From Geodermatophilus telluris (GTDB lineage: Bacteria; Actinomycetota; Actinomycetes; Mycobacteriales; Geodermatophilaceae): a DNA stretch of 64,000 bases. The position numbers and the translations under genes were made by a program. The notes beneath the pieces are model-generated. The model was not told the origin of the DNA and did no database searches. It saw only the letters and a program-made list of their open reading frames with translations. The number at the start of each line of letters is the position of its first letter. Within the stretch, counting starts at the first letter, position 1. Positions 1 to 64,000 of the stretch are shown piece by piece. The stretch spans positions 744,001-808,000 of the forward strand of contig NZ_FMZF01000002.1 of assembly GCF_900102745.1 (NCBI RefSeq), read 5' to 3'.

Positions 1-137
1 TCCAGGGTCTGCTGCACCTCCGGCCGGCCCAGGAAGCCCTGGGTGGCCTGCACGATCTGCTCGTAGCGCTCGCGCCCGGCGCGCGCACCGAGCACGTAGC
101 CGATCCCGAGCCCGAGTCCCAACGTCAGCTTGCCCAC
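1..137 (-). CDS. YtxH-like small membrane-associated protein (3' end outside window)
   Basis: Only the N-terminal 45 codons are present. The GTG start at 137 follows a strong GAGGAGGAGAG ribosome-binding site at 141-150. The visible sequence opens with a Gly/Leu-rich hydrophobic stretch (about residues 3-17, GLGLGIGYVLG) followed by a basic motif ARAGRERYEQIV. The same glycine-rich helix plus AGRxRYEQIV motif forms the C-terminus of the PRC-barrel protein at 13152-14390, so this looks like a free-standing version of that module. Function is unknown; a membrane or envelope-stress role is a guess from the YtxH-like composition. The upstream neighbour (219-839) is on the same strand. Confidence 0.7.
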   Translation of the reverse strand, partial: MGKLTLGLGLGIGYVLGARAGRERYEQIVQATQGFLGRPEVQQTL

Positions 138-218
138 GGCTCTCCTCCTCCAGTCGTGCCCGTCCGGTCGGGACGGCGTCCTCGGAGGGATAGCGCGCGG
201 GACCGGTCGGCAAACCGC

Positions 219-839
219 TCAGGGTCGGTGGGCGTCGACCACCGTGCGCACCAGGGAGTCGCCGAGGTCGTCGGCGTCCCCCTCGAGCAGCCCCGCGTGC
301 CGCAGCGCGGCCACGCCGTGGGTCACCGTCCAGCAGGCCTGCGCGAGGGCGTGCGCGTCGTCCGCCCGGAGCGTCCCGGCGTCCAGGCACTCCCGCGCCG
401 CCTCGACCACCTGCCCGAGCGAGACCGCCCGGCCGGCCTCGCGGGTGGCCCGGCCGGGGGTGAAGCCGGGGATCGCCGGGCCGAACATGACCGAGAAGAA
501 CGCCGGTTCGGCGACGGCGAACCGGCGGTAGGCGCGCGCCGCCGTGACCAGCCGCCCCGGGTCGCCGGCCGGTGCCGGATCGGCCGCCAGGGCCGCGCGG
601 ACGGCATCGCCGAGCCGGCGGAAGCCCTCCCCGTACAGCGCGTCGGCGAGGCCGGGCTTGCCCCCGAACAGCGTGTAGACCAGCTGGGTCGAGCCGCCCG
701 CGGCCGTCGCCAGCCGCCGCAGCGACAGCCCGTGCGGCCCCTCCTCGGCGAGCAACCGGGCCGCGACCTCGACGACGCGCGTGCGACGGTCCCGGTCGCC
801 GCCGTGGTCGTCGTCGGCGATGCTGTATGACGCTGTCAT
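219..839 (-). CDS. TetR family transcriptional regulator
   Basis: The 206-residue protein has an N-terminal TetR DNA-binding domain (about residues 18-65, ARLLAEEGPHGLSLRRLATAAG then STQLVYTLFGGKPGL) and a TetR_C-type ligand domain ending in a helix that contains ACWTVTHGVAALRHAG. It is divergent from the flavoprotein at 863 with only 23 bases between the start codons. A palindrome covers its own start codon (826-851), so autorepression together with control of the flavoprotein gene is the simplest model. The ligand is unknown. The start is the ATG at 839; no good ribosome-binding site precedes it, so the mRNA may be leaderless. Confidence 0.9.
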   Translation of the reverse strand: MTASYSIADDDHGGDRDRRTRVVEVAARLLAEEGPHGLSLRRLATAAGGSTQLVYTLFGGKPGLADALYGEGFRRLGDAVRAALAADPAPAGDPGRLVTAARAYRRFAVAEPAFFSVMFGPAIPGFTPGRATREAGRAVSLGQVVEAARECLDAGTLRADDAHALAQACWTVTHGVAALRHAGLLEGDADDLGDSLVRTVVDAHRP

Positions 840-851
840 GACACTGTTATA
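826..851. promoter_or_regulatory. Probable TetR operator in divergent promoter
   Basis: A 26-bp imperfect palindrome with 10 of 13 pairs matched. Its centre is the perfect 10-mer TGTCATGACA (834-843) and its outer arms are TAT and ATA. It overlaps the start codon of the TetR gene and a -10-like TTATAG at 847-852 that lies 10 bases before the ATG of the flavoprotein gene. Size and symmetry fit a TetR dimer site. Confidence 0.7.
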
Positions 852-862
852 GCCTGTCCGCC

Positions 863-2275
863 ATGCCGTCTGACGTCATCGACACCGACTACCTGGTCAT
901 CGGCGCGGGCGCCACCGGCCTCGCCTTCGCCGACACGCTGCTCGACGAGAGCGACGCGCACCTCACGATCGTCGACCGGCGCGGCAAGCCCGGCGGGCAC
1001 TGGAACGACGCCTACCCCTTCGTCACGCTGCACCAGCCCTCGGCCTTCTACGGCGTCGACTCGACGGAGCTCGGCAGCGGCCGCAAGGACACCACCGGCC
1101 TCAACGCCGGCCTCTACGAGCTCGCGACCGGCGCGGAGATCTGCGGCTACTACGACCGCGTGGTGAGCACCCGCCTCGTCCCGAGCGGGCGGGTCACCCA
1201 CCTGCCCATGAGCGAGTACGAGGGCGACGGGCGGGTCCGGTCGCTGCTGTCGGGCGCCGTCACGCAGGTGCGGGTGCGCCGCAAGGTCGTCGACGCGACC
1301 TACAACAGCCCGTCGATCCCCTCGACGCACACGCCGTCCTTCGCCGTGGCACCCGGGGTCCGGCTGGTGCCGCCGAACGCCCTGCCGGGACTGGCGGTGC
1401 ACGCGGGACCGCCGCCGCGCCGGTTCACCGTGCTGGGCGGCGGCAAGACGGCCATGGACACCTGCGTGTGGCTCGTCCAGTCCGGCGCCGACCCGGACGC
1501 GATCACCTGGGTCGTCCCGCGCGACTCGTGGCTGATCAACCGGGTGACCACCCAGCCGGCGCCGGAGTTCTTCGACGAGGTCATCGGCGGGCAGGCCGAC
1601 CAGATGGCCGCCTTCGCCGCGGCCACCTCCACCGAGGACCTGTTCCTGCGGCTGGAGGCCTGCGGCGCGGTGACGCGGATCGACCGCAGCCGGACGCCCG
1701 GCATGTTCCACCTCGCCACGGTGGCCCCCGGCGAGGTCGAGGTGCTGCGCCGCATCCGCCACGTCGTCCGGCTCGGACGGGTGCGCGCGCTCGAGCCCGG
1801 CCGCGCGGTCCTCGACCACGGGGAGGTGGCCACCGCACCGGACACGCTGTTCGTCGACTGCACCGCCTCGGCCGTCCGCCGCCGCCCGGTGCAGCCGGTG
1901 TTCCAGGGCGACCGGATCGTGCTGCAGATGCTGCGGCTGCCCCAGCCGGCGTTCAGCGCGGCGCTCACCGCCTGGGTCGAGGCGCACCACGACGACGAGG
2001 AGCAGCAGAACCGGCTGTGCGCGCCGGTGGCGTTCCCGCACACGCTCGACGACTACGCCGGCGCGACGATGACGACGATGCTGAACCAGTACCACTGGTC
2101 GCAGGACCGCGAGCTGCGCCGCTGGATCCGCGGCAGCCGCCTCGACGGGTTCGGCCGCCTGGTCGCCGGCGTCGGCCGCGACGACGCGCACGGGCAGGCC
2201 GTCCTCGCCCGCTACCGGGAGCAGGCGCTGGCCGCGATGGGCAACCTGCCCCGGCTGGCCGCCGCGGCCGGCTGA
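863..2275 (+). CDS. FAD/NAD(P)-binding oxidoreductase
   Basis: 470 residues. The N-terminus carries a Rossmann dinucleotide motif (residues about 8-18, DYLVIGAGATGLAFAD) followed by an acidic strand end (TIVDRRGKPGGHW), typical of flavoprotein monooxygenases. A second glycine motif VLGGGKTAMD (about residue 190) would bind NAD(P)H. The overall form resembles flavin-containing monooxygenase-like proteins of actinobacteria, but the substrate cannot be read from sequence. The ATG at 863 lies 10 bases after a TTATAG -10 element, so the message may be leaderless. Divergence from the TetR gene and the operator between them suggest induction by the TetR ligand, perhaps a substrate of this enzyme. 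Confidence 0.85.
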   Translation: MPSDVIDTDYLVIGAGATGLAFADTLLDESDAHLTIVDRRGKPGGHWNDAYPFVTLHQPSAFYGVDSTELGSGRKDTTGLNAGLYELATGAEICGYYDRVVSTRLVPSGRVTHLPMSEYEGDGRVRSLLSGAVTQVRVRRKVVDATYNSPSIPSTHTPSFAVAPGVRLVPPNALPGLAVHAGPPPRRFTVLGGGKTAMDTCVWLVQSGADPDAITWVVPRDSWLINRVTTQPAPEFFDEVIGGQADQMAAFAAATSTEDLFLRLEACGAVTRIDRSRTPGMFHLATVAPGEVEVLRRIRHVVRLGRVRALEPGRAVLDHGEVATAPDTLFVDCTASAVRRRPVQPVFQGDRIVLQMLRLPQPAFSAALTAWVEAHHDDEEQQNRLCAPVAFPHTLDDYAGATMTTMLNQYHWSQDRELRRWIRGSRLDGFGRLVAGVGRDDAHGQAVLARYREQALAAMGNLPRLAAAAG

Positions 2276-2322
2276 CCGCCGACCGGGGGCGCAGGCACCT
2301 GTCCCGCGCCGCGGGGCGCCGC

Positions 2323-2328
2323 TAGGGT
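2323..2328 (+). promoter_or_regulatory. -10 element TAGGGT before the SARP gene
   Basis: TAGGGT matches the TANNNT -10 pattern recurring before many genes here. Transcription would start near 2335, close to a GTG at 2340 and 35 bases before the ATG at 2370. Confidence 0.45.
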
Positions 2329-2369
2329 CGGCCGCGCCCGTGGCGGTCCGCGTGCAGGACGAGGCGGCG

Positions 2370-5222
2370 ATGGCAGGCGCAGCACACGTGCACTTCCGGG
2401 TCCTCGGGCCGCTGTCGGTGGAGCGCGCGCAGGGGCCGGTCGCCGTCGGCGGGCACAAGCCGCGCACCCTGCTCGCCGCCCTGCTCGTCGCGCACGGCGA
2501 GGTGGTGTCCGCCGACCGGCTGGTCGCCGCGCTGTGGGGCGAGACCCCGCCCGACGGCGCCCTGACCGCGCTGCGCGCCTACGTCTCGCGGCTGCGCGGC
2601 GTCCTCGGGGACGCCGCGCCCCTCCGGTACCGGCCGCCCGGCTACTGCCTCGTGCTCGACGCCGCGACCCTCGACGCCGCCGAGTTCGAGCGGCGGGTCC
2701 GGACCGCGCGGGCCGCCGCGGCCGCCGGGGACCACGGGCGGGTGCTCGCCGAGCTCGACACCGCGCTCGGCCTGTGGCGGGGCGACGCGCTCGCCGAGTT
2801 CGCCGACGAGGAGTTCGCCGCCGCCGAGGCGGCCCGGCTCACCGAGCTGCGCACCGGCGCCGCCGCCGACCGCGCCGACGCGCTGGTGGAGCTGGGACGG
2901 GCCGCCGAGGCGGTGCCCGAGCTGGAGGCGCTGGTCCGCGCCCACCCGTCGTGGGAGCGGCCCGCGGTGAGCCTGATGCGCGCGCGGTACGCCACCGGGC
3001 GCCAGGCCGACGCGCTCGCCGCCTACCACGAGCTGCGCACCCGCCTCGACGACGAGCTGGGGGTGGAGCCGGCCGCGCCGGCCCAGGCGCTCTACCGGCG
3101 GATCCTCGTCCACGACCCCGGGCTGGCCGGCGCGCCGCCGCAGGGCAACCTCCCGCGGCGGGCCAGCGGCTTCGTCGGCCGCGGCCGGGAGGTGGAGCGC
3201 GTCCTCGCCGCGCTGCGCGCCGGGCCCCTGGTCACGCTGACCGGCGTCGGCGGGGCGGGCAAGTCCCGGCTCGCCGTCGAGGTGGCGGCGCGGGACCGGG
3301 ACCGCTTCGACGACGGCGTCTGGCTCTGCGAGCTCGCCGGCCTGCCCGAGGGCGCCCCGGTCGGCGACGCGGTCGCCGCCGCCCTGGGCATCCGGCAGCG
3401 GTCGGGCCTGTCGGTCGAGCAGACGGTGCTGCACTACCTGCGCGAGCGCGCGCTGCTGCTCGTCGTCGACAACTGCGAGCACGTGCTGGCGCACGCCGCC
3501 CGGCTGGTCGGCGAGGTGGTGCAGCACTGCCCGCGGGTGGTGGTCCTGGCGACCAGTCGCGAGCCGCTGGCCGCCGACGGCGAGCAGGTGTGGCCGGTGC
3601 CGCCGCTGCCGCTGGAGGACGCCACGGCGCTCTTCGTGCAGCGGGCCCGCGCGGCGGCGCCGGACTTCCGCCTCGACGCGGCGGCCGCGGACGCCGTCGC
3701 CGCCATCTGCGGCCGGCTCGACGGGCTGCCGCTGGGCATCGAGCTGGCCGCGGCCCGGATGCGCGTGATGAGCCCGGTCGAGGTGGCCCGGCGGCTGGAG
3801 GACGCCCCGCTGCTGGGCGGCGGGCGTGGGCCGGTCGCGCGCCACCAGAGCCTGGAGGCCGCGATCGAGTGGTCCTACCGGCTGCTGCCCGAGCCCGAGC
3901 AGCGGCTCTTCCGCGGCATGTCGGTGTTCGCCGGCGGCGCCGACCTGCGCGCCGTGCACCGCGTCGTCGACCCGGAGGCCGCTGAGGACGACGTCCTCGA
4001 CCGGCTGACCCGCCTGGTCGACCGCTCGATGGTCGTGGCGCGCAGCGGGGTGCACAGCCGCTACCGGCTGCTGGAGACGCTGCGGGCCTACGGCCGGGCG
4101 CGCACCGAGGAGGCGGGGGAGGACCGCGCGCTCGCCCGGCGGCACGTCGCCGTCCACGTCGACCTCGCCGAGCGGGCCGGCCGCGGGATGCAGGGCGCCG
4201 ACGAGCGCGCGTGGGCGGAGGAGGGCCTCGCCGTCTACGACGACCTGCGGGCGGCCTTCACGCGGGCGGCCGCCGACCGGGACTGGGAGCCCGCGCTGCG
4301 GCTGGTGACGGCGGTGCCGGAGCTGGTGCACCTGCGCGTCGGCTACGAGGCCTACGCCTGGGCCGAGCAGCTGCTGCGCGTCGTGGACCCCGGCCACCCG
4401 CGGTACCCGGCCGCCGTCGGCGCCGCGGCCCGGGGCGCCTGGAACCGGGGCGACTTCGCCGTGGCCACCGCGACGGCGCGCCTCGCCGGGGGCCGGCTGC
4501 CGCCGCCCGGGACCCCGCGCATCGCCTTCCCGGGCGACGTGCTGGCCGACGTGGCGCTCTACGACGGCGACGTGGAGGCGGCGCTGCGGCACTACACCGC
4601 CGAGGCGGAGCGGGCCCGGGCCGACGGCGACCGCATCCGGCTGGTGTGGACCCTCTACTACGTCGCGGTGTGCCAGGCGGTCGGCCGGACGCCGGAGCGG
4701 GGGCTGGCGGCGGCGCGGGAGAGCCTGGAGGTGGCCGACGCGACGGCCAACCCGACGGCGCAGTCGATGGCCCGCTACGCCCTGGGGCTGGTGCTCAAGA
4801 AGGCCGAGCCCGACCGCGCCCTGGCGCTGTTCGACGAGGCGGGGGCGCTGGCCGCGGGCGTGCGCAACTTCTGGTGGCAGGGCATCGCCGAGATGGAGGC
4901 CGCGGCCACCCGGGCGGTGCACGGCGACCCGGTCGAGGCCGCCCGCGAGCTGGCCGCCGTCCTGGCGCACTGGGAGCGGGTCGGCGACGCCACCCAGCAG
5001 TGGCTCAACCTGCGCTACGTGGCCCGGCTGCTGCAGCGGGTCGACGCCGCCGAGGACGCCGCGGCCCTGCACGCCTGCCTGGTCGCGGCCGGCAAGCCCT
5101 CGCCGCTCGGGCCGCCGGACCCCGCCGTGCCCCGGCGCGACCCGCGGGCCGCCGAGGCCGCCGCCGTCGCGCTGGCCCGCTCCGCGCTGGGCCGGGTCGC
5201 GGCCCCGCCGGTGCGTGCATGA
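2370..5222 (+). CDS. SARP/AfsR-type regulator with BTAD and NB-ARC-like ATPase domains
   Basis: About 950 residues. The N-terminus (HVHFRVLGPLSV to YVSRLRGVLG) is an OmpR-like winged helix as in Streptomyces antibiotic regulatory proteins. It is followed by a bacterial transcriptional activation domain to about residue 250. A P-loop ATPase comes next, with Walker A GVGGAGKS near residue 290 and a Walker-B-like strand LLLVVDNCEHV near 365. The C-terminal third is helical and TPR-like. Start choice: ATG 2370 (GAGGCGGCG upstream) is preferred, but an in-frame GTG at 2340 just behind the TAGGGT box could give a leaderless mRNA with 10 more residues. The target is unknown; the methyltransferase at 5314 on the same strand is a natural candidate. 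Confidence 0.9.
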   Translation: MAGAAHVHFRVLGPLSVERAQGPVAVGGHKPRTLLAALLVAHGEVVSADRLVAALWGETPPDGALTALRAYVSRLRGVLGDAAPLRYRPPGYCLVLDAATLDAAEFERRVRTARAAAAAGDHGRVLAELDTALGLWRGDALAEFADEEFAAAEAARLTELRTGAAADRADALVELGRAAEAVPELEALVRAHPSWERPAVSLMRARYATGRQADALAAYHELRTRLDDELGVEPAAPAQALYRRILVHDPGLAGAPPQGNLPRRASGFVGRGREVERVLAALRAGPLVTLTGVGGAGKSRLAVEVAARDRDRFDDGVWLCELAGLPEGAPVGDAVAAALGIRQRSGLSVEQTVLHYLRERALLLVVDNCEHVLAHAARLVGEVVQHCPRVVVLATSREPLAADGEQVWPVPPLPLEDATALFVQRARAAAPDFRLDAAAADAVAAICGRLDGLPLGIELAAARMRVMSPVEVARRLEDAPLLGGGRGPVARHQSLEAAIEWSYRLLPEPEQRLFRGMSVFAGGADLRAVHRVVDPEAAEDDVLDRLTRLVDRSMVVARSGVHSRYRLLETLRAYGRARTEEAGEDRALARRHVAVHVDLAERAGRGMQGADERAWAEEGLAVYDDLRAAFTRAAADRDWEPALRLVTAVPELVHLRVGYEAYAWAEQLLRVVDPGHPRYPAAVGAAARGAWNRGDFAVATATARLAGGRLPPPGTPRIAFPGDVLADVALYDGDVEAALRHYTAEAERARADGDRIRLVWTLYYVAVCQAVGRTPERGLAAARESLEVADATANPTAQSMARYALGLVLKKAEPDRALALFDEAGALAAGVRNFWWQGIAEMEAAATRAVHGDPVEAARELAAVLAHWERVGDATQQWLNLRYVARLLQRVDAAEDAAALHACLVAAGKPSPLGPPDPAVPRRDPRAAEAAAVALARSALGRVAAPPVRA

Positions 5223-5313
5223 GCGCTGCACGCGCGGTGCAGCCGGTCTGCAACCCGGCCGCGCCACCGTCGTCGCACTGCGGGGACGACCCGCACGACG
5301 ACAGGAGATCCAG

Positions 5314-6150
5314 ATGACCGACACCATCGACGCCGTCGCCGCCGACCGGGCGCTCAAGGCCAAGCACCGGGCGGTGTGGGGGCTCGGGGACTACCCGTCG
5401 GTGGCCCGCGACCTCATCCCCGAGCTGGGCCGGGTCCTGGTCGCGGCCACCGGGGTGCGCCGCGGCGAGCGGGTGCTCGACGTCGCCGCGGGCACCGGCA
5501 ACGCCGCCGTGCCCGCCGCGCTGACCGGCGCCGAGGTGGTCGCCTCGGACCTGACGCCGGAGCTGTTCCCCGCCGGCCGGGCGTTCGCGGCGCGGACCGG
5601 CGCCGAGCTGACCTGGGAGGAGGCCGACGCCGAGGCACTGCCGTACGCGGACGCGAGCTTCGACGTCGTCCTGTCCTGCGTCGGCGTGATGTTCGCGCCG
5701 CACCATCAGCAGGCCGCCGACGAGCTCGTGCGGGTGTGCCGGCCCGGCGGCCGCATCGGGCTGGTGAGCTGGACGCCGGAGGGCTTCGTCGGCGAGATGT
5801 TCCGGACCATGAAGCCCTACGCGCCCCCGCCGCCGCCCGGGGCGCAGCCGCCGCCGCTGTGGGGCGACGAGCAGCACGTGCGCGGGCTGCTCGGCGACCG
5901 GGTCACCGACGTCGTCGCGCGCCGGCAGTCGGTGACCGTCTCCGGCTACGCCTCGCCCGAGGCGTGGCGGGACTCCTGGAAGCAGGTCTACGGCCCGACG
6001 ATCGCGACCTACCGGGCGATCGGCGACGACCCCGCCCGGGTGGCGGCGCTCGACCACGACCTGGCCGCGCTCGCCGAGCGGTACGACCGCGGCAGCGGGA
6101 GCACCGTCCTGGACTGGGAGTACCTGGTGCTGACCGCGCGCCGCACCTGA
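5314..6150 (+). CDS. Class I SAM-dependent methyltransferase
   Basis: 278 residues from the ATG at 5314, which has an ACAGGAGAT ribosome-binding site; longer upstream reading has no coding character. Motif I is LDVAAGTGN, with the acidic end of motif II in VVASDLTPE and motif post-I in EALPYADASFDVVLS. This is the UbiE/Methyltransf_11 layout. After about residue 160 a Pro-rich loop (YAPPPPPG) precedes a C-terminal part ending VLDWEYLVLTARR, common in small-molecule methyltransferases. It follows the SARP-type regulator by 91 bases and is probably controlled by it. The substrate is unknown. Confidence 0.88.
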   Translation: MTDTIDAVAADRALKAKHRAVWGLGDYPSVARDLIPELGRVLVAATGVRRGERVLDVAAGTGNAAVPAALTGAEVVASDLTPELFPAGRAFAARTGAELTWEEADAEALPYADASFDVVLSCVGVMFAPHHQQAADELVRVCRPGGRIGLVSWTPEGFVGEMFRTMKPYAPPPPPGAQPPPLWGDEQHVRGLLGDRVTDVVARRQSVTVSGYASPEAWRDSWKQVYGPTIATYRAIGDDPARVAALDHDLAALAERYDRGSGSTVLDWEYLVLTARRT

Positions 6151-6240
6151 CCGGCCCGGCCGTGACGCCGGTGGCCGTGCCCCGTTCGGCGGGGGGTGGG
6201 CCGGCGCGTCCGGCGGTGCTTCACTGACCGGGACGCCGGA

Positions 6241-6265
6241 GCGGCGGGCGGGCCCCGCCCGCCGC
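6241..6265. terminator. GC-rich hairpin after methyltransferase gene
   Basis: GCGGCGGGCGGG (6241-6252) can pair with CCCGCCCGCCGC (6254-6265), giving about ten stem pairs once a small loop forms. There is no T-run, as is usual in high-GC actinobacteria. It lies 90 bases past the methyltransferase stop. Confidence 0.45.
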
Positions 6266-6312
6266 CCCGGCCGGTCGGTCCGCCGTCGAGTCCCTCGGGC
6301 GAGGAGCCGCAG

Positions 6313-6498
6313 ATGGGCACGCTCACCGCTCCGCCGCCGTCCCGCACCGCCCGGTCCTCCGCACCACGGGCCCGGCCGTGCGTGGCGGGTGACATCGGTC
6401 CCGAGCGCCGGGAGATCGAGTGCGAGCCGGTGGCCGACCCGGTCCCGGCCCGGCCCGCCCCCGCGCCCCCCGTGCCGGCCCAGCCCGCTCCCGCGTGA
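6313..6498 (+). CDS. Small Pro/Ala-rich hypothetical protein
   Basis: A 61-residue frame starting MGTLTAPPPSRTARSS with ribosome-binding site CGAGGAG at 6300-6306. A central charged segment GDIGPERREIECEPV is followed by a Pro/Ala tail. The stop codon overlaps the GTG of the next gene (GTGA at 6495-6498), a coupling arrangement used widely in this window, which supports both being real. No domain recognised. The conserved-looking element is the GDIGPERREIE core. Confidence 0.55.
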   Translation: MGTLTAPPPSRTARSSAPRARPCVAGDIGPERREIECEPVADPVPARPAPAPPVPAQPAPA

Positions 6499-7208
6499 CC
6501 GCGCCTCCCCACCCCCCGGACCCCTCGCCGGCCCTGGTGGCCGGGGAGGTGCAGGGGTACCGGCGGTTCCGGCTCACCGACGACGGGCTCTGCCCGCCGG
6601 TGCACCTCGACGCCGGGCCCTGGAGCTGGCCGGTCGAGCGGGCCCGGTGCTCCGTCGACGCGGCGCACGTGCCGCCGCAGTGGGGGTGCGGCTGCGGGCT
6701 CTACGGCTGGTACCACCCCAGCCACACCGGCCTGGGGACCGGCTGGGGGAACGTGACGGCGGTGGTCGCTGCTCGGGGCCGGGTCGTCCTGGGCGACACC
6801 GGCTTCCGGGCGGCCGCCGCGCGGGTCGTCGCGGTCACCCTCCCGCGCGGCACCGGACCGCGCCGGCGGCGCCGGTGGGAGCGGGTGCTCGCCGAGCGCC
6901 ACCCCGGGGTGGCGGTGTACCGGTCCCGGCGGCGCATGGTCCGCCGGCACCCGCCCGAGGACCTCTACGGGCTGGGCATCGAGGTCCGCCCCAGCACGGC
7001 CGTGCGCTGGCGCTGGACCGCCCTGGCGCTGTGGCTGTCCGGCGTCCTGGCCGTCTGCTCGGTGGCGGTGCTCCCGCGAGAGCTGGTCACCGGCCTGGGC
7101 GCGGCGGGGTGGCTCGGCGTCCTCGCCTGCTTCGTCGCGTGGCAGGTGGCCCTCGGCTGGCTGGTCTGCCGGGCGTGCCCGCTCCCCGCCGGGCCCGCCT
7201 GCGACTGA
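6495..7208 (+). CDS. Hypothetical membrane protein with Cys-rich loop
   Basis: 237 residues from the GTG at 6495, chosen because it overlaps the previous stop as GTGA; an earlier in-frame start at 6420 would lie inside the preceding gene. The N-terminal half is soluble and has a cluster PPQWGCGCGLYGWYHPSH (about residues 65-80) whose two Cys and two His could bind metal. Two hydrophobic helices near the C-terminus (LALWLSGVLAVCSVAVL and LGVLACFVAWQVALGWLV) anchor it, and the end CRACPLPAGPACD adds three Cys. Not assigned to a known family. Probably cotranscribed with the small protein before it. Confidence 0.65.
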   Translation: MTAPPHPPDPSPALVAGEVQGYRRFRLTDDGLCPPVHLDAGPWSWPVERARCSVDAAHVPPQWGCGCGLYGWYHPSHTGLGTGWGNVTAVVAARGRVVLGDTGFRAAAARVVAVTLPRGTGPRRRRRWERVLAERHPGVAVYRSRRRMVRRHPPEDLYGLGIEVRPSTAVRWRWTALALWLSGVLAVCSVAVLPRELVTGLGAAGWLGVLACFVAWQVALGWLVCRACPLPAGPACD

Positions 7209-7320
7209 CCCCGCGCCCCGCCGGGGACCGCGCTCGTGACACGCGGTCGGCTGTTTGCGGCCGGTCCTGCCGCCTGCCACGGTGCTTCGGCCCAGGTGCC
7301 GCCGGACGGGGGAGACGCGC

Positions 7321-7986
7321 GTGGACGGACGGGTCGGCGGGGCGCTCACGCACCCGCGGAGGGCGGCGGTCCCGCTGCGCCTCCTGGTCGCGGTCAGCGC
7401 CGGTGTGCTCACCGGGGGCCTCGCCGCGTGGGCCTACCACGACGACGTCCTCCGCCCGCTGTCGCACGTGTTCCTGCTGTGGACCGCGACGATCGCGCTG
7501 CTCAGTGCCCGGCAGCCGTGGCGGCGGGCCGTCGTCGTGTCGTCGGTGACTCTGCTGGCCGCGGTGCTCGCCTTCTACGTGGGCAAGCAGGTGGTCTACG
7601 GGATCGAGTACCCCGGCATGCCGTACGCACTGGACACCGGACAGGTACTGCAGTGGCTGGTGCTGGCCGTCGTCGCCGGCGCGGTGCTCGGGGTGGCCTT
7701 CGCGGGCATCGGCACCCCGGGCCGCGCCGGCTCGATCGGGACCGCCGCGGCCCTCGGGCTGCTCGTGGCCGACGCGTACCGGCGCGCCTCCTCCTACCCG
7801 GCCGAGGCACCGGTGGTCGTCACCGCCGCGGTCCTGGCGGCGGCCGCGGTCCTGGCGGTGGCACTGCGGTCACCGCGCCAGCTGCCCGGCATCGCCGCGT
7901 GGACGGTGCCGGCGGTGCTGGCTGGTCTCGTGCTCGTGTCGGCTCCCGACCTCCTCGAGCAGCTCCTCCTGACCGGCCGCCCGTGA
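7321..7986 (+). CDS. Multi-pass membrane protein of unknown function
   Basis: 221 residues from the GTG at 7321, which follows GGGGGAG. About six to seven hydrophobic helices span the length, starting LRLLVAVSAGVLTGGLAAW and ending VPAVLAGLVLVSAPDLLEQLLL. It resembles the actinobacterial DUF6518-type membrane proteins in length and helix pattern, but that is by impression only. Upstream, a hairpin GACCGCG...CGCGGTC (7226-7248) may end the preceding transcript. The 3' end faces the convergent pyrophosphatase gene 10 bases away. Confidence 0.65.
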   Translation: MDGRVGGALTHPRRAAVPLRLLVAVSAGVLTGGLAAWAYHDDVLRPLSHVFLLWTATIALLSARQPWRRAVVVSSVTLLAAVLAFYVGKQVVYGIEYPGMPYALDTGQVLQWLVLAVVAGAVLGVAFAGIGTPGRAGSIGTAAALGLLVADAYRRASSYPAEAPVVVTAAVLAAAAVLAVALRSPRQLPGIAAWTVPAVLAGLVLVSAPDLLEQLLLTGRP

Positions 7987-7996
7987 CCGGCCGCCG

Positions 7997-8500
7997 TCAG
8001 CCGGCGGTGCCGGCCTGCTCGGCGTACCGGCGGCGGGCGTCCTCCAGCGCCTCGACCGCCTTCGCCCTGCGCTCCCAGCCCCGGCCGCGGGCCTCGGCCG
8101 ACTTGTCCGGCGCGAGGGCCTCGTAGATCTCGAAGAAGTGCCAGATCTCGGCGATCTGGTGCATCGGCACGTCCTCGAGCTCCTGCAGGTGCTGCTGCCG
8201 CGGGTCGTCCGCGGGCACGCACAGCAGCTTGGCGTCCGGCCCGCGCTTGTCGTCCACCCAGAACACCGCGATGACCCGGGCGCGGACCAGGCAGCCGGGG
8301 AAGGTGGGCTCGCCGAGCAGCAGCAGCGCGTCGATGGGGTCGCCGTCCTCGGCGATCGTCTCGGGCACGAAGCCGTAGTCGCCGGGGTAGCCGGTCGCGG
8401 TGAACAGCATCCGGTCCAGCCGGATGCGGTCGAGCCGGTGGTCGTACTCGTACCTGTTCCGGGAGCCCTTCGGCACCTCGACGATCACGTCGGCTTCCAC
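7997..8500 (-). CDS. ppa: Inorganic pyrophosphatase
   Basis: 167 residues. Family I soluble pyrophosphatase, which hydrolyses PPi to phosphate and so drives biosynthetic reactions in the cytoplasm. The signature EDGDPIDALLLLGEP (D-x-D-P-x-D) is intact, with upstream YPGDYGFVPET and the substrate-binding KGSRNRYEYD near the N-terminus. The GTG start at 8500 has an AGGAGG site at 8507-8512; a longer upstream reading is unsupported. A textbook promoter sits at 8556-8584. The length matches actinobacterial Ppa. Confidence 0.97.
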   Translation of the reverse strand: MEADVIVEVPKGSRNRYEYDHRLDRIRLDRMLFTATGYPGDYGFVPETIAEDGDPIDALLLLGEPTFPGCLVRARVIAVFWVDDKRGPDAKLLCVPADDPRQQHLQELEDVPMHQIAEIWHFFEIYEALAPDKSAEARGRGWERRAKAVEALEDARRRYAEQAGTAG

Positions 8501-8555
8501 GGACGTCCTCCTCCGGTGCGCGGGTCCCGGTACCGGCGAGGCCGGCCGCGGCCCG

Positions 8556-8584
8556 ACCCTGGCCCGGTGCCCGCCCGGTGGCAA
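8556..8584 (-). promoter_or_regulatory. ppa promoter, TTGCCA-17-CAGGGT
   Basis: On the minus strand the -35 TTGCCA (8584-8579) is separated by exactly 17 bases from the -10 CAGGGT (8561-8556). This is a good housekeeping sigma match, with a predicted start near 8548 and a leader of about 48 bases. Confidence 0.65.
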
Positions 8585-8617
8585 CTCGACCCGGCCGGCG
8601 GCCGCCTGCGGCAGGGG

Positions 8618-9064
8618 TCAGGCGGGCGGCGACACCAGGCCGGTGACGTCGCCGGCGAGCTCCACCAGCCGGTCGCACTGCTCCAGGGACAGCGCGCGGG
8701 GCTGCTCGTCGAAGACGCACAGCGTCCCGATGGTCGAGCCGCCGACGACGAGCGGGGCGCTGGCGTAGCCGCGCACGCGGGCGCTGCGGCCGTCGACCCA
8801 CGGGTTGCCGGTGAACCCCGGCTCCTCGGCGAGGTCGGTGAAGGCGTAGACGTCGGCCGCGGCGCCGGTCACCTGGGCGCAGATCGAGTCCGCGAGCGGG
8901 GTGTCGGCGTCGGTGAACCCGTGGCTGCCGACCTGCCGCTGCCGGTCGCCGTCGAACAGGTTCACCGTCGCCCTCGGCATGCCAGTGGCCGCGGCGGCGG
9001 CCCGGACCAGCTCGCCGAGCTGTGCGGTGGGTGCCGGGGCGGCGCCCGTCTGGTGGTCGGTCAC
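8618..9064 (-). CDS. GAF-domain protein
   Basis: 148 residues forming a single GAF domain and little else: MPRATVNLFDGDRQRQVGSHGF, DSICAQVTG, YASAPLVVGGSTIGTLCVFDEQPRALS and a closing helix. Stand-alone GAF proteins of this form sense small ligands or redox state and act as input modules; no output domain is present. The GTG at 9064 follows AGAGGAC. Cys residues in SICAQV and TLCVFDE are potential redox sites. Partner unknown. Confidence 0.85.
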   Translation of the reverse strand: MTDHQTGAAPAPTAQLGELVRAAAAATGMPRATVNLFDGDRQRQVGSHGFTDADTPLADSICAQVTGAAADVYAFTDLAEEPGFTGNPWVDGRSARVRGYASAPLVVGGSTIGTLCVFDEQPRALSLEQCDRLVELAGDVTGLVSPPA

Positions 9065-9154
9065 CGGGGTGTCCTCTCGTCGGCGGTGGGGATCTCGCCG
9101 AGGGGATCGGCCGGTCCCGTGGACGACTTGAGCGACCACCCGCCGGCACAGACG

Positions 9155-9192
9155 CCCGCCGCCCGGTGCCTGAGGGGGCACCGGGCGGCGGG
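9155..9192. terminator. Strong hairpin terminator
   Basis: A perfect 16-bp stem: CCCGCCGCCCGGTGCC (9155-9170) pairs with 9177-9192, with a 6-base loop. It lies just past the stop of the minus-strand gene ending at 9214. Confidence 0.8.
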
Positions 9193-9213
9193 AGGAGCGG
9201 AGCGCGCTGCGGC

Positions 9214-9513
9214 TCAGGCCGCCGCGGGGTGGTGGTGGCAGCGGCCACCGCTGGTGGCGCGGGCGGCGCAGGGGGCGCCGGCCCGGGTCACGCCGCCGCT
9301 GTCGCCGCAGCGGGCCGGGCCGGCGGGCCGCTCGACGACGACGGGACGGGGGAAGGCCAGGACGACGGCGTCGGGGCCCTCGGCCGGGGCGGCCGGGAGC
9401 GGCTCGGCGGCGGGGGCCGGCGCGGCGCGCCGGGTGGCCCGGCGCAGGAGGGAGGCGGCGGCGAGGCCGGCGGCGAAGGAGGCGAGGGCGGTGGCGAGGT
9501 GGCTGGCGCGCAT
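9214..9513 (-). CDS. Small protein with N-terminal hydrophobic helix and C-terminal Cys/His motif
   Basis: 99 residues. Residues 3-22 (ASHLATALASFAAGLAAASL) form a membrane or signal helix followed by RRATRRAA. A Pro/Ala linker leads to a C-terminal motif C-G-x5-TRAGAPC-x7-GGRC-HHH. This pattern of two spaced Cys, TxxGxPC, then GGxCxxH recurs in small proteins of unknown function and could bind zinc. The start at 9513 (ATG) has no convincing ribosome-binding site. The terminator at 9155-9192 and the position between two clear genes support a real gene, but no function can be given. Confidence 0.55.
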   Translation of the reverse strand: MRASHLATALASFAAGLAAASLLRRATRRAAPAPAAEPLPAAPAEGPDAVVLAFPRPVVVERPAGPARCGDSGGVTRAGAPCAARATSGGRCHHHPAAA

Positions 9514-9587
9514 GCCCGGTACATCGGCGGTCCGGGCACCCGGTGGGACCCGCACGCCCCACCCGTCCCACCCGTCGCCCCGGCCGG

Positions 9588-11054
9588 TCAGGTGCCGCAG
9601 AAGGTCGTGTAGGCGCCGAAGGACTCCGGCGCCGGACCGGCGTACCGCTCCAGGCCCGGGCGCTCCTCGAACGGCCGGGTGACCGCGTCGAGCAGCCGGT
9701 GCAGCGGGTCGAGGTCGCCGTCCGACGCGGCGGCCAGCGCCTCCTCGACCAGGTGGTTGCGGGGCACGTAGACCGGGTTGACCCGGTCCATCGCGTCGGC
9801 GTCCGGGCCGAGCGCCCGCCACCGCGCGAGCCAGCCGTCGATCCCGGCCAGGTCGAGGAACAGCTCCCGCGTCGGCTCGGCCGCGCCGCGCGCCGCGCCC
9901 GACAGGCCGCGGGAGAAGGAGGTGAGGTCCACCCGGCCGGCGGCGAGCAGCGCCAGCAGGTCGTCGTACAGCGCCCGCGCCACCTCCTCCTCCAGGCCCT
10001 CGGGGAGGCCCAGCTTGGCCCGCATCCCGTCGGACCAGGCGGCGTTGTACGCCGGGCGGAACCCACCGAGCGACGCCACGGCCACCTCGACCGCCGCGTC
10101 CTGCTCGTCGGCCAGCAGCGGCAGCAGCGCCTCGGCGAAGCGGGCGAGGTCCCACTCGGCGACGATCGGCTGGTTGCCGTAGGCGTAGCGCCCGCCGACG
10201 TCGATCGAGCTGTAGACCGTCGCCGGGTCGAACGCGTCGAGGAACGCGCAGGGGCCGTAGTCGATGGTCTCGCCGGAGACGGTCACGTTGTCGGTGTTCA
10301 TCACCCCGTGCACGAACCCGACGAGCATCCACCGCGCCACCAACGAGGCCTGGGCGGCCACCACCGCGTCGAACAGCGCGACGTACGGCTGCGGCGCGTC
10401 GGCCGCCGCGGGGTGGTGCCGGGCGATGGCGTGGTCGGCGAGCCGGCGCAGCAGGTCGGCGTCGCCGGTGGCCCGCGCGTACTGGAAGCTGCCCACCCGC
10501 AGGTGGCTGGCCGCCACCCGGGCGAGGACGGCGCCGGGCAGCAGCGTCTCGCGGCGCACCGGCCGGCCGGTGGCGACGACCGCCAGCGACCGCGTGGTCG
10601 GGATGCCCAGGGCGTGCATCGCCTCGCTGACGACGTGCTCGCGCAGCATCGGCCCGAGCGCGGCCAGGCCGTCGGCGCCGCCGCGCGCGAACGGCGTCCG
10701 CCCCGACCCCTTGAGCGCCAGGTCCCGCAGCCGGCCCCCGGCGTCGGTGAGCTCGCCGAGCAGCAGCGCCCGGCCGTCACCCAGCCGCGGCACGAAGCCG
10801 CCGAACTGGTGCCCGGCGTAGGCCTGCGCCACCGGGGTGGCGCCCTCGGGGACGGCGGTGCCGGTCAGCAGGCCGACGCCGTCGGGGCCGCGCAGCCACG
10901 ACGGGTCCAGGCCGAGCTCCGCGGCCAGCGGCTCGTTGAGCACGAGCAGCCGCGGGTCGGGGGCGGCCTCGGCCTGCCACGGGACCGCCATCTCCGGCAG
11001 CTCGCGGGCGAAGCGGTCGCTCAGGGTGACGGTCGGCGGCGGGGCGACACTCAC
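9588..11054 (-). CDS. selO: SelO/YdiU family protein adenylyltransferase (pseudokinase)
   Basis: 488 residues. SelO proteins transfer AMP from ATP to Ser/Thr/Tyr of target proteins under redox stress. Family landmarks are present: [26 protein letters not shown], the ATP-site lysine in [17 protein letters not shown]-like context, [31 protein letters not shown], and [16 protein letters not shown]. The protein ends FCGT, placing Cys third from the end, where eukaryotic SelO carries selenocysteine. The GTG at 11054 is chosen because [21 protein letters not shown] is the normal family N-terminus. It is divergent from the SRPBCC gene, with 117 bases between. Confidence 0.94.
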
Positions 11055-11100
11055 CCCACGACGGTACGTCCGATCCGCCACCACAGTGGAACGGATCCGT

Positions 11101-11126
11101 GCTTCGTCGGCTCTGACCTCGGGTAA
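11101..11126 (+). promoter_or_regulatory. Candidate SigB/SigF-type stress promoter
   Basis: GCTT (11101-11104), a 16-base spacer and GGGTAA (11121-11126) resemble the GTTT-N14-16-GGGTA(T/A) class read by general-stress sigma factors. It lies 45 bases before the SRPBCC gene. The CsbD gene has a similar element. Confidence 0.35.
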
Positions 11127-11171
11127 CGCCCCGACCGCGATGTCGGAACGTCCTGCGACGGAGGAAGCACG

Positions 11172-12002
11172 ATGACCACGAAGGTCGAGAAGTCGATCCA
11201 GGTCGACGTACCGGTGACCACGGCCTACAACCAGTGGACGCAGTTCGAGGACTTCCCGCACTTCATGGGCGGCGTGAAGGAGGTCCGCCAGCTCACCGAC
11301 GACCGGATGCACTGGGTCGCCGAGATCGCCGGCGTCCGGCGCGAGTGGGAGGCCGCCGTCCTCGAGCAGGACCCCGACCGCAAGGTCGCCTGGGCGGCCA
11401 CCAGCGGCGCGACCAACGCCGGCGCCGTCCGGTTCGAGCCCGCCGGGCCGAGCTCGACGATCGTGTACCTGGAGCTGGAGTACGAGCCCGAGGGCCTGGT
11501 GGAGCAGGTGGGCGACAAGCTCGGCATCGTCGGGCGGCAGGCGCAGTCCGACCTCGAGCGGTTCAAGCAGCTCGTGGAGAGCCAGGGCTACGCCAGCGGC
11601 GCCTGGCGCGGCTCGGTCAACGAGCACGTCGACGTCGGCACCCCCACCACCGCCGACGCGTACGGCTCGCACGGTGACAAGGGCAAGGCCGGCGTCTCGG
11701 GCGCGGCGGTCGCCGCCGGCGTGGCCGCGGTCGCGGGCGCCGCGGCGGCCGGGGTGGCCGCGGCGACGTCGTCGTCCGGGAGCCGGCAGGAAGAGGTGCC
11801 GGCGCAGCCCACGGAGGGCGTCGTCCAGCCGCAGGAGGTGACCGTCGTCGAGCAGCCGCCGCCGGACGTGGTGGTGCGCGACGACGTGCTGGTCCCCGAG
11901 TCGGGCTCCGAGGGGTACACCGCGACGTCGTCCACCGAGGGCGTCGAGCACGACGTGCGGCGCGACGGCGACGACCCGATGATCGGCGGCGGCAACCGCT
12001 GA
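11172..12002 (+). CDS. SRPBCC (START-like) protein with long variable tail
   Basis: 276 residues. Residues 1-150 form a polyketide-cyclase/SRPBCC fold ([35 protein letters not shown]... KFEP-type strands ... [11 protein letters not shown]), a lipid- or ligand-binding cup. A hydrophobic Ala/Val helix follows (about residues 175-200, [22 protein letters not shown]), then an acidic low-complexity tail. Similar proteins are often stress-induced in actinobacteria; the GGGTAA-type promoter upstream agrees. ATG 11172 has GGAGGAAGC before it. A 16-bp hairpin ends the gene. Confidence 0.85.
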
Positions 12003-12010
12003 CCGCACCC

Positions 12011-12046
12011 GGTGGCCGGGAGGGACGCAGGTCCCTCCCGGCCACC
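12011..12046. terminator. Perfect 16-bp hairpin terminator
   Basis: GGTGGCCGGGAGGGAC (12011-12026) pairs fully with 12031-12046 across a GCAG loop, starting 9 bases after the SRPBCC stop. It has no U-tract. It also falls within the leader of the aldo/keto reductase gene. Confidence 0.85.
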
Positions 12047-12062
12047 GTCACGAGGAGGACCC

Positions 12063-13088
12063 GTGGAGTACCGCACGCTCGGCCGCAGCGGCTGCGCCGT
12101 CTCGGCTCTCGCCCTGGGCACGATGACCTTCGGCGCGGAGACCGACGAGGCGGGGGCGCACGAGCAGCTCGACGTGTTCGTCGAGGCCGGCGGCACCCTG
12201 GTCGACCTCGCCGACGTCTACTCCGCCGGCGCGGCCGAGGAGATCACCGGGCGCTGGCTGGCCGCGCGGCCGGCCGAGGTGCGCGACCGCGTCGTCCTCG
12301 CCACCAAGGGCCGGATGCCGATGGGGGAGGAGCCCAACGCCGTCGGCAACTCCCGCCGCCACCTGCGCCGCGCGCTCGACGACTCGCTGCGCCGGCTGGG
12401 CGTCGACCACGTCGACCTCTACCAGCTGCACGCCTGGGACCCGCTCACCCCGCTCGAGGAGACGCTGCGCTTCCTCGACGACGCCGTCCGTGCGGGCAAG
12501 ATCGGCTACCCGGGCCTGTCGAACTTCCTCGGCTGGCAGGTGCAGAAGGCCGTGGACCTCGCCGAGCGCGAGCACCTCGCCGTCCCGGTGACCCTGCAGC
12601 CCTCCTACAGCCTGCTCGTGCGGCAGGTGGAGTTCGAGATCGTGCCCGCCTGCCTCCACAACGGCCTCGGCCTGCTGCCCTGGGGCCCGCTCGGTGGCGG
12701 CTGGCTGTCGGGGAAGTACACCCGCGACCAGCGCCCGTCGGGGGCGACGCGGCTCGGCGAGGACCCGGCCCGCGGCATGGAGGCCTACGACCGGGTCGGC
12801 GAGCGGGAGCGCACCTGGGACGTGCTCGAGGCGGTGCAGGACGTGGCCGAGGCCCGCGGGGCGTCCATGGCGCAGGTGGCGCTGGCCTGGCTGGCCGCCC
12901 GGCCGGCGGTGACCTCGGTGATCCTCGGCGCCCGCACGGTGGAGCAGCTGCGCGGCAACCTGGCCGCCGCCGACGTCGTGCTGGACGACGACGAGACGGC
13001 CCGCCTCGACGCGGTCAGCGACCCCGGCGCGGCCGACTACCCCTACGGCGAGATCGGCGTCGAGCAGCGCACCCGAGTGCTGCCCTGA
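12063..13088 (+). CDS. Aldo/keto reductase
   Basis: 341 residues from the GTG at 12063, which has an ACGAGGAGGA site. TIM-barrel NADPH-dependent oxidoreductase: EYRTLGRSGCAVSALALGTMTFG is the family opening, and the catalytic set is visible as D and Y in TLVDLADVYSAGAAEE, K in VLATKGRMP and H in LYQLHAWDP. The NADPH-binding end VTSVILGARTVEQLRGNL is intact. This form is close to the YajO/YghZ-like subgroup. The carbonyl substrate is unknown. It is flanked by terminators on both sides, so it is a single-gene unit. Confidence 0.93.
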   Translation: MEYRTLGRSGCAVSALALGTMTFGAETDEAGAHEQLDVFVEAGGTLVDLADVYSAGAAEEITGRWLAARPAEVRDRVVLATKGRMPMGEEPNAVGNSRRHLRRALDDSLRRLGVDHVDLYQLHAWDPLTPLEETLRFLDDAVRAGKIGYPGLSNFLGWQVQKAVDLAEREHLAVPVTLQPSYSLLVRQVEFEIVPACLHNGLGLLPWGPLGGGWLSGKYTRDQRPSGATRLGEDPARGMEAYDRVGERERTWDVLEAVQDVAEARGASMAQVALAWLAARPAVTSVILGARTVEQLRGNLAAADVVLDDDETARLDAVSDPGAADYPYGEIGVEQRTRVLP

Positions 13089-13136
13089 CCGCGGCGCGGG
13101 AACCCGGCACCCACCCGGGCACCGGGTCCCCGCGGT
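13089..13136. terminator. Bidirectional terminator between convergent genes
   Basis: Nested inverted repeat: CCGCGG (13089-13094) against CCGCGG (13130-13135), with GGGAACCCGG against CCGGGTCCC inside. It lies between the stops of the aldo/keto reductase and the PRC-barrel gene. Confidence 0.6.
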
Positions 13137-13151
13137 ACTGCTGACGCGGTC

Positions 13152-14390
13152 CTACTGCCGGCCGGTGAGCCGGCCCGCGGTCTGCACGATCTGCTCGTAG
13201 CGCGGCCGCCCGGCCTGGGCGCCGAGCACGTAGCCGGCACCGAGGCCCGCGCCCAGGGAGGCCATCCGCACGACCCGCTTCCCGCGCTTGCGCGCCCGGT
13301 GGCCGGCCTTGGCGACCGCCTCGGGGACCTCCTCGACGGCCCGCTCGGCGCGCAGCGCGGCACGCAGGCCGCTCTGCCCGAGCTCGGCGCCGGCCTCGGC
13401 CGCCCTCGACAGGGCGGTCACCGCGAGCCCGGCGCCGGCGTCGACCGCCCGCAGCGCCGCCCCGGTCCCGGCGCTCGCGCCGCGCTGCAGGGCGGTGCCG
13501 GTCGTGGTCAGCAGCGGGCCGGCCTGCGCGGCGGCCTCGGCCGCGCGGGCCCGCACCACCGGGGCGACCACGGCCGCCTGCTGCCCGACCGCCACGGCCG
13601 CGCGGCTCACCGAGTCCACCCCGGCGCGCGACGCCGTCCCGACCGCCTGCGCGGCGTTCGACGCCAGCGGCGCCACCGACGCCGAGAGCTGCGCCAGCCG
13701 GGCCCGGCCCGCCGTCGCCTGCGCCGCGGTCTGCCGCCGGGCCCGCCGGCCCACGCGCCCGGCCTGCCGGGACGCCCGCCGTGTCGTCCGCCGTGAGACC
13801 CGGCCGGCCCGCCGCGACACCCGCGCCGCCGGCCGCTGCCGGCGACGCGTGAGAGAGAAGACCGTGGCGCCCAGCGCGAGCACCGCGGCCACCGCGGCGG
13901 CCACCTGCCCGCCGCGCCCGGCCGACCGGTCGGGGGCCGAGCCGTCGCGGCCGAAGTCGCGGTCGCCCGGCTGGGCCACCGGCGGCGGGGGTTCCGTGGG
14001 CAGCGCCTCGGGGTCGCGCGGCGCGACCGGCGCGGGCTCGGCCTCCGTGGCCGGCAGCACGCTCTCCGACGCCTCGGTCGAGTACTGGATGCCGTAGTGC
14101 CGGTAGAGCTCGGCCTCCTGCTCGGTGGTGAGCCGGCGGCTCTCGCCGTACCGCGGCGCGGCGAGCACGGCGGTGCGCTCGACGGTCACCCGCACCCGCC
14201 CGCCGTCGTCGGCGGCGTCGACCAGCGGCACCGCGACGACGGCGTCGTCCACCTCGGCGTACATCCACTCGGGCGCGCCGGTGTCGTCGTCGGCGAGCAG
14301 GTGCGTGACCCGGCCGATCTCGGTCCCGTCGCGCCCGACCACCGTCCTGCCGACCCACTCGCGCACGGAGTCCCGGTCGGGGAGTGCCAT
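13152..14390 (-). CDS. PRC-barrel domain protein with Arg/Ala-rich helical region and YtxH-like tail
   Basis: 412 residues. Residues 8-75 form a PRC barrel (VGRTVVGRDGTEIGRVTHLLADD... EWMYAEVDDAVVAVPLVDA). A Pro-rich linker precedes one membrane helix (about residues 160-180, AAAVAAVLALGATVFSLT), then a strongly basic stretch and a long Ala-rich helical region. The C-terminus GLGAGYVLGAQAGRPRYEQIV repeats the motif of the small protein at 1-137. ATG 14390 follows GGGAGGCG. The fusion of a PRC barrel with a YtxH-like end suggests an envelope-associated structural or stress role, not proven. Confidence 0.82.
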   Translation of the reverse strand: MALPDRDSVREWVGRTVVGRDGTEIGRVTHLLADDDTGAPEWMYAEVDDAVVAVPLVDAADDGGRVRVTVERTAVLAAPRYGESRRLTTEQEAELYRHYGIQYSTEASESVLPATEAEPAPVAPRDPEALPTEPPPPVAQPGDRDFGRDGSAPDRSAGRGGQVAAAVAAVLALGATVFSLTRRRQRPAARVSRRAGRVSRRTTRRASRQAGRVGRRARRQTAAQATAGRARLAQLSASVAPLASNAAQAVGTASRAGVDSVSRAAVAVGQQAAVVAPVVRARAAEAAAQAGPLLTTTGTALQRGASAGTGAALRAVDAGAGLAVTALSRAAEAGAELGQSGLRAALRAERAVEEVPEAVAKAGHRARKRGKRVVRMASLGAGLGAGYVLGAQAGRPRYEQIVQTAGRLTGRQ

Positions 14391-14512
14391 CGTCGCCTCC
14401 CGGCTGAGTTCGCGGCGGCGCCCGGGTGGCCCGCCTCGTCCCGCGCCGCCGTACCCCTCCGACCTGGGCCCAACCGGAACCGGGCGGGACGCGACCTGCG
14501 GTGAGGACGCGG

Positions 14513-15862
14513 CTACGACGGGGCTGCGCTCCAGTCGACGCGCTCGGCGAGGGCGTGCAGGCGCGCGCCGAGCACGGGGTCGACCGACGACGCCCAGGCC
14601 ACCCGGCCGAGGACGGCGTCGCGGAAGGTCGCCGGGTCCGCATCGCGCACCTGGCTCGCCCACCCGTGCACCGCGCAGTTGTGCAGCAGCGCCCGCAGCG
14701 CGTCCCGCTCCGGCCGGGGCAGGGTGGGCCGCACGTTGACCACGGCGCCCAGCACCTGCTGCCGGCGTCCCGACCCGGCCGTGCGGGTCTTGCCCGGGTG
14801 CACGCGGAAGCCCTCGTCCGCGGCGACCGCCGTGACCCGGTCGGCGAAGCGGTCCCGGCGCAGCGCCGCGCCGCCGCTGAACGTGAGGTCGTCGACGTAG
14901 CGCGTGTAGACCGCGCCCGATGCCGCGGCCAGGCCGGCCAGCCGGCGGTCCAGGCGGGCGCAGACCAGGTTGGCCAGCGCCGGTGAGGTCGGCGCACCCT
15001 GCGGCAGGTGGGGCACGGCCAGCCGCCGTCCCAGCCGGTGGTGGCGGTCGCGGCCGGCCGGGTCGGCGGGCACCGGTACCCGCCGCCACACCGCCACGGG
15101 CACCACGGTCGTGGCCAGGCCGGTCAGCGCGTGCGCCACCGGCTCGGTCAGGCCGGCCACCCCCTGCAGCAGCCCCCACACCCGCCCGGCCGGGATGCCG
15201 GCGAAGAAGCCCTCGAGGTCCATGCCGAGGACGACGTCGGCGCCGGCGTGCGGCAGCGCCGCCGTCCGCACCGACCGCCCGCGCACGCACCCGTGCGCCG
15301 CCGGGTGCACCGGCAGCGGCGCGAGCACGTGCCGCAGCACCCGGCGCTGCGCCTCGCGCAGCCGCGGCTTCGGGGCGGCCAGCAGCCGGACCCCGCCCGC
15401 CGGGCGGGGCACGGTCCGCCAGCGGTAGTGCCGCAGCGGCGCGTCGGCGGTGCGCTCCCACGAGCGGACGTCGGTGAGCCAGGCCAGCTCGCCCTGGTCG
15501 ACGTCGAGCAGGCGGGCGAGCGCGGCCAGGTCGGGCAGGTCGGCCACCGGGGCGCGCACCCGGACGGTGCGGGTGGGCACCGGCTGACGGCGCACCACCC
15601 GCGGCCGGACGTCGGCGGCCTGGCCGCGCGCCCAGCCCTCCGTCGTCCGCACGAAGGCGGCCAGCTCGCGCGGGCGGTCGGCGGGGGCGTCCCGGTACGC
15701 GGCCAGCACCTCGGCGACCAGCGTCCCCACCCAGCGCGCCGCCCGGGCCTGGCCCAGCGCGACGGCGACCCGGCGCACCGCGTCGCGCCGTCGCCAGGGC
15801 CCGGCCAGGAGTGCGGTGGCGATGCCGGAGGCGGTCGCGGCGGCCTGGCGGGGGCGGGTCAC
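14513..15862 (-). CDS. Retron-type reverse transcriptase
   Basis: 449 residues from the GTG at 15862. An N-terminal region (about 100-195: LARLLDVDQGELAWLTD ... LLAAPKPRLREAQRRVLRHVL ... HGCVRGRSV) leads into polymerase motifs: motif A D215-LEGFF, motif B LPQGAPTSPALANL (286-299) and motif C YVDD (322-325) followed by LTFSG. The later QQVLGAVVN matches the Q-x-V-T-G-x-V-V-N stretch of retron RTs with T changed to L, and AALPH (201-205) stands where NAxxH is usual. No maturase or integrase domain is present, so it is not a group II intron. A leaderless GTG at 16024 in the same frame is possible, but those 54 codons look non-coding. Partners and function are unknown. Confidence 0.88.
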   Translation of the reverse strand: MTRPRQAAATASGIATALLAGPWRRRDAVRRVAVALGQARAARWVGTLVAEVLAAYRDAPADRPRELAAFVRTTEGWARGQAADVRPRVVRRQPVPTRTVRVRAPVADLPDLAALARLLDVDQGELAWLTDVRSWERTADAPLRHYRWRTVPRPAGGVRLLAAPKPRLREAQRRVLRHVLAPLPVHPAAHGCVRGRSVRTAALPHAGADVVLGMDLEGFFAGIPAGRVWGLLQGVAGLTEPVAHALTGLATTVVPVAVWRRVPVPADPAGRDRHHRLGRRLAVPHLPQGAPTSPALANLVCARLDRRLAGLAAASGAVYTRYVDDLTFSGGAALRRDRFADRVTAVAADEGFRVHPGKTRTAGSGRRQQVLGAVVNVRPTLPRPERDALRALLHNCAVHGWASQVRDADPATFRDAVLGRVAWASSVDPVLGARLHALAERVDWSAAPS

Positions 15863-16039
15863 CGGGGTGCGCGGCGGGGCGGGCAGCCGCTCCCTGTGGG
15901 AGGCGCCGGTGCGTGCGCGGAGCGCGCCGTCCGGCGGGTGGTGCCGATGGTGGCCATGGCGGACAGCCCCGGGGTCGCCCCGGGAGACCGGCCGGTGCCG
16001 GTCGTCCTGCCCGTCCCGCCGCACACGCCGCGCACGGTA
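15863..16039 (-). ncRNA. Structured leader upstream of RT gene, candidate msr-msd-like RNA
   Basis: A -10-like TACCGT (16039-16034) would start a transcript near 16027, leaving about 165 bases before the RT start. Two adjacent perfect hairpins lie here: CCCGGGG-TCG-CCCCGGG (15968-15984) and GACCGGC-CGGT-GCCGGTC (15986-16003). Retrons encode their template RNA just 5' of the RT, which motivates the call. I could not find a convincing pair of long flanking a1/a2 repeats, and GC-rich DNA folds readily, so confidence is low. Confidence 0.25.
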
Positions 16040-16081
16040 GCGGCACCGGCGGGTCCCGGGCGCGGTCGCCGGACCCGGCCG

Positions 16082-16327
16082 TCAGGCGCGGACGGCCTCC
16101 CGGACCTCCCGCAGCGACGGGTTGGTCAGGTAGCGCCCGCCGACGACCACGGTCGGTGAGACCTCCCAGCCCTCGGGGTGGTGCGCGCGGACGGCCGCGG
16201 CACCGTCCGGGTCGTCGGCGAAGCGCACCGAGCGGTGCGGGAAGCGGGTCAGCGCCATCTGCGCCCGCAGCCTCGCCGAGTGGGGACAGCCCGGCCTGTA
16301 GTAGACGGTGACGGCCCGGTCGCCCAT
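16082..16327 (-). CDS. Glutaredoxin-like protein with CPHS motif
   Basis: 81 residues with a thioredoxin fold: VTVYYRPGCPHSARLRAQM places the redox motif C-P-H-S at about residues 14-17, and cis-Pro SPTVVVGGRYLTNPSL follows. Only the first Cys of the pair is present, as in monothiol-type glutaredoxins. In a mycothiol-containing cell it could act as a mycoredoxin-like protein, but known Mrx1 has CxxC, so this is uncertain. ATG 16327 follows AGAGGAG. It is divergent from the epimerase gene and 5' of the RT on the same strand. Confidence 0.85.
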   Translation of the reverse strand: MGDRAVTVYYRPGCPHSARLRAQMALTRFPHRSVRFADDPDGAAAVRAHHPEGWEVSPTVVVGGRYLTNPSLREVREAVRA

Positions 16328-16435
16328 GACGGCTCCTCTCGCGCCTGCGCCCGGCAGGGTCCTCCGCTGACCCCGTCGGGGCAAGCGGACCGCCCCGGTC
16401 TCGCGGTGCGGCGGGCCGCGGGGCAGGGTGGAGCC

Positions 16436-17404
16436 GTGAGCTGGCTGGTCACCGGGGGCGCGGGGTACGTCGGGGCGCACGTCGTGCACGCCATGGTGGC
16501 GGCGGGGGAGCAGGTGGTCGTCCTCGACGACCTGTCGACCGGCGACGCCGGCCGGCTGACCGGGCTGCCGCACGTGCCGGTGGAGATCGGCTCCGTGCGC
16601 GACCGCGGGATGGTCCGGCGGGTGCTGCGCGAGCACGGCGTGACCGGGGTGGTGCACCTGGCGGGGAAGAAGCAGGTCGCCGAGTCGGTGGCCGACCCGC
16701 TGCTCTACTGGGCCGAGAACGTCGAGGGCACGGTGGCGCTGCTCGAGGGCTGCCGGGCCAAGGGCGTCAGCCGCGTCGTCTTCTCCTCCAGCGCCTCGGT
16801 CTACGGCACGCCCGACGTCGAGCGGGTCGACGAGGACACCGTCTGCCGCCCGCTGTCGCCCTACGGGCGCACCAAGCTGGCCGGCGAGGACCTGCTGCGC
16901 GACTGCGCGACCTGGGGCCTGGCCGCCACCAGCCTCCGCTACTTCAACGTGGCCGGTGCCGCGGCTCCCGAGCTCGGCGACCGGGGGGCGGCGAACCTGG
17001 TGCCGCTGGTCTTCGCCGCGCTCGACGCCGGCCGGCCGCCCCAGCTCTTCGGCGACGACCACCCCACACCCGACGGCAGCCCGGTGCGCGACTTCGTGCA
17101 CGTCTCCGACGTCGCCGACGCCCACGTGGCGGCCGCCCGCGCGCTGGCCGCCGGCCGGCCCGGCGGCACCTACAACGTGGGCCGCGGTGAGGGCAGCAGC
17201 GTGCGGGAGGTGCTGCGCGTCGTCGCGGAGGTCACCGGCGGGGACACCGCGCCCGAGGTCGTCGGCCGCCGTCCCGGGGACCCCCCGCGGGTGGTGGCCG
17301 CCGTGGACCGGATCGGCCGCGACCTCGGCTTCCGGGCCACCCGCGACCTGCGGGAGATGGTCACCAGCGCGTGGACCGCCTGGCGGGCGCTGCAGCCGCT
17401 GTAG
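16436..17404 (+). CDS. GalE-like NAD-dependent sugar epimerase
   Basis: 322 residues. Extended short-chain dehydrogenase fold: GGAGYVG (residues 7-13) binds NAD, SSSASVYG and Y-G-R-T-K provide the catalytic Ser/Tyr/Lys, and LRYFNVAGA is the UDP-sugar loop of UDP-glucose 4-epimerases. This supports interconversion of UDP-Glc/UDP-Gal or their N-acetyl forms. The GTG at 16436 lies 6 bases after a CAGGGT -10 box, so it is probably leaderless. It could supply UDP-sugar to the glycosyltransferase operon nearby on the other strand, but that is inference. Confidence 0.92.
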   Translation: MSWLVTGGAGYVGAHVVHAMVAAGEQVVVLDDLSTGDAGRLTGLPHVPVEIGSVRDRGMVRRVLREHGVTGVVHLAGKKQVAESVADPLLYWAENVEGTVALLEGCRAKGVSRVVFSSSASVYGTPDVERVDEDTVCRPLSPYGRTKLAGEDLLRDCATWGLAATSLRYFNVAGAAAPELGDRGAANLVPLVFAALDAGRPPQLFGDDHPTPDGSPVRDFVHVSDVADAHVAAARALAAGRPGGTYNVGRGEGSSVREVLRVVAEVTGGDTAPEVVGRRPGDPPRVVAAVDRIGRDLGFRATRDLREMVTSAWTAWRALQPL

Positions 17405-17413
17405 TGCTCCTGC

Positions 17414-17460
17414 GGACGGTCGTGCTCTGCCCCCGCGGACGGGGCAGAGCACGACCGTCC
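17414..17460. repeat. Intergenic palindromic repeat, copy 1
   Basis: A perfect 20-bp stem (17414-17433 with 17441-17460) and 7-base loop directly after the epimerase stop. The stem contains the 11-mer GTCGTGCTCTG, shared with the next hairpin. It could serve as a terminator. Confidence 0.8.
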
Positions 17461-17471
17461 CACCGGAGGCA

Positions 17472-17507
17472 GTCGTGCTCTGACCACGGGTGTGTGCAGA
17501 GCACGAC
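17472..17507. repeat. Intergenic palindromic repeat, copy 2
   Basis: GTCGTGCTCTG (17472-17482) pairs with CAGAGCACGAC (17497-17507) across a 14-base loop. The same 11-bp arms occur in the hairpin 12 bases upstream, so these are tandem copies of one repeat type. Confidence 0.8.
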
Positions 17508-17546
17508 CGCGCCGCGGACACCGGTACCGCGGCCGGAGCGCCCAGG

Positions 17547-17939
17547 TCAGAAGGCGTCCCCGGTCCGCCAGGCCATCTCCTGCAGGGTCAGCGTGTTGCC
17601 GTCGGGGTCGGCGAACCCGGCGTAGCGGACCCCGCCGCCCACGTCGACGACCTCGCCGACCTCCACCCCGCGGGCCACCAGGTCGGCGCGGGCCGCCTCG
17701 ACGTCGGCGACCACGAGGTGCAGGCCGCGGACGGTCCCGGGGGTCCCCTCGTAGGCGGGGACCCCGGTGCCGAAGCCGATCGAGCAGGCCGAGCCCGGCG
17801 GGGTCACCTGGACGACGCGGACGCCGTCGGCCGGCCGCACGTCGACGTCCTCGGTGCAGCCGAGCCGGTCGACGTAGAACGCCTTGGCGCGGTCGACGTC
17901 GGCGACCGGGACCGGCACCAGTTCCAGCTTCATCTGCAC
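17547..17939 (-). CDS. VOC superfamily (glyoxalase/bleomycin-resistance-like) protein
   Basis: 130 residues in the paired beta-alpha-beta-beta-beta arrangement: LELVPVPVADVDRAKAFYVDRLGC opens the first module and GLHLVVADVEAARADLVARGVEV the second, closing with YAGFADPDGNTLTLQEM. Such proteins are metal-dependent lyases or dioxygenases, or ligand-binding proteins; the activity cannot be told. The GTG at 17939 has GAGGAG six bases upstream; ATG 17933 is the alternative. It lies 55 bases after the last gene of the nine-gene operon on the same strand and may be read with it. Confidence 0.85.
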   Translation of the reverse strand: MQMKLELVPVPVADVDRAKAFYVDRLGCTEDVDVRPADGVRVVQVTPPGSACSIGFGTGVPAYEGTPGTVRGLHLVVADVEAARADLVARGVEVGEVVDVGGGVRYAGFADPDGNTLTLQEMAWRTGDAF

Positions 17940-17994
17940 GGGGAGCTCCTCTGCGGGGGGTGGACGGAGGACGGACGGCCGGGGCCCGCACGGC

Positions 17995-18705
17995 TCACCG
18001 GTGCCGACCGGCCAGCTCCCGGGCCCGTGTGTCGCCGAGCAGCACCTCGGGCAGCCCGGCCAGCGCCGCGCGCATCCCGTCGGCCCCGCCGAACTGGAAG
18101 CCGAGCTGGGTCGTGTAGCAGGCGCAGGCGTCGGCCCGCCGGACGTGGTCCTGCGGCAGCTCGACCGGGGTCAGCCCGGCCGGCAGGTCGGGCCCGGGGA
18201 CGGCGGCCGGGTCGCGCAGCACGTAGGGCGAGTCGCGCCACCACAGCACCGGGCGGCCGGTGCCGGCGACGGCGCGCAGCACCTGCAGGTGGTCGACGTG
18301 ACCGCCCAGCGCCTGTGGGGCCAGCCACAGGTCGCCGGGCAGGCCGGCCAGCGCCGCCCGCACGTCCCGCCACGCGTCGTCGTGGGGGTGCACGCCGGCG
18401 AACAGGTCGGCCGCGCTGTCGTACCCGCGGTGCGGGGCCTCGGGCAGGTCCAGGTGCAGCGGCGTGGCGCCCAGCACCGCCATCGCGGCGGCGTCCTCGT
18501 CGCGGCGGAGGGACATGTAGTCGACGTCGGCCGGCAGTCCCTTGTCCAGCTGGCAGGCCAGCGCGAAGCCCTCGGGGTCGGGCACGCTGCGGGTGAAGCA
18601 GGTGACCACGGTGACCTCGTGCCCGGCGTCGGCGAGCGCGGCCAGCGTGCCGCCGACGGAGAACGCGGCGTCGTCGAGGTGCGGGCTGACCGCGGTCACC
18701 CTCAC
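17995..18705 (-). CDS. PIG-L family deacetylase (MshB-like paralogue)
   Basis: 236 residues. VSPHLDDAAFSVGGTLAAL near the N-terminus holds the HxDD zinc/catalytic motif (family A-H-P-D-D) and GGHVDHLQV supplies the HxxH-type ligand. Members remove N-acetyl groups from GlcNAc-containing conjugates such as GlcNAc-inositol. A separate, full mshB lies at 53108, so this copy probably acts on another substrate. The GTG start overlaps the glycosyltransferase stop as GTGA (18702-18705). It is the last gene of the coupled operon. Confidence 0.9.
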   Translation of the reverse strand: MRVTAVSPHLDDAAFSVGGTLAALADAGHEVTVVTCFTRSVPDPEGFALACQLDKGLPADVDYMSLRRDEDAAAMAVLGATPLHLDLPEAPHRGYDSAADLFAGVHPHDDAWRDVRAALAGLPGDLWLAPQALGGHVDHLQVLRAVAGTGRPVLWWRDSPYVLRDPAAVPGPDLPAGLTPVELPQDHVRRADACACYTTQLGFQFGGADGMRAALAGLPEVLLGDTRARELAGRHR

Positions 18706-19910
18706 AGCAGGTGCGCCGCGCTCCGGAACCGGCAGGAGAGGTCCACCTCCGGGGGCATCGTCCAGGCGTGCGACGGCGTCGTCCCGGCCACGGCGCGGTA
18801 CACGTCGTCGATCGCGCGGGCCAGCACCGGCCACGAGTACAGCCGGCGCACCTCCTCCAGCGCCGTCGTCGCCAGCCGTTCGCGCAGCGCGCCGTCGCCG
18901 AGCAGCCGGTCCAGCGCGGCCCGCAGCCCCGCGACGTCGCCCGGCGCGTGCAGCAGGCCGTTCTCCCCGTGCCGCAGGCAGTCGACGACGCCGACCGAGT
19001 CGGTGCTCACCGTGGGCAGCCCGCTGGCCATCGCCTCGAGCAGCGTGTTGGAGAAGCCCTCGCTGTAGGTCGGGCTCACGAACACGTCGGCCGAGCGGTA
19101 CACCGCGGGCGCCTCGTCGGGCGGGACGTAGCCGAGGAACGTCGTCCGCCCGTCGGCCCGTGCCCTCGCCTCGTCGAGGTCGGGTCCGATGCCGGAGACG
19201 ACCAGCCGGACGCCGTCGGGCAGCGCCTCCAGCAGGTCGAGCACGCCCTTGCGGCGGTCGACGCGGCCGTGGAACAGCAGCACCGGCGGGTCCTGCAGCG
19301 CGCCCAGCGGCCGCTCGGCCGGGGTGAACCGGCGGGTGTCCGTGGCGCCCGGGACGATCGTGAACCGCGCCGGGTCGCTGCCGAGGTTGCCCACCACCTC
19401 GTCGCGGAAGCTGGCGCTGCCGATGAGCACCGCCGAGGAGGCGTCGACGACGGCGCGCATCGCGTGCGCGTGGGTCGTGCAGCAGGTGCCCACCCAGTGC
19501 CCGTCGCCGCCCTGGATGCTCACCACCGCCGGCAGCCCGGTCTTCCGCGCTGCGGCCAGCACCGCCAGCCCGGGCGGGTAGCCGTACTGGGCGTGCAGCA
19601 CGTCGAACGGGCGCTCGCGGTGCAGGCCGACGACCGTGCGGACGATCTCCGCGGTGTCGCCCTCCCAGTCGGCCGGGACGACGGTCTCGCCCCGGCTGGG
19701 CAGCGCGTGCACCTCGACACCGGCGGGCACCCGGTCGGCCGGGGGCGGGCCGCCGCCGTAGACGCGGGTGCCGGCCTCGTCGTCGCGGTACTGGCTGACC
19801 AGCACCACCTCGTGGCCGAGCGCCACGAGCTCGCGCAGCAGGTTCTCCGCGTAGACGCTCATCCCGCTGACCGCCGGCCAGTAGCGGCGGCTGACGAAGC
19901 AGATCCTCAC
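18702..19910 (-). CDS. GT4 family glycosyltransferase
   Basis: 402 residues. GT-B fold retaining enzyme: the N-terminal domain begins RICFVSRRYWPAVSGMSVYAENLLRELVALGHEV, and the nucleotide-sugar domain contains VLLFHGRVDRRKGVLDLLEAL and the EX7E motif in SEGFSNTLLEAMASGLPTVST. MshA of mycothiol synthesis belongs to this family, transferring GlcNAc to inositol phosphate. The acceptor here is unknown, but the inositol-phosphate-synthase paralogue in the same operon makes a cyclitol acceptor plausible. GTG 19910 overlaps the previous stop as GTGA. Confidence 0.92.
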   Translation of the reverse strand: MRICFVSRRYWPAVSGMSVYAENLLRELVALGHEVVLVSQYRDDEAGTRVYGGGPPPADRVPAGVEVHALPSRGETVVPADWEGDTAEIVRTVVGLHRERPFDVLHAQYGYPPGLAVLAAARKTGLPAVVSIQGGDGHWVGTCCTTHAHAMRAVVDASSAVLIGSASFRDEVVGNLGSDPARFTIVPGATDTRRFTPAERPLGALQDPPVLLFHGRVDRRKGVLDLLEALPDGVRLVVSGIGPDLDEARARADGRTTFLGYVPPDEAPAVYRSADVFVSPTYSEGFSNTLLEAMASGLPTVSTDSVGVVDCLRHGENGLLHAPGDVAGLRAALDRLLGDGALRERLATTALEEVRRLYSWPVLARAIDDVYRAVAGTTPSHAWTMPPEVDLSCRFRSAAHLL

Positions 19911-20758
19911 GCGGCCGCCACCCCCTGCGTCTCCGCCTTCCGGAGCGTGGCCATCGACCGGGGCACCATCTCGTGCGCGCGGTGCCCGTCGCGGGAGAGC
20001 TCCAGGGTGACCAGCCGGTCGTAGGAGGCGTCCCGGAGCGCGCGCAGCACCGCCGGCAGGTCGACGTCGCCCTCGTCGAGCGGCAGGTGGTCGTGCACGC
20101 CGCGGCGCATGCCCTCGACGGCGACCGTGCCCAGGTGCGGCGCGAAGCGGGTCACCGCCTCCTCCGGCGCGTACGCCCCCGCGACGACGCAGTGCCCGGT
20201 GTCCAGCGCCAGCGTGGTCCCGTGCGCCTCGGCGGCCAGCCGGGCCCAGCCGTCGCAGTCCTCCACCAGCATCCCGGGCTCGGGCTCCACGGCCAGGGCG
20301 TAGGAGCGCCCGCCGTGGCTGTCGACCAGCGCCCGCACGCCGTCGACCAGCCAGCCCCAGGCGGCGTCGCGGTCGACACCCGGCTTCGGCACCCCGGCCC
20401 AGAAGCTGACCGCCTCCGCGTCGAGCACCTCCGCCAGGTCGCAGGCCAGCCGCAGGTAGGCCAATCGCCGCGCCCGCCCCTCGGCCGACGCGGTGATCAG
20501 CGTGGGCTCGTGCTTGACCCGGGGGTCCAGCAGGAAGCGGGCGCCGGTCTCCACCACCACGCCCAGCCCGAGCTCGTCGCACCGCCGGCGCACCGCCTCG
20601 GCCTGCCGGTGGGCGTCGTCGGCGAACGGGTCGAGGTGGACGACGTCGAGGGTGAGCGCCACGCCGGCGTAGCCGCAGTCGGCGAGGAAGGGGAGCGCGT
20701 CCGACAGCCGGTGCGAGGTGAGCCCGTTGGTGTTGTAGGCGTAGCGGAGGTCCGTCAC
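19907..20758 (-). CDS. Sugar phosphate isomerase/epimerase-like TIM barrel
   Basis: 283 residues. Xylose-isomerase-like AP endonuclease 2 fold: YAYNTNGLTSHRLSDALPFLADCGYAGVALTLD at the N-terminus, VVVETGARFLLDP, then metal-site carboxylates and His in ALAVEPEPGMLVED, LALDTGHCVVAG, HLGTVAVEGMRRGVHDHLPLDEGDVD and LVTLELSRDGH. These match IolE/Hyi-type epimerases acting on inositol derivatives or ketoses. The step in this pathway is not known. GTG 20758 overlaps the YcaO stop (GTGA at 20755-20758), and its own stop overlaps the glycosyltransferase start. Confidence 0.9.
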   Translation of the reverse strand: MTDLRYAYNTNGLTSHRLSDALPFLADCGYAGVALTLDVVHLDPFADDAHRQAEAVRRRCDELGLGVVVETGARFLLDPRVKHEPTLITASAEGRARRLAYLRLACDLAEVLDAEAVSFWAGVPKPGVDRDAAWGWLVDGVRALVDSHGGRSYALAVEPEPGMLVEDCDGWARLAAEAHGTTLALDTGHCVVAGAYAPEEAVTRFAPHLGTVAVEGMRRGVHDHLPLDEGDVDLPAVLRALRDASYDRLVTLELSRDGHRAHEMVPRSMATLRKAETQGVAAA

Positions 20759-22230
20759 CTCTCGAGGACCTCCGCGACCACGTGCCGGCCCGGCTCCCGG
20801 TACAGCGCGTACAGCGCCCCCACCCGCCGGTCGGCGCCCGCGCGGTCGAACCAGGCCGGCCCGCCCAGGCGCTCCTCGGCCGCGGCGGTCAGGTGCACCC
20901 GCGCCCAGCCGCCGGGGTCGCCGCCCACCGCGGCCAGGGGAGGGTGGGGATCACCGGAGCGCTCGACCAGCCGGCGCACCCCGCGCTCGCCGATCCGGCC
21001 GTAGGACATCGTCTCGACCTCCAGGCCGGTCGCCAGCACCTTGGCCGCGACGGCGTCACCGGCCGACGGCTGCAGCTCCACGAGCACGTCGTGCCCGGCG
21101 GCCTGCACCGCGCCGACCACGTGCGCGTGCAGGTCGTCCCCGCGCCAGGTGGGCAGGCCGCTCAGCGGCACGGTGGAGCGCCGCGACAGCACGGTGTCCT
21201 GCAGCAGGTCGACCAGCGCGCTCGTGCCCATCCGGGTCCAGTCGAGCATCGCCTGCAGCGCGCGGTCCTCCTCGACCAGCCGCTCCGGCGGGTGCCCGCC
21301 GCGCCAGTGCTCCAGGTAGCCCGGCGGCGTCGCGGGCAGGACGACGTCGAACGGCCCGTGCATGAACGCCTTGCGGCTGCGCGCCGAGGCGAACTCGTGC
21401 AGCGCCTTGCGGACGGCGGTGTCGCGGTCGGGGTGGGCAGCCTCCCCGCACGCCGTGGCCATCACCGGCACCGGCTCCGAGCCGTCCCGCGAGCAGCCGA
21501 CGGCGTACACGTCGACGACGCCGAACTCCGTCGAGGCGAGCTTGACCACCACGTCGATGCCCGCGGCGTCGAGCCGGTCGAGCAGCGCCCGCGCGTCGGG
21601 GTCGGCGATCCCGTCGAGGTCGACGACGACGCCGCGGTCCATGGCGCGGAAGGCGGTGGCGTTGCCGTCGCGCTGCAGCACCTCGAGCAGCGCGTGGGTG
21701 ACCGCGCGGTCGGCGTCGAAGGCCGCGCCTTGCCCGTTGGTGATGACCGTGGTCAGCCAGCCGCCGGGCGGGGGAGCGCCGGGCAGGTCGTCGGGCGCCG
21801 ACGCCACCAGCTCGGCGGGCACCTGCACGGTCTCGCCGTCGCGCAGCCGGGTCATCGGCAGCCACTGCAGCGGCCGGTCGTCGTCGTAGGGGCTGCCCGC
21901 CTCCAGGCAGAGCTCGCGCGGGTCGGCCACCCGGTCCCGGCCGTACCGGCGGGTCATCTCGGCGTACGAGCCCTCCTCGCGGGAGACGCCCTGGTGCGCG
22001 CGCAGCGACAGGGCCATCTCGGCCATCTCGCCCATCGCCCCGGTGCGGGCCTCCTCGCGGGTGGCGCCGTAGCCCAGCCCGCTGCCTCCCGGGTGCAGCT
22101 CCGAGGGCGGCAGCACCGCCGAGTGCAGCGGTACGTCGAGGACGTCGATGCCCTCGATCGCGAAGTCCTCGACCGGCGTCGGGAAGCTGTCGCGGTAGCG
22201 CTGCGACGGCGTCACGTCGACGGCGGTCAC
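20755..22230 (-). CDS. YcaO-domain protein
   Basis: 491 residues. YcaO enzymes use ATP to activate amide carbonyls, making azolines, thioamides or amidines. The three conserved blocks of the fold are visible: GYGATREEARTGAMGEMAE (about residues 50-68), NGQGAAFDADRAVTHALLEVLQRD (about 170-193) and ACGEAAHPDRDTAVRKALHEF (about 270-290), carrying the Glu/Gln residues that bind Mg-ATP. There is no C-terminal PxPxP tail, and no TfuA-, E1-like or precursor-peptide gene is next to it, so a RiPP role is not supported. It may act on a small amide. GTGA overlaps at both ends. Confidence 0.9.
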   Translation of the reverse strand: MTAVDVTPSQRYRDSFPTPVEDFAIEGIDVLDVPLHSAVLPPSELHPGGSGLGYGATREEARTGAMGEMAEMALSLRAHQGVSREEGSYAEMTRRYGRDRVADPRELCLEAGSPYDDDRPLQWLPMTRLRDGETVQVPAELVASAPDDLPGAPPPGGWLTTVITNGQGAAFDADRAVTHALLEVLQRDGNATAFRAMDRGVVVDLDGIADPDARALLDRLDAAGIDVVVKLASTEFGVVDVYAVGCSRDGSEPVPVMATACGEAAHPDRDTAVRKALHEFASARSRKAFMHGPFDVVLPATPPGYLEHWRGGHPPERLVEEDRALQAMLDWTRMGTSALVDLLQDTVLSRRSTVPLSGLPTWRGDDLHAHVVGAVQAAGHDVLVELQPSAGDAVAAKVLATGLEVETMSYGRIGERGVRRLVERSGDPHPPLAAVGGDPGGWARVHLTAAAEERLGGPAWFDRAGADRRVGALYALYREPGRHVVAEVLER

Positions 22231-23201
22231 AGCTCGGCCAGCGGGACGGGGGCGGCGTCCGGCGGCCCGGACAGCAGCCGCTGCACCAGGTGCACGACGT
22301 GGTCGGTGGTGATCCCCGGGACCATCTCGAACGGCGTCGCGACCACCTCGAAGTCCAGCTCCGCGACGACGGCGAGCATCTCCCGCAGCTCGCCGTGCGA
22401 CAGCGGGATCTGCGCGTGGAACGCCTTGTGCGCCGACAGCGCCACCGGGTCGCCGTCGGGGGAGAGGTCGACCTTCAGCGAGTCGCCGCAGAAGAGGATC
22501 CCGCGGCGGGAGTCGTGCAGCACCGAGTGCCCGGGGAAGTGCCCGCCGGTGCGGTGCAGCGTGAGGTCGGGTGCGAGGGTCAGCACGTCGTCGGCCGGCC
22601 AGGTGACCCGGAAGGCCTTCGTCCACACGAGGTCGTGCACGTTGACGCAGACCACCCGCGGCTCGAGCTCCTGCTGCAGCTGCCACAGCGCGCCGTAGCC
22701 GTGCACGTGGCTCGAGGCCAGCACGGGGAAGCCGCCCCTCTCGGCGGCCATCCGGCGCAGCTCGGCGAGCATGTCGGCGGTGTACCAGGGCGCGCACTCG
22801 AAGCCGACCAGGCCGGTGTCGGTCTCGATCACCCAGCCGCGGCTGTCCAGGCCGAAGCGCGGCTCGGTGCCGAACTCGGTGACGCCGTCCACCGGGGCCG
22901 GCCGCCAGAAGCCGGTGACCAGCTCGTCGGCCTGCTTGTCGGTCACGAACTCGAAGCCGTGCTCGGGCAGCGCGTTGCGCACGTCGGCGCACACCGGGCA
23001 GACCACGGGCCCGGGCGCCGGCCAGCGCTGCCAGTGCCCGCAGTTGGTGCAGGCGTAGGCGGGCAGGTCGGGCAGCAGGCCGCGGTAGGGGTTGGTGTCG
23101 ACCCCTCCCTGACGAGCCTGGCTGGACACGTGGCGGGCGCCGTCGTCGGCGGCGGGGTCGGTGGCCCGGTCGATGGCACCGGGCACGTCGGGCGAGCTCA
23201 C
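22227..23201 (-). CDS. Metallo-beta-lactamase-fold hydrolase with N-terminal zinc ribbon
   Basis: 324 residues. Residues about 50-72 form a rubredoxin-like knuckle (CTNCGHWQRW...VCPVC). The rest is an MBL fold: VIETDTGLVGFECAPW, then SSHVHGYGALW where HxHxDH is expected, TGGHFPGHSVLH, FCGDSLKVD, and a C-terminal ATPFEMVPGITTDH. The first metal motif is reduced to HxHG with Asp-His missing, so the metal site or activity may differ from typical MBLs. The GTG at 23201 overlaps the dehydrogenase stop. Role in the operon unknown. Confidence 0.87.
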   Translation of the reverse strand: MSSPDVPGAIDRATDPAADDGARHVSSQARQGGVDTNPYRGLLPDLPAYACTNCGHWQRWPAPGPVVCPVCADVRNALPEHGFEFVTDKQADELVTGFWRPAPVDGVTEFGTEPRFGLDSRGWVIETDTGLVGFECAPWYTADMLAELRRMAAERGGFPVLASSHVHGYGALWQLQQELEPRVVCVNVHDLVWTKAFRVTWPADDVLTLAPDLTLHRTGGHFPGHSVLHDSRRGILFCGDSLKVDLSPDGDPVALSAHKAFHAQIPLSHGELREMLAVVAELDFEVVATPFEMVPGITTDHVVHLVQRLLSGPPDAAPVPLAEL

Positions 23202-24184
23202 GGGGTCCCTCTCTCCAGAGCGGTGAGGAGCAGGCGGTGCAGGGCGAGGTCACGGGCGGGGTCGAACGGCCACCGAGCGCGGCCCGCGACCGCGTCGGTG
23301 AAGGCGGCGAACTGTGCGGTGAACGGCGGGGTGTCGGCGAACGGCACGTCGACCGGGTCGGGGCGGTACAGCGTCAGGGAGCCTCCCGCCGTCTGGCCCA
23401 TGGTGTCGACGGCGACCGCCATGCCGCGGGTGCCGACCACCTCCAGGCGGCGGCGGGGCAGCGCGTCGGGGGTGTTGAACGCGACGTGCAGGCTCACCAG
23501 CACGCCGGAGTCGGTCGTCCCGGTGAGGAGCGCGCCGTCGTCGACGCCGTAGTCGTGCACCCGGGTCTGCAGCAGCGCCGACAGCGCGGTGACGTCCTCG
23601 CCGAGCAGCGTGCCGGTGAGGTCCAGGCCGTGTGGGGCGAGGTCGATGGCCGCACCGCCGCCGGCGCGGGCCGGGTCGACCCGCCAGTTGTCGTGCGGGC
23701 GGCCGTCGGGCGTCCAGTCGCCGGGCAGCCAGCAGCAGTAGACGATCCGCACCGCGGTGACCGTGCCCAGCTCCGGGACCAGCTCGCGCAGCCGCACGTG
23801 CGCGGGGTGCCAGCGCTGGTCGTAGGCCGTGCCGAGGAGGACGCCGGCCCGCGTGCCCGCCTCGACCAGCGCCTGCGCGTCGCCGACGTCGGCGGCCAGC
23901 GGCTTCTCGCACAGCACCGCCTTCCCGGCCGCGGCGGCCGCCTCGACCACCTGCCGGTGCCCGGCGTTCGGGACGGCCACGTAGACGGCGTCGAGGCCGG
24001 GGGTGGCGAGGAACCCCGCGAGGTCGGTCGTGCGCCGGGGGCCCTCCACCGGCACCCGGTCCAGCGCCGCGGGGTCGAGGTCGTGCAGCGCGACCAGCCG
24101 CGCGTCGGGCACGTCGAGCAGTGCGGGCAGCGCGTGGTCGCGGGCCACCCAGCCGCAGCCGGCGACGCCCCACCCGACGCTCAC
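23198..24184 (-). CDS. Gfo/Idh/MocA family oxidoreductase
   Basis: 328 residues. NAD(P)-binding N-terminus VGWGVAGCGWVARDHALPAL, the family signature EKPLA in KAVLCEKPLAADVGDAQAL, and the C-terminal sheet domain with the catalytic-type GGGAAIDLAPHGLDLTGTLLGED (D and H). The family includes inositol dehydrogenases and sugar oxidases, so oxidation of an inositol or sugar intermediate is reasonable here. The GTG at 24184 lies in the 19-bp duplicated sequence. Without that duplication the start would overlap the methyltransferase stop as GTGA, like all other junctions of the operon. Confidence 0.92.
   Translation of the reverse strand: MSVGWGVAGCGWVARDHALPALLDVPDARLVALHDLDPAALDRVPVEGPRRTTDLAGFLATPGLDAVYVAVPNAGHRQVVEAAAAAGKAVLCEKPLAADVGDAQALVEAGTRAGVLLGTAYDQRWHPAHVRLRELVPELGTVTAVRIVYCCWLPGDWTPDGRPHDNWRVDPARAGGGAAIDLAPHGLDLTGTLLGEDVTALSALLQTRVHDYGVDDGALLTGTTDSGVLVSLHVAFNTPDALPRRRLEVVGTRGMAVAVDTMGQTAGGSLTLYRPDPVDVPFADTPPFTAQFAAFTDAVAGRARWPFDPARDLALHRLLLTALERGTP
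24166..24184. repeat. 19-bp direct repeat, left copy
   Basis: CGCCCCACCCGACGCTCAC, identical to 24261-24279. This copy holds the first codons of the Gfo/Idh gene. Confidence 0.95.
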
Positions 24185-24198
24185 GCCGCCCCCTCCGT

Positions 24199-24262
24199 CG
24201 AGATCACGTGATCTCGCTCGCGGGGAGCCGTACGGACGGTCGAGATCGCGCGATCTCGACCG
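24199..24262. repeat. Palindromic insert (MITE- or REP-like) between two operon genes
   Basis: Two perfect palindromes: 18 bp at 24199-24216 with centre GATCACGTGATC, and 26 bp at 24237-24262 with centre GATCGCGCGATC. Both have CGAGATC...GATCTCG arms, giving the element near-symmetrical ends. With the 19-bp duplication it makes a 95-bp unit separating genes that would otherwise overlap. It may also act as a transcription terminator inside the operon. Confidence 0.8.
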
Positions 24263-24279
24263 CCCCACCCGACGCTCAC
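24261..24279. repeat. 19-bp direct repeat, right copy
   Basis: Identical to 24166-24184. This copy contains the stop of the methyltransferase and a now unused GTGAGC start. Confidence 0.95.
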
Positions 24280-25301
24280 CAGGCCTCCGGGAGGTCGACC
24301 AGCAGCCGGCGGCGGGCGGCGTCGGCGGGCAGTGGGTCGGGCCAGCGCTCCGGCAGGTACGACGAGCGCGGCCCGTACTCGGCGGCGTAGCGGTCGCTCG
24401 GCCAGGTGCGCACGCCGTCGCGGTAGAGCGGGTTGGGCGACAGCGGCGGCAGCGGCTCTCCCAGGTCGGCGGGCGCGGGCCCCAGCGGGTCACCGGCCAC
24501 CAGCGCCACCGCCTCGCTGGCGTGCAGGTCGGCGGGGGCGGCCGGCCGCGGCGGGCGGCCCTCGAGCAGCGAGCGGGTCAGCTCGTCGTCGTCGTAGAGC
24601 AGGCCGGTGCCCAGCACCTCGGCGTAGCCCTCCGGCGTCAGCGGCTGCCCGTGCGGGTCGGCCACGTGCGCGTGCCCGACGACGACGGTGCCGCCGTCCC
24701 CGGCCAGCGCGCGCATCGCCGCCGCGGCCGCGGGCTTGTCGCGCAGGAAGTAGAAGGCGTCGTGGCACATGACGTAGGCCGGGACGCCGACGGCGAGGTC
24801 GGGCGCCGCGGTCAGGTCGGCGCACACGTAGCGGGCGTCCGGGCAGACGAACCGCCGGGCCAGCCAGAGCTTGGCCCACACGACGTCGACGCCGAGCAGG
24901 TCGCCCGCCCCGCGCCGGGACAGCTCGCGCAGGTGCGCGCCGGTCCCGCAGGCGACGTCGACCACCGGGCGCCGCCCGGGCCAGTGCTGCTGCAGCAGGG
25001 CGAGCCCGGCCAGGTGGGTGGGGTCCGACCAGCGGTGGGCGAAGTAGTCGGCCACCCGCCCCATGCCGAGGAGGTCCATGGCCTCGCGGAGCGTGCGCGC
25101 GGCGGGGACGCGGGCGAGCTGCTCGGGCGGCGGCGGCGGCTCGGTCCACCAGTCGTCGGCGTCGGCGAGCAGCAGCACCCGGGCCCGGTCGGTCTCCCCG
25201 GCGGCCAGCAGCCCGGCGACCTCGTCGCGCAGGTCGTCCCGGCCCGCCCGGGCGAAGGGGATCCCGTCGACGACGGGCGCGTCGAGGAGCAGGCCGGTCA
25301 C
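24276..25301 (-). CDS. Class I SAM-dependent methyltransferase
   Basis: 341 residues. Motif I is VVDVACGTGAHLRELSRRG (about residues 113-131), followed by DLLGVDVVWAKLWLARR and the acidic-aromatic region YVMCHDAFYFLRDKP. An N-terminal extension of about 100 residues (LADADDWWTEPPPPPEQLARVPAARTLREAMDLLGMGRVADYFAHRW) and a C-terminal stretch rich in Pro, Tyr and Trp are unusual additions. The acceptor is unknown. The GTG at 25301 overlaps the HD-like gene as GTGA. Its stop lies in the right copy of the 19-bp repeat. Confidence 0.9.
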   Translation of the reverse strand: MTGLLLDAPVVDGIPFARAGRDDLRDEVAGLLAAGETDRARVLLLADADDWWTEPPPPPEQLARVPAARTLREAMDLLGMGRVADYFAHRWSDPTHLAGLALLQQHWPGRRPVVDVACGTGAHLRELSRRGAGDLLGVDVVWAKLWLARRFVCPDARYVCADLTAAPDLAVGVPAYVMCHDAFYFLRDKPAAAAAMRALAGDGGTVVVGHAHVADPHGQPLTPEGYAEVLGTGLLYDDDELTRSLLEGRPPRPAAPADLHASEAVALVAGDPLGPAPADLGEPLPPLSPNPLYRDGVRTWPSDRYAAEYGPRSSYLPERWPDPLPADAARRRLLVDLPEAW

Positions 25302-26212
25302 AGCCCGGCCGCCGCCAGCACGTCGAGGTGGTAGCCCTGCACCGGGCCGGCGTGCACCAGCTCCAGGTCGTCGAGCGCCTGGGAGGCGGTGAACGCCGCC
25401 GCGCGCGCGTGGTGGTGCACCTGCAGCACCCGGTCGAGGACGTCGGCGGCGTGGAACGCCCGGGCCTCCGGCAGGTCGGCGCCCGGCCGCAGCGCCAGCA
25501 CCTCGCGCAGCCGGCCGGCCAGCGGGCCCGGCAGCGCCGCGAGCTCGCGCTCCTCCAGCGTCGTCACCACCCGCTCCAGCGCGTTCCCGAGCAGCACCTC
25601 GCCGGCGAACCCGGCGTCGGGCAGCACCACGTTGTGCAGGTGGTGGCCCAGGCCGAGCAGGAAGGGCCCGACCGGGTCGGCGCCCACCACCGGCGCGACG
25701 AGCGCGGCGTAGACCGCGACGGTGAGGCAGTGGTCGCCGTGGCTCTCCGGCGGTTCGACGACCACCCGCGGCTTCCCCGGCGCGGTGGCGCCGGCCCGCG
25801 GCTGGGCGTTGAGCGCGGCGGCGAGCGCCGGTGCCGGGCCGGCTGCCGGCAGCGGCCCCAGCGCCGCCCGCAGCCGTGCGCGCAGTTCCGGGTCGAGCGG
25901 GCCGGCGACCTCGTCGAAGCCCCGGCGCAGCACGTCGAGCGCCTCGGCGTCCGACAACCCGGCGGTGGTCAGGACCCCGGCGTCGATGCCGGCCAGCCGG
26001 GCGCGGGCGACGGCGGCCGCGGTCTCGGACTCCGCGACCGCGGCGACGTCCTCACCGGCCACCAGCCGCGCCCACGCGCGGGCGAAGGCCTGCTCGGCGA
26101 GCGAGCCGGGGACGCCGGCGACGCGGACGCGCTTGGCGTCGCCGATCTCGGCGAGCAGCGGCCGCAGCCCGGCGAGCGCCCGCAGCGTCCCGGGGGAGGC
26201 GAGCGCGGTCAC
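25298..26212 (-). CDS. HD-like predicted metal-dependent protein of unknown function
   Basis: 304 residues. The N-terminal third is Ala/Leu-rich helices. From about residue 168 an HD-type pattern appears: ESHGDHCLTVAVYAALVAPVVG, then LLGLGHHLHNVVLPDAGFAGE and FHAADVLDRVLQVHHHARA, with His/Asp spacing like metal-binding phosphohydrolases. Assignment to HD hydrolases is tentative. A link to EboA-like proteins, which can sit beside inositol-phosphate synthase and TIM-barrel genes, was considered but could not be shown. GTG 26212 overlaps the synthase stop (GTGA). Confidence 0.75.
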   Translation of the reverse strand: MTALASPGTLRALAGLRPLLAEIGDAKRVRVAGVPGSLAEQAFARAWARLVAGEDVAAVAESETAAAVARARLAGIDAGVLTTAGLSDAEALDVLRRGFDEVAGPLDPELRARLRAALGPLPAAGPAPALAAALNAQPRAGATAPGKPRVVVEPPESHGDHCLTVAVYAALVAPVVGADPVGPFLLGLGHHLHNVVLPDAGFAGEVLLGNALERVVTTLEERELAALPGPLAGRLREVLALRPGADLPEARAFHAADVLDRVLQVHHHARAAAFTASQALDDLELVHAGPVQGYHLDVLAAAGL

Positions 26213-27432
26213 CGGGAGGAGGCGCCGGCGGCCAGCCAGTCGAGCAGCGCGGACTCCTGCCGGTGGAAGGCGTGCTCGGGCACGCTGCCGTCGGCGGTCA
26301 TCGGGGCCTTGAAGAACCAGCCCAGCTGCCGCTGCACGCCGCCCTCGCCGCGCTGCTGCGCGAGGTCGGCGAGCCGGGCGAGCTCCACGGCCAGCGGCGC
26401 GGCCAGGATCGAGTCGCGGCACTGGAAGTCGACCTTGACCTGCATGCGCTGGCCGAGGAAGCCGACCAGGTCGATGGCGTCCCAGGCCTCCTTCTGGTCG
26501 CCGCGCGGCCGGTAGTAGTCGATGCGGACGACGTGGTCCTCGACCGGGTAGCCCAGGATCGAGTCGAGCACGCTGCCCTTGGTGTTCAGCTTGCTGGCCA
26601 GCGAGTCGGGGTCGTCGAGGGCCAGGCCGTCGCGGTTGCCGAGGATGTTGGTGGAGTACCAGCCCTCGACGGTGAGCGAGCGGGCGCGGAAGGCCGGCGC
26701 GAGGACCGTCTTCATCATCGTCTGGCCGGTCTTGCCGTCCTTGCCGGCGACCGGCACGCCGCGGGCCTCGGCGAACGCGACCAGCGCGGGGACGTCGGCG
26801 GCCAGCGACGGCGTGAAGTTCACGTAGCCGACGCCCTCGGCGATCGCGGCGTAGGCGTAGACCATCGCCGGGGTGATCGCGCGGTCGTCGGCGTCGAGCC
26901 CGGCCTCGAAGGCCTCGATCGACTGCAGGGCCGGCGCGGCCGGGTCGGGCCAGCGCTCGGTGGAGGCCAGGTTGACCAGCACCAGGCCGTCGAGGGACTC
27001 CTCCTCGCGGAAGCGGCGGAGGTCGGCGCGCACCGCGTCGACCTGCGCGCGGCGCGTCTCGGCGAGGACGACGTTGCCGCCGGTGACGTTGCGGCAGAAG
27101 TCGGCGTCCCCGGCCGCCGGCCACGGGATCACCGCCGACAGCGCCGGGCCGGCCTCCTCCAGCTGGCGGGAGTCGAGCACGCCGTGCTGCTCGGCGGCCT
27201 TGCGCAGGTCCGAGCCGTCGAGGTCCCACCCGCGGACGACCAGCGAGTCGTAGGACACCAGGCCGGTCGTCTCCTCGGCCGGACCGCCGGCGACCTCCAG
27301 CCCGGCGAGCGGCAGCCCGTCGGTGCCGGCCGCCCCGGTCCGGACCAGCTCCAGACCGGCGACGGCGGTCGTCGCGACCGCGCCCCCCAGCCCGACCACA
27401 GCGACGCCGACACGACGGGACTCCTGCGACAA
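26209..27432 (-). CDS. Inositol-3-phosphate synthase family protein
   Basis: 407 residues; the first gene of the operon. Family features: NAD-binding VAVVGLGGAVATTAVAGLELV, the conserved NLASTE, VYAYAAIAEGVGYVNFTPSLA, GKDGKTGQTMMKTVLAP, LNTKGSVLDSILGYP and DYYRPRGDQKEAWD. The family converts glucose-6-phosphate to inositol-3-phosphate through NAD-dependent oxidation and ring closure. The sequence is of the longer type, distinct from the roughly 360-residue Ino1 used for mycothiol. The only suitable start is TTG 27432, with GGGGAGG six bases upstream. The leader shows alternative hairpins. Confidence 0.9.
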   Translation of the reverse strand: MSQESRRVGVAVVGLGGAVATTAVAGLELVRTGAAGTDGLPLAGLEVAGGPAEETTGLVSYDSLVVRGWDLDGSDLRKAAEQHGVLDSRQLEEAGPALSAVIPWPAAGDADFCRNVTGGNVVLAETRRAQVDAVRADLRRFREEESLDGLVLVNLASTERWPDPAAPALQSIEAFEAGLDADDRAITPAMVYAYAAIAEGVGYVNFTPSLAADVPALVAFAEARGVPVAGKDGKTGQTMMKTVLAPAFRARSLTVEGWYSTNILGNRDGLALDDPDSLASKLNTKGSVLDSILGYPVEDHVVRIDYYRPRGDQKEAWDAIDLVGFLGQRMQVKVDFQCRDSILAAPLAVELARLADLAQQRGEGGVQRQLGWFFKAPMTADGSVPEHAFHRQESALLDWLAAGASSR

Positions 27433-27437
27433 GACGA

Positions 27438-27473
27438 CCTCCCCACCCTGGAGGGGTGGCGTCCGCCACCCCT
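27438..27473 (-). promoter_or_regulatory. Operon leader with two mutually exclusive hairpins and the Shine-Dalgarno site
   Basis: In the RNA sense (minus), hairpin A pairs AGGGGTGGC with GCCACCCCT across a GGAC loop (27473-27452, 9 bp). Hairpin B pairs CCACCC with GGGTGG (27459-27443, 6 bp), uses bases of A's 3' arm and reaches the GGGGAGG ribosome-binding site (27444-27438). The two cannot coexist, a layout typical of translational switches, though it might be chance in GC-rich DNA. Confidence 0.45.
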
Positions 27474-27636
27474 CGCCGAGCCTGGCACAGCGCCCGGGGC
27501 CCCGCCGGGTGAACGCCAGATTCTCGTCCGCAACCGAGTGGCCCGCCGTCATCTGTGCAGGTAGGGGTCTCCCGGAGGCCCCGTGGGGGCGCGGCCCGGG
27601 CCAGGATGGGGGCTCCCTCCCCGACAGGAGCACGCC

Positions 27637-28263
27637 GTGACCGTGCCGCCCGCCGCCCAGTCCCAGCCCTCCGCCGCGATGGTCGTGCCGCGCTTCGCCG
27701 TCCGTCAGCGGATCACCGTCATGGTCAACCGCTACGAGGTCCGCGCCGTGCAGCCCGACGGCAGCGAGGGTCACCTCCTGGCGATGGCCCAGCAGAAGCG
27801 GCTCAAGCTCAAGGAGGAGGTCGTCTTCACCGCCGACGAGGCCCGCACCCGCCCGGTCTTCTCCTTCCGGGCCCGCCAGCGCCTCGACGTGCACGCCGAG
27901 CACGACGTCTTCGACGAGTACGGGCAGGTGCTCGGCTCCTTCAAGAAGCGCTTCGGCGCGAGCCTGCTGCGCTCCACCTGGGAGCTGTCGGCGCCCGGCC
28001 TGCAGGCGATCGGCCGGGAGCGCCGGCCGTTCCTGGCCGTCCTGCGGCGGATCTGGGAGTTCATCCCCTACCTCGGTGACGTCTGGGTGCCCTTCGTCTT
28101 CCACTTCGACTTCGTCGACACCGCCACCGGCGCGCCGGTGCTCGTCGTCGAGCGGCGCAAGAGCATCCGGGACCGCTACGACGTGCACGTCCCCGACCCG
28201 CGGCTGGACTTCCGGGTGGCCGCCTCGATGGCCGTGGCCCTCGACGCCCTGCAGAGCCGGTGA
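27637..28263 (+). CDS. LURP-one/scramblase-like (tubby-fold) protein
   Basis: 208 residues from the GTG at 27637 (ACAGGAG upstream). The pattern FAVRQRITVMVNRYEVRAVQPDGSEGHLLAMAQQKRLKLKEEVVFTADE, FRARQRLDVHAEHDVFDEYGQVLGSFKKRFGASLLRSTWEL and the closing VFHFDFVDTATGAPVLVVERRKSIRDRYDVHV fits the 12-stranded LOR/phospholipid-scramblase barrel, seen widely in actinobacteria as proteins of unknown role. It is divergent from the nine-gene operon, with 204 bases between. The stop overlaps the next start as GTGA. Confidence 0.82.
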   Translation: MTVPPAAQSQPSAAMVVPRFAVRQRITVMVNRYEVRAVQPDGSEGHLLAMAQQKRLKLKEEVVFTADEARTRPVFSFRARQRLDVHAEHDVFDEYGQVLGSFKKRFGASLLRSTWELSAPGLQAIGRERRPFLAVLRRIWEFIPYLGDVWVPFVFHFDFVDTATGAPVLVVERRKSIRDRYDVHVPDPRLDFRVAASMAVALDALQSR

Positions 28264-29084
28264 CGGCCCCTCCCGACGACCTCGACGGCGCCTGCGACAG
28301 AAACTCCGGCGGCGCCTTCCTCGACGACTTCGACGGCGACGACCTCGACCGCGACGTCTGGGTGCCGCACTACCTGCCGCAGTGGAGCTCCCGCGCGGCC
28401 ACCGCGGCGTGCTACGAGGTCCGCGACTCCTGCCTGCGGCTGTCCCTGCCCGACGAGGTGCCGCTGTGGTGTCCCGGTGACCACCCGCCGCTGCGCGTCT
28501 CGGGCATCCAGTCCGGCGTCTTCTCCGGGCCGGTCGGCAGCACGGTCGGCCAGCAGCCGGTGCGGCCGGGCGCCGTCGTCCGGGAGGAGCAGCCGGCGCA
28601 CTGGGGGTGGACGCCCCGGTACGGGCGGCTGGAGCTGCGGGCCCGCGCGACCGTCACCCCGCGGTCGATGGTCGCCTGGTGGCTGGTCGGCCTGGAGGAC
28701 GTCCCGGAGCGCTCCGGCGAGCTGTGCGTGGTGGAGGTGTTCGGCGACGCCGTCGACCCGGTCGGGGGAGCCGCCGTCGGCGCGGGCACGCACCCGTTCC
28801 GCGATCCGCGGCTGCCCGAGGACTTCGCCGCGCCCCGGCCGGGGATCGACGTGGCCGACTGGCACGACTACGCCGTCGACTGGCGCCCGGACGGCGCGAC
28901 GTTCACCGTGGACGGGCGGGTGCTGCGCGAGGTCGCGGTCACCCCCGACTACCCGCTGCAGGCGATGCTGGCCGTCTTCGACTTCCCCGAGAAGGCGGTG
29001 CCGGGGGAGCCCTACGTCGTCCCCGAGCTCGTCGTCGACCGGATCAGCGGGAACCCGGGCGACAGCGGGACGGCGCGCGGCTAG
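28260..29084 (+). CDS. GH16-like (concanavalin-fold) protein with altered catalytic motif
   Basis: 274 residues, translationally coupled to the LURP-one gene (GTGA at 28260-28263). The fold pattern LDDFDGDDLDRDVW, a YGRLELRARATVTPRSMVAWWLVGLED strand pair, DWHDYAVDWRPDGATFTVDGRVLREV and a closing LAVFDF resembles family 16 glycoside hydrolases. The family signature E-x-D-x-x-E reads E154-L-C-V-V-E159: both Glu remain but the central Asp is Cys156. No signal peptide is visible, unusual for GH16. It may bind rather than cut a glycan, or be a cytoplasmic variant. Confidence 0.75.
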   Translation: MTAPPDDLDGACDRNSGGAFLDDFDGDDLDRDVWVPHYLPQWSSRAATAACYEVRDSCLRLSLPDEVPLWCPGDHPPLRVSGIQSGVFSGPVGSTVGQQPVRPGAVVREEQPAHWGWTPRYGRLELRARATVTPRSMVAWWLVGLEDVPERSGELCVVEVFGDAVDPVGGAAVGAGTHPFRDPRLPEDFAAPRPGIDVADWHDYAVDWRPDGATFTVDGRVLREVAVTPDYPLQAMLAVFDFPEKAVPGEPYVVPELVVDRISGNPGDSGTARG

Positions 29085-29087
29085 CCT
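29082..29087 (+). promoter_or_regulatory. -10 element TAGCCT for leaderless gene
   Basis: TAGCCT ends 8 bases before the GTG at 29096, right for transcription starting at the start codon. It lies across the stop codon of the GH16-like gene. Confidence 0.5.
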
Positions 29088-29095
29088 CACCCGCC

Positions 29096-29425
29096 GTGTC
29101 CAGCCGCACCTACCGCGTGGTCGTGCGCGGCGTCCTCGACGGTCTCGACGACGACCGGCGCGCGTGGCTGCGCGACCGGGCCGCCGAGCACGACCTGTTC
29201 GCGTCCGCGTTCACCGAGGAGGGGACGACGGCCTACGACGGCCGGCTCGCCGCCTTCAGCCACCGCGTCGTCGTCCGGGTCGAGCCCGGCCCGGACGAGG
29301 AGGCCGTGGCGTGCACCGCCGGGGAGCTCTCGGCGCTGCGGTGGCTCGAGAACGCCGGCGTCGGGGCCCGCCGGCTGCGCTCGACGGCCACCTGCACCGA
29401 CGACGTGCGGGTCCGGCGCCGCTGA
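29096..29425 (+). CDS. DUF6204-like small protein
   Basis: 109 residues: SSRTYRVVVRGVLDGLDDDRRAWLRDRAAEHDLFASAFTEEGTTAYDGRLAAFSHRVVVRVE, then a helix ALRWLENAGVGARRLRSTATCTDD. A compact ferredoxin-like alpha/beta form typical of a conserved actinobacterial family of unknown role (DUF6204, assigned by memory of the RxxVRGxFDGLDxxRRA opening). The start GTG 29096 is preceded by the TAGCCT box and has no ribosome-binding site. It is convergent with the thioesterase gene 3 bases away. Confidence 0.75.
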   Translation: MSSRTYRVVVRGVLDGLDDDRRAWLRDRAAEHDLFASAFTEEGTTAYDGRLAAFSHRVVVRVEPGPDEEAVACTAGELSALRWLENAGVGARRLRSTATCTDDVRVRRR

Positions 29426-29428
29426 GGC

Positions 29429-29974
29429 TCAGGCCGGCAGCGGGAAGACCAGCAGCGAGCTCGACGCCGTGGCCACCTGCTTGCCGGCCGCGTCGAGCAC
29501 CTCGCCCTCGGCGAAGGCGACCCGCCGGCCCGGCTTGACCACCCGGCCGATCGCGGTGAGCGGCCCGCTGGCCTGGGTCACCGCGCGCAGGTAGGTGACC
29601 TTCAGCTCGATGGAGGTGTAGCCGACGCCGTGCGGCAGCGTGGTGTGCACCGCGCAGCCGGCGACGGAGTCCAGCAGCGTGCAGACCAGCCCGCCGTGCA
29701 CGACCCCGATCGGGTTGTAGACCGACTCGTCGACGGCGCAGCGGAACTCGACCCGCCCCTCCTCGACGACGGCCATGTCCATCTGCACCAGCTGCGCGAT
29801 CGGCGGGGGCGGCAGCAGGCCGTCGCGCACCGCCCGCAGCGCCTCCAGTCCGGACAGCTCCCGCCCGCCGGCCGCGGTGACCATCGGGTCGTGCCAGGTG
29901 ACGGTGCGGGTGCGCGGCTCACCCCAGGACCCCGGGACGGCGGCCGGCGTGCAGGGGATCGCGTCAGTGCTCAT
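29429..29974 (-). CDS. PaaI-type hotdog thioesterase
   Basis: 181 residues. Hotdog fold with the PaaI signature: NPIGVVHGGLVCTLLDSVAGCAVHTTLPHGVGYTSIELKVTYLRAV, where the HGG loop and the Asp in LLDS are the catalytic region, followed by GRVVKPGRRVAFAEGEVLDAAGKQVATASSSLLVF. It hydrolyses acyl-CoA thioesters, often aromatic or medium chain. The ATG at 29974 overlaps the stop of the HxlR regulator by 11 bases, so the two form a coupled pair and the regulator may respond to its substrate. Confidence 0.92.
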   Translation of the reverse strand: MSTDAIPCTPAAVPGSWGEPRTRTVTWHDPMVTAAGGRELSGLEALRAVRDGLLPPPPIAQLVQMDMAVVEEGRVEFRCAVDESVYNPIGVVHGGLVCTLLDSVAGCAVHTTLPHGVGYTSIELKVTYLRAVTQASGPLTAIGRVVKPGRRVAFAEGEVLDAAGKQVATASSSLLVFPLPA

Positions 29975-30473
29975 GGGCGTGCTCCTCGGCGGGCAGGCCC
30001 GACAGCACCCGCCCGGCCGGGGTGAGCACCCGCTCGACGCGGCTCTCGTTCACCGGCACGCCGCACGTCCGGCACACCCACGCGGCCGCGACGGGGTGTG
30101 CGGGGTGGCCGGCCGGCGCGTGCTGCAGGCGCACCGGCGGTTCCTCGGCGGCCCACCGGTCGCCCCACTGCAGCAGCGCCTGCAGCACCGGCAGCAGGTC
30201 GCGGCCCGAGGCGGTGAGGTGGTAGCCCGAGCGCGGCGGTGAGTCGCTGTACTGCCGTCGCTCCAGCACACCGGCGGCGACCAGCGCGTTGAGCCGGGCG
30301 GTGAGCCGGTCGCGGGGGGCGCCGGTGCCCCGGGCGATGTCGCTGAAGCGGTGGTTGCCCAGCGACACCTCCCGGACGACGAGCAGCGCCCACCGCTCGC
30401 CCACCAGCTCCAGCGCGGCGGCGATCGAGCAGGGACGCCCGGGGAGGGAGGCCAGGTCGAACGAGGCGGTCAC
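29964..30473 (-). CDS. HxlR/MarR-like transcriptional regulator
   Basis: 169 residues. Winged helix of the HxlR type: CSIAAALELVGERWALLVVREVSLGNHRFSDIARGTGAPRDRLTARLNALVAAGVLERRQYSD...GYHLTASGRDLLPVLQALLQWGDRW. The C-terminus carries a CRTCG pair and a His-rich end (EEHAHEH). HxlR proteins answer to aldehydes, quinones or oxidants. It is first in a two-gene unit with the thioesterase. GTG 30473 lacks a strong ribosome-binding site. Confidence 0.9.
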   Translation of the reverse strand: MTASFDLASLPGRPCSIAAALELVGERWALLVVREVSLGNHRFSDIARGTGAPRDRLTARLNALVAAGVLERRQYSDSPPRSGYHLTASGRDLLPVLQALLQWGDRWAAEEPPVRLQHAPAGHPAHPVAAAWVCRTCGVPVNESRVERVLTPAGRVLSGLPAEEHAHEH

Positions 30474-30520
30474 ACCGGTCAGTTTGCCGGTCGAACCGAC
30501 GGAGCGCCACCTCCCGGGAC

Positions 30521-30561
30521 GCCGACGGGCGGGGACCCGTGCAGGGTCCCCGCCCGTCGGC
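30521..30561. terminator. Perfect 18-bp hairpin terminating the sdh operon
   Basis: GCCGACGGGCGGGGACCC (30521-30538) pairs base for base with 30544-30561 around a 5-base loop, 17 bases past the sdhB stop. It is one of the strongest terminators in the window. Confidence 0.9.
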
Positions 30562-30577
30562 GGTGGTTCCGGCTCGA

Positions 30578-31350
30578 CTAGCTCTTCGGACGCGCGCCGG
30601 CGCGCAGGGCGCCGAGGAGGTCGTGGTTGAGCCGCGAGATGTTCTCCATCGAGATGCCCTTCGGGCAGCTGGCGGAGCACTCACCGATGTTGGTGCAGCC
30701 GCCGAAGCCCTCGAGGTCCTGCTGGTGGATCATGTTCACCACGCGGTCGTTGCGCTCGGGCTGGCCCTGCGGCATCAGCCCGAGGTGGGTGACCTTCGAG
30801 GCGGTGAACAGCATCGACGAGGCGTTCGGGCAGGCCGCCACGCAGGCGCCGCAGCCGATGCAGGTGGCGGCGTCGAACGCGGCGTCGGAGTCCTTCTTGG
30901 CGACCAGGATCGAGTGCGCCTCGGGGGCGGTGCCGGTCGGGGCGCTGATGTAGCCGCCCGACTGGATGATCCGGTCCAGGGCCGACCGGTCGACGGCGAG
31001 GTCCTTGATGACGGGGAACGCCGTCGCCCGCCACGGCTCGATGTCGATCGTGTCGCCGTCCTTGAAGGACCGCATGTGCAGCTGGCAGGTGGTGGTCTGC
31101 GGGTGGTCGTCGAACAACCCGTTGCCGTGCGCGCGACCGTTGATCATGACGCCGCACGACCCGCAGATGCCCTCGCGGCAGTCGTGGTCGAAGGAGACCG
31201 GGTCCTCGCCGTCGAGGATGAGCTGCTCGTTGAGGACGTCGAGCATCTCGAGGAAGGACATGTCCGGCGAGACGTCGGTGACCTGGTAGGTCACCATCTT
31301 CCCCTTCTCGGCCGCACTCCGCTGGCGCCAGACGCGCAGCTTGAGGTTCA

Positions 31351-31351
<1 letters not shown>
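30578..31351 (-). CDS. sdhB: Succinate dehydrogenase/fumarate reductase iron-sulfur subunit
   Basis: 257 residues. The N-terminal 2Fe-2S ferredoxin domain has [22 protein letters not shown] and the later Cys in [10 protein letters not shown]; the C-terminal domain has [13 protein letters not shown] and [15 protein letters not shown] for the 4Fe-4S and 3Fe-4S centres. It passes electrons from SdhA to the membrane subunit. The ATG at 31351 overlaps the sdhA stop by one base (TGATG). Last gene of sdhC-sdhA-sdhB. Confidence 0.97.
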
Positions 31352-33297
<1,946 letters not shown>

Positions 33298-33308
33298 GGC
33301 GAGTGCTC

Positions 33309-34013
33309 CTACTCGATGATGCCGACGAGGACGCTGAGCGGCGGGATCAGGAAGCCCGCGGTCAGCACCACGGCGAACACCGTGGCGAAGGCGTTGACGG
33401 TGCGCTCGCGCGTCTTGTTGCTCTGCCCCAGCGTCTGGGTCGCGCTCCAGACCCCGTGCCGGAGGTGGAAGCCCAGGGCCAGCAGCGCGACCACGTAGAC
33501 CAGGGTGACGAGCGGGTTGGAGAAGCCGGCGATGGCGCGGTCGTACGGCGTCGAGTCGTGGCCCGCGGGGTTCGCCACACCGAGCGTGAGGTCGAGGATG
33601 TGGTAGACGATGAACAGCCCGAGGATGACGCCGCCCCAGCGCATGGTCCGGGAGGCGTAGCTCTGGGCCACCTGCTTGCGCGCGACGTACTGCTGCGGGC
33701 GGGCGCGCTTGGCCTGCCGCCACAGCGAGATCGCCGCCCAGGCGTGCGCGACCACGGCGGCCAGCAGGACGACGCGGATGATCCACAGGACGGTCTGCCC
33801 GGGGACGGCCGGCTCGCCGATGCGGCGGATCCACTCCGAGTACCCGTTGAAGGTCTGCGCGCCGGCGAAGAGCTTGAGGTTCCCCACCATGTGCGCGATC
33901 AGGTACAGGACCAGGATGATCCCGCTGACCGCCATCACGACCTTCTTGAAGACCGAGCTGGTCTTCGCTGCCTTCGGGGTCCTGCGCTGGCCCGAGTGCG
34001 TCACCGTCACCAC
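33309..34013 (-). CDS. sdhC: Succinate dehydrogenase cytochrome b558 subunit
   Basis: 234 residues with five hydrophobic helices (for example [43 protein letters not shown] and [20 protein letters not shown]). His residues in AHMVGN, VAHAW, YHILD and FHLRHGVW are the likely haem ligands of this single-anchor, di-haem type. It feeds electrons to menaquinone. Start chosen at GTG 34013 because a TAACTT -10 box ends 7 bases upstream, giving a leaderless mRNA; an in-frame GTG at 34043 would lie upstream of that promoter. Confidence 0.9.
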
Positions 34014-34020
34014 GGCACCA

Positions 34021-34026
34021 AAGTTA
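34021..34026 (-). promoter_or_regulatory. -10 element TAACTT of the sdh operon
   Basis: On the minus strand TAACTT ends 7 bases before the GTG at 34013, fixing both the transcription start and the start codon if the mRNA is leaderless. Confidence 0.5.
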
Positions 34027-34150
34027 GGCTCGTTACCCACCACTCGGCCATGTGGACACGCAGTGACTCACCTCATGTAAGGGAACCCTCAGCCCAGGTC
34101 AGGACGTTGGTGGTCACCCGCCGGGCACACCCACGATCGGAGGAGGACGC

Positions 34151-34759
34151 GTGGCAGGACCGACCAGGGGCTTCCTCGGACGCCGGCGGGAGCGCGACCC
34201 GCGGCTGCCCCCCGGCCAGTACGACGTCGGCAGCGACTGGCCGGTGCTCACCGCCGAGCCCACCCCGCGCATCGCGCCGGAGACCTGGAGCATCAGCGTC
34301 GACGGCCGGGTCGAGAACCCGACGAGCTGGACCTGGGACGACGTGCACCGGCTGCCGCCCTCGGAGTACCGCGGCGACATCCACTGCGTGACGACCTGGT
34401 CGAAGTTCGACACGCACTTCGCCGGCGTCAGCGTCGACACCCTGCTCGAGGCCGCCCGGCCCACCGCCGACGCGCACTTCGTCATGGCGACGTCGAAGAC
34501 CGGCTACACGACGAACCTGCCGCTGGAGGACGTCACCGGCGGGAAGGCGTGGGTCGTCTGGGAGTTCGGCGGGCAGCCGCTGCCGGTCGAGCACGGCGGC
34601 CCGGTGCGGCTGCTCGTCCCGCACCTCTACTTCTGGAAGAGCGCCAAGTGGGTCACCCGGCTGACCCTGCTGCAGCGCGACCAGCAGGGCTTCTGGGAGC
34701 AGAACGGCTACCACGACCGCGGCGACCCGTGGCGCGAGCAGCGCTACCAGGGTGACTGA
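34151..34759 (+). CDS. Sulfite-oxidase-like molybdopterin protein
   Basis: 202 residues from the GTG at 34151 (GGAGGAGGA upstream). Single oxidoreductase molybdopterin domain: ETWSISVDGRVENPTSWTWDDVHRLP, the molybdenum-ligand Cys in DIHCVTTWSKFDTHFAGV, then LPVEHGGPVRLLVPHLYFWKSAKWVTRLTLL. No twin-arginine signal is seen, so it is likely cytoplasmic, like YuiH-type members. The natural substrate is unknown. It overlaps the next gene by 8 bases, pairing a molybdenum oxidase with a flavin reductase. Confidence 0.9.
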   Translation: MAGPTRGFLGRRRERDPRLPPGQYDVGSDWPVLTAEPTPRIAPETWSISVDGRVENPTSWTWDDVHRLPPSEYRGDIHCVTTWSKFDTHFAGVSVDTLLEAARPTADAHFVMATSKTGYTTNLPLEDVTGGKAWVVWEFGGQPLPVEHGGPVRLLVPHLYFWKSAKWVTRLTLLQRDQQGFWEQNGYHDRGDPWREQRYQGD

Positions 34760-35501
34760 GCCGGCCGCCGCGCCGGCCGGGATGGGCCCCCGCCGGCTGC
34801 GGGCCCCGGCCGGCGGCTGGCGGACGGCGACGGTGCGCGAGGTCGACCGGCCGACGCCGCGCACCGTCCGGCTGCGGCTGGAGGTGCCCGACCGGGTCAC
34901 CCACCTCGCCGGGCAGCACTACGTCGTCCGGCTGACCGCCGAGGACGGCTACCGCGCCCAGCGCTCGTACTCGCTGGCCTCCGCACCCGCTGACCCGCTC
35001 GTCGAGCTGCTGGTCGAGCGGCTCGAGGACGGCGAGGTGTCGGGCTACCTCGCCGAGGTGGTCGAGCCCGGCGACGTGCTGGAGGTCCGCGGCCCGATCG
35101 GCGGCTGGTTCGTCTGGGAGGGCGACGAGCCGGCGCTGCTGGTCGGCGGCGGCACGGGCGTCGTGCCGTTCGTGTCGATGCTGCGCACCGCCCGGGAGCT
35201 CGGCCGCACCCACCTCCTGCGGGTCGCCGTCTCCACGCGCACGCTCGCCGAGCTGCCCTACGCCGACGAGCTGCGGGAGGCCGGCGCGCTGGTGGTCACC
35301 ACCCGGGAGGCCTCCGGCATCCGCCCGGCCGGCCGGCTCACCGCGCCCGACCTCGTGCCGCTGTGGGAGCCCGGGCAGACCGCGTACGTGTGCGGCTCGG
35401 CGTCGTTCGCCGAGGCGGCCAGCCAGCTGCTCGTCGGCATGGGCGTGCCGGCCGCCGACGTCCGGGTGGAGCGCTTCGGTCCCAGCGGCACGTCCGGCTG
35501 A
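34752..35501 (+). CDS. Ferredoxin-NADP reductase-like flavoprotein
   Basis: 249 residues. FAD-binding barrel with HYVVRLTAEDGYRAQRSYSLASAP (R-x-Y-S motif) and a nucleotide-binding domain with PALLVGGGTGVVPFVSMLRTARE and YVCGSASFAEAASQLLVGMGV. There is no 2Fe-2S domain. The 8-base overlap with the molybdopterin gene suggests it passes electrons between NAD(P)H and that protein, analogous in logic to MsrPQ but with a soluble flavoprotein. GTG 34752. Confidence 0.9.
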   Translation: MTEPAAAPAGMGPRRLRAPAGGWRTATVREVDRPTPRTVRLRLEVPDRVTHLAGQHYVVRLTAEDGYRAQRSYSLASAPADPLVELLVERLEDGEVSGYLAEVVEPGDVLEVRGPIGGWFVWEGDEPALLVGGGTGVVPFVSMLRTARELGRTHLLRVAVSTRTLAELPYADELREAGALVVTTREASGIRPAGRLTAPDLVPLWEPGQTAYVCGSASFAEAASQLLVGMGVPAADVRVERFGPSGTSG

Positions 35502-35549
35502 CCGGCACCCGGGCGGTCGGGAACCCGCGTCGCGGACGATGATCGGGGC

Positions 35550-36080
35550 ATGACGTCCGCCGTGCCGTCCGCCGTGGTCACCGCCGTCGACACCGTCGAC
35601 GCGCGCCTGCGCCGCGAGCTGCTGGCCTGCTGGACCGAGGTCACGAACGCCGGCGGCGCGGTCGGGTTCGTCCCGCCGGTCACCGAGGACGACGTCGCCC
35701 CGGTGCTCGACGCGCTGCTGGACCGGGTGCGCCAGGGCCGCGAGCGGCTGGTCGTGCTCACCGAGGACGGCGCGCTCGCCGGCTGGGCCGTGCTGTCGCT
35801 GTCGCTCTCCCCGCTGCGCCGGCACTGGGCCACGGTGCTGCGGGTGCAGGTGCACCCGCACCGGCAGGGCCGCGGGCTGGGCCGGGTGCTGCTGTCCGGC
35901 GTCCACGCCGTCGCCCGGGACAGCGGCCTGGAGATGCTGCACCTGACCGTGCGCGAGGGCTACGGCCTGGAGCGGTTCTACGCGCAGTGGGGCTACCGCG
36001 AGTTCGGCCGGATGCCCGGCGCGATCCGGCTGGGCCCCGGCGACGACCGGGAGGAGCTCCACCTCTACGTCCGGCTGTGA
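35550..36080 (+). CDS. GNAT family N-acetyltransferase
   Basis: 176 residues. The acetyl-CoA binding motif A is VLRVQVHPHRQGRGLGRVLLSGVHAVARDSG (Q/R-x-x-G-x-G), followed by LHLTVREGYGLERFYAQWGYREFGRMPGAIRLG, a common end for amine or phosphinothricin-type acetyltransferases. The N-terminal helix set DARLRRELLACWTEVTNAGGAVGFVPPVTEDDVAPVLDALLDRV is typical of actinobacterial members. Substrate unknown. ATG 35550. Convergent with the CrtA-like gene 12 bases away. Confidence 0.9.
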   Translation: MTSAVPSAVVTAVDTVDARLRRELLACWTEVTNAGGAVGFVPPVTEDDVAPVLDALLDRVRQGRERLVVLTEDGALAGWAVLSLSLSPLRRHWATVLRVQVHPHRQGRGLGRVLLSGVHAVARDSGLEMLHLTVREGYGLERFYAQWGYREFGRMPGAIRLGPGDDREELHLYVRL

Positions 36081-36092
36081 CCGGCCGGCGAC

Positions 36093-36800
36093 TCAGCCGG
36101 CCGCGGGGTCCAGCCCGTCGAGCGTCCCCCGCGAGGACAGCACCGCCAGGCGGGCGAACAGCTCCTCGGCGTACCAGCCCTCCCGCGCGGTCCGCTCGAC
36201 CACCGCGGCGTGCGGCGCCCGGTCGTAGGCGAAGGCGTTGAGCGCCGCGGCCGAGTCCCAGACGCTGAACGTGCCCTGCAGGCCCAGTGGCGCCTCGCCG
36301 ATCCCCACGGCCACCCGCAGCCCCGGTGCGGCGTGCAGGTCGGCCGACACCGGTGGCACCGCCGACCAGAACCGGGCCGCCCGGCGCAGCACCAGCCGGG
36401 CGCGGGTGACCGCGGCGACCGGCCCGTCCCAGCGCTGCGGCCGCGGGGAGCCGAAGGGCTCGCGGCCCGACCACCGGCCGCGCGTGGCCAGCGGGCGCAA
36501 CCGCACCGACCACTCCTCGTCGGCGATGCGGCGCCAGCTCGCGGCCACCGGCCCGTCGTCGAGGGCGTCGGCGGCCGCCGCGTCGTCCCACACCGCCAGC
36601 AGGCCCCACCGGCGGGGGTCGGCGTCGCGGACGGTGAAGGTGCGCCCGTCGCCGGTGCCGAGCAGCTTGGCGAAGCGCAGCCCCGGCGTCCGGGCCAGCG
36701 CCGGGCGGACCGACGCCATCCGCAGCACCGCCCGCGGCACCGCCCGGCCGGGCACGCCCCACAGGTGGACGGTCACGAGGCCGGGGCCGGGTGGGGACAC
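36093..36800 (-). CDS. Spheroidene-monooxygenase (CrtA)-like protein
   Basis: 235 residues. The pattern VPGRAVPRAVLRMASVRPALARTPGLRFAKLLGTGDGRTFTVRDADPRRWGLLAVWDD, the repeated FWSAVPPVSADLHAAPGLRVAVGIGEAPLGLQGTFSVWDSAAALNAFAY, and HAAVVERTAREGWYAEELFARLAV follow the CrtA carotenoid monooxygenase family of haem proteins. No carotenoid genes lie nearby, so the substrate is open. GTG 36800 lies 7 bases after a TACCCT -10 box, so it is a leaderless start. Divergent from the formate/nitrite transporter, with overlapping promoter elements. Confidence 0.78.
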   Translation of the reverse strand: MSPPGPGLVTVHLWGVPGRAVPRAVLRMASVRPALARTPGLRFAKLLGTGDGRTFTVRDADPRRWGLLAVWDDAAAADALDDGPVAASWRRIADEEWSVRLRPLATRGRWSGREPFGSPRPQRWDGPVAAVTRARLVLRRAARFWSAVPPVSADLHAAPGLRVAVGIGEAPLGLQGTFSVWDSAAALNAFAYDRAPHAAVVERTAREGWYAEELFARLAVLSSRGTLDGLDPAAG

Positions 36801-36807
36801 GCCGCCG

Positions 36808-36817
36808 AGGGTAGGTG
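36808..36817. promoter_or_regulatory. Overlapping divergent -10 boxes
   Basis: TACCCT on the minus strand (36813-36808) and TAGGTG on the plus strand (36812-36817) share the TA step. Each lies 6-7 bases before a GTG start (36800 and 36824). Polymerase binding to one would exclude the other. Confidence 0.45.
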
Positions 36818-36823
36818 TCGCCG

Positions 36824-37645
36824 GTGACCGACCAGCGCCGCGTCCAGCTCGGCGACACCGACGCCCCCGCCGAGGACGAGGTCGTCGAGGCCTTCGACCG
36901 GGTGGTCGGCCAGGGCGCCCAGCGGCTGCACCGCACCTGGCGGGAGGTGCTCACCACCGGGCTGGCCGGCGGGCTGGAGGTGTCCGTCGGGGTGCTCGCG
37001 CTGGTCGCGGTCTACGCCGAGACCGGCAGCCACCTGCTGGCCGGGCTGGCCTTCTCCGTCGGCTTCGTCGCCCTCCTGCTGGCGCGCAGCGAGCTGTTCA
37101 CCGAGGGCTTCCTGCTCCCGGTCACCGCCGTGGTGGCCGGCCGGGCGAGCTGGGCGCAGCTGGCGAAGCTGTGGTCGGGCACGCTGGTGGCCAACCTGGT
37201 CGGCGGCTGGGTGTTCCTGTGGATCGTCGCGCACGCGTTCCCGGAGCTCGCGCCCACGATGGTCGAGTCGGCCGCGCACTTCGTCGAGTCACCGCTGGAC
37301 CTGCGCGCGGTCTGCCTGGCCTTCCTCGGCGGCGTCGTCATCACGCTGATGACCCGGATGCAGAACGGCACGGAGGCCGACGGCGCCAAGATCGTGGCCG
37401 CCGTCGCCGGGGCGTTCGTGCTGGCCGGGCTGCAGCTGTTCCACTCGGTGCTGGACTCTCTGCTCGTCTTCGGCGCGATCCACACCGGCACCGCGCCGTT
37501 CGGCTACGGCGAGTGGCTGGCCTGGTTCTGGTACACCGTGCTGCTCAACATGGCCGGCGGGCTGCTGGTGGTCACCCTGCTGCGCCTGGTGCGCAGCAAG
37601 GAGCTCATCGAGCGGGAGCGCGCGGCCGCCGCCGACGAGGGGTGA
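36824..37645 (+). CDS. Formate/nitrite transporter family protein
   Basis: 273 residues. FNT channel fold with six helices: EVLTTGLAGGLEVSVGVLALVAVY, LLAGLAFSVGFVALLLARSELFTEGFLLPVTAVVAG (LFTE signature), LAKLWSGTLVANLVGGWVFLWIV, and so on. It conducts monovalent anions such as formate, nitrite or hydrosulfide as a pentamer. The acidic N-terminus (DTDAPAEDEVVEAFDRVV) is typical. Start: GTG 36824 is 6 bases after a TAGGTG box; GTG 36815 would overlap it. The stop is followed 12 bases later by a convergent gene. Confidence 0.93.
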   Translation: MTDQRRVQLGDTDAPAEDEVVEAFDRVVGQGAQRLHRTWREVLTTGLAGGLEVSVGVLALVAVYAETGSHLLAGLAFSVGFVALLLARSELFTEGFLLPVTAVVAGRASWAQLAKLWSGTLVANLVGGWVFLWIVAHAFPELAPTMVESAAHFVESPLDLRAVCLAFLGGVVITLMTRMQNGTEADGAKIVAAVAGAFVLAGLQLFHSVLDSLLVFGAIHTGTAPFGYGEWLAWFWYTVLLNMAGGLLVVTLLRLVRSKELIERERAAAADEG

Positions 37646-37657
37646 GCGCCGCGACGT

Positions 37658-38797
37658 CTAGCGGGGACCGAAGGCGACCGCCCGGAACGCGTCGAAGACC
37701 GCGGGTGGCACGGGCGAGGACCACGCCTGGTTGGTGAGCAGCACCGCGGTGGTGCCGGTGACCGGGTCGGTCCACCAGGTGCTGCCCAGGCCGCCGTCCC
37801 AGCCGAAGGACCCGGCGTGCCGGCCGCCGGGCTCGTCGGTGCGCCGGACGCCCAGGCCCAGCCCCCAGCCGCCACCCTCGTCGTCGACCGGGCCGGCCTG
37901 CTCGGTGAGCGCCGCCCGCACGGTGTCCGCGCCGAGCACCGGGGCGCCGCCGGCCAGCAGCGCCCGGGCCAGGGCGGTGAGGTCGTCGACGGTGGACACC
38001 AGCCCGTCCCCGCCGTCGGGGAAGGGCGGCGGGGACGCCCACTGACCGTCGGCCGGGTCGTACAGCTCCCGCCGTCCGGCGTCGTCCGGGGACGTCCAGT
38101 GCGGGCCGAGGCGGTCCCGGGCGTGCGCCGGCACGCCGAAGCCGGTGTCGTGCATCCCCAGCGGCCCGAGCACCCGCTCGGCGAGCACCCCGGGCAGCGG
38201 CCGGCCGGCCGCGCGGGCCACCAGGACGCCGAGCACGCTCGCGCCCACGTGGTAGAGCCAGCGCTCACCGGGCTGGTGTGCCAGCGGGACCGACGCCACC
38301 CGGCGCAGCCACTCGTCGGGCGGGGGAGCGGCCTGCGGCTGGGGCGGTCCGGCCGGGAGCCCGGCGGCGCCCAGCGCGGCGAGGGTCGGCGTCGGCCAGG
38401 GGGCGGTGAAGTCGATGCCCAGGCCGAGACGGGACGTGAACACGTCGCGGACGGTGATCGGCCGCCGGGCGGGCACCGTGCCGGCGTCCGGGTCGGCGGG
38501 GTCGACGAGGACCTGCCGGTCGGCCAGTTCCGGCAGCAGCCGGTCCACCGGCTCGTCGAGGCCGAGGGTGCCGTCCTCGACCAGCGTGAGCGCGGCGACC
38601 GCGACCACCGGCTTGGTCACCGAGGCGATGCGGAACACCGCGTCCGGCGGGAGCGTGTCGTGCCCGCCGGGGGAGTGCGCGCCGGCCGCGCCCCGGGCCA
38701 CCTCCCCGTCGCGCTCCACCCGCCAGGCCGCACCGGGCACCGCGCCCGCGGCCACCGCCCGGCCCACCACGCGCTCGACGTCCCGTGCCAGTCCCAT
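37658..38797 (-). CDS. Beta-lactamase-family serine hydrolase
   Basis: 379 residues from ATG 38797 (390 from ATG 38830). The serine nucleophile motif S-V-T-K is in AVFRIASVTKPVVAVAALTLVEDG, the Tyr motif is YHVGASVLGVLVARAAGRPL (Y-x-x-G type), and the third motif is HAGSFGWDGGLGSTWWTDP. There is no signal peptide. Class C-like esterases/peptidases (EstB, DD-peptidase-like) fit best; beta-lactam resistance should not be assumed. Divergent from the DUF1801 gene. Confidence 0.9.
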   Translation of the reverse strand: MGLARDVERVVGRAVAAGAVPGAAWRVERDGEVARGAAGAHSPGGHDTLPPDAVFRIASVTKPVVAVAALTLVEDGTLGLDEPVDRLLPELADRQVLVDPADPDAGTVPARRPITVRDVFTSRLGLGIDFTAPWPTPTLAALGAAGLPAGPPQPQAAPPPDEWLRRVASVPLAHQPGERWLYHVGASVLGVLVARAAGRPLPGVLAERVLGPLGMHDTGFGVPAHARDRLGPHWTSPDDAGRRELYDPADGQWASPPPFPDGGDGLVSTVDDLTALARALLAGGAPVLGADTVRAALTEQAGPVDDEGGGWGLGLGVRRTDEPGGRHAGSFGWDGGLGSTWWTDPVTGTTAVLLTNQAWSSPVPPAVFDAFRAVAFGPR

Positions 38798-38850
38798 GCC
38801 GGGGTGACCGCAGCCGGGACGGGGACTCATCGGTGCGGCACCATCCGGGG

Positions 38851-39207
38851 GTGACCGCGCCCGGCACCGTCGAGGAGTACCTGACCGCGCTGCCCCCGGA
38901 GGCGCGGGCGGTGCTGGACCGGGTCCGCGCCGCCGTCCTGCGCGGGATGCCGGGCGCGACCGAGACCATCCGGTACGGCATGCCCGCCGCGATGGTGGGC
39001 ACCCGGTACGGCCTGCACTACGCCGCCTGGAAGCGGCACGCCGCGCTCTACCCCGTGCCGGTCCTCGACGACGGGCTCGAGGCCGAGGTGGCGCCGCTGC
39101 GCTCCGGGAAGGACGCGGTGCACCTGCGCTACGGCCGCCCGGTGCCCGAGGACCTGGTGGAGCGGATCGCCTCGGCGGTGGCCGCCCGCCGCAGCGAGGA
39201 CAGGTAG
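38851..39207 (+). CDS. DUF1801 (YdhG-like) protein
   Basis: 118 residues: TVEEYLTALPPEARAVLDRVRAAVLRGMPGATETIRYGMPAAM, then LHYAAWKRHAALYPVPV, a strand-helix fold of the DUF1801/YdhG family of unknown function, related to frataxin-fold proteins. The GTG at 38851 follows a weak CACCAT box by 6 bases, so it may be leaderless. Its last 79 bases overlap the 3' end of the convergent DUF1990 gene, so the two share coding DNA on opposite strands. Confidence 0.85.
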   Translation: MTAPGTVEEYLTALPPEARAVLDRVRAAVLRGMPGATETIRYGMPAAMVGTRYGLHYAAWKRHAALYPVPVLDDGLEAEVAPLRSGKDAVHLRYGRPVPEDLVERIASAVAARRSEDR

Positions 39208-39716
39208 CGCCGGGTGGCCAGCCCCTGCACGAAGCGGCTCACCGGCGGCACCGCGCGGGCCGCCGGGGTGGCCAGCCGGGAGAACACCCGGATGGTGACG
39301 ACGACGTCGCCGTCCCCGGTCAGCCGCACGGTGAACCGCTCCTCGCCGCTCTCCGGGTGGCCGGGCAGCGTGCCGTAGGCGAAGCCGCGCTCGTCGCCGG
39401 TGGTCTGCGCCCACACCACCCGGCACGGGATGTCGTAGCCCGGCCGCGGCAGCCCCGCCGTCAGGACGACGACGGTGCCCACCTCCGCCGGTGACCCGGT
39501 CGCGCGCACCCGAAGGCCCACGCTGCGCTGCGGCGTCCAGTCGAACACCGCCGCGGCCACCCGCTCGAACACCTCCCGCCCGGTGCCGACGACCTCGGTC
39601 CACTCCCCGTGGAGGTAGCCCGCTGGCATGTCCGGGGAGCCGGTGGCGCCGACCTCGGCGTAGGTGAGCGGCGCGTCGCGCAGGCCCTCGGGCGACGCGG
39701 CCCGGAACAGGCCCAT
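39129..39716 (-). CDS. DUF1990 family protein
   Basis: 195 residues. PLTYAEVGATGSPDMPAGYLHGEWTEVVGTGREVFERVAAAVFDWTPQRSVGLRVRATG, GLPRPGYDIPCRVVWAQTTGDERGFAYGTLPGHPESGEERFTVRL and VTIRVFSRLATPAARAVPPVSRFVQGLATRRYLSSL match the DUF1990 family, whose fold is SRPBCC-like and whose function is unknown. ATG 39716 is taken because MGLFRAASP begins the conserved part. Tail-to-tail overlap with DUF1801 over 39129-39207. Confidence 0.85.
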   Translation of the reverse strand: MGLFRAASPEGLRDAPLTYAEVGATGSPDMPAGYLHGEWTEVVGTGREVFERVAAAVFDWTPQRSVGLRVRATGSPAEVGTVVVLTAGLPRPGYDIPCRVVWAQTTGDERGFAYGTLPGHPESGEERFTVRLTGDGDVVVTIRVFSRLATPAARAVPPVSRFVQGLATRRYLSSLRRAATAEAIRSTRSSGTGRP

Positions 39717-39752
39717 GCCCCCAGTGTGGACCGGCGTAGGTTGACCGGCACT

Positions 39753-40607
39753 GTGCTGCCCGCCGTCACCGCCACCCGCTACGTCACCCCGCTGCGCGAG
39801 GGTGGCTCGCTGCCCGGGCTCATGGAGGCCGACGACCTGGGCACCTACGTGGTCAAGTGGCGCGCCGCCGGGCAGGGCGTGCGGGTGCTCGTCGCCGAGG
39901 TCGTCTGCGGGGAGCTGGCCCGCGCGCTGGCCCTGCCGGTGCCCGCGCTGGTCACCGTCGACGTCGCCCCGCAGCTGGCGGTGGGGGAGCCCGACCCCGA
40001 GGTGCAGGAGCTGCTGCAGCGCTCCGCCGGGGTCAACCTCGGGCTGGACTACCTGCCCGGCGCGCTGGACTTCGAGGCCGGCGTCGGCGAGGTCGACGCC
40101 GAGCTGGCCGGCCGCGTGCTGTGGTTCGACGCGCTGGTGGGCAACGTCGACCGCTCCTGGCGCAACCCGAACATGCTGTTCTGGCACGGCCGGCTGCAGC
40201 TCATCGACCACGGCGCCGCGCTGACCTTCCACCACCACTGGCCCGGCGCGCAGGCCGCCGTCGCCCGGCCCTACGACGCCGCGCAGCACGCGCTGCTCGA
40301 GTGCGGGCCCGACGTGCGCGCCGCCGACGCCGCCCTCGCCGGGAAGGTCACGCGCGCGCTGCTCGACGGGGTGCTGGCCCAGGTGCCCGACGCGTGGCTC
40401 GAGGGCCCCACCCCGGAGGAGTCCCCCGACGACGTCCGCGCCCGCTACGCCGACCAGTTGCTGGCGCGGCTCGACGCCCGCGGCGCGTGGCTCCCCTCCC
40501 TGCTGGCCGCGGCGGCCGCGGGTGGGTCCCGGCGCCGGGCGCCGCGCGGGGAGAACCGCCCCGCCTGGCTCGGCCCGCCGCCCCCGCCGGGGGTGCGCCA
40601 GCGGTGA
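39753..40607 (+). CDS. HipA-like kinase family protein
   Basis: 284 residues. The compact HipA-type pattern is YVVKWRAAGQGVRVLVAEVVCGELARALALPVPALVTVDV, then LWFDALVGNVDRSWRNPNMLFWHGRLQLIDHGAALTF, where N-x-D-R...N supplies the catalytic Asp and metal Asn and L-I-D-H is the DFG-like step. It lacks the N-terminal HipA-N1 domain of the toxin HipA. GTG 39753 lies 10 bases after TAGGTT (39737-39742). The stop overlaps the DUF3037 start as GTGA; this pair recurs in bacteria but its role is not described. Confidence 0.85.
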   Translation: MLPAVTATRYVTPLREGGSLPGLMEADDLGTYVVKWRAAGQGVRVLVAEVVCGELARALALPVPALVTVDVAPQLAVGEPDPEVQELLQRSAGVNLGLDYLPGALDFEAGVGEVDAELAGRVLWFDALVGNVDRSWRNPNMLFWHGRLQLIDHGAALTFHHHWPGAQAAVARPYDAAQHALLECGPDVRAADAALAGKVTRALLDGVLAQVPDAWLEGPTPEESPDDVRARYADQLLARLDARGAWLPSLLAAAAAGGSRRRAPRGENRPAWLGPPPPPGVRQR

Positions 40608-40996
40608 GCCGGGAGACCTTCGAGTACGCCGTGCTGCGGGTGGTGCCGCGGGTGGAGCGGGGTGAGGTGCTCAACGCCGGCGTGCTCGTCTACTGCCGCC
40701 AGCGCGACTACCTGGGCAGCCGGGTGCACCTCGACGCCGACCGGCTGCGCGCGCTGGACCCGACGGCCGACGCCGAGGCGATCGGCCGGGCGCTGCAGGC
40801 CGCCGCCGACGTCTGCGCGGCCGACCCCGCCGCGGGGGCCGCCGGCCGCGAGGCGCTGGGCTCGCGGTTCCGCTGGCTGACCGCGCCGCGCAGCACGGTG
40901 GTGCAGCCCGGCCCGGTGCACACCGGCCTCACCGAGGACCCCGACGCCGAGGCCGACCGGCTGCTGCGGCTGCTCGTGCTGCCGGTCGAGGAGTAG
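40604..40996 (+). CDS. DUF3037 protein, partner of the HipA-like kinase
   Basis: 130 residues: ETFEYAVLRVVPRVERGEVLNAGVLVYCRQRDYLGSRVHLDADRLRALDPTADAEAIGRALQAA, then SRFRWLTAPRSTVVQPGPVHTGLTEDPDAEADRLLRLLV. This is the DUF3037 family; the T-A-P-R-S-T-x-x-Q-P segment is its conserved core. The GTGA overlap with the HipA-like gene indicates translational coupling and a shared task, for example as regulator or substrate of the kinase. Confidence 0.88.
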   Translation: MSRETFEYAVLRVVPRVERGEVLNAGVLVYCRQRDYLGSRVHLDADRLRALDPTADAEAIGRALQAAADVCAADPAAGAAGREALGSRFRWLTAPRSTVVQPGPVHTGLTEDPDAEADRLLRLLVLPVEE

Positions 40997-41000
40997 CCGC

Positions 41001-41291
41001 TCAGGGCAGCAGCGCGTCGATCCGGCGGGCGAGGTCCAGGTCGAGCTCGCTCACCCCGCCGGCGGAGTGGCTGACCAGCGTCAGGTGCAGGGTGCGCCAG
41101 CGCAGGTCGACGTCGGGGTGGTGGTCCACCGCCTCGGCGGCGAAGCCGATCCGCACGACCGCGGCCACGGCGTCGGCGAAGGAGGGCAGCTCCACGCTGC
41201 GCCGCAGCCCGTCGGCGTCGCCGGACCACCCCGGCAGCTCCCGCAGGGCGGCGGCGACGGCGTCGGGGGACAGGCGCGGGGGTCTGGGCAC
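41001..41291 (-). CDS. Pterin-4a-carbinolamine dehydratase
   Basis: 96 residues. LRELPGWSGDADGLRRSVELPSFADAVAAVVRIGFAAEAVDHHPDVDLRWRTLHLTLVSHSAGGVSELDLDLARRID carries the family pattern [EK]-x-x-x-HHP-D and T/S-H-x-x-G-G-V. It dehydrates 4a-hydroxy-tetrahydrobiopterin; in bacteria without aromatic hydroxylases its role may differ. The GTG at 41291 lies 6 bases after a CAGGAT box, so it is leaderless. It ends 4 bases from the convergent DUF3037 gene. Confidence 0.93.
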   Translation of the reverse strand: MPRPPRLSPDAVAAALRELPGWSGDADGLRRSVELPSFADAVAAVVRIGFAAEAVDHHPDVDLRWRTLHLTLVSHSAGGVSELDLDLARRIDALLP

Positions 41292-41304
41292 GGCGCCATC
41301 CTGC

Positions 41305-41344
41305 CGTGCTGGAACGGCCTCGGCCCCTGGGACGAGGTCCTTCA
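41305..41344. repeat. Short copy of an intergenic repeat (CGTGCTGGAACGGCC type)
   Basis: CGTGCTGGAACGGCC at 41305-41319 is identical to 46529-46543, and both copies end near a TCCTTC sequence. This copy looks shortened in the middle and runs into the end of cysH. Confidence 0.6.
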
Positions 41345-42052
41345 GAGGTGCAGGCCGCACTCCGTCTTGCCGCGACCGGCCCAGCGCCCCGCGCGCGGGT
41401 CCTCACCCGGGGCCACCGGGCGGGTGCACGGCGCGCAGCCGATCGAGGCGTAGCCGATCTCCTGCAGCGGGTTGACCGGCACCTGGTGCTCGGCGACGTA
41501 GGCGTCGACGTGCTCCTGCGTCCAGGCGGCCAGCGGGTTGACCTTGACCATGCCCCGCTTGGCGTCCCAGTCGACGACCCTGGTGCCGGCGCGGGTGGGG
41601 GCCTCGTCGCGGCGCACGCCCGAGCCCCAGGCCGCGTACCCGGCCAGCGCCCGTGCCAGCGGCTGCACCTTGCGCAGCGAGCAGCAGAGGTCGGGGTCGC
41701 GCTGGTGCAGCTCGGGCCCGTGCTCGGCGTCCTGCTCGGCCACCGTCTGCGGCGGCGTCACGTTCACCAGGGTGATCGGCACGACCCCGCTGACCCAGTC
41801 GCGGGTGCCGATCGTCTCGGCGAAGTGGTAGCCGGTGTCGAGGAAGACCACGTGCACCCCGGGGACCGCCCGGGAGGCCAGGTGCGCGAGCAGCCCGTCG
41901 GCCATGGACGACGTGATCGCGAAGTCGTCGCCGAAGGTCTCCCCGGCCCACCGCAGGACCGCCAGCGCCTGCTCGACGGGGTCGGCGATGCCCTCGAAGC
42001 GGGCGTCGGCCGCCGCTGCCAGCTCCGGCGTGGGCCGGACCGCCGTCGTCAT
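41342..42052 (-). CDS. cysH: Adenylyl-sulfate (APS) reductase
   Basis: 236 residues. Reduces activated sulfate to sulfite with thioredoxin. It has both Cys pairs of 4Fe-4S-containing APS reductases, CC in DPDLCCSLRKVQPL and C-x-x-C in ASIGCAPCTRPV, plus the catalytic C-terminal ECGLHL; PAPS reductases lack the paired Cys. SMADGLLAHL and FLDTGYHFAET are the nucleotide-binding parts. ATG 42052 overlaps the stop of the zinc-ribbon gene (ATGA). Last gene of the sir unit. Confidence 0.95.
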   Translation of the reverse strand: MTTAVRPTPELAAAADARFEGIADPVEQALAVLRWAGETFGDDFAITSSMADGLLAHLASRAVPGVHVVFLDTGYHFAETIGTRDWVSGVVPITLVNVTPPQTVAEQDAEHGPELHQRDPDLCCSLRKVQPLARALAGYAAWGSGVRRDEAPTRAGTRVVDWDAKRGMVKVNPLAAWTQEHVDAYVAEHQVPVNPLQEIGYASIGCAPCTRPVAPGEDPRAGRWAGRGKTECGLHL

Positions 42053-42231
42053 CCCTGCACTCCTGTCCCGGTGAGCCGCACGGTGAAGGTCCGCAGGCAC
42101 GCGGCGCAGTGCCACCCGCCCTCGTCCCCGTGCGGGGTCAGCTCCTCGTCCCCGCAGTACGGGCAGAAGAACACGGGCAGCTGCCGTGTCCTTCCCCCGC
42201 CGGCCGGCTCCTCCTCCGTCAGAGCAACCAC
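42049..42231 (-). CDS. Small zinc-ribbon protein of the sulfite reductase operon
   Basis: 60 residues: CPYCGDEELTPHGDEGGWHCAACLRTFTVRL has two CxxC knuckles 16 residues apart, a classic zinc ribbon. The start GTG 42231 lies inside the end of sir (13-base overlap), and the stop overlaps the cysH start (ATGA), so it is translated between the two enzymes. Its conserved position suggests a helper role in sulfur assimilation, perhaps electron or sulfide handling; unproven. Confidence 0.85.
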   Translation of the reverse strand: MVALTEEEPAGGGRTRQLPVFFCPYCGDEELTPHGDEGGWHCAACLRTFTVRLTGTGVQG

Positions 42232-43907
42232 GCTTCTTCCGCGCGGGACACGTAGGCGGCGAACCGCTCGCCGGGCTCGCGCCGCTCGAGGTAGCCGCGC
42301 AGCACCCGCTCGCAGTAGTCGGCGGTCTCCGCCTTGGTCACCTTGTGGCCGCGGAACTTGCGGCCGAAGGAGGCCTCGGTGCCGAGGTGCCCGCCCAGGT
42401 GGACCTGGAAGCCCTCGACCATCTCGCCGTTCTCGTCGCGCACCATCGAGCCCTTGAAGCCGATGTCGGCGGTCTGGAAGCGGGCGCAGCTGTTCGGGCA
42501 GCCGTTGACGTTGATGCCGATCGGCTCGTCGAAGCCGGGCAGCCGCTTCTCCAGCTCGGCGTAGAGGTCCTGCGCGTGCTGCTTGGTCTCCACGATGGCG
42601 AGCTTGCAGAACTCCAGGCCGGTGCAGGCCATCGTGCCGCGGCGGAAGGCGCTCGGGCGCACCAGCAGGTCGTGCTCGGCCAGCGCGGCCACCAGGTCCT
42701 CGACCCGCTCGTCGGGCACGTCGAGGACGACCATCTTCTGCTGGGTCGTCGTCCGGGTGCGGCCCTGCCCGTACTCCTCGGCGAGGTCGGCGATCCGGGT
42801 GAGCAGGCTGCCGGTGATCCGGCCGGTGCGCAGCGCGAAGCCGACGGCGTTGGTGCCGTCCTTCTGCCGGGCCACGCCGACGTGGTCGCGCTGGGCGTGC
42901 GCCGGCGCGGACGCCGCGGGACCGTCGGGGAGCTTCGCGTGCAGGTACTCGTCCTCCAGCACCTGGCGGAACTTCTCCGGCCCCCAGTCGGCCATCAGGA
43001 ACTTGATGCGGGCGCGGTTGCGCTGCCGGCGGTAGCCGTAGTCGCGGAAGACCGAGGTGCAGGCCGCCCACACGTCGGTCACCTGGTCGGGCCGCACGAA
43101 GACGCCGACGCGCTGGGCGAACATCGGGTTGGTCGACAGGCCGCCGCCGACCCACAGGTCGTAGCCGGGCTCGCCGTCGGCGTTGCGGACGCCGACGAAG
43201 GAGACGTCGTCGATCTCCGGCTCGGTGCAGTGGTCCACGCAGCCGGACATCGACGTCTTCCACTTGCGCGGCAGGTTGCTGAACTCGGGGCTGCCCACGT
43301 ACTTGGCGACCGTCTCGGCCATGACGTCGCTGGCGTCGATGACCTCGTCCTCCAGGACGCCGGCCAGCGGGCAGTTGAGCATGCCGCGCGGGGTGTCGCC
43401 GCAGGCCTCGGTCGTGGTGAGACCGACCGCCTCGAGCCGGCGCCAGATCTCGGGCACGTCCTCGATGCGGATCCAGTGGTACTGGATGTTCTGCCGGTCG
43501 GTGACGTCGGCGACGTCGCGGCCGAACTCGGTGCTGATGCCGCCGATGGTGCGCAGCTGCTCGCTGGTCAGCGCCCCGCCGTCGGTGCGCACCCGCATCA
43601 TGAAGTAGGAGTCCTCGAGCTCCTCGGGCTCCAGCACGGCGGTCTTGCCGCCGGGGATGCCCTGGGCCCGCTGGGTGTAGAGCCCCATCCAGCGCATCCG
43701 CCCGCGCAGGTCGCTCGGGTCGATGCCGCCGAAGCCCGTGTGCGCGTAGATGTCGAGGATGCGCTGCCGGACGTCGAGGCCGTCGGAGTCCTTCTTCATC
43801 CGCTCGTTGGGGTTGAGCGGCTCCCGGTAGCCCAGTGCCCACTGGCCCTGGCCCCGCTGGGGGGTGTCGCGGCGCGGCGGCCTGGTGGTCGTACGGGGGG
43901 TGGTCAC
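42219..43907 (-). CDS. sir: Ferredoxin-dependent sulfite (nitrite) reductase, sirohaem type
   Basis: 562 residues. Two nitrite/sulfite reductase repeats; the sirohaem-4Fe-4S cluster ligands are CTGLEFCKLAI and NVNGCPNSCAR, and the sirohaem-binding region is TACGDTPRGMLNCPLAGV-like (TEACGDTPRGMLNC). Catalyses six-electron reduction of sulfite to sulfide. Adjacent cysH and cysC indicate sulfite rather than nitrite as substrate. GTG 43907 follows AGGAGGAAG. Preceded by a Cys leader peptide. Confidence 0.95.
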   Translation of the reverse strand: MTTPRTTTRPPRRDTPQRGQGQWALGYREPLNPNERMKKDSDGLDVRQRILDIYAHTGFGGIDPSDLRGRMRWMGLYTQRAQGIPGGKTAVLEPEELEDSYFMMRVRTDGGALTSEQLRTIGGISTEFGRDVADVTDRQNIQYHWIRIEDVPEIWRRLEAVGLTTTEACGDTPRGMLNCPLAGVLEDEVIDASDVMAETVAKYVGSPEFSNLPRKWKTSMSGCVDHCTEPEIDDVSFVGVRNADGEPGYDLWVGGGLSTNPMFAQRVGVFVRPDQVTDVWAACTSVFRDYGYRRQRNRARIKFLMADWGPEKFRQVLEDEYLHAKLPDGPAASAPAHAQRDHVGVARQKDGTNAVGFALRTGRITGSLLTRIADLAEEYGQGRTRTTTQQKMVVLDVPDERVEDLVAALAEHDLLVRPSAFRRGTMACTGLEFCKLAIVETKQHAQDLYAELEKRLPGFDEPIGINVNGCPNSCARFQTADIGFKGSMVRDENGEMVEGFQVHLGGHLGTEASFGRKFRGHKVTKAETADYCERVLRGYLERREPGERFAAYVSRAEEAWLL

Positions 43908-44006
43908 GGTGGCACTTCCTCCTGCGCCGCCCGCCGCGGCGCCGGACCGGACGGGGAGGGCGCTGCCGGATCGGGGGCGCAGCGGGCGCTGCGGGGGACC
44001 TCGGTG

Positions 44007-44102
44007 TCAGCGCGCGGGGCGACAGACCGCGCTGCTCACCAGCGCCAGGTCGATGTGACGGCGCGCGACGAGGAGCAGGGCGCGACCGGACACGCCCTCC
44101 AT
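44007..44102 (-). CDS. Putative Cys-sensing leader peptide upstream of sir
   Basis: A 31-codon frame MEGVSGRALLLVARRHIDLA then LVSSAVCRPAR and stop. The core R-R-H-[IV]-D-L ... S-x-x-C-R matches the putative leader peptides found before sulfur-assimilation genes in many actinobacteria. Ribosome stalling near the C-terminal Cys codon when cysteinyl-tRNA is short would alter folding of the 99-base gap before sir, raising expression. The start codon lies inside the hairpin at 44088-44126. Mechanism by analogy only. Confidence 0.75.
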   Translation of the reverse strand: MEGVSGRALLLVARRHIDLALVSSAVCRPAR

Positions 44103-44126
44103 GGTCGCACACGGGAGGGCGTGTCC
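44088..44126 (-). terminator. 13-bp hairpin after cysC enclosing the leader start codon
   Basis: GGACACGCCCTCC pairs perfectly with GGAGGGCGTGTCC (44088-44100 with 44114-44126), 13-base loop, 9 bases past the cysC stop. In the minus-strand RNA the leader-peptide ATG (44102-44100) sits at the loop-stem edge, so the structure may end cysC transcripts and limit leader translation. Confidence 0.65.
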
Positions 44127-44135
44127 GCGGTCACG

Positions 44136-44699
44136 TCAGGCGGCCGGCGGCGTCCCGTCCCCGGTGCCGCCGTCCATCGCGGCCCGGATCCGGGCCACCG
44201 ACTCGGCCAGCGGGGTGGCCGACGTGTCGATGACCAGCTCGGCCCGTGCGGGCGGCTCGTAGGGGTCGTCGACGCCGGTGAACCCGGTGAGCTCGCCGGC
44301 CCGCGCGCGGGCGTAGAGGCCCTTGACGTCGCGGGCCTCGCAGACCTCCAGCGGGGTGGCCAGGTGTACGAGCACGAACCTGCCGTGCCGCTCGACCAGC
44401 GCCCGGGCCTCCTCGCGCGCCCGCTCGTAGGGCGCGATGGCGGCCACCACGACGGTGCCGCCGTGCCGCACCACCTCGCCGGCCACGAAGCCGATCCGCC
44501 GGATGTTGAGGTCGCGGTGCTCGCGGGAGAAGTCGAGCTCGCTGGACAGGTGGGTGCGGACGACGTCGCCGTCGAGGACCGTCACCGGGCGCCCCGCGGC
44601 CTCCAGCTCCGCGACCAGGGCGTCGGCCACGGTCGACTTGCCCGCGCCGGACAGGCCGGTGAGGAAGACGGTGACGCCACCGTGCTGCGCGCTGCTCAC
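44136..44699 (-). CDS. cysC: Adenylyl-sulfate kinase
   Basis: 187 residues. P-loop GLSGAGKST phosphorylates APS to PAPS. Other family parts: VLDGDVVRTHLSSELDFSREHRDLNIRRIGFVAGEVVRHGG, IAPYERAREEARALV, and the GLYARARAGELTGFTGVDDPYEPP loop. Because the cysH here is of the APS-reductase type, PAPS is more likely needed for sulfotransferases than for assimilation. GTG 44699; divergent from a small membrane protein. Confidence 0.96.
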   Translation of the reverse strand: MSSAQHGGVTVFLTGLSGAGKSTVADALVAELEAAGRPVTVLDGDVVRTHLSSELDFSREHRDLNIRRIGFVAGEVVRHGGTVVVAAIAPYERAREEARALVERHGRFVLVHLATPLEVCEARDVKGLYARARAGELTGFTGVDDPYEPPARAELVIDTSATPLAESVARIRAAMDGGTGDGTPPAA

Positions 44700-44775
44700 C
44701 CCCCGAGTCTCGCCCAGGCGCCGTGCGCGGCGGCCCGCGGGGCCCGGTCGCCGGGCCTCCTGGGAGCCTGGCGGG

Positions 44776-45210
44776 GTGGGCGGTCGCTGGGCGGGTGCGC
44801 CGCGGTCCGCCCGGGTCGTGGCAGCGGTCGCGGGCGCCGTCCTCGCCTACGGCACCGCGGTGCACGTCGTGCAGCTGGTGCTGGGCGGTGACGACCCCTA
44901 CCCCGGGCTGCCCGGGTGGCTGAGCGGCTACTTCGTCTCGCTGACGCTGCTCGACCCGCTCGCCGGTGTGCTGCTGTGGCTGCGCCGGCGCAGCGGTGTC
45001 GTCCTCACCGTCGGGGTGCTCGTCTCCGACGCCGCGGCCAACGCGTGGGCCGACTACGCGCTCGACCCCGCCGCCGGCGTGACCGTCGGGCGGGTGGGCC
45101 AGGCGGTGGTCACGGTGCTGGCCCTGGCCGCGGTGGCGGCCGCGCCGCTGCTGTGGCGGGCCGCGTCCCCGGTCGGCGCGACGCTCAGTCGCCGGCGCGC
45201 TCGTCGCTGA
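44776..45210 (+). CDS. Small four-helix membrane protein, unknown
   Basis: 144 residues with about four hydrophobic helices: ARVVAAVAGAVLAYGTAVHVVQLVL, YFVSLTLLDPLAGVLLWL, GVVLTVGVLVSDAAANAWADYAL and AVVTVLALAAVAAAPLLW. No family recognised. GTG 44776 has a GAGCCT box 6 bases upstream. Its 3' end overlaps the end of the Rrf2 gene by 26 bases on opposite strands. Confidence 0.7.
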   Translation: MGGRWAGAPRSARVVAAVAGAVLAYGTAVHVVQLVLGGDDPYPGLPGWLSGYFVSLTLLDPLAGVLLWLRRRSGVVLTVGVLVSDAAANAWADYALDPAAGVTVGRVGQAVVTVLALAAVAAAPLLWRAASPVGATLSRRRARR

Positions 45211-45661
45211 AGGAGCGCCACGCGCTCTCGACCGCGGCCAGCTCCGCGACCGGGCCGGGCAACCGCCCGGCGACGACGTCGGCCAGCGTGACCTCCTCCA
45301 GCACTCGCCGGTAGGCGGCGCGGGCGGCGACCCAGACGCTGGCCAGCTCCGCGGCGGCACCGGGGTAGCTGACGTCCTCGGGGCGCTGCCCGTGCACCTC
45401 GGCGAGGAAGCCCTGCTCCACCCGCATGACGCGGGCGATGGAGATCTCCGACGCCGGCAGCGCCAGGCGGTAGCCGCCCTCCCGGCCCCGCTGGCTGGTC
45501 ACCAGCCGCGCGTGCTGCAGGTCGCCGAGGATCCCCTGGAGGAAGCGCGACGGGATGTCCTGCGCGGTGGCGATCCGGTCGCACGTCAGGCTCCCCGGTG
45601 CCGCCGCGGCCAGCTCGAGGGCCGCGCGGACGGCGTAGTCGACCCGGGCCGTGATGCGCAC
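45185..45661 (-). CDS. Rrf2 family transcriptional regulator lacking Fe-S cysteines
   Basis: 158 residues. Winged helix MRITARVDYAVRAALELAAAAPGSLTCDRIATAQDIPSRFLQGILGDLQHARLVTSQRGREGGYRLALPASEISIARVMRVEQG is clear Rrf2. The loop that holds three Cys in IscR/NsrR (after VMRVEQGFLAE) has none here, so no Fe-S cluster is expected. CymR, the cysteine-metabolism regulator of Firmicutes, has the same lack, and cys genes lie 500 bases away, but control of them is speculation. GTG 45661 follows GGAGGGAG. Confidence 0.9.
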   Translation of the reverse strand: MRITARVDYAVRAALELAAAAPGSLTCDRIATAQDIPSRFLQGILGDLQHARLVTSQRGREGGYRLALPASEISIARVMRVEQGFLAEVHGQRPEDVSYPGAAAELASVWVAARAAYRRVLEEVTLADVVAGRLPGPVAELAAVESAWRSFSDERAGD

Positions 45662-45721
45662 CGTGCTCCCTCCAGCGGACTCTCCGGGCTCCCATCCTGC
45701 CCGGTCTGCCAGGGTGACGGC

Positions 45722-46486
45722 GTGTACCGGCTGCGCTTCACCACGATCGTGGCAGCGCCGCTCACCGTCGCCTTCGACGTCGCCCGAGCCCTGGGGCGCC
45801 CCTGGCCGGTGCCGCTGGCGGAGGTCGAGTCGGTCCGGCCGGTGCGCGACGTGTACGCCCTCGCGCCCGGCGGGCCCTGGCGCTCGCTGGTGCACACGCG
45901 CCGGTTCACGGCCACCGGCGCGGGCACCCGGGTCGACGAGGTGGTCGAGTGGGAGACCGTCCTGCCCGCCCCGCTCGGTGCCCTGGCCGACCGGGCGGTG
46001 CTGCGCCGGCGGGTGGCGCGGTCGATGCGCCGGCACCTCGACGGTTACGCGGCGGCGGCCGCCCGGCAGGCGCTCGACGTCGTCCAGGTGGTGGGTGCGG
46101 CCATCGTGCGCGGCGACCGCGTGCTCGTGGCGCAGCGCGGCGGGACCGGGCCGCTGGCCGGCCGCTGGGAGTTCCCCGGCGGCAAGGTCGAGCCGGGGGA
46201 GGAGGAGCTGGCCGGGCTGGCGCGCGAGTGTGCCGAGGAGATGGGCGTCGTCGTCCTGCCCGGGGAGTTCCTCGGCGAGGTGCCCCTGGACGGCGCCGTC
46301 GCCGGTGGTGTCCCCGACACCACGACGCTGCGGGTGTGGTCGGCGTGCCTCGTGGAGGGCGAGCCGGTGGCCCGCGAGCACCGGGAGCTGCGCTGGGCGC
46401 GGGCAGGCGAGCTCGAGGCGCTCGACTGGATCCCCGCCGACCGCCCCCTGCTCCCCGCCGTCCGGGCCCTGCTCACCCGCCGCTGA
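45722..46486 (+). CDS. SRPBCC-Nudix fusion protein (MutT-like)
   Basis: 254 residues. Residues 1-120 are a START-like fold (YRLRFTTIVAAPLTVAFDVARAL ... GTRVDEVVEWETVLPAPLGALADRAVLRRRVARSMRRHLDGYAA). Residues about 128-254 are a Nudix hydrolase with the full box G-G-K-V-E-P-G-E-E-E-L-A-G-L-A-R-E-C-A-E-E-M-G. The C-terminal half resembles MutT, which clears 8-oxo-dGTP. The fusion is unusual. GTG 45722 lies 6 bases after CAGGGT; it is divergent from the Rrf2 gene. Confidence 0.87.
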   Translation: MYRLRFTTIVAAPLTVAFDVARALGRPWPVPLAEVESVRPVRDVYALAPGGPWRSLVHTRRFTATGAGTRVDEVVEWETVLPAPLGALADRAVLRRRVARSMRRHLDGYAAAAARQALDVVQVVGAAIVRGDRVLVAQRGGTGPLAGRWEFPGGKVEPGEEELAGLARECAEEMGVVVLPGEFLGEVPLDGAVAGGVPDTTTLRVWSACLVEGEPVAREHRELRWARAGELEALDWIPADRPLLPAVRALLTRR

Positions 46487-46494
46487 CGCACCAC

Positions 46495-46522
46495 GGGCGC
46501 CGCACCCGTCGGTGCGGCGCCC
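46495..46522. terminator. 12-bp hairpin terminator
   Basis: GGGCGCCGCACC (46495-46506) pairs with GGTGCGGCGCCC (46511-46522), 4-base loop, 8 bases after the Nudix fusion stop. Confidence 0.8.
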
Positions 46523-46528
46523 AGGTGA

Positions 46529-46598
46529 CGTGCTGGAACGGCCCCGTCCAGAGGCTCGCCCCGAGCGGAGCGAGGGGTGAGGAGGACGGGATCCTTCG
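46529..46598. repeat. Intergenic repeat (CGTGCTGGAACGGCC type), longer copy
   Basis: Begins with the 15-mer shared with 41305-41319, then a hairpin CTCGCCCC/GGGGTGAG (46555-46562 with 46574-46581, one G-T pair) and a GATCCTTC end that meets the csbD stop. A mobile-repeat or REP-like family is likely. Confidence 0.6.
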
Positions 46599-46599
46599 A

Positions 46600-46770
46600 C
46601 TACTTGAAGACGTCCTTGACCTTCTCGCCGGCCTGCTTGAGGTTGCCGGCGGCCTTGTCGCTGGCGCCCTCGGCCTGGAGGTCGCGGTCGCCGGTGGCCT
46701 CGCCCAGGCGCTCCTTGCCCTCGCCGGACAGCTCCTGTGCCTTGTTCTTCGCCTTGTCGATGCCGCTCAC
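46600..46770 (-). CDS. CsbD family stress protein
   Basis: 56 residues: SGIDKAKNKAQELSGEGKERLGEATGDRDLQAEGASDKAAGNLKQAGEKVKDVF, the hydrophilic CsbD repeat type. CsbD proteins are general-stress proteins of unknown biochemical role, controlled by SigB in Bacillus. The GTG at 46770 has an AGAGGAG site. A GGGTAA box upstream agrees with stress-sigma control. Confidence 0.93.
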   Translation of the reverse strand: MSGIDKAKNKAQELSGEGKERLGEATGDRDLQAEGASDKAAGNLKQAGEKVKDVFK

Positions 46771-46801
46771 GAGTGAACTCCTCTCCTCGGGTGGCCGATG
46801 C

Positions 46802-46827
46802 TTACCCCGGTCGGGTCGCCCGGACAC
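46802..46827 (-). promoter_or_regulatory. Candidate SigB/SigF-type promoter of csbD
   Basis: On the minus strand GTGT (46827-46824), a 16-base spacer and GGGTAA (46807-46802), the same spacing as the element before the SRPBCC gene at 11101. Confidence 0.35.
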
Positions 46828-47125
46828 CCGGGTCCCCCCGAAGGCGTAAGTCCTGCGGGGGTATGGTCCCCGCGCCGCAACACCTGTCGTCCCGAGGGCG
46901 GCAGACCGTGGTCGTTGCGGCACCCGGTGCCGAGGTCGTGAGCCTGGGTCACAAATCGGTGACGGCCGTGGACGGTCCTCACCGGGCGTGCCTAGGGTCG
47001 CGACCGGCGTTCCGGCCGTTGCGGGCGCTCCGCCCGCAGCACGCCGTTGCCCCGGCCTCGCGCCGGGGTGCGCACCCACCAGTCCGGTCCCCCCGCTGAC
47101 GCGCGGGACGAGGGAGGCAACGCAC
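46828..47125 (+). promoter_or_regulatory. Non-coding leader/promoter region of the peptide transporter operon
   Basis: The only gene-free stretch above 300 bases (46771-47125). It holds a TAGGGT -10 box at 46993-46998, predicting a leader of about 120 bases. The leader contains two perfect hairpins: GCGGGCG-CTC-CGCCCGC (47021-47037) and CCCCGGC-CTCGC-GCCGGGG (47050-47068). A further hairpin GCGGGG/CCCCGC is at 46855-46873. I see no protein-coding frame in it. Confidence 0.5.
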
Positions 47126-48790
47126 GTGAAGTTGAGCAAGCGCCGGTCGGCGCTCGTCGCGGCCGGGATCTCCGGCGCGCTGCTGCTGTCCGCCTGTGGT
47201 GGCGGCAGCGACGACAGCGGCTCCGGCGGCTCCGCTGCCGGCGGTGAGGGTGGCGGCACCTTCAGCGTCTACATCGGCGAGCCCGAGAACCCGCTCGTCC
47301 CGGGCAACACCACCGAGTCCGAGGGCGACCAGGTCATCAGCTCGCTGTGGACCGGCCTCGTGCGCTACACCGAGGAGGGCGAGGTCGACTACAGCGGCGT
47401 CGCCGAGTCGATCGAGTCCGAGGACAACACCACCTGGACCGTGACGCTGAAGGACGGCTGGACCTTCCACGACGGCTCGCCGGTCACCGCCGAGTCCTTC
47501 GTCAACGCGTGGAACTACACCGCCTACAGCCCGAACGCCCAGGGCGCCGCGTCCTACCTGTCGCGCATCGCGGGCTACGCCGACCTGCAGGCGCCGGTCG
47601 ACGAGGCCACCGGTGAGGCGACCGGCGAGCCGGTCGCGACCGAGATGAGCGGCCTGCAGGTCGTCGACGACACGACCTTCACCGTGACGCTGTCGACGCC
47701 GTTCTCCAACTTCCCGGCGATCACCGGCTACAACTCCTTCCACCCGCTGCCGGAGGCGTTCTTCGACGACCCGGAGGCCTTCGGCACCCGGCCGATCGGC
47801 AACGGCCCGTTCCAGGCCGAGGAGGACTTCGTCCCGGGCCAGGGCATCACCCTGACCCGCTACGACGACTACGCCGGTGAGGACGCCGCCCAGGCCGACA
47901 GCGTCCAGTACGTCGTCTACGCCGACGTCAACACCGCCTACACCGACGTGCAGGCCGGCAACCTCGACATCGTCGACGTCATCCCGCCCGACGTCATCGA
48001 GTCGGCCGAGTCGGAGTTCGGCGACCGGTTCATCCGGACCGAGTCCTCGCAGATCACCTACCTGAGCTTCCCGACCTACGACGAGCGCTTCGCCGACCCG
48101 CGGGTGCGCCAGGCCTTCTCCATGGCGGTCGACCGCGCCGCGATCTCCGACGCGATCTTCGCCGGCACCCGCACCCCGGCCGACTCGTTCATCCCGCCGG
48201 TCATCGACGGCTACCGCGAGGGCAGCTGCACCTACTGCACCCTCGACCCCGAGCAGGCCAACCAGCTGCTCGAGGAGGCCGGCTTCGACAAGAGCCAGCC
48301 GGTCGACCTGTGGTTCAACTCCGGTGCCGGTCACGACGCGTGGATGGAGGCCGTGGGCAACCAGCTCCGCGACAACCTCGGCATCGAGTACACGCTGCAG
48401 GGCAACCTGGACTTCGCCGAGTACCTGCCGCTGCTGGAGTCGAAGGGCGTGGCCGGTCCGTTCCGCTACGGGTGGAGCTTCGACTACCCGGCCGCGGACA
48501 GCTACATCACGCCGCTGTTCACCACGTCCTCGCTGGCGCCGGCCGGGTCGAACTACTCGTTCTACACCGACCCGCAGGTCGACCAGCTGGTCGTCGAGGG
48601 TGACCAGGCGGAGAGCCCCGAGGCCGGCATCGAGAGCTACCAGGCGGCCGAGGACATCATCAACGAGGCCATGCCGATGGCCCCGATGTTCTTCACCGAG
48701 ATCCAGTCGGTGACCAGCGAGAACGTCAGCAACGTCCGACTGGACCTCTTCCAGCACATCGTCACCTCCGAGGTCACCGTCAACAGCTGA
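47126..48790 (+). CDS. Oligopeptide ABC transporter substrate-binding lipoprotein
   Basis: 554 residues. Lipoprotein signal VKLSKRRSALVAAGISGALL ending LSAC with the lipidated Cys at residue 24, then a Gly/Ser linker. The family 5 solute-binding fold follows (SVYIGEPENPLVPGNTTESEGDQV, WTVTLKDGWTFHDGSPVTAESFVNAWNYTA, and YLSFPTYDERFADPRVRQAFSMAVDRAAI). It captures oligopeptides at the outer face for the permeases downstream. GTG 47126 follows GAGGGAGG. Confidence 0.96.
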   Translation: MKLSKRRSALVAAGISGALLLSACGGGSDDSGSGGSAAGGEGGGTFSVYIGEPENPLVPGNTTESEGDQVISSLWTGLVRYTEEGEVDYSGVAESIESEDNTTWTVTLKDGWTFHDGSPVTAESFVNAWNYTAYSPNAQGAASYLSRIAGYADLQAPVDEATGEATGEPVATEMSGLQVVDDTTFTVTLSTPFSNFPAITGYNSFHPLPEAFFDDPEAFGTRPIGNGPFQAEEDFVPGQGITLTRYDDYAGEDAAQADSVQYVVYADVNTAYTDVQAGNLDIVDVIPPDVIESAESEFGDRFIRTESSQITYLSFPTYDERFADPRVRQAFSMAVDRAAISDAIFAGTRTPADSFIPPVIDGYREGSCTYCTLDPEQANQLLEEAGFDKSQPVDLWFNSGAGHDAWMEAVGNQLRDNLGIEYTLQGNLDFAEYLPLLESKGVAGPFRYGWSFDYPAADSYITPLFTTSSLAPAGSNYSFYTDPQVDQLVVEGDQAESPEAGIESYQAAEDIINEAMPMAPMFFTEIQSVTSENVSNVRLDLFQHIVTSEVTVNS

Positions 48791-48815
48791 CCTCACCCCG
48801 CAGGACCCGCACCAC

Positions 48816-48858
48816 CCGCCGGGGGCGCCCGTCCGACCAGGACGGTCGCCCCCGGCGG
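48816..48858 (+). terminator. Hairpin between binding-protein and permease genes
   Basis: CCGCCGGGGGCG pairs with CGCCCCCGGCGG, and after one mismatch CCGTCC pairs with GGACGG around GACCA (48816-48858). Placed inside the operon, it probably attenuates or protects the transcript so that the binding protein is made in excess. Confidence 0.75.
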
Positions 48859-48938
48859 CTCGTGTACCGGGCCCTGCGGCACGATGGACACCGGCGCCGC
48901 CGTCCGCACCCGGCGGCGCACACACCCCGAGGGGGACC

Positions 48939-49862
48939 ATGGGCCGCTACGTCGCGCGCCGCCTGCTGCTCACCATCCCGGTTCTGCTGGGCGCCTCGTT
49001 CCTGATCTTCGCGATGGTCTACGCCCTGCCGGGCGACCCCATCCGCGCCCTCGGCGGTGACCGCCCGCTCTCCCCGGCCGTCATCGCCGAGCTCCGTGAG
49101 AGGTTCCACCTCAACGACCCCCTGTACGTCCAGTACTGGGAGTACCTGAAGGGCCTGTTCCAGGGCGACCTGGGCACCGACTTCCGCGGCCGGCCGGTCC
49201 TGGACACCATCGAGCGCACGCTGCCGGTGACGGTCAAGCTCGCGCTGGCCGCCGTCCTGTTCGAGATCGTCATCGGCCTGGTCGCCGGCGTGCTGGCCGG
49301 CATCCGGCGCAACAGCTACTTCGACAACGTGGTGCTGGTGTCGACGACGCTGATCGTCTCCATCCCGATCCTGGTGCTGGCCTTCTTCACCCAGCTGCTC
49401 TTCGGCCTCAAGCTCGGCTGGTTCCCGATCGCCGGGACCAACGAGGGCTTCTACAGCTACGTCCTGCCGGGCCTGGTCCTCGCCTCCGGCTCGCTGGCCT
49501 ACGTCGCCCGGCTGACCCGCACCAGCCTGGCGGAGAACCTCCGGGCCGACTACGTGCGGACGGCGCGGGCCAAGGGCCTGCCCAACCGGACGGTCGTCGT
49601 CCGGCACACCCTGCGCAACAGCCTGATCCCGGTCGTCACCTTCATCGGGGCCGACATCGGCGCGCTGCTCGGCGGGGCCATCGTCACCGAGACGGTCTTC
49701 AACCTGCCCGGCATCGGCCGCGAGGTGTTCAACTCGATCCGTTCCCAGGAGGGCGCGGTCGTCGTCGGCATCGTCACCCTGATGGTGTTCTTCTTCATCT
49801 TCTTCAACCTGGTCGTCGACGTGCTCTACGCCGTCCTCGACCCGAGGATCCGCTATGACTGA
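48939..49862 (+). CDS. Oligopeptide ABC transporter permease (OppB/DppB type)
   Basis: 307 residues, six membrane helices: MGRYVARRLLLTIPVLLGASFLIFAMVYALPGDPIRAL is the typical opening, and the EAA loop reads YVRTARAKGLPNRTVVVRHTLRNSLIPVVTFIG. Forms the channel with the next permease. ATG 48939 follows CGAGGGGGA. Its stop overlaps the next gene by 8 bases. Confidence 0.96.
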   Translation: MGRYVARRLLLTIPVLLGASFLIFAMVYALPGDPIRALGGDRPLSPAVIAELRERFHLNDPLYVQYWEYLKGLFQGDLGTDFRGRPVLDTIERTLPVTVKLALAAVLFEIVIGLVAGVLAGIRRNSYFDNVVLVSTTLIVSIPILVLAFFTQLLFGLKLGWFPIAGTNEGFYSYVLPGLVLASGSLAYVARLTRTSLAENLRADYVRTARAKGLPNRTVVVRHTLRNSLIPVVTFIGADIGALLGGAIVTETVFNLPGIGREVFNSIRSQEGAVVVGIVTLMVFFFIFFNLVVDVLYAVLDPRIRYD

Positions 49863-50826
49863 CCAGCAGCAGCTGGACCTGCGCAAGGACGCGGTCGAGG
49901 CCGGGACCACCACCGGCCTGGCCAGCCCGTCGGTCGACGTCACCAAGGAGCGGCAGAACAGCCTCTGGAGCGACGCCTGGGGCGACCTGCGGCGCAACCC
50001 GCTGTTCTGGATCGGTGCGGTCCTGGGCCTGTTCTTCCTGCTCATGGCGCTGGTGCCGCAGCTGTTCGCCCGCGGGGCCGACCCGCGGGCCTGCGACCTG
50101 GCCGACTCGAAGGCCCGGCCGTCGGCGCAGCACTGGTTCGGCTTCGACCAGCAGGGCTGCGACTACCTGGCCAACGTCGTCTACGGCGCCCGCAACTCGC
50201 TGATCATCGGCGTCACCGCCGTGCTGGTCATCCTGCTGCTCGGGGTCCTGGTGGGGGCCGTCGCCGGCTACTACGGCGGGGTCACCGACGGGATCCTGGC
50301 CCGGATCGCGGACATCTTCTACGCCCTCCCGCTGATCCTCGGTGCGCTGGTGCTGCTGCGGGTCGGCCCCTCGACCGGCATCCCGATCATCAACTCACGC
50401 GGCCCCGGCGCGGTGGCCATCGCACTGGCGCTGTTCGGCTGGATGACGGCGATGCGGCTGGTGCGCTCGCAGGTCATCGCGGTGAAGAGCTCGGACTACG
50501 TCGCCGCGGCCCGCGCGATGGGGGCCTCGAGCCGGCGCATCCTGGTGCGGCACATCCTGCCCAACGCCGTCGCCCCCGTGCTGGTCTACGCGACCATCAC
50601 CATCGGCGTGATCATCGCCGCCGAGGCCACGCTGACCTACCTCGGCGTCGGCCTGCAGCGCCCGGCGATCTCCTGGGGCCTGCAGATCGAGGCCGGGCAG
50701 GACTCGATCCGCACCGCCCCGCACCTGGTGCTGTTCCCCAGCCTGATCCTGACCCTGACCGTGATGGCGTTCGTGATGATGGGTGACGCCCTGCGCGACG
50801 CCCTCGACCCGAGGCAGCGCGCATGA
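49855..50826 (+). CDS. Oligopeptide ABC transporter permease (OppC/DppC type)
   Basis: 323 residues. N-terminal cytoplasmic extension, first helix [23 protein letters not shown], and the EAA loop [38 protein letters not shown] periplasmic segment with two Cys ([11 protein letters not shown] and [11 protein letters not shown]) is typical of actinobacterial members. ATG 49855, with an 8-base overlap with the upstream permease and a 4-base ATGA overlap with the downstream ATPase. Confidence 0.96.
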
Positions 50827-51884
50827 CCAACCTCGACCTGACCAAGCCGACCGCGGAGCTCGCCGCGCAGGGCACACCCCTGCTGGAGGTCGACGACCTG
50901 CGGGTGGAGTTCCGCACCCGCTCGGGCGTGGTGAACGCCGTCAACGGGGTGAGCTACAGCCTGGGGGCGGGCGAGACGCTGGCCATCCTCGGCGAGTCCG
51001 GCTCGGGGAAGTCCGTCTCGGCCCAGGCGATCATGGGGATCCTCGAGACCCCGCCGGCGGTCATCAGCGGCGGCGGCATCTGGTTCCAGGGCCGCAACGT
51101 GCTGGAGATGTCGGCCGAGGACCAGCGCAAGATCCGCGGGCCCGGCATCTCGATGATCTTCCAGGACGCGCTGTCGTCGCTGAACCCGGTCTACAGCGTG
51201 GGCTTCCAGATCGGCGAGATGTTCCGCGCCCACCGCGGGATGTCGAAGAAGGCGGCGCGGGCGAAGGCCGTCGAGCTGATGGACCGGGTGCGCATCCCGG
51301 CCGCGGCCCGGCGCGTCGACGACTACCCGCACCAGTTCTCCGGCGGCATGCGGCAACGCGTCATGATCGCCATGGCCATCGCCCTGGACCCGCGGATCCT
51401 CATCGCCGACGAGCCGACCACCGCCCTCGACGTCACCGTGCAGGCGCAGGTCATGGACCTGCTCAAGGACCTGCAGCAGGAGACGGGGATGGGGCTGATC
51501 CTCATCACCCACGACCTGGGCGTGGTCAACGAGGTCGCCGACAACGTCGCGGTCATGTACGCCGGCGAGATCGTCGAGCGGGGCACCGTCGACGACGTCT
51601 TCAGCCGCCCGTCGCACCCCTACACCGACGGCCTGATGAGCTCGGTGCCGCAGGTGGAGGCCAAGGGCGGACGGCTGCGGCCGATCGCCGGCCAGCCGCC
51701 GAACCTGGCCGCCATCCCCAGCGGCTGCCCGTTCCACCCGCGCTGCTCCCGCCGCCGGCTGGGTGCCGAGGCCGCGCCCGGCCGTGACTGCGCCACCGAC
51801 GTCCCGCCGCTGCGGCTGGTCGTCCCGGGGCGCGAGGCCGCGTGCCACTACAGCGAGGAGGTCCTCGGTGTCGCAGCCGAGTGA
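50823..51884 (+). CDS. Oligopeptide ABC transporter ATPase (OppD/DppD type)
   Basis: 353 residues. Walker [10 protein letters not shown]-loop [10 protein letters not shown], signature [19 protein letters not shown], Walker [13 protein letters not shown] and H-loop ITHDLGV. The C-terminal oligopeptide extension has a CPFHPRC...C pattern that can bind Fe-S in OppD. ATG 50823. Confidence 0.97.
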
Positions 51885-53013
51885 GTCCGGGGCGACCGCC
51901 GCGTCGTCCCTGTCGAAGTCGTCCCCGTCGAAGTCCCTGCCGGAGTCGTCGCCGTCGTCCCCCTCGCTGGCGGAGCCCGCGCCGTCGGGCGCGCGCGGGG
52001 CGACGGGGGAGACCCTGCTGGAGGTCCGCGGGCTGCAGAAGCACTTCCCGCTGACCCAGGGCATCGTCTTCAAGCGCACGGTCGGCCACGTCCGCGCCGT
52101 CGACGGGGTGGACCTGACGCTGCACCGCGGGGAGACCGTCGGCCTGGTCGGCGAGTCCGGCTGCGGCAAGTCGACGGTGTCGAAGCTGATCGTCGCCCTG
52201 GAGCGGCCCACCGCCGGGTCGATCCTCTACAAGGGCAGGGACGTCGCCCGGATGGGCGGCCGGGCGCTGAAGGACTACCGGCGCGAGGTCCAGATCATCT
52301 TCCAGGACCCCTACGCCTCGCTGAACCCGCGGATGACCGTCGGTGACATCGTCGCCGAGGGCTGGGCGGTGCACTCCGACGTCGCCCCGCGGAAGGGCCG
52401 GCTCAAGCGCACCCAGGAGCTGCTCGACCGCGTCGGCCTCAACCCCGACTACGTCAACCGCTACCCGCACCAGTTCTCCGGCGGCCAGCGGCAGCGCATC
52501 GGCATCGCCCGCGCGCTGGCGCTCCAGCCGGAGGTCATCGTCTGCGACGAGCCGGTGTCGGCGCTCGACGTGTCGGTGCAGGCGCAGGTGGTCAACCTGC
52601 TCGAGGACCTGCAGGACGAGTTCGGCCTGTCCTACCTGTTCATCGCCCACGACCTGTCGGTGGTGCGGCACATCTCCGACCGGGTCGCGGTCATGTACCT
52701 CGGCCACATCGTCGAGGAGGGCACCGACGAGCAGGTCTACGCCTCGCCGTCGCACCCCTACACGCAGGCGCTGCTGTCGTCGGTGCCGCTGCACGAGCCG
52801 CACCTGCGCGGGCAGAAGGACCGGATCCTGCTGCAGGGCGACGTCCCCAGCCCCGCCGACCCGCCCTCGGGCTGCCGCTTCCGCACCCGGTGCTGGAAGG
52901 CCCAGGACGTCTGCGCGCAGGAGGTCCCGGCGCTGGTCGACCGCGGGCAGGGCCACCCCAGCGCCTGCCACTTCGCCGAGGCCCGGATGGTCGTCCCCGT
53001 CGACGTCGAGTAG
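51868..53013 (+). CDS. Oligopeptide ABC transporter ATPase (OppF/DppF type) with Ser-rich extension
   Basis: 381 residues. Walker [10 protein letters not shown], signature [17 protein letters not shown], Walker [13 protein letters not shown] and H-loop IAHDLSV. It ends with [22 protein letters not shown], the Cys-rich OppF tail. GTG 51868 (GCGAGGAGG site) overlaps the previous gene by 17 bases. The first 45 residues form a Ser/Pro/Lys low-complexity stretch before the normal start [13 protein letters not shown]; its DNA contains a 15-bp tandem duplication (51904-51933). Confidence 0.95.
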
Positions 53014-53023
53014 TCCCGGCGAC

Positions 53024-53040
53024 GATCAGGTGACCTGATC
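53024..53040. repeat. Short palindrome GATCAGG-TGA-CCTGATC
   Basis: Perfect 7-bp arms around TGA, 10 bases after the transporter stop. It could be a protein-binding site or an upstream part of the terminator. Confidence 0.5.
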
Positions 53041-53041
53041 C

Positions 53042-53085
53042 CAGCGCGTCCTCCCTCACGGTGCACGGTGAGGGAGGACGCGCTG
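53042..53085. terminator. Perfect 18-bp hairpin terminator
   Basis: CAGCGCGTCCTCCCTCAC (53042-53059) pairs with 53068-53085, loop of 8. The 3' arm sequence GTGAGGGAGGA is repeated at 53088-53098, just before mshB. Confidence 0.85.
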
Positions 53086-53107
53086 CGGTGAGGGAGGATG
53101 TCTCCCC

Positions 53108-54004
53108 GTGACCGCTGACCGCCGCATCCTGCTGGTGCACGCCCACCCCGACGACGAGACGATCAACAACGGCGCGACGATGGCGCGCTACGTCGCCGAG
53201 GGCGCCGCGGTCACGCTGCTGACCTGCACGCTGGGCGAGGAGGGCGAGGTCCTCGTCCCCGAGCTCGAGCTGCTCGCCCCGGAGCACGCCGACCAGCTCG
53301 GCGGCTACCGGATCGCCGAGCTGCGCGCCGCGATGGAGGCCCTCGGGGTCACCGACTGGCGCTTCCTCGGCGGGCCGGGCCGCTACCGCGACTCCGGGAT
53401 GATGGGGACGCCGGCCAACGACAAGCCCCGCGCGTTCTGGCGGGCCGACCTCGACGAGGCGGTGGCGCACGCGGTCGCCGTCGTCCGGGAGGTCCGGCCG
53501 CAGGTCGTGGTCACCTACGACGAGAACGGCGGCTACGGCCACCCCGACCACATCCAGGCCCACCGGGTCGCGATGGCCGCCGTCGACCGCGCCGCCGACC
53601 CCGGCTACCGGCCCGACCTCGGGCCGGCCTGGGACGTCGCCAAGGTCTACTGGTGCTGCGTGCCGCGCTCGGTGCTGCGCGAGGGCCTCGAGGCGCTCGC
53701 CGCGCTGGGGGAGGACGCGCCCTTCGCGCAGCTCGGCGAGGTCGACGACGTCCCCTTCGCGGTCCCCGACGAGCTGGTCACCGCCGCCGTCGACGGCCGC
53801 GCGCACGCCGGTGCGAAGGACGCCGCCATGCGCGCGCACGCCACCCAGATCACCGTCGACGGACCGTTCTTCGCGCTGTCGAACGACCTCGGCCAGGAGG
53901 TCCTCGGCGTCGAGCACTACCGGCTGGTCCGCGGGCAGCGCGGCCCCGCCGGACAGGCGCCGCACGGGTGGGAGGACGACCTGTTCGCCGGCCTGACCGG
54001 ATGA
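53108..54004 (+). CDS. mshB: GlcNAc-inositol deacetylase of mycothiol biosynthesis
   Basis: 298 residues. Removes acetyl from GlcNAc-Ins to give GlcN-Ins. [22 protein letters not shown] carries the AHPDDE zinc motif, [20 protein letters not shown] the second zinc region, and [13 protein letters not shown] plus the C-terminal [16 protein letters not shown] are MshB-specific. Position before a small membrane protein and near fdxC agrees with other actinobacteria. GTG 53108 lies 8 bases after GAGGAT. The start of the next gene overlaps its stop (ATGA). Confidence 0.95.
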
Positions 54005-54381
54005 GGACCGTCGACCGGGTCCTGGCCGGGATCGGCGCGGTCCTGGTCGCCGGGTGGCTCGCCCTGGTGGAGGTGTTCTGGCTGCCGCTGCGGGTGGCCG
54101 GCGTGCTGGTGCCGCTGTCGGTGCTGCTCGCCGTCGTGGGCAACCTGCTGCTCGTGGCCGGCGCGCACCGGCTGACCGGGTCGCGGGTGGTCGCGGTGCT
54201 GCCGGCGCTCACCTGGCTGGGAGTGGCCCTCGCGGCGACCGTCCGCCGTCCCGAGGGGGACCTGGTCGCCGTCGGCACCGGCGGGCTCGGGGCGGTGACC
54301 CTCGCCTTCCTCGGCCTGGGCGTGCTGGCCGCGGCGTTCGCGGTGGGGCGCGTGCTGACCGCCCGCCCGGCCGGCGCCTAG
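54001..54381 (+). CDS. Small membrane protein coupled to mshB
   Basis: 126 residues with four hydrophobic helices ([63 protein letters not shown] and [22 protein letters not shown]). Probably the DUF6113-like membrane protein that often follows mshB in actinobacteria (from memory of synteny). ATG 54001 overlaps the mshB stop. Function unknown. Confidence 0.8.
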
Positions 54382-54385
54382 CCCC

Positions 54386-57211
54386 TCAGCGCGCCGCCCG
54401 CTGCCGGGGCACCGCGGCCCGCACGTGGTGGCGCTGCAGCCACTCGAGGAACCGCTCGGCGGGCATCGGCCGGGCCACGTAGAAGCCCTGGGCGACGTCG
54501 CAGCCCAGGCTCCGCAGCAGCTCCAGCGTCGCGGCGTCCTCCACGCCCTCGACGACGAAGGTCATGCCGAGGTCCTGGCTGAGCCGCTGGGTGCTGCGGA
54601 CGATGGCGCCGGCCCGCGGGTCCCGGGTCAGCGAGGTGACGAAGCTGCGGTCGAGCTTGAGCTCGTCGACGGGCAGGGCCCGCAGGTAGGTCAGCGAGGA
54701 GTAGCCGGTGCCGTAGTCGTCGACCGACAGCCGCACGCCCAGCCGCCGCAACCCGGCCAGCACCTGCTGGCTGCGCGCGGCGTCGGCCATGAGCACGTCC
54801 TCGGTGATCTCCAGGACCAGCGCCGCGGCCGGCACACCCCGCGTCTCCAGCAGCAGGGCCACCTGCTCGGGCAGCGCCACGTCCTGCAGGTTGGACACGG
54901 ACAGGTTGACCGCGAGAGTCAGCTCGTGACCGGCGTCGCGCCAGGTGCCCAGGTCCAGCAGCGAGCGCTCGAGCACCCGCAGCGTCAACCGGCGCATGAG
55001 GCCGGCCTGCTCGGCCAGCGGCAGGAAGACGTCGGGCGCCAGCAACCCGCGCTCGGGGTGCTCCCAGCGGACGAGGGCCTCGACCCCGGCCACGTCGCCC
55101 GTGCGCAGGTCGAGCTTGGGCTGGTAGTGCGGCACGAGCTGCTCGGTGTCGAGGGCCACGCGCAGCTGCTCGAGGGTCTGCAGCCGGTCGCGGGAGTCGG
55201 TGCTGCCCTCCGGCGCCCAGACGCGAGCACCCTCGCGGCCGCGCTTGGCGCCGTACATCGCGGTGTCGGCGCGGGCCAGCAGCAGCGAGCGGTCGCGGCC
55301 GTGCTCCGGGCAGAGCGCCACGCCGATGCTCGCGTCGACGTGCAGCGGCATGCCGTCGAGGACGAACGCCTGGCGCAGCGCCGAGCCCAGGCCGTCGGCG
55401 ACCTCCCGGGCGCGGGCGGCGTCGGCGTCGGGCAGCAGGACGGCGAACTCGTCACCACCCATGCGGGCCAGCAGGTCGCCCGGGGCCAGCGCCTGCTGCA
55501 GCCGCGGGCCGACCAGGCACAGCAGGTCGTCACCGACGCTGTGCCCGAAGCTGTCGTTGACCTCCTTGAACCGGTCGAGGTCGAGCATGAGGACGGCGGC
55601 CGAGCGGTGCGGCTCGGCGTAGATCGTCCGCTCCACCTCCTCGGTGAACCGGCGCCGGTTGGCCAGGCCGGTGAGCGGGTCGTGGTGCGCCTCGCGGGCC
55701 AACTGGGCCAGCCGCAGCTGCTCGGTGGCGCGCAGCGCGGCGTTCTCCACCACGAGCGCGCCCTCCAGCACGATCCGCGCGACCGCCTCGCGGACCGCCG
55801 CCGACCACGACACCGGCCGGCCCACCGCCCCGCAGACCACCATGCCCAGCAGGCGGTCGCCCGCCAGCACCGGGACGGCGACGTAGGCCGCCAGGCCCAG
55901 CGACTCGACCAGCTGGGGTGCGAGCAGGTCGCAGGCGCGGGCGTCCTCGACGAACACCGGGCGCCGCAGCTCCGCGACCCGCCGCCACAGCGGCGCCTCG
56001 GCGGCCGGGCGGCCGGCGACCCGCGCGGTGAGCACCTCCCGCGCCTCGGCCGACCAGCCGACCAGCCGGATGTCCTCGACCAGGCCCTCGCCGTCGACGA
56101 GGTAGGCCGCGCCGCGGTCGGTGCCGGCCAGCCGCTGCACGGCGGCGGCGAGCACCCCGGCGGCCTCGGCCACGCCGGTCGCGCCGGCGCCCTCCACGAG
56201 CAGCTGCCGGACCGCGCCGGCGACGACCAGCTCGTCGGCGCGCGCCTGGGCGGCCCGTGCCTGCCCGACCACGCCACCGAGGTGGGCACCGGCGGCCGCG
56301 GCCAGCCGCCGCACCTCCTGGGAGAACGGCCGCACCGCGGCACTGTCGAGGGTGAGGACGCCGACGACGTCGGGGGCGCGGCCCAGCGGCACGGCCAGCA
56401 GCGAGCCGATCGCGAACGACTCCGCCCACCAGTCGGCGAGCAGGTCGCTGCCGCGGTCGGCGGTGGCCGGCACGCCGGTGCGCGCCACCTGCTCGACCAG
56501 CCCGATCGCCGAGGAGGCGGCGCGGAAGCGCTGCCAGCCGGCCGGGTCGCGGCGGCCGTCGGCGAAGGCGGCCATGCTGGGCACCGGCCGGCCGTCCTCC
56601 AGCAGGAACACGCAGGCCCGGTCGACCCCGCCGAGCGCGGCGAGCCGCTCGCAGGCGGCACCGAGCAGGTGGTCGAGCGAGCGCGCCTGCGGGGCGCCCT
56701 CCACGAGCTCCAGCAGCACCTCGGCGGTGACCAGCCGACGGCGCTCGGCGCGGCGGGCGGAGGCGGCGACGAGCGCCGGTGCCAGGCTGCGCGCCGTCCG
56801 CCGCACGCGCGGGTCGCGGGCCGCGCGGGCGGGCTCGACGACCAGGGCACCGACGACCTCACCGCCGTGCACCAGCGGGGTGCCCGCCGCGTCGTCGAGC
56901 CCGAGGGCGGCGAGCTCCGCGGCGGCCGGCCCGGCGTCGCCGGGCTCCACGGTCACCGGCCGGCGGGCGGTCAGCACCGGGCCCAGGAACGGGGACCGGG
57001 CGACGACCTGCGCCGACACCGGGCCGACGGCGCGCGCGCCGTCGGCGGACACCGCGAAGGGCACCGCCAGGCCGGTGGCGGTCTCGTGCCACCACAGCGA
57101 CAGCCGGTCGGCACCCAGGCCGTGGCGCAGGGCGGCGAGCCGGTGCGCGAGGGCGGCCTCCGCGTCGGACGGCGGGGCGGGCACCTGCTCCGGGTTCGGC
57201 GGGACGGTCAC
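54386..57211 (-). CDS. GAF-GGDEF-EAL cyclic-di-GMP protein
   Basis: 941 residues, cytoplasmic. About three GAF-like sensory modules fill residues 20-520, then a GGDEF domain with intact R-M-G-G-D-E-F near residue 584, and an EAL domain starting VEALVRWEHP near 711 with DDYGTGYSSLTYL and LKLDRSFV. Both active sites look complete, so it could make and degrade c-di-GMP, switched by the GAF ligands. GTG 57211 lacks a clear ribosome-binding site and may be leaderless (GATCCT 7 bases upstream). Convergent with the mshB unit. Confidence 0.95.
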   Translation of the reverse strand: MTVPPNPEQVPAPPSDAEAALAHRLAALRHGLGADRLSLWWHETATGLAVPFAVSADGARAVGPVSAQVVARSPFLGPVLTARRPVTVEPGDAGPAAAELAALGLDDAAGTPLVHGGEVVGALVVEPARAARDPRVRRTARSLAPALVAASARRAERRRLVTAEVLLELVEGAPQARSLDHLLGAACERLAALGGVDRACVFLLEDGRPVPSMAAFADGRRDPAGWQRFRAASSAIGLVEQVARTGVPATADRGSDLLADWWAESFAIGSLLAVPLGRAPDVVGVLTLDSAAVRPFSQEVRRLAAAAGAHLGGVVGQARAAQARADELVVAGAVRQLLVEGAGATGVAEAAGVLAAAVQRLAGTDRGAAYLVDGEGLVEDIRLVGWSAEAREVLTARVAGRPAAEAPLWRRVAELRRPVFVEDARACDLLAPQLVESLGLAAYVAVPVLAGDRLLGMVVCGAVGRPVSWSAAVREAVARIVLEGALVVENAALRATEQLRLAQLAREAHHDPLTGLANRRRFTEEVERTIYAEPHRSAAVLMLDLDRFKEVNDSFGHSVGDDLLCLVGPRLQQALAPGDLLARMGGDEFAVLLPDADAARAREVADGLGSALRQAFVLDGMPLHVDASIGVALCPEHGRDRSLLLARADTAMYGAKRGREGARVWAPEGSTDSRDRLQTLEQLRVALDTEQLVPHYQPKLDLRTGDVAGVEALVRWEHPERGLLAPDVFLPLAEQAGLMRRLTLRVLERSLLDLGTWRDAGHELTLAVNLSVSNLQDVALPEQVALLLETRGVPAAALVLEITEDVLMADAARSQQVLAGLRRLGVRLSVDDYGTGYSSLTYLRALPVDELKLDRSFVTSLTRDPRAGAIVRSTQRLSQDLGMTFVVEGVEDAATLELLRSLGCDVAQGFYVARPMPAERFLEWLQRHHVRAAVPRQRAAR

Positions 57212-57287
57212 ACCGGAGAGGATCGGCCGGCTCCCGCACCTCTTGAGACGCGGCGCACACGACCCCCCGACCGGGGGAGGGCGGCCG

Positions 57288-58040
57288 TCAGGCCGGCGCC
57301 CACCGGTAGTGGTACCGGTGGTGCTCGACGAAGCCCGACCGGCGGTACAGCGCCCGCGCCGCGTCATTGGAGGCGGTGACCTGCAGGTACACCCACCGCG
57401 CGCCCTCCTCGGCGCCCCACCGGGAGACGGCGGCCATCAGCGCCGAGGCCAGCCCGCGGCGCCGGTGCTCCTCGGCCACCGTCACCGCGGTGACCCCGAG
57501 CCAGTCGCCGGTCACCACGCCCCGGGCGACGGCGACCGGCGGTGCGGGTGCGGGCGCCTCGCGGACCGCGGCGAACACCACCCGCGGCGCGCGGGTGAGC
57601 ACGGCGCGGACGGTCCCGGCGTCGGCGCGGCGCAGGTACCCCGAGGCCGCCAGCCAGCCGTCGTCGGGGTCGCCGGCCAGCTCGACCGGGATGCCGTCGG
57701 GGACACCGGGCGCCAGCGGCGCCGTCAGGACCAGGACGTCCTCGTCGCGCGGCCACCCCGCGGCGGCGAACGCGGTGTCGGCCGGCCGGGAGCGCACGCC
57801 GGCCAGCTGGGCACCGGGCCGCAGCCCGCGGGCGGCGTACCAGCCGGCGACGGCGTCGACCGCCTCCGGCAGCGGCCGGCCCGGGTCACCGGACACCAGC
57901 GCCGTGTTGGCCCGCCCGGTGAACCCGCCCGCCGCGCGCAGCAGCCACTCGCCCAGCGGCTCCTCCTCGGCGGCCCGCCAGCCGCGCGCGGCCAGTCGCT
58001 CCAGGTCCGCGACGCCCAGCGGAGATCGGCTCTGTCCCAC
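57288..58040 (-). CDS. GNAT family N-acetyltransferase
   Basis: 250 residues. The acetyl-CoA motif is GVTAVTVAEEHRRRGLASALMAAVSRWGAEEGARWVYLQVTASNDAARALYRRSGFVEHHRYHYRWAP, the typical C-terminal GNAT half. The N-terminal half (LAARGWRAAEEEPLGEWLLRAAGGFTGRANTALVSGDPGRPL) is a degenerate second domain seen in actinobacterial proteins placed before fdxC. Substrate unknown; it is not a clear MshD. GTG 58040 follows CAGGAT by 8 bases. Confidence 0.9.
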   Translation of the reverse strand: MGQSRSPLGVADLERLAARGWRAAEEEPLGEWLLRAAGGFTGRANTALVSGDPGRPLPEAVDAVAGWYAARGLRPGAQLAGVRSRPADTAFAAAGWPRDEDVLVLTAPLAPGVPDGIPVELAGDPDDGWLAASGYLRRADAGTVRAVLTRAPRVVFAAVREAPAPAPPVAVARGVVTGDWLGVTAVTVAEEHRRRGLASALMAAVSRWGAEEGARWVYLQVTASNDAARALYRRSGFVEHHRYHYRWAPA

Positions 58041-58203
58041 GACGGTCGATCCTGCGCCCCGCGGCCGGACCCTGCCCCGACGGGGGCACGCGGGCCACCC
58101 GTCGCGTTTGACGGGGCCCGGCAGGGCCATACTGGTCGGCAGACACGCGCGAGACCCGGCCGCGGGCCGGTCCGCTGCCCGCACGTCCCCGGGAGGACCC
58201 ACC

Positions 58204-58530
58204 GTGACCTACGTGATCACCCAGGCCTGCGTCGACGTCCTCGACAAGGCGTGCATCGACGAGTGTCCGGTGGACTGCATCTACGAGGGCGACCGGATGC
58301 TCTACATCCACCCCGACGAGTGCGTCGACTGCGGTGCCTGCGAGCCGGTGTGCCCGGTGGAGGCCATCTACTACGAGGACGACGTCCCGGACAAGTGGAA
58401 GGACTTCTACAACGCCAACGTGGAGTTCTTCTCCGACCTCGGCAGCCCCGGCGGCGCGGCCAAGACCGGCAAGGTCGGCCGGGACCACCCGCTGGTCGCC
58501 GCCCTCCCGCCGCAGGGTGAGGGCCACTGA
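58204..58530 (+). CDS. fdxC: 7Fe/8Fe ferredoxin
   Basis: 108 residues. TYVITQACVDVLDKACIDECPVDCIYEGDRMLYIHPDECVDCGACEPVCPVEAI gives one C-x2-C-x2-C-x3-CP set and one with wider first spacing, as in 3Fe-4S/4Fe-4S ferredoxins of actinobacteria. It carries electrons to reductases and P450s. The GTG at 58204 follows GGGAGGACC. The stop overlaps the dapC start region. Confidence 0.96.
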   Translation: MTYVITQACVDVLDKACIDECPVDCIYEGDRMLYIHPDECVDCGACEPVCPVEAIYYEDDVPDKWKDFYNANVEFFSDLGSPGGAAKTGKVGRDHPLVAALPPQGEGH

Positions 58531-59645
58531 CCGCCACCTCTCCGGGGACGGCGGCCGGCCGGCTGCCGGACTTCCCCTGGGACAGCCTGGAGGCCGCCCG
58601 GGCCCGCGCCGCGCGGCACCCCGGCGGCCTGGTCGACCTGTCCATCGGCACGCCGGTCGACGAGACCCCCGAGCTGCTGCGCGGCGCGCTGGCCGCGGCC
58701 GGGGACTCCCCGGGGTACCCGATGGCGCTGGGGACCCGCGCCCTGCGTGAGGCGGCCGCCGGCTGGCTGCGGCGCCGGCTGGGCGTGACCGTGGCCGACC
58801 CGGTCGCGGCCGACCCGTCGGTGATCCCCACGATCGGCTCCAAGGAGCAGGTGGCGCTGCTGCCCACGCTGCTCGGCCTGCGCGAGGGCACGGTGCTCAT
58901 CCCCGAGGTCGCCTACCCGACCTACGAGGTGGGCGCGGTGCTGGCCGGGCTGGCGGTGCGCCGCACCGACACCCCGCCCGACGACGCCGCCGGGGTCGTC
59001 CTGGTCTGGCTGAACTCCCCGGGCAACCCGCACGGCCGCGTCCTGTCCGACGACGAGCTGCGCGCCTGGGTGGCCTGGGGCCGCGCGCACGGCGTCCCGG
59101 TGGTCGCCGACGAGTGCTACGCCACCCTGGGCTGGGACGTGCAGCCGCGCTCGCTGCTGCACCCCGCCGTCGCCGGCGAGGACCACACCGGGCTGCTCGC
59201 CGTGCACTCGCTGTCCAAGCAGTCGACGGCGGCCGGCTACCGCGCCGGGCTGCTCTCCGGCGACCCCGCGCTGGTCCGGCGGGTGTGGGAGGTCCGCCGG
59301 CACTTGGGGCTGCTCGTGCCCGGGCCGGTGCAGGCGGCGATGACCGCGGCCCTGGCCGACGACGCGCACGTCGACGCGCAGCGCGAGCGCTACCGCGCCC
59401 GCCGCGACCGGCTGGCCGCCGCGGTGCGGGCGACCGGCGCGCGCATCGACCACTCCGAGGCGGGCCTGTACCTGTGGGTCACCCGCGACGAGGACTGCTG
59501 GACGACCATCGACTGGCTGGCCGGCCTCGGCGTCGTCGCCGCGCCCGGGTCCTTCTACGGCCCGGCCGGCGCCCGGCACGTGCGGATGGCGCTGACCGCC
59601 ACCGACGAGCGGATCGACGCGGCCGCCGAGCGCCTCACCGCCTGA
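58527..59645 (+). CDS. dapC: Succinyldiaminopimelate aminotransferase, actinobacterial type
   Basis: 372 residues if started at CTG 58527. PLP fold type I: GSKEQVALLPTLL, VWLNSPGNPHGRVLSDDEL, DECYATLGWDV, and the Schiff-base Lys in HSLSKQSTAAGYRAGLL. Acts in lysine/diaminopimelate synthesis. Coding resemblance (RLPDFPWDSLEAARARAARHP) continues upstream of the first ATG (58722), and no ATG, GTG or TTG occurs in frame after the stop at 58518. CTG 58527, overlapping the fdxC stop as CTGA, is therefore the likely start. Confidence 0.9.
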   Translation: MTATSPGTAAGRLPDFPWDSLEAARARAARHPGGLVDLSIGTPVDETPELLRGALAAAGDSPGYPMALGTRALREAAAGWLRRRLGVTVADPVAADPSVIPTIGSKEQVALLPTLLGLREGTVLIPEVAYPTYEVGAVLAGLAVRRTDTPPDDAAGVVLVWLNSPGNPHGRVLSDDELRAWVAWGRAHGVPVVADECYATLGWDVQPRSLLHPAVAGEDHTGLLAVHSLSKQSTAAGYRAGLLSGDPALVRRVWEVRRHLGLLVPGPVQAAMTAALADDAHVDAQRERYRARRDRLAAAVRATGARIDHSEAGLYLWVTRDEDCWTTIDWLAGLGVVAAPGSFYGPAGARHVRMALTATDERIDAAAERLTA

Positions 59646-59654
59646 GGACGGCGG

Positions 59655-60344
59655 TCAGCCGCAGTCGCGGGTGAACTCGTCGGTGCCCAGCGCCGTCGTC
59701 AGGGACTGCGCGAAGCCGTCCCAGCGCTGGTAGGCCCGCGGGAACGCCGAGCGCTGCACGGTGTCGGCGACCACCGTCAGCTCGCCGGTCTGCCACCCCG
59801 GGACCCGCACCAGGCGGTCGTAGAACTGGCCGGCCGCGTAGACGGGGTCCTGCACCTGCTCGGGGGTGCCCCAGCCCTGCGAGGGCCGCTGCTGGAACAG
59901 GCCGAGGGAGTCGCGGTCGCCGTAGGGCAGGTTGTGCAGCGTCGACTCCTGCATGGCGGTGGCCAGCGCGATGACCACGGCCCGCTCGGGCAGGCCCCGG
60001 TCGAGGGCGACCTGCGCGATGGTCCGCGCGTTGGCGACCTGCTCGGCGGAGAGCTCCACCCCGGTCTCGGGCACGGTGCACTCCGCGGTGGCCAGGGTGA
60101 CCGGGGGCCGCTCGGCGTCCTCGGCGGAGGCGGTGACCGCGACGAGCGCGACGACGGCGAGCACCGCCGTCAGCCAGCCCCAGGACGCCAGGCGGCGCCG
60201 CAGGCCCGGCCGGCGGGCGGGCGGCTTCCTCACGGCGGCCGGGCGCGGGGCCGGCTTCCGCGCGGCGGCCGTGCGGGCGGGGGACCGGCGAGCCGACGTC
60301 GTCCGGCGGGCCGCGGGGCGGGTGCCGGTCCGTGCGCTCGTCAT
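59655..60344 (-). CDS. Lysozyme-like/transglycosylase-related membrane protein
   Basis: 229 residues. A basic Pro/Ala/Arg-rich cytoplasmic N-terminus (about 50 residues), one membrane helix (SWGWLTAVLAVVALVAVTA), then an extracellular lysozyme-like domain: ARTIAQVALDRGLPERAVVIALATAMQESTLHNLPYGDRDSLGLFQQRPSQGWGTPEQV, with the catalytic-type Glu in MQES. Likely a cell-wall-associated muralytic or structural protein. ATG 60344 lies 8 bases after TACCCT (60358-60353). Confidence 0.85.
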   Translation of the reverse strand: MTSARTGTRPAARRTTSARRSPARTAAARKPAPRPAAVRKPPARRPGLRRRLASWGWLTAVLAVVALVAVTASAEDAERPPVTLATAECTVPETGVELSAEQVANARTIAQVALDRGLPERAVVIALATAMQESTLHNLPYGDRDSLGLFQQRPSQGWGTPEQVQDPVYAAGQFYDRLVRVPGWQTGELTVVADTVQRSAFPRAYQRWDGFAQSLTTALGTDEFTRDCG

Positions 60345-60449
60345 CGCTGCCGAGGGTAGGCGGGCCCCCGGGCGGGACCCCGGACCTCGGGGGTGCCGGT
60401 GGTGTGCCTGGGACTGCCGCGCCGGTGTCGCCGGGGAGGTCCCCACCGC

Positions 60450-60455
60450 TAGCGT
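60450..60455 (+). promoter_or_regulatory. -10 element TAGCGT
   Basis: TAGCGT predicts a start near 60462 and a leader of about 34 bases to the hydrolase GTG at 60496, which has GGAGG. Confidence 0.4.
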
Positions 60456-60495
60456 GTGCGAGCTCCGTCCCGTGATCCACCGTCCTGGAGGTCCC

Positions 60496-61587
60496 GTGCC
60501 CGACGTCCTGCTCCCCGGGGTCACCGCCACCCGGGTGCCCACCGCGCGGCTCGCGCAGCACGTGCTGCACGCCGAGGGCACCGACCCGGCCGGCCCCGGC
60601 GAGGCGGTGCTGTTCGTGCACGGCAACGTCAGCTCGGCGCTGTTCTGGCAGCAGCCGCTGCTGACGGTCGCCGGGGAGGGGCACCGGGCGCTCGCCGTCG
60701 ACCTGCGCGGCTTCGGCGGCACCGAGCCGCTGCCGGTCGACGCCCGCCGCGGCGTGCGCGACTGGTCCGACGACCTGGGCGTGCTGATCGACGCGCTCGG
60801 CCTCGACCGGGTGCACCTGGTCGGCTGGAGCATGGGCGCGGGCGTCGTCCTGCAGCGGCTGCTCGACGACCCCGGCCGGGTGGCGTCGGTGACCCTGCAG
60901 GCCCCGGTCTCGCCGTACGGCTTCGGCGGCACCGCCGGTCCCGAGGGGCGGCGGCTGTCCGACGACGGTGCCGGCTCCGGCGGGGGCGCGGCCAACCCCG
61001 AGTTCGTCGCCGCGATCGCCGCCGGGGACGAGGGGGACGCCGCGCCGACCAGCCCGCGGTCGATCCTGCGCGCCTTCTACGTGGCCCCGGGCTCGCTGCC
61101 GCTGGACCCGGCGCTGGAGGACGTGTTCGTCGCCTCCATGCTGTCCACCCGGACCGGCGCGGACCACTACCCGGGCGACAGCGTGCCCAGCGGCAGCTGG
61201 CCGGGGACGGCGCCCGGGCCGCGCGGCGTGCTCAACACGATGGCGCCGACGGTGTTCGACGTCTCCGGCCTCGCCGACCTGCCGGTCCGCCCGCCGGTGC
61301 TGTGGGTCCGCGGCGACGCCGACGCGATCGTCTCCGACACCTCGGCCTTCGACCTGGCCTTCCTCGGCCAGCTCGGCGCGGTGCCGGGCTGGCCGGGCGC
61401 GGAGGTGTGCCCGCCGCAGCCGATGGTCGCCCAGACCCGCGCGGTGCTCGACCGCTACGCCGCGGCGGGCGGCACCTACCGCGAGGTGGTGCTGCCCGGC
61501 GTGGGCCACTCGCCGCACGTCGAGCGCCCGCAGGAGTTCGCCGTCGCGCTGCTCGAGCACCTCGCCGGGGCGCGCGTCGAGGCGTAG
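60496..61587 (+). CDS. Alpha/beta hydrolase
   Basis: 363 residues. Oxyanion motif LFVHGNVSSALFWQQPLL, nucleophile elbow GWSMGAG, the acid in VLWVRGDADAIVSDTS and the catalytic His in LPGVGHSPHVERP. A large cap region lies between (residues about 150-260). An esterase or epoxide/haloalkane-hydrolase-like activity is possible; substrate unknown. GTG 60496 follows CTGGAGG. Confidence 0.93.
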   Translation: MPDVLLPGVTATRVPTARLAQHVLHAEGTDPAGPGEAVLFVHGNVSSALFWQQPLLTVAGEGHRALAVDLRGFGGTEPLPVDARRGVRDWSDDLGVLIDALGLDRVHLVGWSMGAGVVLQRLLDDPGRVASVTLQAPVSPYGFGGTAGPEGRRLSDDGAGSGGGAANPEFVAAIAAGDEGDAAPTSPRSILRAFYVAPGSLPLDPALEDVFVASMLSTRTGADHYPGDSVPSGSWPGTAPGPRGVLNTMAPTVFDVSGLADLPVRPPVLWVRGDADAIVSDTSAFDLAFLGQLGAVPGWPGAEVCPPQPMVAQTRAVLDRYAAAGGTYREVVLPGVGHSPHVERPQEFAVALLEHLAGARVEA

Positions 61588-61591
61588 GAGC

Positions 61592-62962
61592 TCAGGCCGA
61601 GGGGACCGGCGGCAGGCCGGCGAGCGACGGGGCGAGCCGCTCGTCGGTCACGTCCTCGTCGGTCATCCGCCCGGACAGGTAGGCGTCGTAGGCCGCCAGG
61701 TCGAGGTGGCCGTGGCCGCACAGGGCGGTGACGATCACCTTCGCCTCGCCGGACTCCTTGCAGGCCAGCGCCTCGCGGATGCAGGCGGCGAGGGCGTGCG
61801 TCGGCTCCGGTGCCGGGACGATGCCCTCGGTCCGGGCGAACCGGACGGCGGCCGCGAAGCACTCGGTCTGCGGCAGCGCGAGGGCCTCGACCAGACCCAG
61901 CTCGTACACGTGCGACATCAGCGGGGACATCCCGTGGTAGCGCAGGCCCCCGGCGTGGATGGGGTCCGGGACGAACCCGTGGCCCAGCGTGTGCATCTTC
62001 ATCAGCGGGGTCAGGCCGGCGGCGTCCCCGAAGTCGTAGGCGTAGACCCCGCGGGTCAGCGAGGGGCAGGAGGCCGGCTCGACGGCGCGGATGACCGGCG
62101 ACATCCGCCCGGCCAGCTTCTCCCGCAGGAACGGGAAGGTCAGCCCGCCGAAGTTGGACCCACCCCCGGTGCAGCCGACGATGACGTCGGGGACCTCCTC
62201 GACGGCGGCGAGCTGCAGCAGGGTCTCCTCGCCGATGACCGTCTGGTGCAGCAGCACGTGGTTGAGGACGCTGCCGAGCGCGTAGCGGGCCCCGGGGTCG
62301 CCGGCGGCGACCTCCACCGCCTCGCTGATCGCGATGCCCAGCGACCCGGGGTGCTGCGGGTCCTCGGCGCGGACGGCCCGGCCGGCCCCGGTCAGGTCCG
62401 ACGGCGAGCGGTGCACCCGGGCGCCGAACGTCTCCATCATCGTGCGCCGGTAGGGCTTCTGGTCGTAGGAGGCGCCGACCTGCCAGACCTCGCACTCCAG
62501 GCCGAACAGGCCGCTGGCGAACGCCAGGGCGGTGCCCCACTGGCCCGCGCCGGTCTCGGTGGTCAGCCGCCGCGCCCCGGCGCGCGCGTTGTAGTACGCC
62601 TGCGGCACCGCCGTGTTCGGCTTGTGCGACCCGGCCGGGGAGACGCCCTCGTACTTGTAGTAGATCCGGGCGGGCGTGCCGAGCGACTGCTCCAGCCGGT
62701 GCGCGCGGTAGAGGGGAGAGGGCCGCCACAGCCGGTAGACGTCGAGGACCTCGCCGGGGACGTCGACGTAGCGCTCGGTGCTGACCTCCTGGGCGATGAG
62801 GTCGTCGGGGAACAGTGGCGCCAGGTCGTCGGGCCCGATGGGCTGCAGGGTCCCGGGGTGCAGGGGGACCGGCGGCGGGGCGGGCAGGTCGGGGACGACG
62901 TTGTACCACTGCGTCGGCAGCTGCGACTCGTCGAGCAGGATCTTGTGCGTGCGGTCGGCCAC
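61592..62962 (-). CDS. trpB: TrpB2-type tryptophan synthase beta subunit
   Basis: 456 residues. PLP fold type II: the Schiff-base Lys in [33 protein letters not shown], and the phosphate-binding loop [12 protein letters not shown]. The long N-terminus ([22 protein letters not shown]) and C-terminal extension mark the TrpB2 branch, which often works without TrpA and may use serine directly. No other trp gene is present. GTG 62962 follows GGAGGC. Confidence 0.93.
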
Positions 62963-63021
62963 GCCGCCTCCTCGGACTCCGTCCCCCGGGGTGCCGGTGA
63001 GCCTAGTGCGGGACCCGCGCC

Positions 63022-63996
63022 TCAGTCGTTGGCGTGCAGCGCGGTGTTCAGCTCGCCCCAGGTGCCGGTGCGCGGCAGCGCCTCCAGCGCGCCGGTGACG
63101 CTGTTGCGGCGGAACAGCAGACCGCTGCGGCCCGACAGCTCGCGGCCCTTGACGACCGAGCCGTCGGGCAGCGTGATCCGCGAGCCGGCGGTGACGTAGC
63201 AGCCGGCCTCGACCACGCAGTCGTCGCCGAGCGAGATGCCGATGCCGGAGTTGGCGCCCAGCAGGCAGCCGGTGCCGATCGAGACGACCTCCTTGCCGCC
63301 GCCGGACAGCGTCCCCATGATCGACGCGCTGCCGCCGACGTCGCTGTCGGCGCCGACGACGACGCCCGCGCTGATCCGGCCCTCCACCATCGAGGGGCCC
63401 AGGGTGCCGGCGTTGTAGTTGACGAAGCCCTCGTGCATGACCGTCGTCCCCTCGGCCAGGTGGGCGCCCAGCCGCACCCGGTCGGCGTCGGCGACGCGCA
63501 CGCCGGAGGGCAGCACGTAGTCGACCATCCGCGGGAACTTGTCCACCGACAGCACGGTCAGGTGCCCGTGCGCCGCGCGCAGCGACGCCCGCCGGGCCGG
63601 GGTCAGCTCGGTGGCCAGCACCGGGCCGGCACTGGTCCAGGCCACGTTGGCCAGCAGGCCGAAGACGCCGTCGAGGTTGACGCCGTGCGGGCGGACCAGG
63701 CGGTGCGAGACGAGGTGCAGCCGCAGGTAGACGTCGTGCGCGTCGACCGGCGGGGCGTCGAGGTCGGCGATCGTCGTCCGGACCCCGACCACGTGCACGC
63801 CGCGGACGTCGTCGGTGCGCACCAGGCCGGAGAACTCCGGGCCGAGCGCGCCCTCGAGCTCCAGGGTGCCCAGCTGCTGGGTCCCGGTCCTCCCGTCGGC
63901 CCCCAGGGCGGGGGAGGGGTACCAGGTGTCGAGCACGGTCCCGGAGGCGGTGACGGTCGCGAGACCGGCGGCGACGGCGGAGCGGGGAGCGGTCAC
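63022..63996 (-). CDS. dapD: Tetrahydrodipicolinate N-succinyltransferase, actinobacterial type
   Basis: 324 residues. Left-handed beta-helix hexapeptide repeats ([94 protein letters not shown]) with the DapD-specific end [20 protein letters not shown]. Uses succinyl-CoA in lysine synthesis, the step before DapC. dapC lies 3.4 kb away on the other strand. GTG 63996 is almost at the window edge, so upstream control is not visible. Confidence 0.95.
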
Positions 63997-64000
63997 GGTC

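What the first reader, a model, noticed from the sequence alone, without database searches (positions are those of the whole stretch)
17995..27432. Nine-gene coupled operon: inositol-phosphate synthase + GT4 + PIG-L + YcaO, a parallel to mycothiol synthesis
Seen: nine minus-strand genes in the order inositol-3-phosphate synthase, HD-like, SAM methyltransferase, Gfo/Idh, MBL-fold, YcaO, TIM-barrel isomerase, GT4, PIG-L. Seven of the eight junctions are 4-nt GTGA overlaps and the eighth was interrupted by an insert. Known: Ino1, MshA (GT4) and MshB (PIG-L) make GlcN-Ins, and YcaO proteins activate amides with ATP. The true mshB is at 53108. Inferred: this is a dedicated pathway for a cyclitol-glycoside with amide-derived (amidine, thioamide or azoline) or related chemistry. 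I know of no described pathway with this gene set.
Basis: partly seen in the sequence, partly recalled or inferred. Interest (0 to 1): 0.9.

Follow-up and report, generated by a model that had tools for sequence, protein, structure and literature searches.

The report
Mobile nine-gene operon, unknown metabolite
Nine bacterial genes that probably build an unknown sugar-and-inositol-like compound are kept together, in nearly the same order, in bacteria of three phyla, and several of the enzymes carry unusual changes in their active sites, so the operon points to undescribed chemistry that can be tested directly.

Summary
In detail: nine minus-strand genes (Ino1, HD-like, methyltransferase, Gfo/Idh, MBL, YcaO, TIM barrel, GT4, PIG-L), seven of eight junctions GTGA overlaps, the eighth holding a short palindromic repeat element. 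Among 72,556 plasmid records, YcaO and the HD-like gene pick the same four: Roseomonas (9 of 9), two Methylobacterium and Hymenobacter (8 of 9 each). The unit spans three phyla. Closeness to mycothiol synthesis is weak: the operon enzymes stay far below the mycothiol model cut-offs, and five operon-bearing genomes have no MshA or MshC over cut-off. Most catalytic positions are invariant across phyla, but three enzymes depart from their families: YcaO has Gln at E. coli Glu202, the HD dyad is His-His, and MBL lacks the HxHxDH motif. Best reading: a self-contained pathway to a soluble cyclitol-aminosugar metabolite with ATP-dependent carbonyl activation by YcaO. Substrates and product are unknown. 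An inositol-derived UV absorber is possible but unproven.

The parts
26209..27432 (-). Gene 1: inositol-3-phosphate synthase-type enzyme (Ino1), start uncertain
   Evidence: PF07994/PF01658; nearest solved structure 7nwr, 394 bits; K281, K285, K314, K375 kept
25298..26212 (-). Gene 2: two-part protein, C-half an HD-type fold with His-His in place of the His-Asp dyad
24276..25301 (-). Gene 3: SAM-dependent methyltransferase; not found in L106 and in the Hymenobacter locus
   Evidence: PF13649
24185..24260 (.). Insert at the MT/Gfo junction: two palindromes, flanked by 19-nt direct repeats (24166-24184, 24261-24279); member of a genome-wide repeat
23198..24184 (-). Gene 4: Gfo/Idh/MocA oxidoreductase
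   Evidence: PF01408/PF22725; nearest 1,5-anhydro-D-fructose reductase 2glx, 192 bits; K94, D181, H185
22227..23201 (-). Gene 5: MBL-fold protein with N-terminal C-x2-C...C-x2-C zinc-ribbon/rubredoxin-like part; not found in the two Methylobacterium loci
   Evidence: PF00753
20755..22230 (-). Gene 6: YcaO with Gln186 at the position of E. coli Glu202
   Evidence: PF02624
19907..20758 (-). Gene 7: xylose-isomerase-like TIM barrel (distantly IolE/IolI-like)
   Evidence: PF01261; IolE 9zmu 45 bits; E158, D186, H189, H222, E253 invariant in 20 of 20
18702..19910 (-). Gene 8: GT4-type (retaining, from the family) glycosyltransferase
   Evidence: PF13692/PF00534; 6kih 125 bits, 3c4q 108 bits; EX7E glutamates E284, E292
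17995..18705 (-). Gene 9: PIG-L family N-deacylase
   Evidence: PF02585; glycopeptide deacetylases Dbv21/Orf2 about 106-108 bits, MshB 25

Best explanation
It is a self-contained, horizontally transferred operon for one soluble specialised metabolite built from a cyclitol and an amino sugar. Inferred order of steps: Ino1 turns glucose 6-phosphate into inositol 3-phosphate; the HD-fold protein removes a phosphate or does a related metal-dependent step; Gfo/Idh oxidises a ring hydroxyl and the IolE/IolI-like TIM barrel isomerises or dehydrates the ketone; GT4 adds an N-acylated sugar with retention; PIG-L frees its amine; YcaO uses ATP to activate a carbonyl (amide, or vinylogous acid/amide) so that a nitrogen, sulfur or oxygen nucleophile replaces it; the methyltransferase and MBL protein are tailoring steps, each missing in some lineages. 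Shown here: the gene set, its conservation as a unit over three phyla, conserved catalytic positions, and the departures in YcaO, HD and MBL. Inferred: the reaction order, every substrate, and the product.
For: Conserved linkage: 30 of 38 examined loci hold all nine (the loci had been found through YcaO, gene 2 or MBL, so presence of that one gene is by selection). Of the other eight, L034, L040, L050 and L059 end at a contig edge; L044 is an 8.5-kb MAG contig with only an inverted Ino1 fragment and no PIG-L before its end; L043 and L060 are one Goekera locus without Ino1; L106 ends at a contig edge and also lacks the methyltransferase. Independent queries agree: YcaO and gene 2 hit the same 4 of 72,556 plasmid records; MBL in a phylum sample and operon-type Ino1 in all 39 held genomes of f70 (at least 699 bits) hit the same six f70 genomes; the five class genomes with a strong gene-2 match are all among the nine with this YcaO. 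In the four plasmid loci each gene found is 39-68% identical to the window's; distances among up to 20 loci correlate between genes at 0.82-0.95, as expected for a unit, though common descent alone also gives correlation. A dedicated Ino1 is kept although eight of ten genomes tested, the window's own among them, have a further copy; in G607 and G628 it is the only one. No transporter, NRPS or PKS gene is among the nine. The catalytic positions I checked are invariant in TIM and GT4, and apart from gaps in incomplete pieces and one His-to-Met in the Hymenobacter Gfo piece, also in Ino1, Gfo and PIG-L.
Against: No product, substrate or expression data. The GT4 acceptor region is not MshA-like, so the glycosyl acceptor need not be inositol phosphate. 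YcaO lacks the Glu202 of E. coli YcaO, so its ATP chemistry may be altered or lost. The same YcaO clade also occurs alone: 10 of 22 order genomes with a YcaO match show no other operon gene in about 1.5 kb on either side, seven of these none in about 20 kb, and three class genomes (G243, G469, G393) likewise none in 20 kb. HD and MBL carry non-standard metal sites and may not be hydrolases. Goekera lacks Ino1 at the locus. Hymenobacter lacks MT and has Gfo and GT4 in pieces.
Confidence: 0.55

Rival explanations
1. A mycothiol-like low-molecular-weight thiol: GT4 and PIG-L make a glucosaminyl-inositol and YcaO with its partners installs sulfur or an amide.
For: Ino1, GT4 and PIG-L are the gene classes of GlcN-Ins synthesis; nearest solved YcaO is MJ1094 (6pe3, 83 bits), and the McrA-thioamidation model TIGR03266 scores 70.8 bits; five operon-bearing genomes have no MshA or MshC over cut-off.
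Against: Operon enzymes score far below the mycothiol models; MshA acceptor segments (recalled) absent; PIG-L nearest to glycopeptide deacetylases; five of five class genomes carry both the operon and MshA/MshC; the azoline-type SagD model scores higher than the thioamidation model (81.5 bits; both far below their cut-offs); no cysteine ligase or sulfur carrier among the nine; no TfuA match in 10 of 10 genomes.
Confidence: 0.12
2. A YcaO pathway acting on a peptide or protein (RiPP or protein modification) whose product is glycosylated.
For: The characterised YcaO enzymes described in the passages I saw act on peptides or a ribosomal protein (PMC4603692; PMC13063428).
Against: Overlapping genes leave hardly any room for a precursor inside the operon; flanking genes differ between the Roseomonas, Hymenobacter and Methylobacterium loci; no partner (C/ThiF) protein among the nine; no TfuA match in 10 genomes. 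A distant precursor is not excluded.
Confidence: 0.1
3. An inositol- or hexosamine-containing cell-envelope glycolipid or polysaccharide.
For: Ino1 is nearest to 7nwr, recalled as the Bacteroides enzyme that feeds inositol lipids; GT4 and PIG-L are common in envelope synthesis.
Against: No phosphatidyltransferase, prenyltransferase, flippase or polymerase among the nine; a Gfo/TIM pair and YcaO do not fit.
Confidence: 0.1
4. A catabolic operon for a cyclitol glycoside (IolG/IolE-like Gfo and TIM with a deacylase).
For: Gfo and TIM enzymes are typical of inositol and keto-glycoside breakdown (relatives listed).
Against: Contains a synthase (Ino1), a glycosyltransferase and a YcaO; no uptake system or glycosidase among the nine.
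Confidence: 0.05

Closest known systems
Mycothiol biosynthesis (Ino1, MshA, MshB, MshC, MshD)
   Same: Ino1-type synthase, GT4 and PIG-L deacylase
   Different: Below the cut-offs of the models tested; no MshC/MshD among the nine; adds HD, MT, Gfo, MBL, YcaO, TIM; found in five genomes without MshA/MshC over cut-off
ebo/edb cluster (EboA-F; PMC5133447, passages seen)
   Same: Compact multi-phylum operon of unknown product with a sugar-phosphate cyclase and a xylose-isomerase-like TIM barrel
   Different: No UbiA, TatD, DHQS-type synthase or phosphodiesterase; has YcaO, GT4, PIG-L, Gfo, MBL
YcaO cyclodehydratase/thioamidation systems (TOMM, TfuA-YcaO, McrA, uL16)
   Same: YcaO domain and most positions aligned with acidic ATP-site residues of E. 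coli YcaO
   Different: No precursor or partner in the operon, no TfuA; Gln at E. coli Glu202 throughout the clade; sits in a sugar/cyclitol operon
Glycopeptide pseudoaglycone deacetylases (Dbv21, Orf2)
   Same: Nearest solved relatives of gene 9
   Different: No glycopeptide genes among the nine
YfbR/HDDC2 HD phosphohydrolases
   Same: Fold of the C-half of gene 2
   Different: HD dyad is His-His; the position of YfbR Glu72 (numbering recalled) is Asn; extra N-terminal half

Membership tests
Mycothiol biosynthesis | Ino1 of the mycothiol type (TIGR03450) | tested here: not met
   42.1 bits, cut-off 638
Mycothiol biosynthesis | MshA-type GT4 (TIGR03449) | tested here: not met
   73.3 bits, cut-off 462.5; alignment with own MshA
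Mycothiol biosynthesis | MshB-type deacetylase (TIGR03445) | tested here: not met
   16.5 bits, cut-off 224.35
Mycothiol biosynthesis | MshC/MshD enzymes in the operon | tested here: not met
   none among the nine
ebo cluster | EboB TatD, EboC UbiA, EboD DHQS-type, EboF phosphodiesterase | tested here: not met
   Pfam domains of the nine; definitions from PMC5133447 passages
ebo cluster | EboA homology of gene 2 | not tested
   gene 2 has no Pfam/NCBIfam match; no direct comparison with an EboA sequence was made
TOMM/RiPP YcaO cluster | C protein, precursor peptide or TfuA with the YcaO gene | tested here: not met
   a distant precursor cannot be excluded
YcaO superfamily | YcaO domain over the Pfam cut-off | tested here: met
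   172.7 bits, cut-off 25.7
YcaO superfamily | Glu at E. coli position 202 | tested here: not met
   Gln in 15 of 15 operon and 8 of 8 stand-alone sequences; Gln in 20 of 20 sequences, four plasmid loci included. That this Glu defines the superfamily is my assumption
Inositol-phosphate synthase | domains and four active-site lysines | tested here: met
   catalytic lysine positions partly recalled
HD phosphohydrolase (YfbR type) | fold | tested here: met
HD phosphohydrolase (YfbR type) | His-Asp dyad | tested here: not met
   H190-H191 in 19 of 19
MBL hydrolases | HxHxDH motif (recalled) | tested here: not met
   H165-x-H167-x-Y/F-G in 18 of 18

The most novel reading that the evidence does not exclude
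The operon makes a UV-absorbing cyclohexenone/imine compound on an inositol route, a functional counterpart of mycosporines: Ino1 and Gfo make an inosose, the IolE-like TIM barrel dehydrates it to a conjugated enolone, and a new class of YcaO (Gln186) activates that vinylogous acid with ATP so that the amine of the PIG-L-freed amino sugar condenses, giving the chromophore. It could be the source of the polar UVA absorbers of Methylobacterium (methylobamine). Pointers only: many hosts named here (Geodermatophilus, Blastococcus, Modestobacter, Methylobacterium, Hymenobacter) are light- and desiccation-exposed bacteria (general knowledge), the Roseomonas copy lies near two spore-photoproduct-lyase genes, and the M. 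aquaticum copy beside a uracil-DNA-glycosylase-family gene. Against: the Roseomonas strain comes from a tick, I made no test of habitat, and the structure of methylobamine was not available to me.
Probability: 0.12. Interest if true: 0.92.

Novelty: categorically new. Interest (0 to 1): 0.8.

Why it matters
The YcaO substrates named in the papers I saw are peptides and proteins; a 2015 survey stated that the substrates of non-TOMM (stand-alone) and TfuA-associated YcaO proteins were unknown (PMC4603692, passages). Here a distinct YcaO clade with a changed active-site position is locked into a small carbohydrate/cyclitol operon that also occurs on plasmids of two further phyla, which makes 'what else can YcaO chemistry do' directly testable with nine genes. 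Three of the nine enzymes carry invariant, non-canonical active sites, so new enzyme chemistry is likely whatever the product is.

Tried and rejected
Direct copy of mycothiol synthesis: rejected on model scores, GT4 and PIG-L relatives and genome content. Ebo cluster: rejected on gene content. Chance neighbourhood: rejected. Phage carriage: no YcaO match at E 1e-10 in 50,697 phage records.

Stand-alone YcaO relatives gave no clue. Of ten such order loci, seven were looked at in about 20 kb (L052-L058), and three class loci as well (L169, L171, L172); none holds another operon gene. The neighbours that I scanned include GGDEF, adenosine deaminase, solute-binding protein and polysaccharide deacetylase families and, in L049, a GT61, a GT2 and a Cys/Met PLP enzyme.

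Weak matches were followed in part and dropped. Sixteen genomes had 28-37-bit matches to gene 2; three neighbourhoods checked hold no other operon gene. Eight genomes had MBL matches of about 77-101 bits; six neighbourhoods checked lack the operon, though L109 holds distant GT4 genes. The plasmid search with MBL gave 159 records, of which Roseomonas and Hymenobacter are operon loci; the other 18 of the 20 rows shown are 28-31% identical, and 139 rows were not shown.

HD-type oxygenase for gene 2: PhnZ appears only at Foldseek E 0.99; the best fold matches are phosphohydrolases, but a shared fold shows no function. Literature: ten searches. YcaO, inositol and PIG-L together: 0 papers. Longer answers were capped (25 of 135 listed, 12 of 145, 12 of 361, 10 of 112), and I saw listings, plus passages of PMC5133447, PMC4148983, PMC4603692, PMC13063428, PMC9664959, PMC8210630, PMC8561711, PMC12573535 and PMC10875822. 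Only open-licence PubMed Central papers are held, so other papers and preprints may describe the gene set.
Full report
WHAT IS THERE. The window lies in an unnamed 4.8-Mb genome; the named relatives whose YcaO is 92-93% identical are Geodermatophilus species, so the host is probably Geodermatophilus. Nine genes occupy 17995-27432 on the minus strand. Seven of eight junctions are GTGA overlaps. The MT/Gfo junction is interrupted by a 76-nt stretch between two 19-nt direct repeats; the first copy still reads GTGA at the methyltransferase stop, which suggests that this junction was once an overlap too (inference from sequence). The insert contains a pair of CGAGATCNCGNGATCTCG palindromes. The pattern occurs at 26 sites in the genome, 12 pairs 41-42 nt apart and two singles, against 0 for the reversed control pattern. 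All nine reading frames are open, so the operon looks intact.

IS IT A UNIT? The YcaO protein has a match in 22 of 200 genomes of the order and in 25 named loci: Geodermatophilus, Blastococcus, Modestobacter, Goekera, a Geodermatophilaceae bacterium and a Pseudonocardia MAG. Profiles of gene 2 and of MBL found more in the class and phylum. I examined 38 loci with profiles of all nine proteins; 30 hold all nine in nearly constant order, with YcaO and TIM swapped in L098 and L099 and Gfo and MBL in L105. The eight incomplete loci are L034, L040, L050 and L059 (contig edges), L044 (8.5-kb MAG contig, inverted Ino1 fragment, no PIG-L before its end), L043 and L060 (the same Goekera locus, no Ino1) and L106 (contig edge, and no methyltransferase between gene 2 and Gfo). 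In the family, gene 2 occurs in 32 of 112 genomes, so distribution is patchy. The loci were chosen because one operon gene matched; the independent checks are that the five class genomes with a strong gene-2 match are all among the nine genomes with this YcaO, and that MBL and operon-type Ino1 find the same six f70 genomes.

OUT OF THE PHYLUM. A protein search of 72,556 plasmid records with YcaO gave four records: Roseomonas haemaphysalidis p546-2, Methylobacterium bullatum plasmid 1, M. aquaticum MA-22A pMaq22A_1p and Hymenobacter volaticus plasmid unnamed6. A separate search with gene 2 of Roseomonas gave exactly the same four. Roseomonas holds all nine in the same order. Both Methylobacterium loci hold eight, without MBL; Hymenobacter holds eight, without the methyltransferase and with Gfo and GT4 each in two pieces. 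Identity to the window proteins is 39-68% for each gene found in these four. Pairwise distances among up to 20 loci correlate between genes at 0.82-0.95; common descent alone would also give such a correlation. Two exceptions suggest exchange of single genes: YcaO of L044 is 76% identical to the window while its other genes are 53-67%, and YcaO of L050 is 53% while its others are 69-79%. Seven genes (Ino1, gene 2, Gfo, YcaO, TIM, GT4, PIG-L) are common to all four plasmid loci.

THE YCAO. Nearest solved relative is MJ1094 (83 bits); NCBIfam gives the SagD model 81.5 bits and the McrA-thioamidation model 70.8, both far below cut-off. Aligned to E. coli YcaO, the positions of Glu75, Glu78, Asn181, Glu199, Glu290 and Arg295 are kept, but Glu202 is Gln in 15 of 15 operon proteins and 8 of 8 stand-alone relatives, and in 20 of 20 sequences. 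In E. coli, an E202A variant is shown in a co-expression figure, and replacement of ATP-binding residues gave incomplete thioamidation of uL16 (PMC13063428, passages; the figure itself was not seen). Which positions bind ATP is otherwise recalled. No TfuA match was found in 10 of 10 genomes. So the clade is recognisable and conserved, and may not do textbook YcaO catalysis unchanged.

RELATION TO MYCOTHIOL. MshA and MshC over cut-off occur in 5 of 5 class-level genomes tested, the window's own among them, and in 0 of 5 f70 genomes that carry the operon. The f70 genomes do have weaker matches: G775 a full-length 323-bit match to the MshA model (cut-off 462.5), and all five a match of 256-291 bits to the MshC model (cut-off 485), which I take for cysteinyl-tRNA synthetase because the class genomes have a second match of the same strength (inference). 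The sixth operon-bearing f70 genome, G717, was not tested. A further Ino1 exists in eight of the ten genomes; in G607 and G628 the operon copy is the only one. In f70, 6 of 39 genomes have the operon-type Ino1 at 699 bits or more. The f70 family may be Rubrobacteraceae: G607 has four contigs, 3.4 Mb in all with one of 2,960,953 bases, which fits the sizes given for R. radiotolerans DSM 5868 (PMC4148983, passages). This identification is inference.

MOST LIKELY WORKING. The gene set reads as synthesis: a cyclitol phosphate made on the spot, redox and isomerisation of the ring or sugar, glycosylation with an N-acylated sugar, deacylation, and one ATP-driven carbonyl activation. No step beyond domain identity and residue conservation is shown. 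Methylation and the MBL step are missing in some lineages, so they are probably late. The nine include no regulator, transporter or precursor peptide. Flanking genes differ between the Roseomonas, Hymenobacter and Methylobacterium loci; in the actinobacterial loci I compared flanks only by length and strand.

NOVELTY. My paper searches showed no description of this gene set (aimed at it; ten searches in all, lists capped, open-licence papers only). Because the operon is a variant of no characterised pathway that I could name, I rate it categorically new at the level of the pathway, while all single enzymes belong to known superfamilies. The UV-screen reading rests on host habitat (general knowledge, with a tick isolate against it), DNA-repair-type genes near two plasmid loci and the known UVA absorbers of Methylobacterium (cited in PMC9664959 and PMC12573535, passages); it is a lead, not a result.

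Noticed in passing
24166-24279: Short repeat element: two CGAGATCNCGNGATCTCG palindromes 42 nt apart, flanked here by 19-nt direct repeats; 26 sites in the genome, 12 pairs at 41-42 nt and two singles. It looks like a small mobile or REP-like element; other species show gaps of roughly 50-260 nt at various operon junctions (gene starts by my own simple caller).
   Followed up: partly
L044 4351-5916; L050 8728-10164: YcaO identity to the window is out of step with the other operon genes (76% against 53-67%; 53% against 69-79%), as if YcaO alone had been exchanged.
   Followed up: partly
L176 16227-19898: In Roseomonas haemaphysalidis p546-2 the operon is followed by mdoH and two spore photoproduct lyase family genes, then repB and repA.
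   Followed up: no
L049 6078-11894: A second YcaO of the same clade (61% identical, with the Gln) sits among a Cys/Met PLP enzyme, a GT61 and a GT2, about 7 kb from the start of an operon copy that is cut by the contig end.
   Followed up: partly
L052-L058, L169, L171, L172: Stand-alone YcaO genes of the same clade in other actinobacteria with unrelated neighbours; the Gln was checked in L052-L058 only.
   Followed up: partly
L178 10096-15602: In Hymenobacter volaticus Gfo and GT4 each appear in two pieces and the methyltransferase is missing; the copy may be decaying or the record may hold errors.
   Followed up: no
17547-17939: A VOC/glyoxalase-family gene lies downstream on the same strand; among the named loci it has a match only in L047, so it is not part of the unit.
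   Followed up: yes
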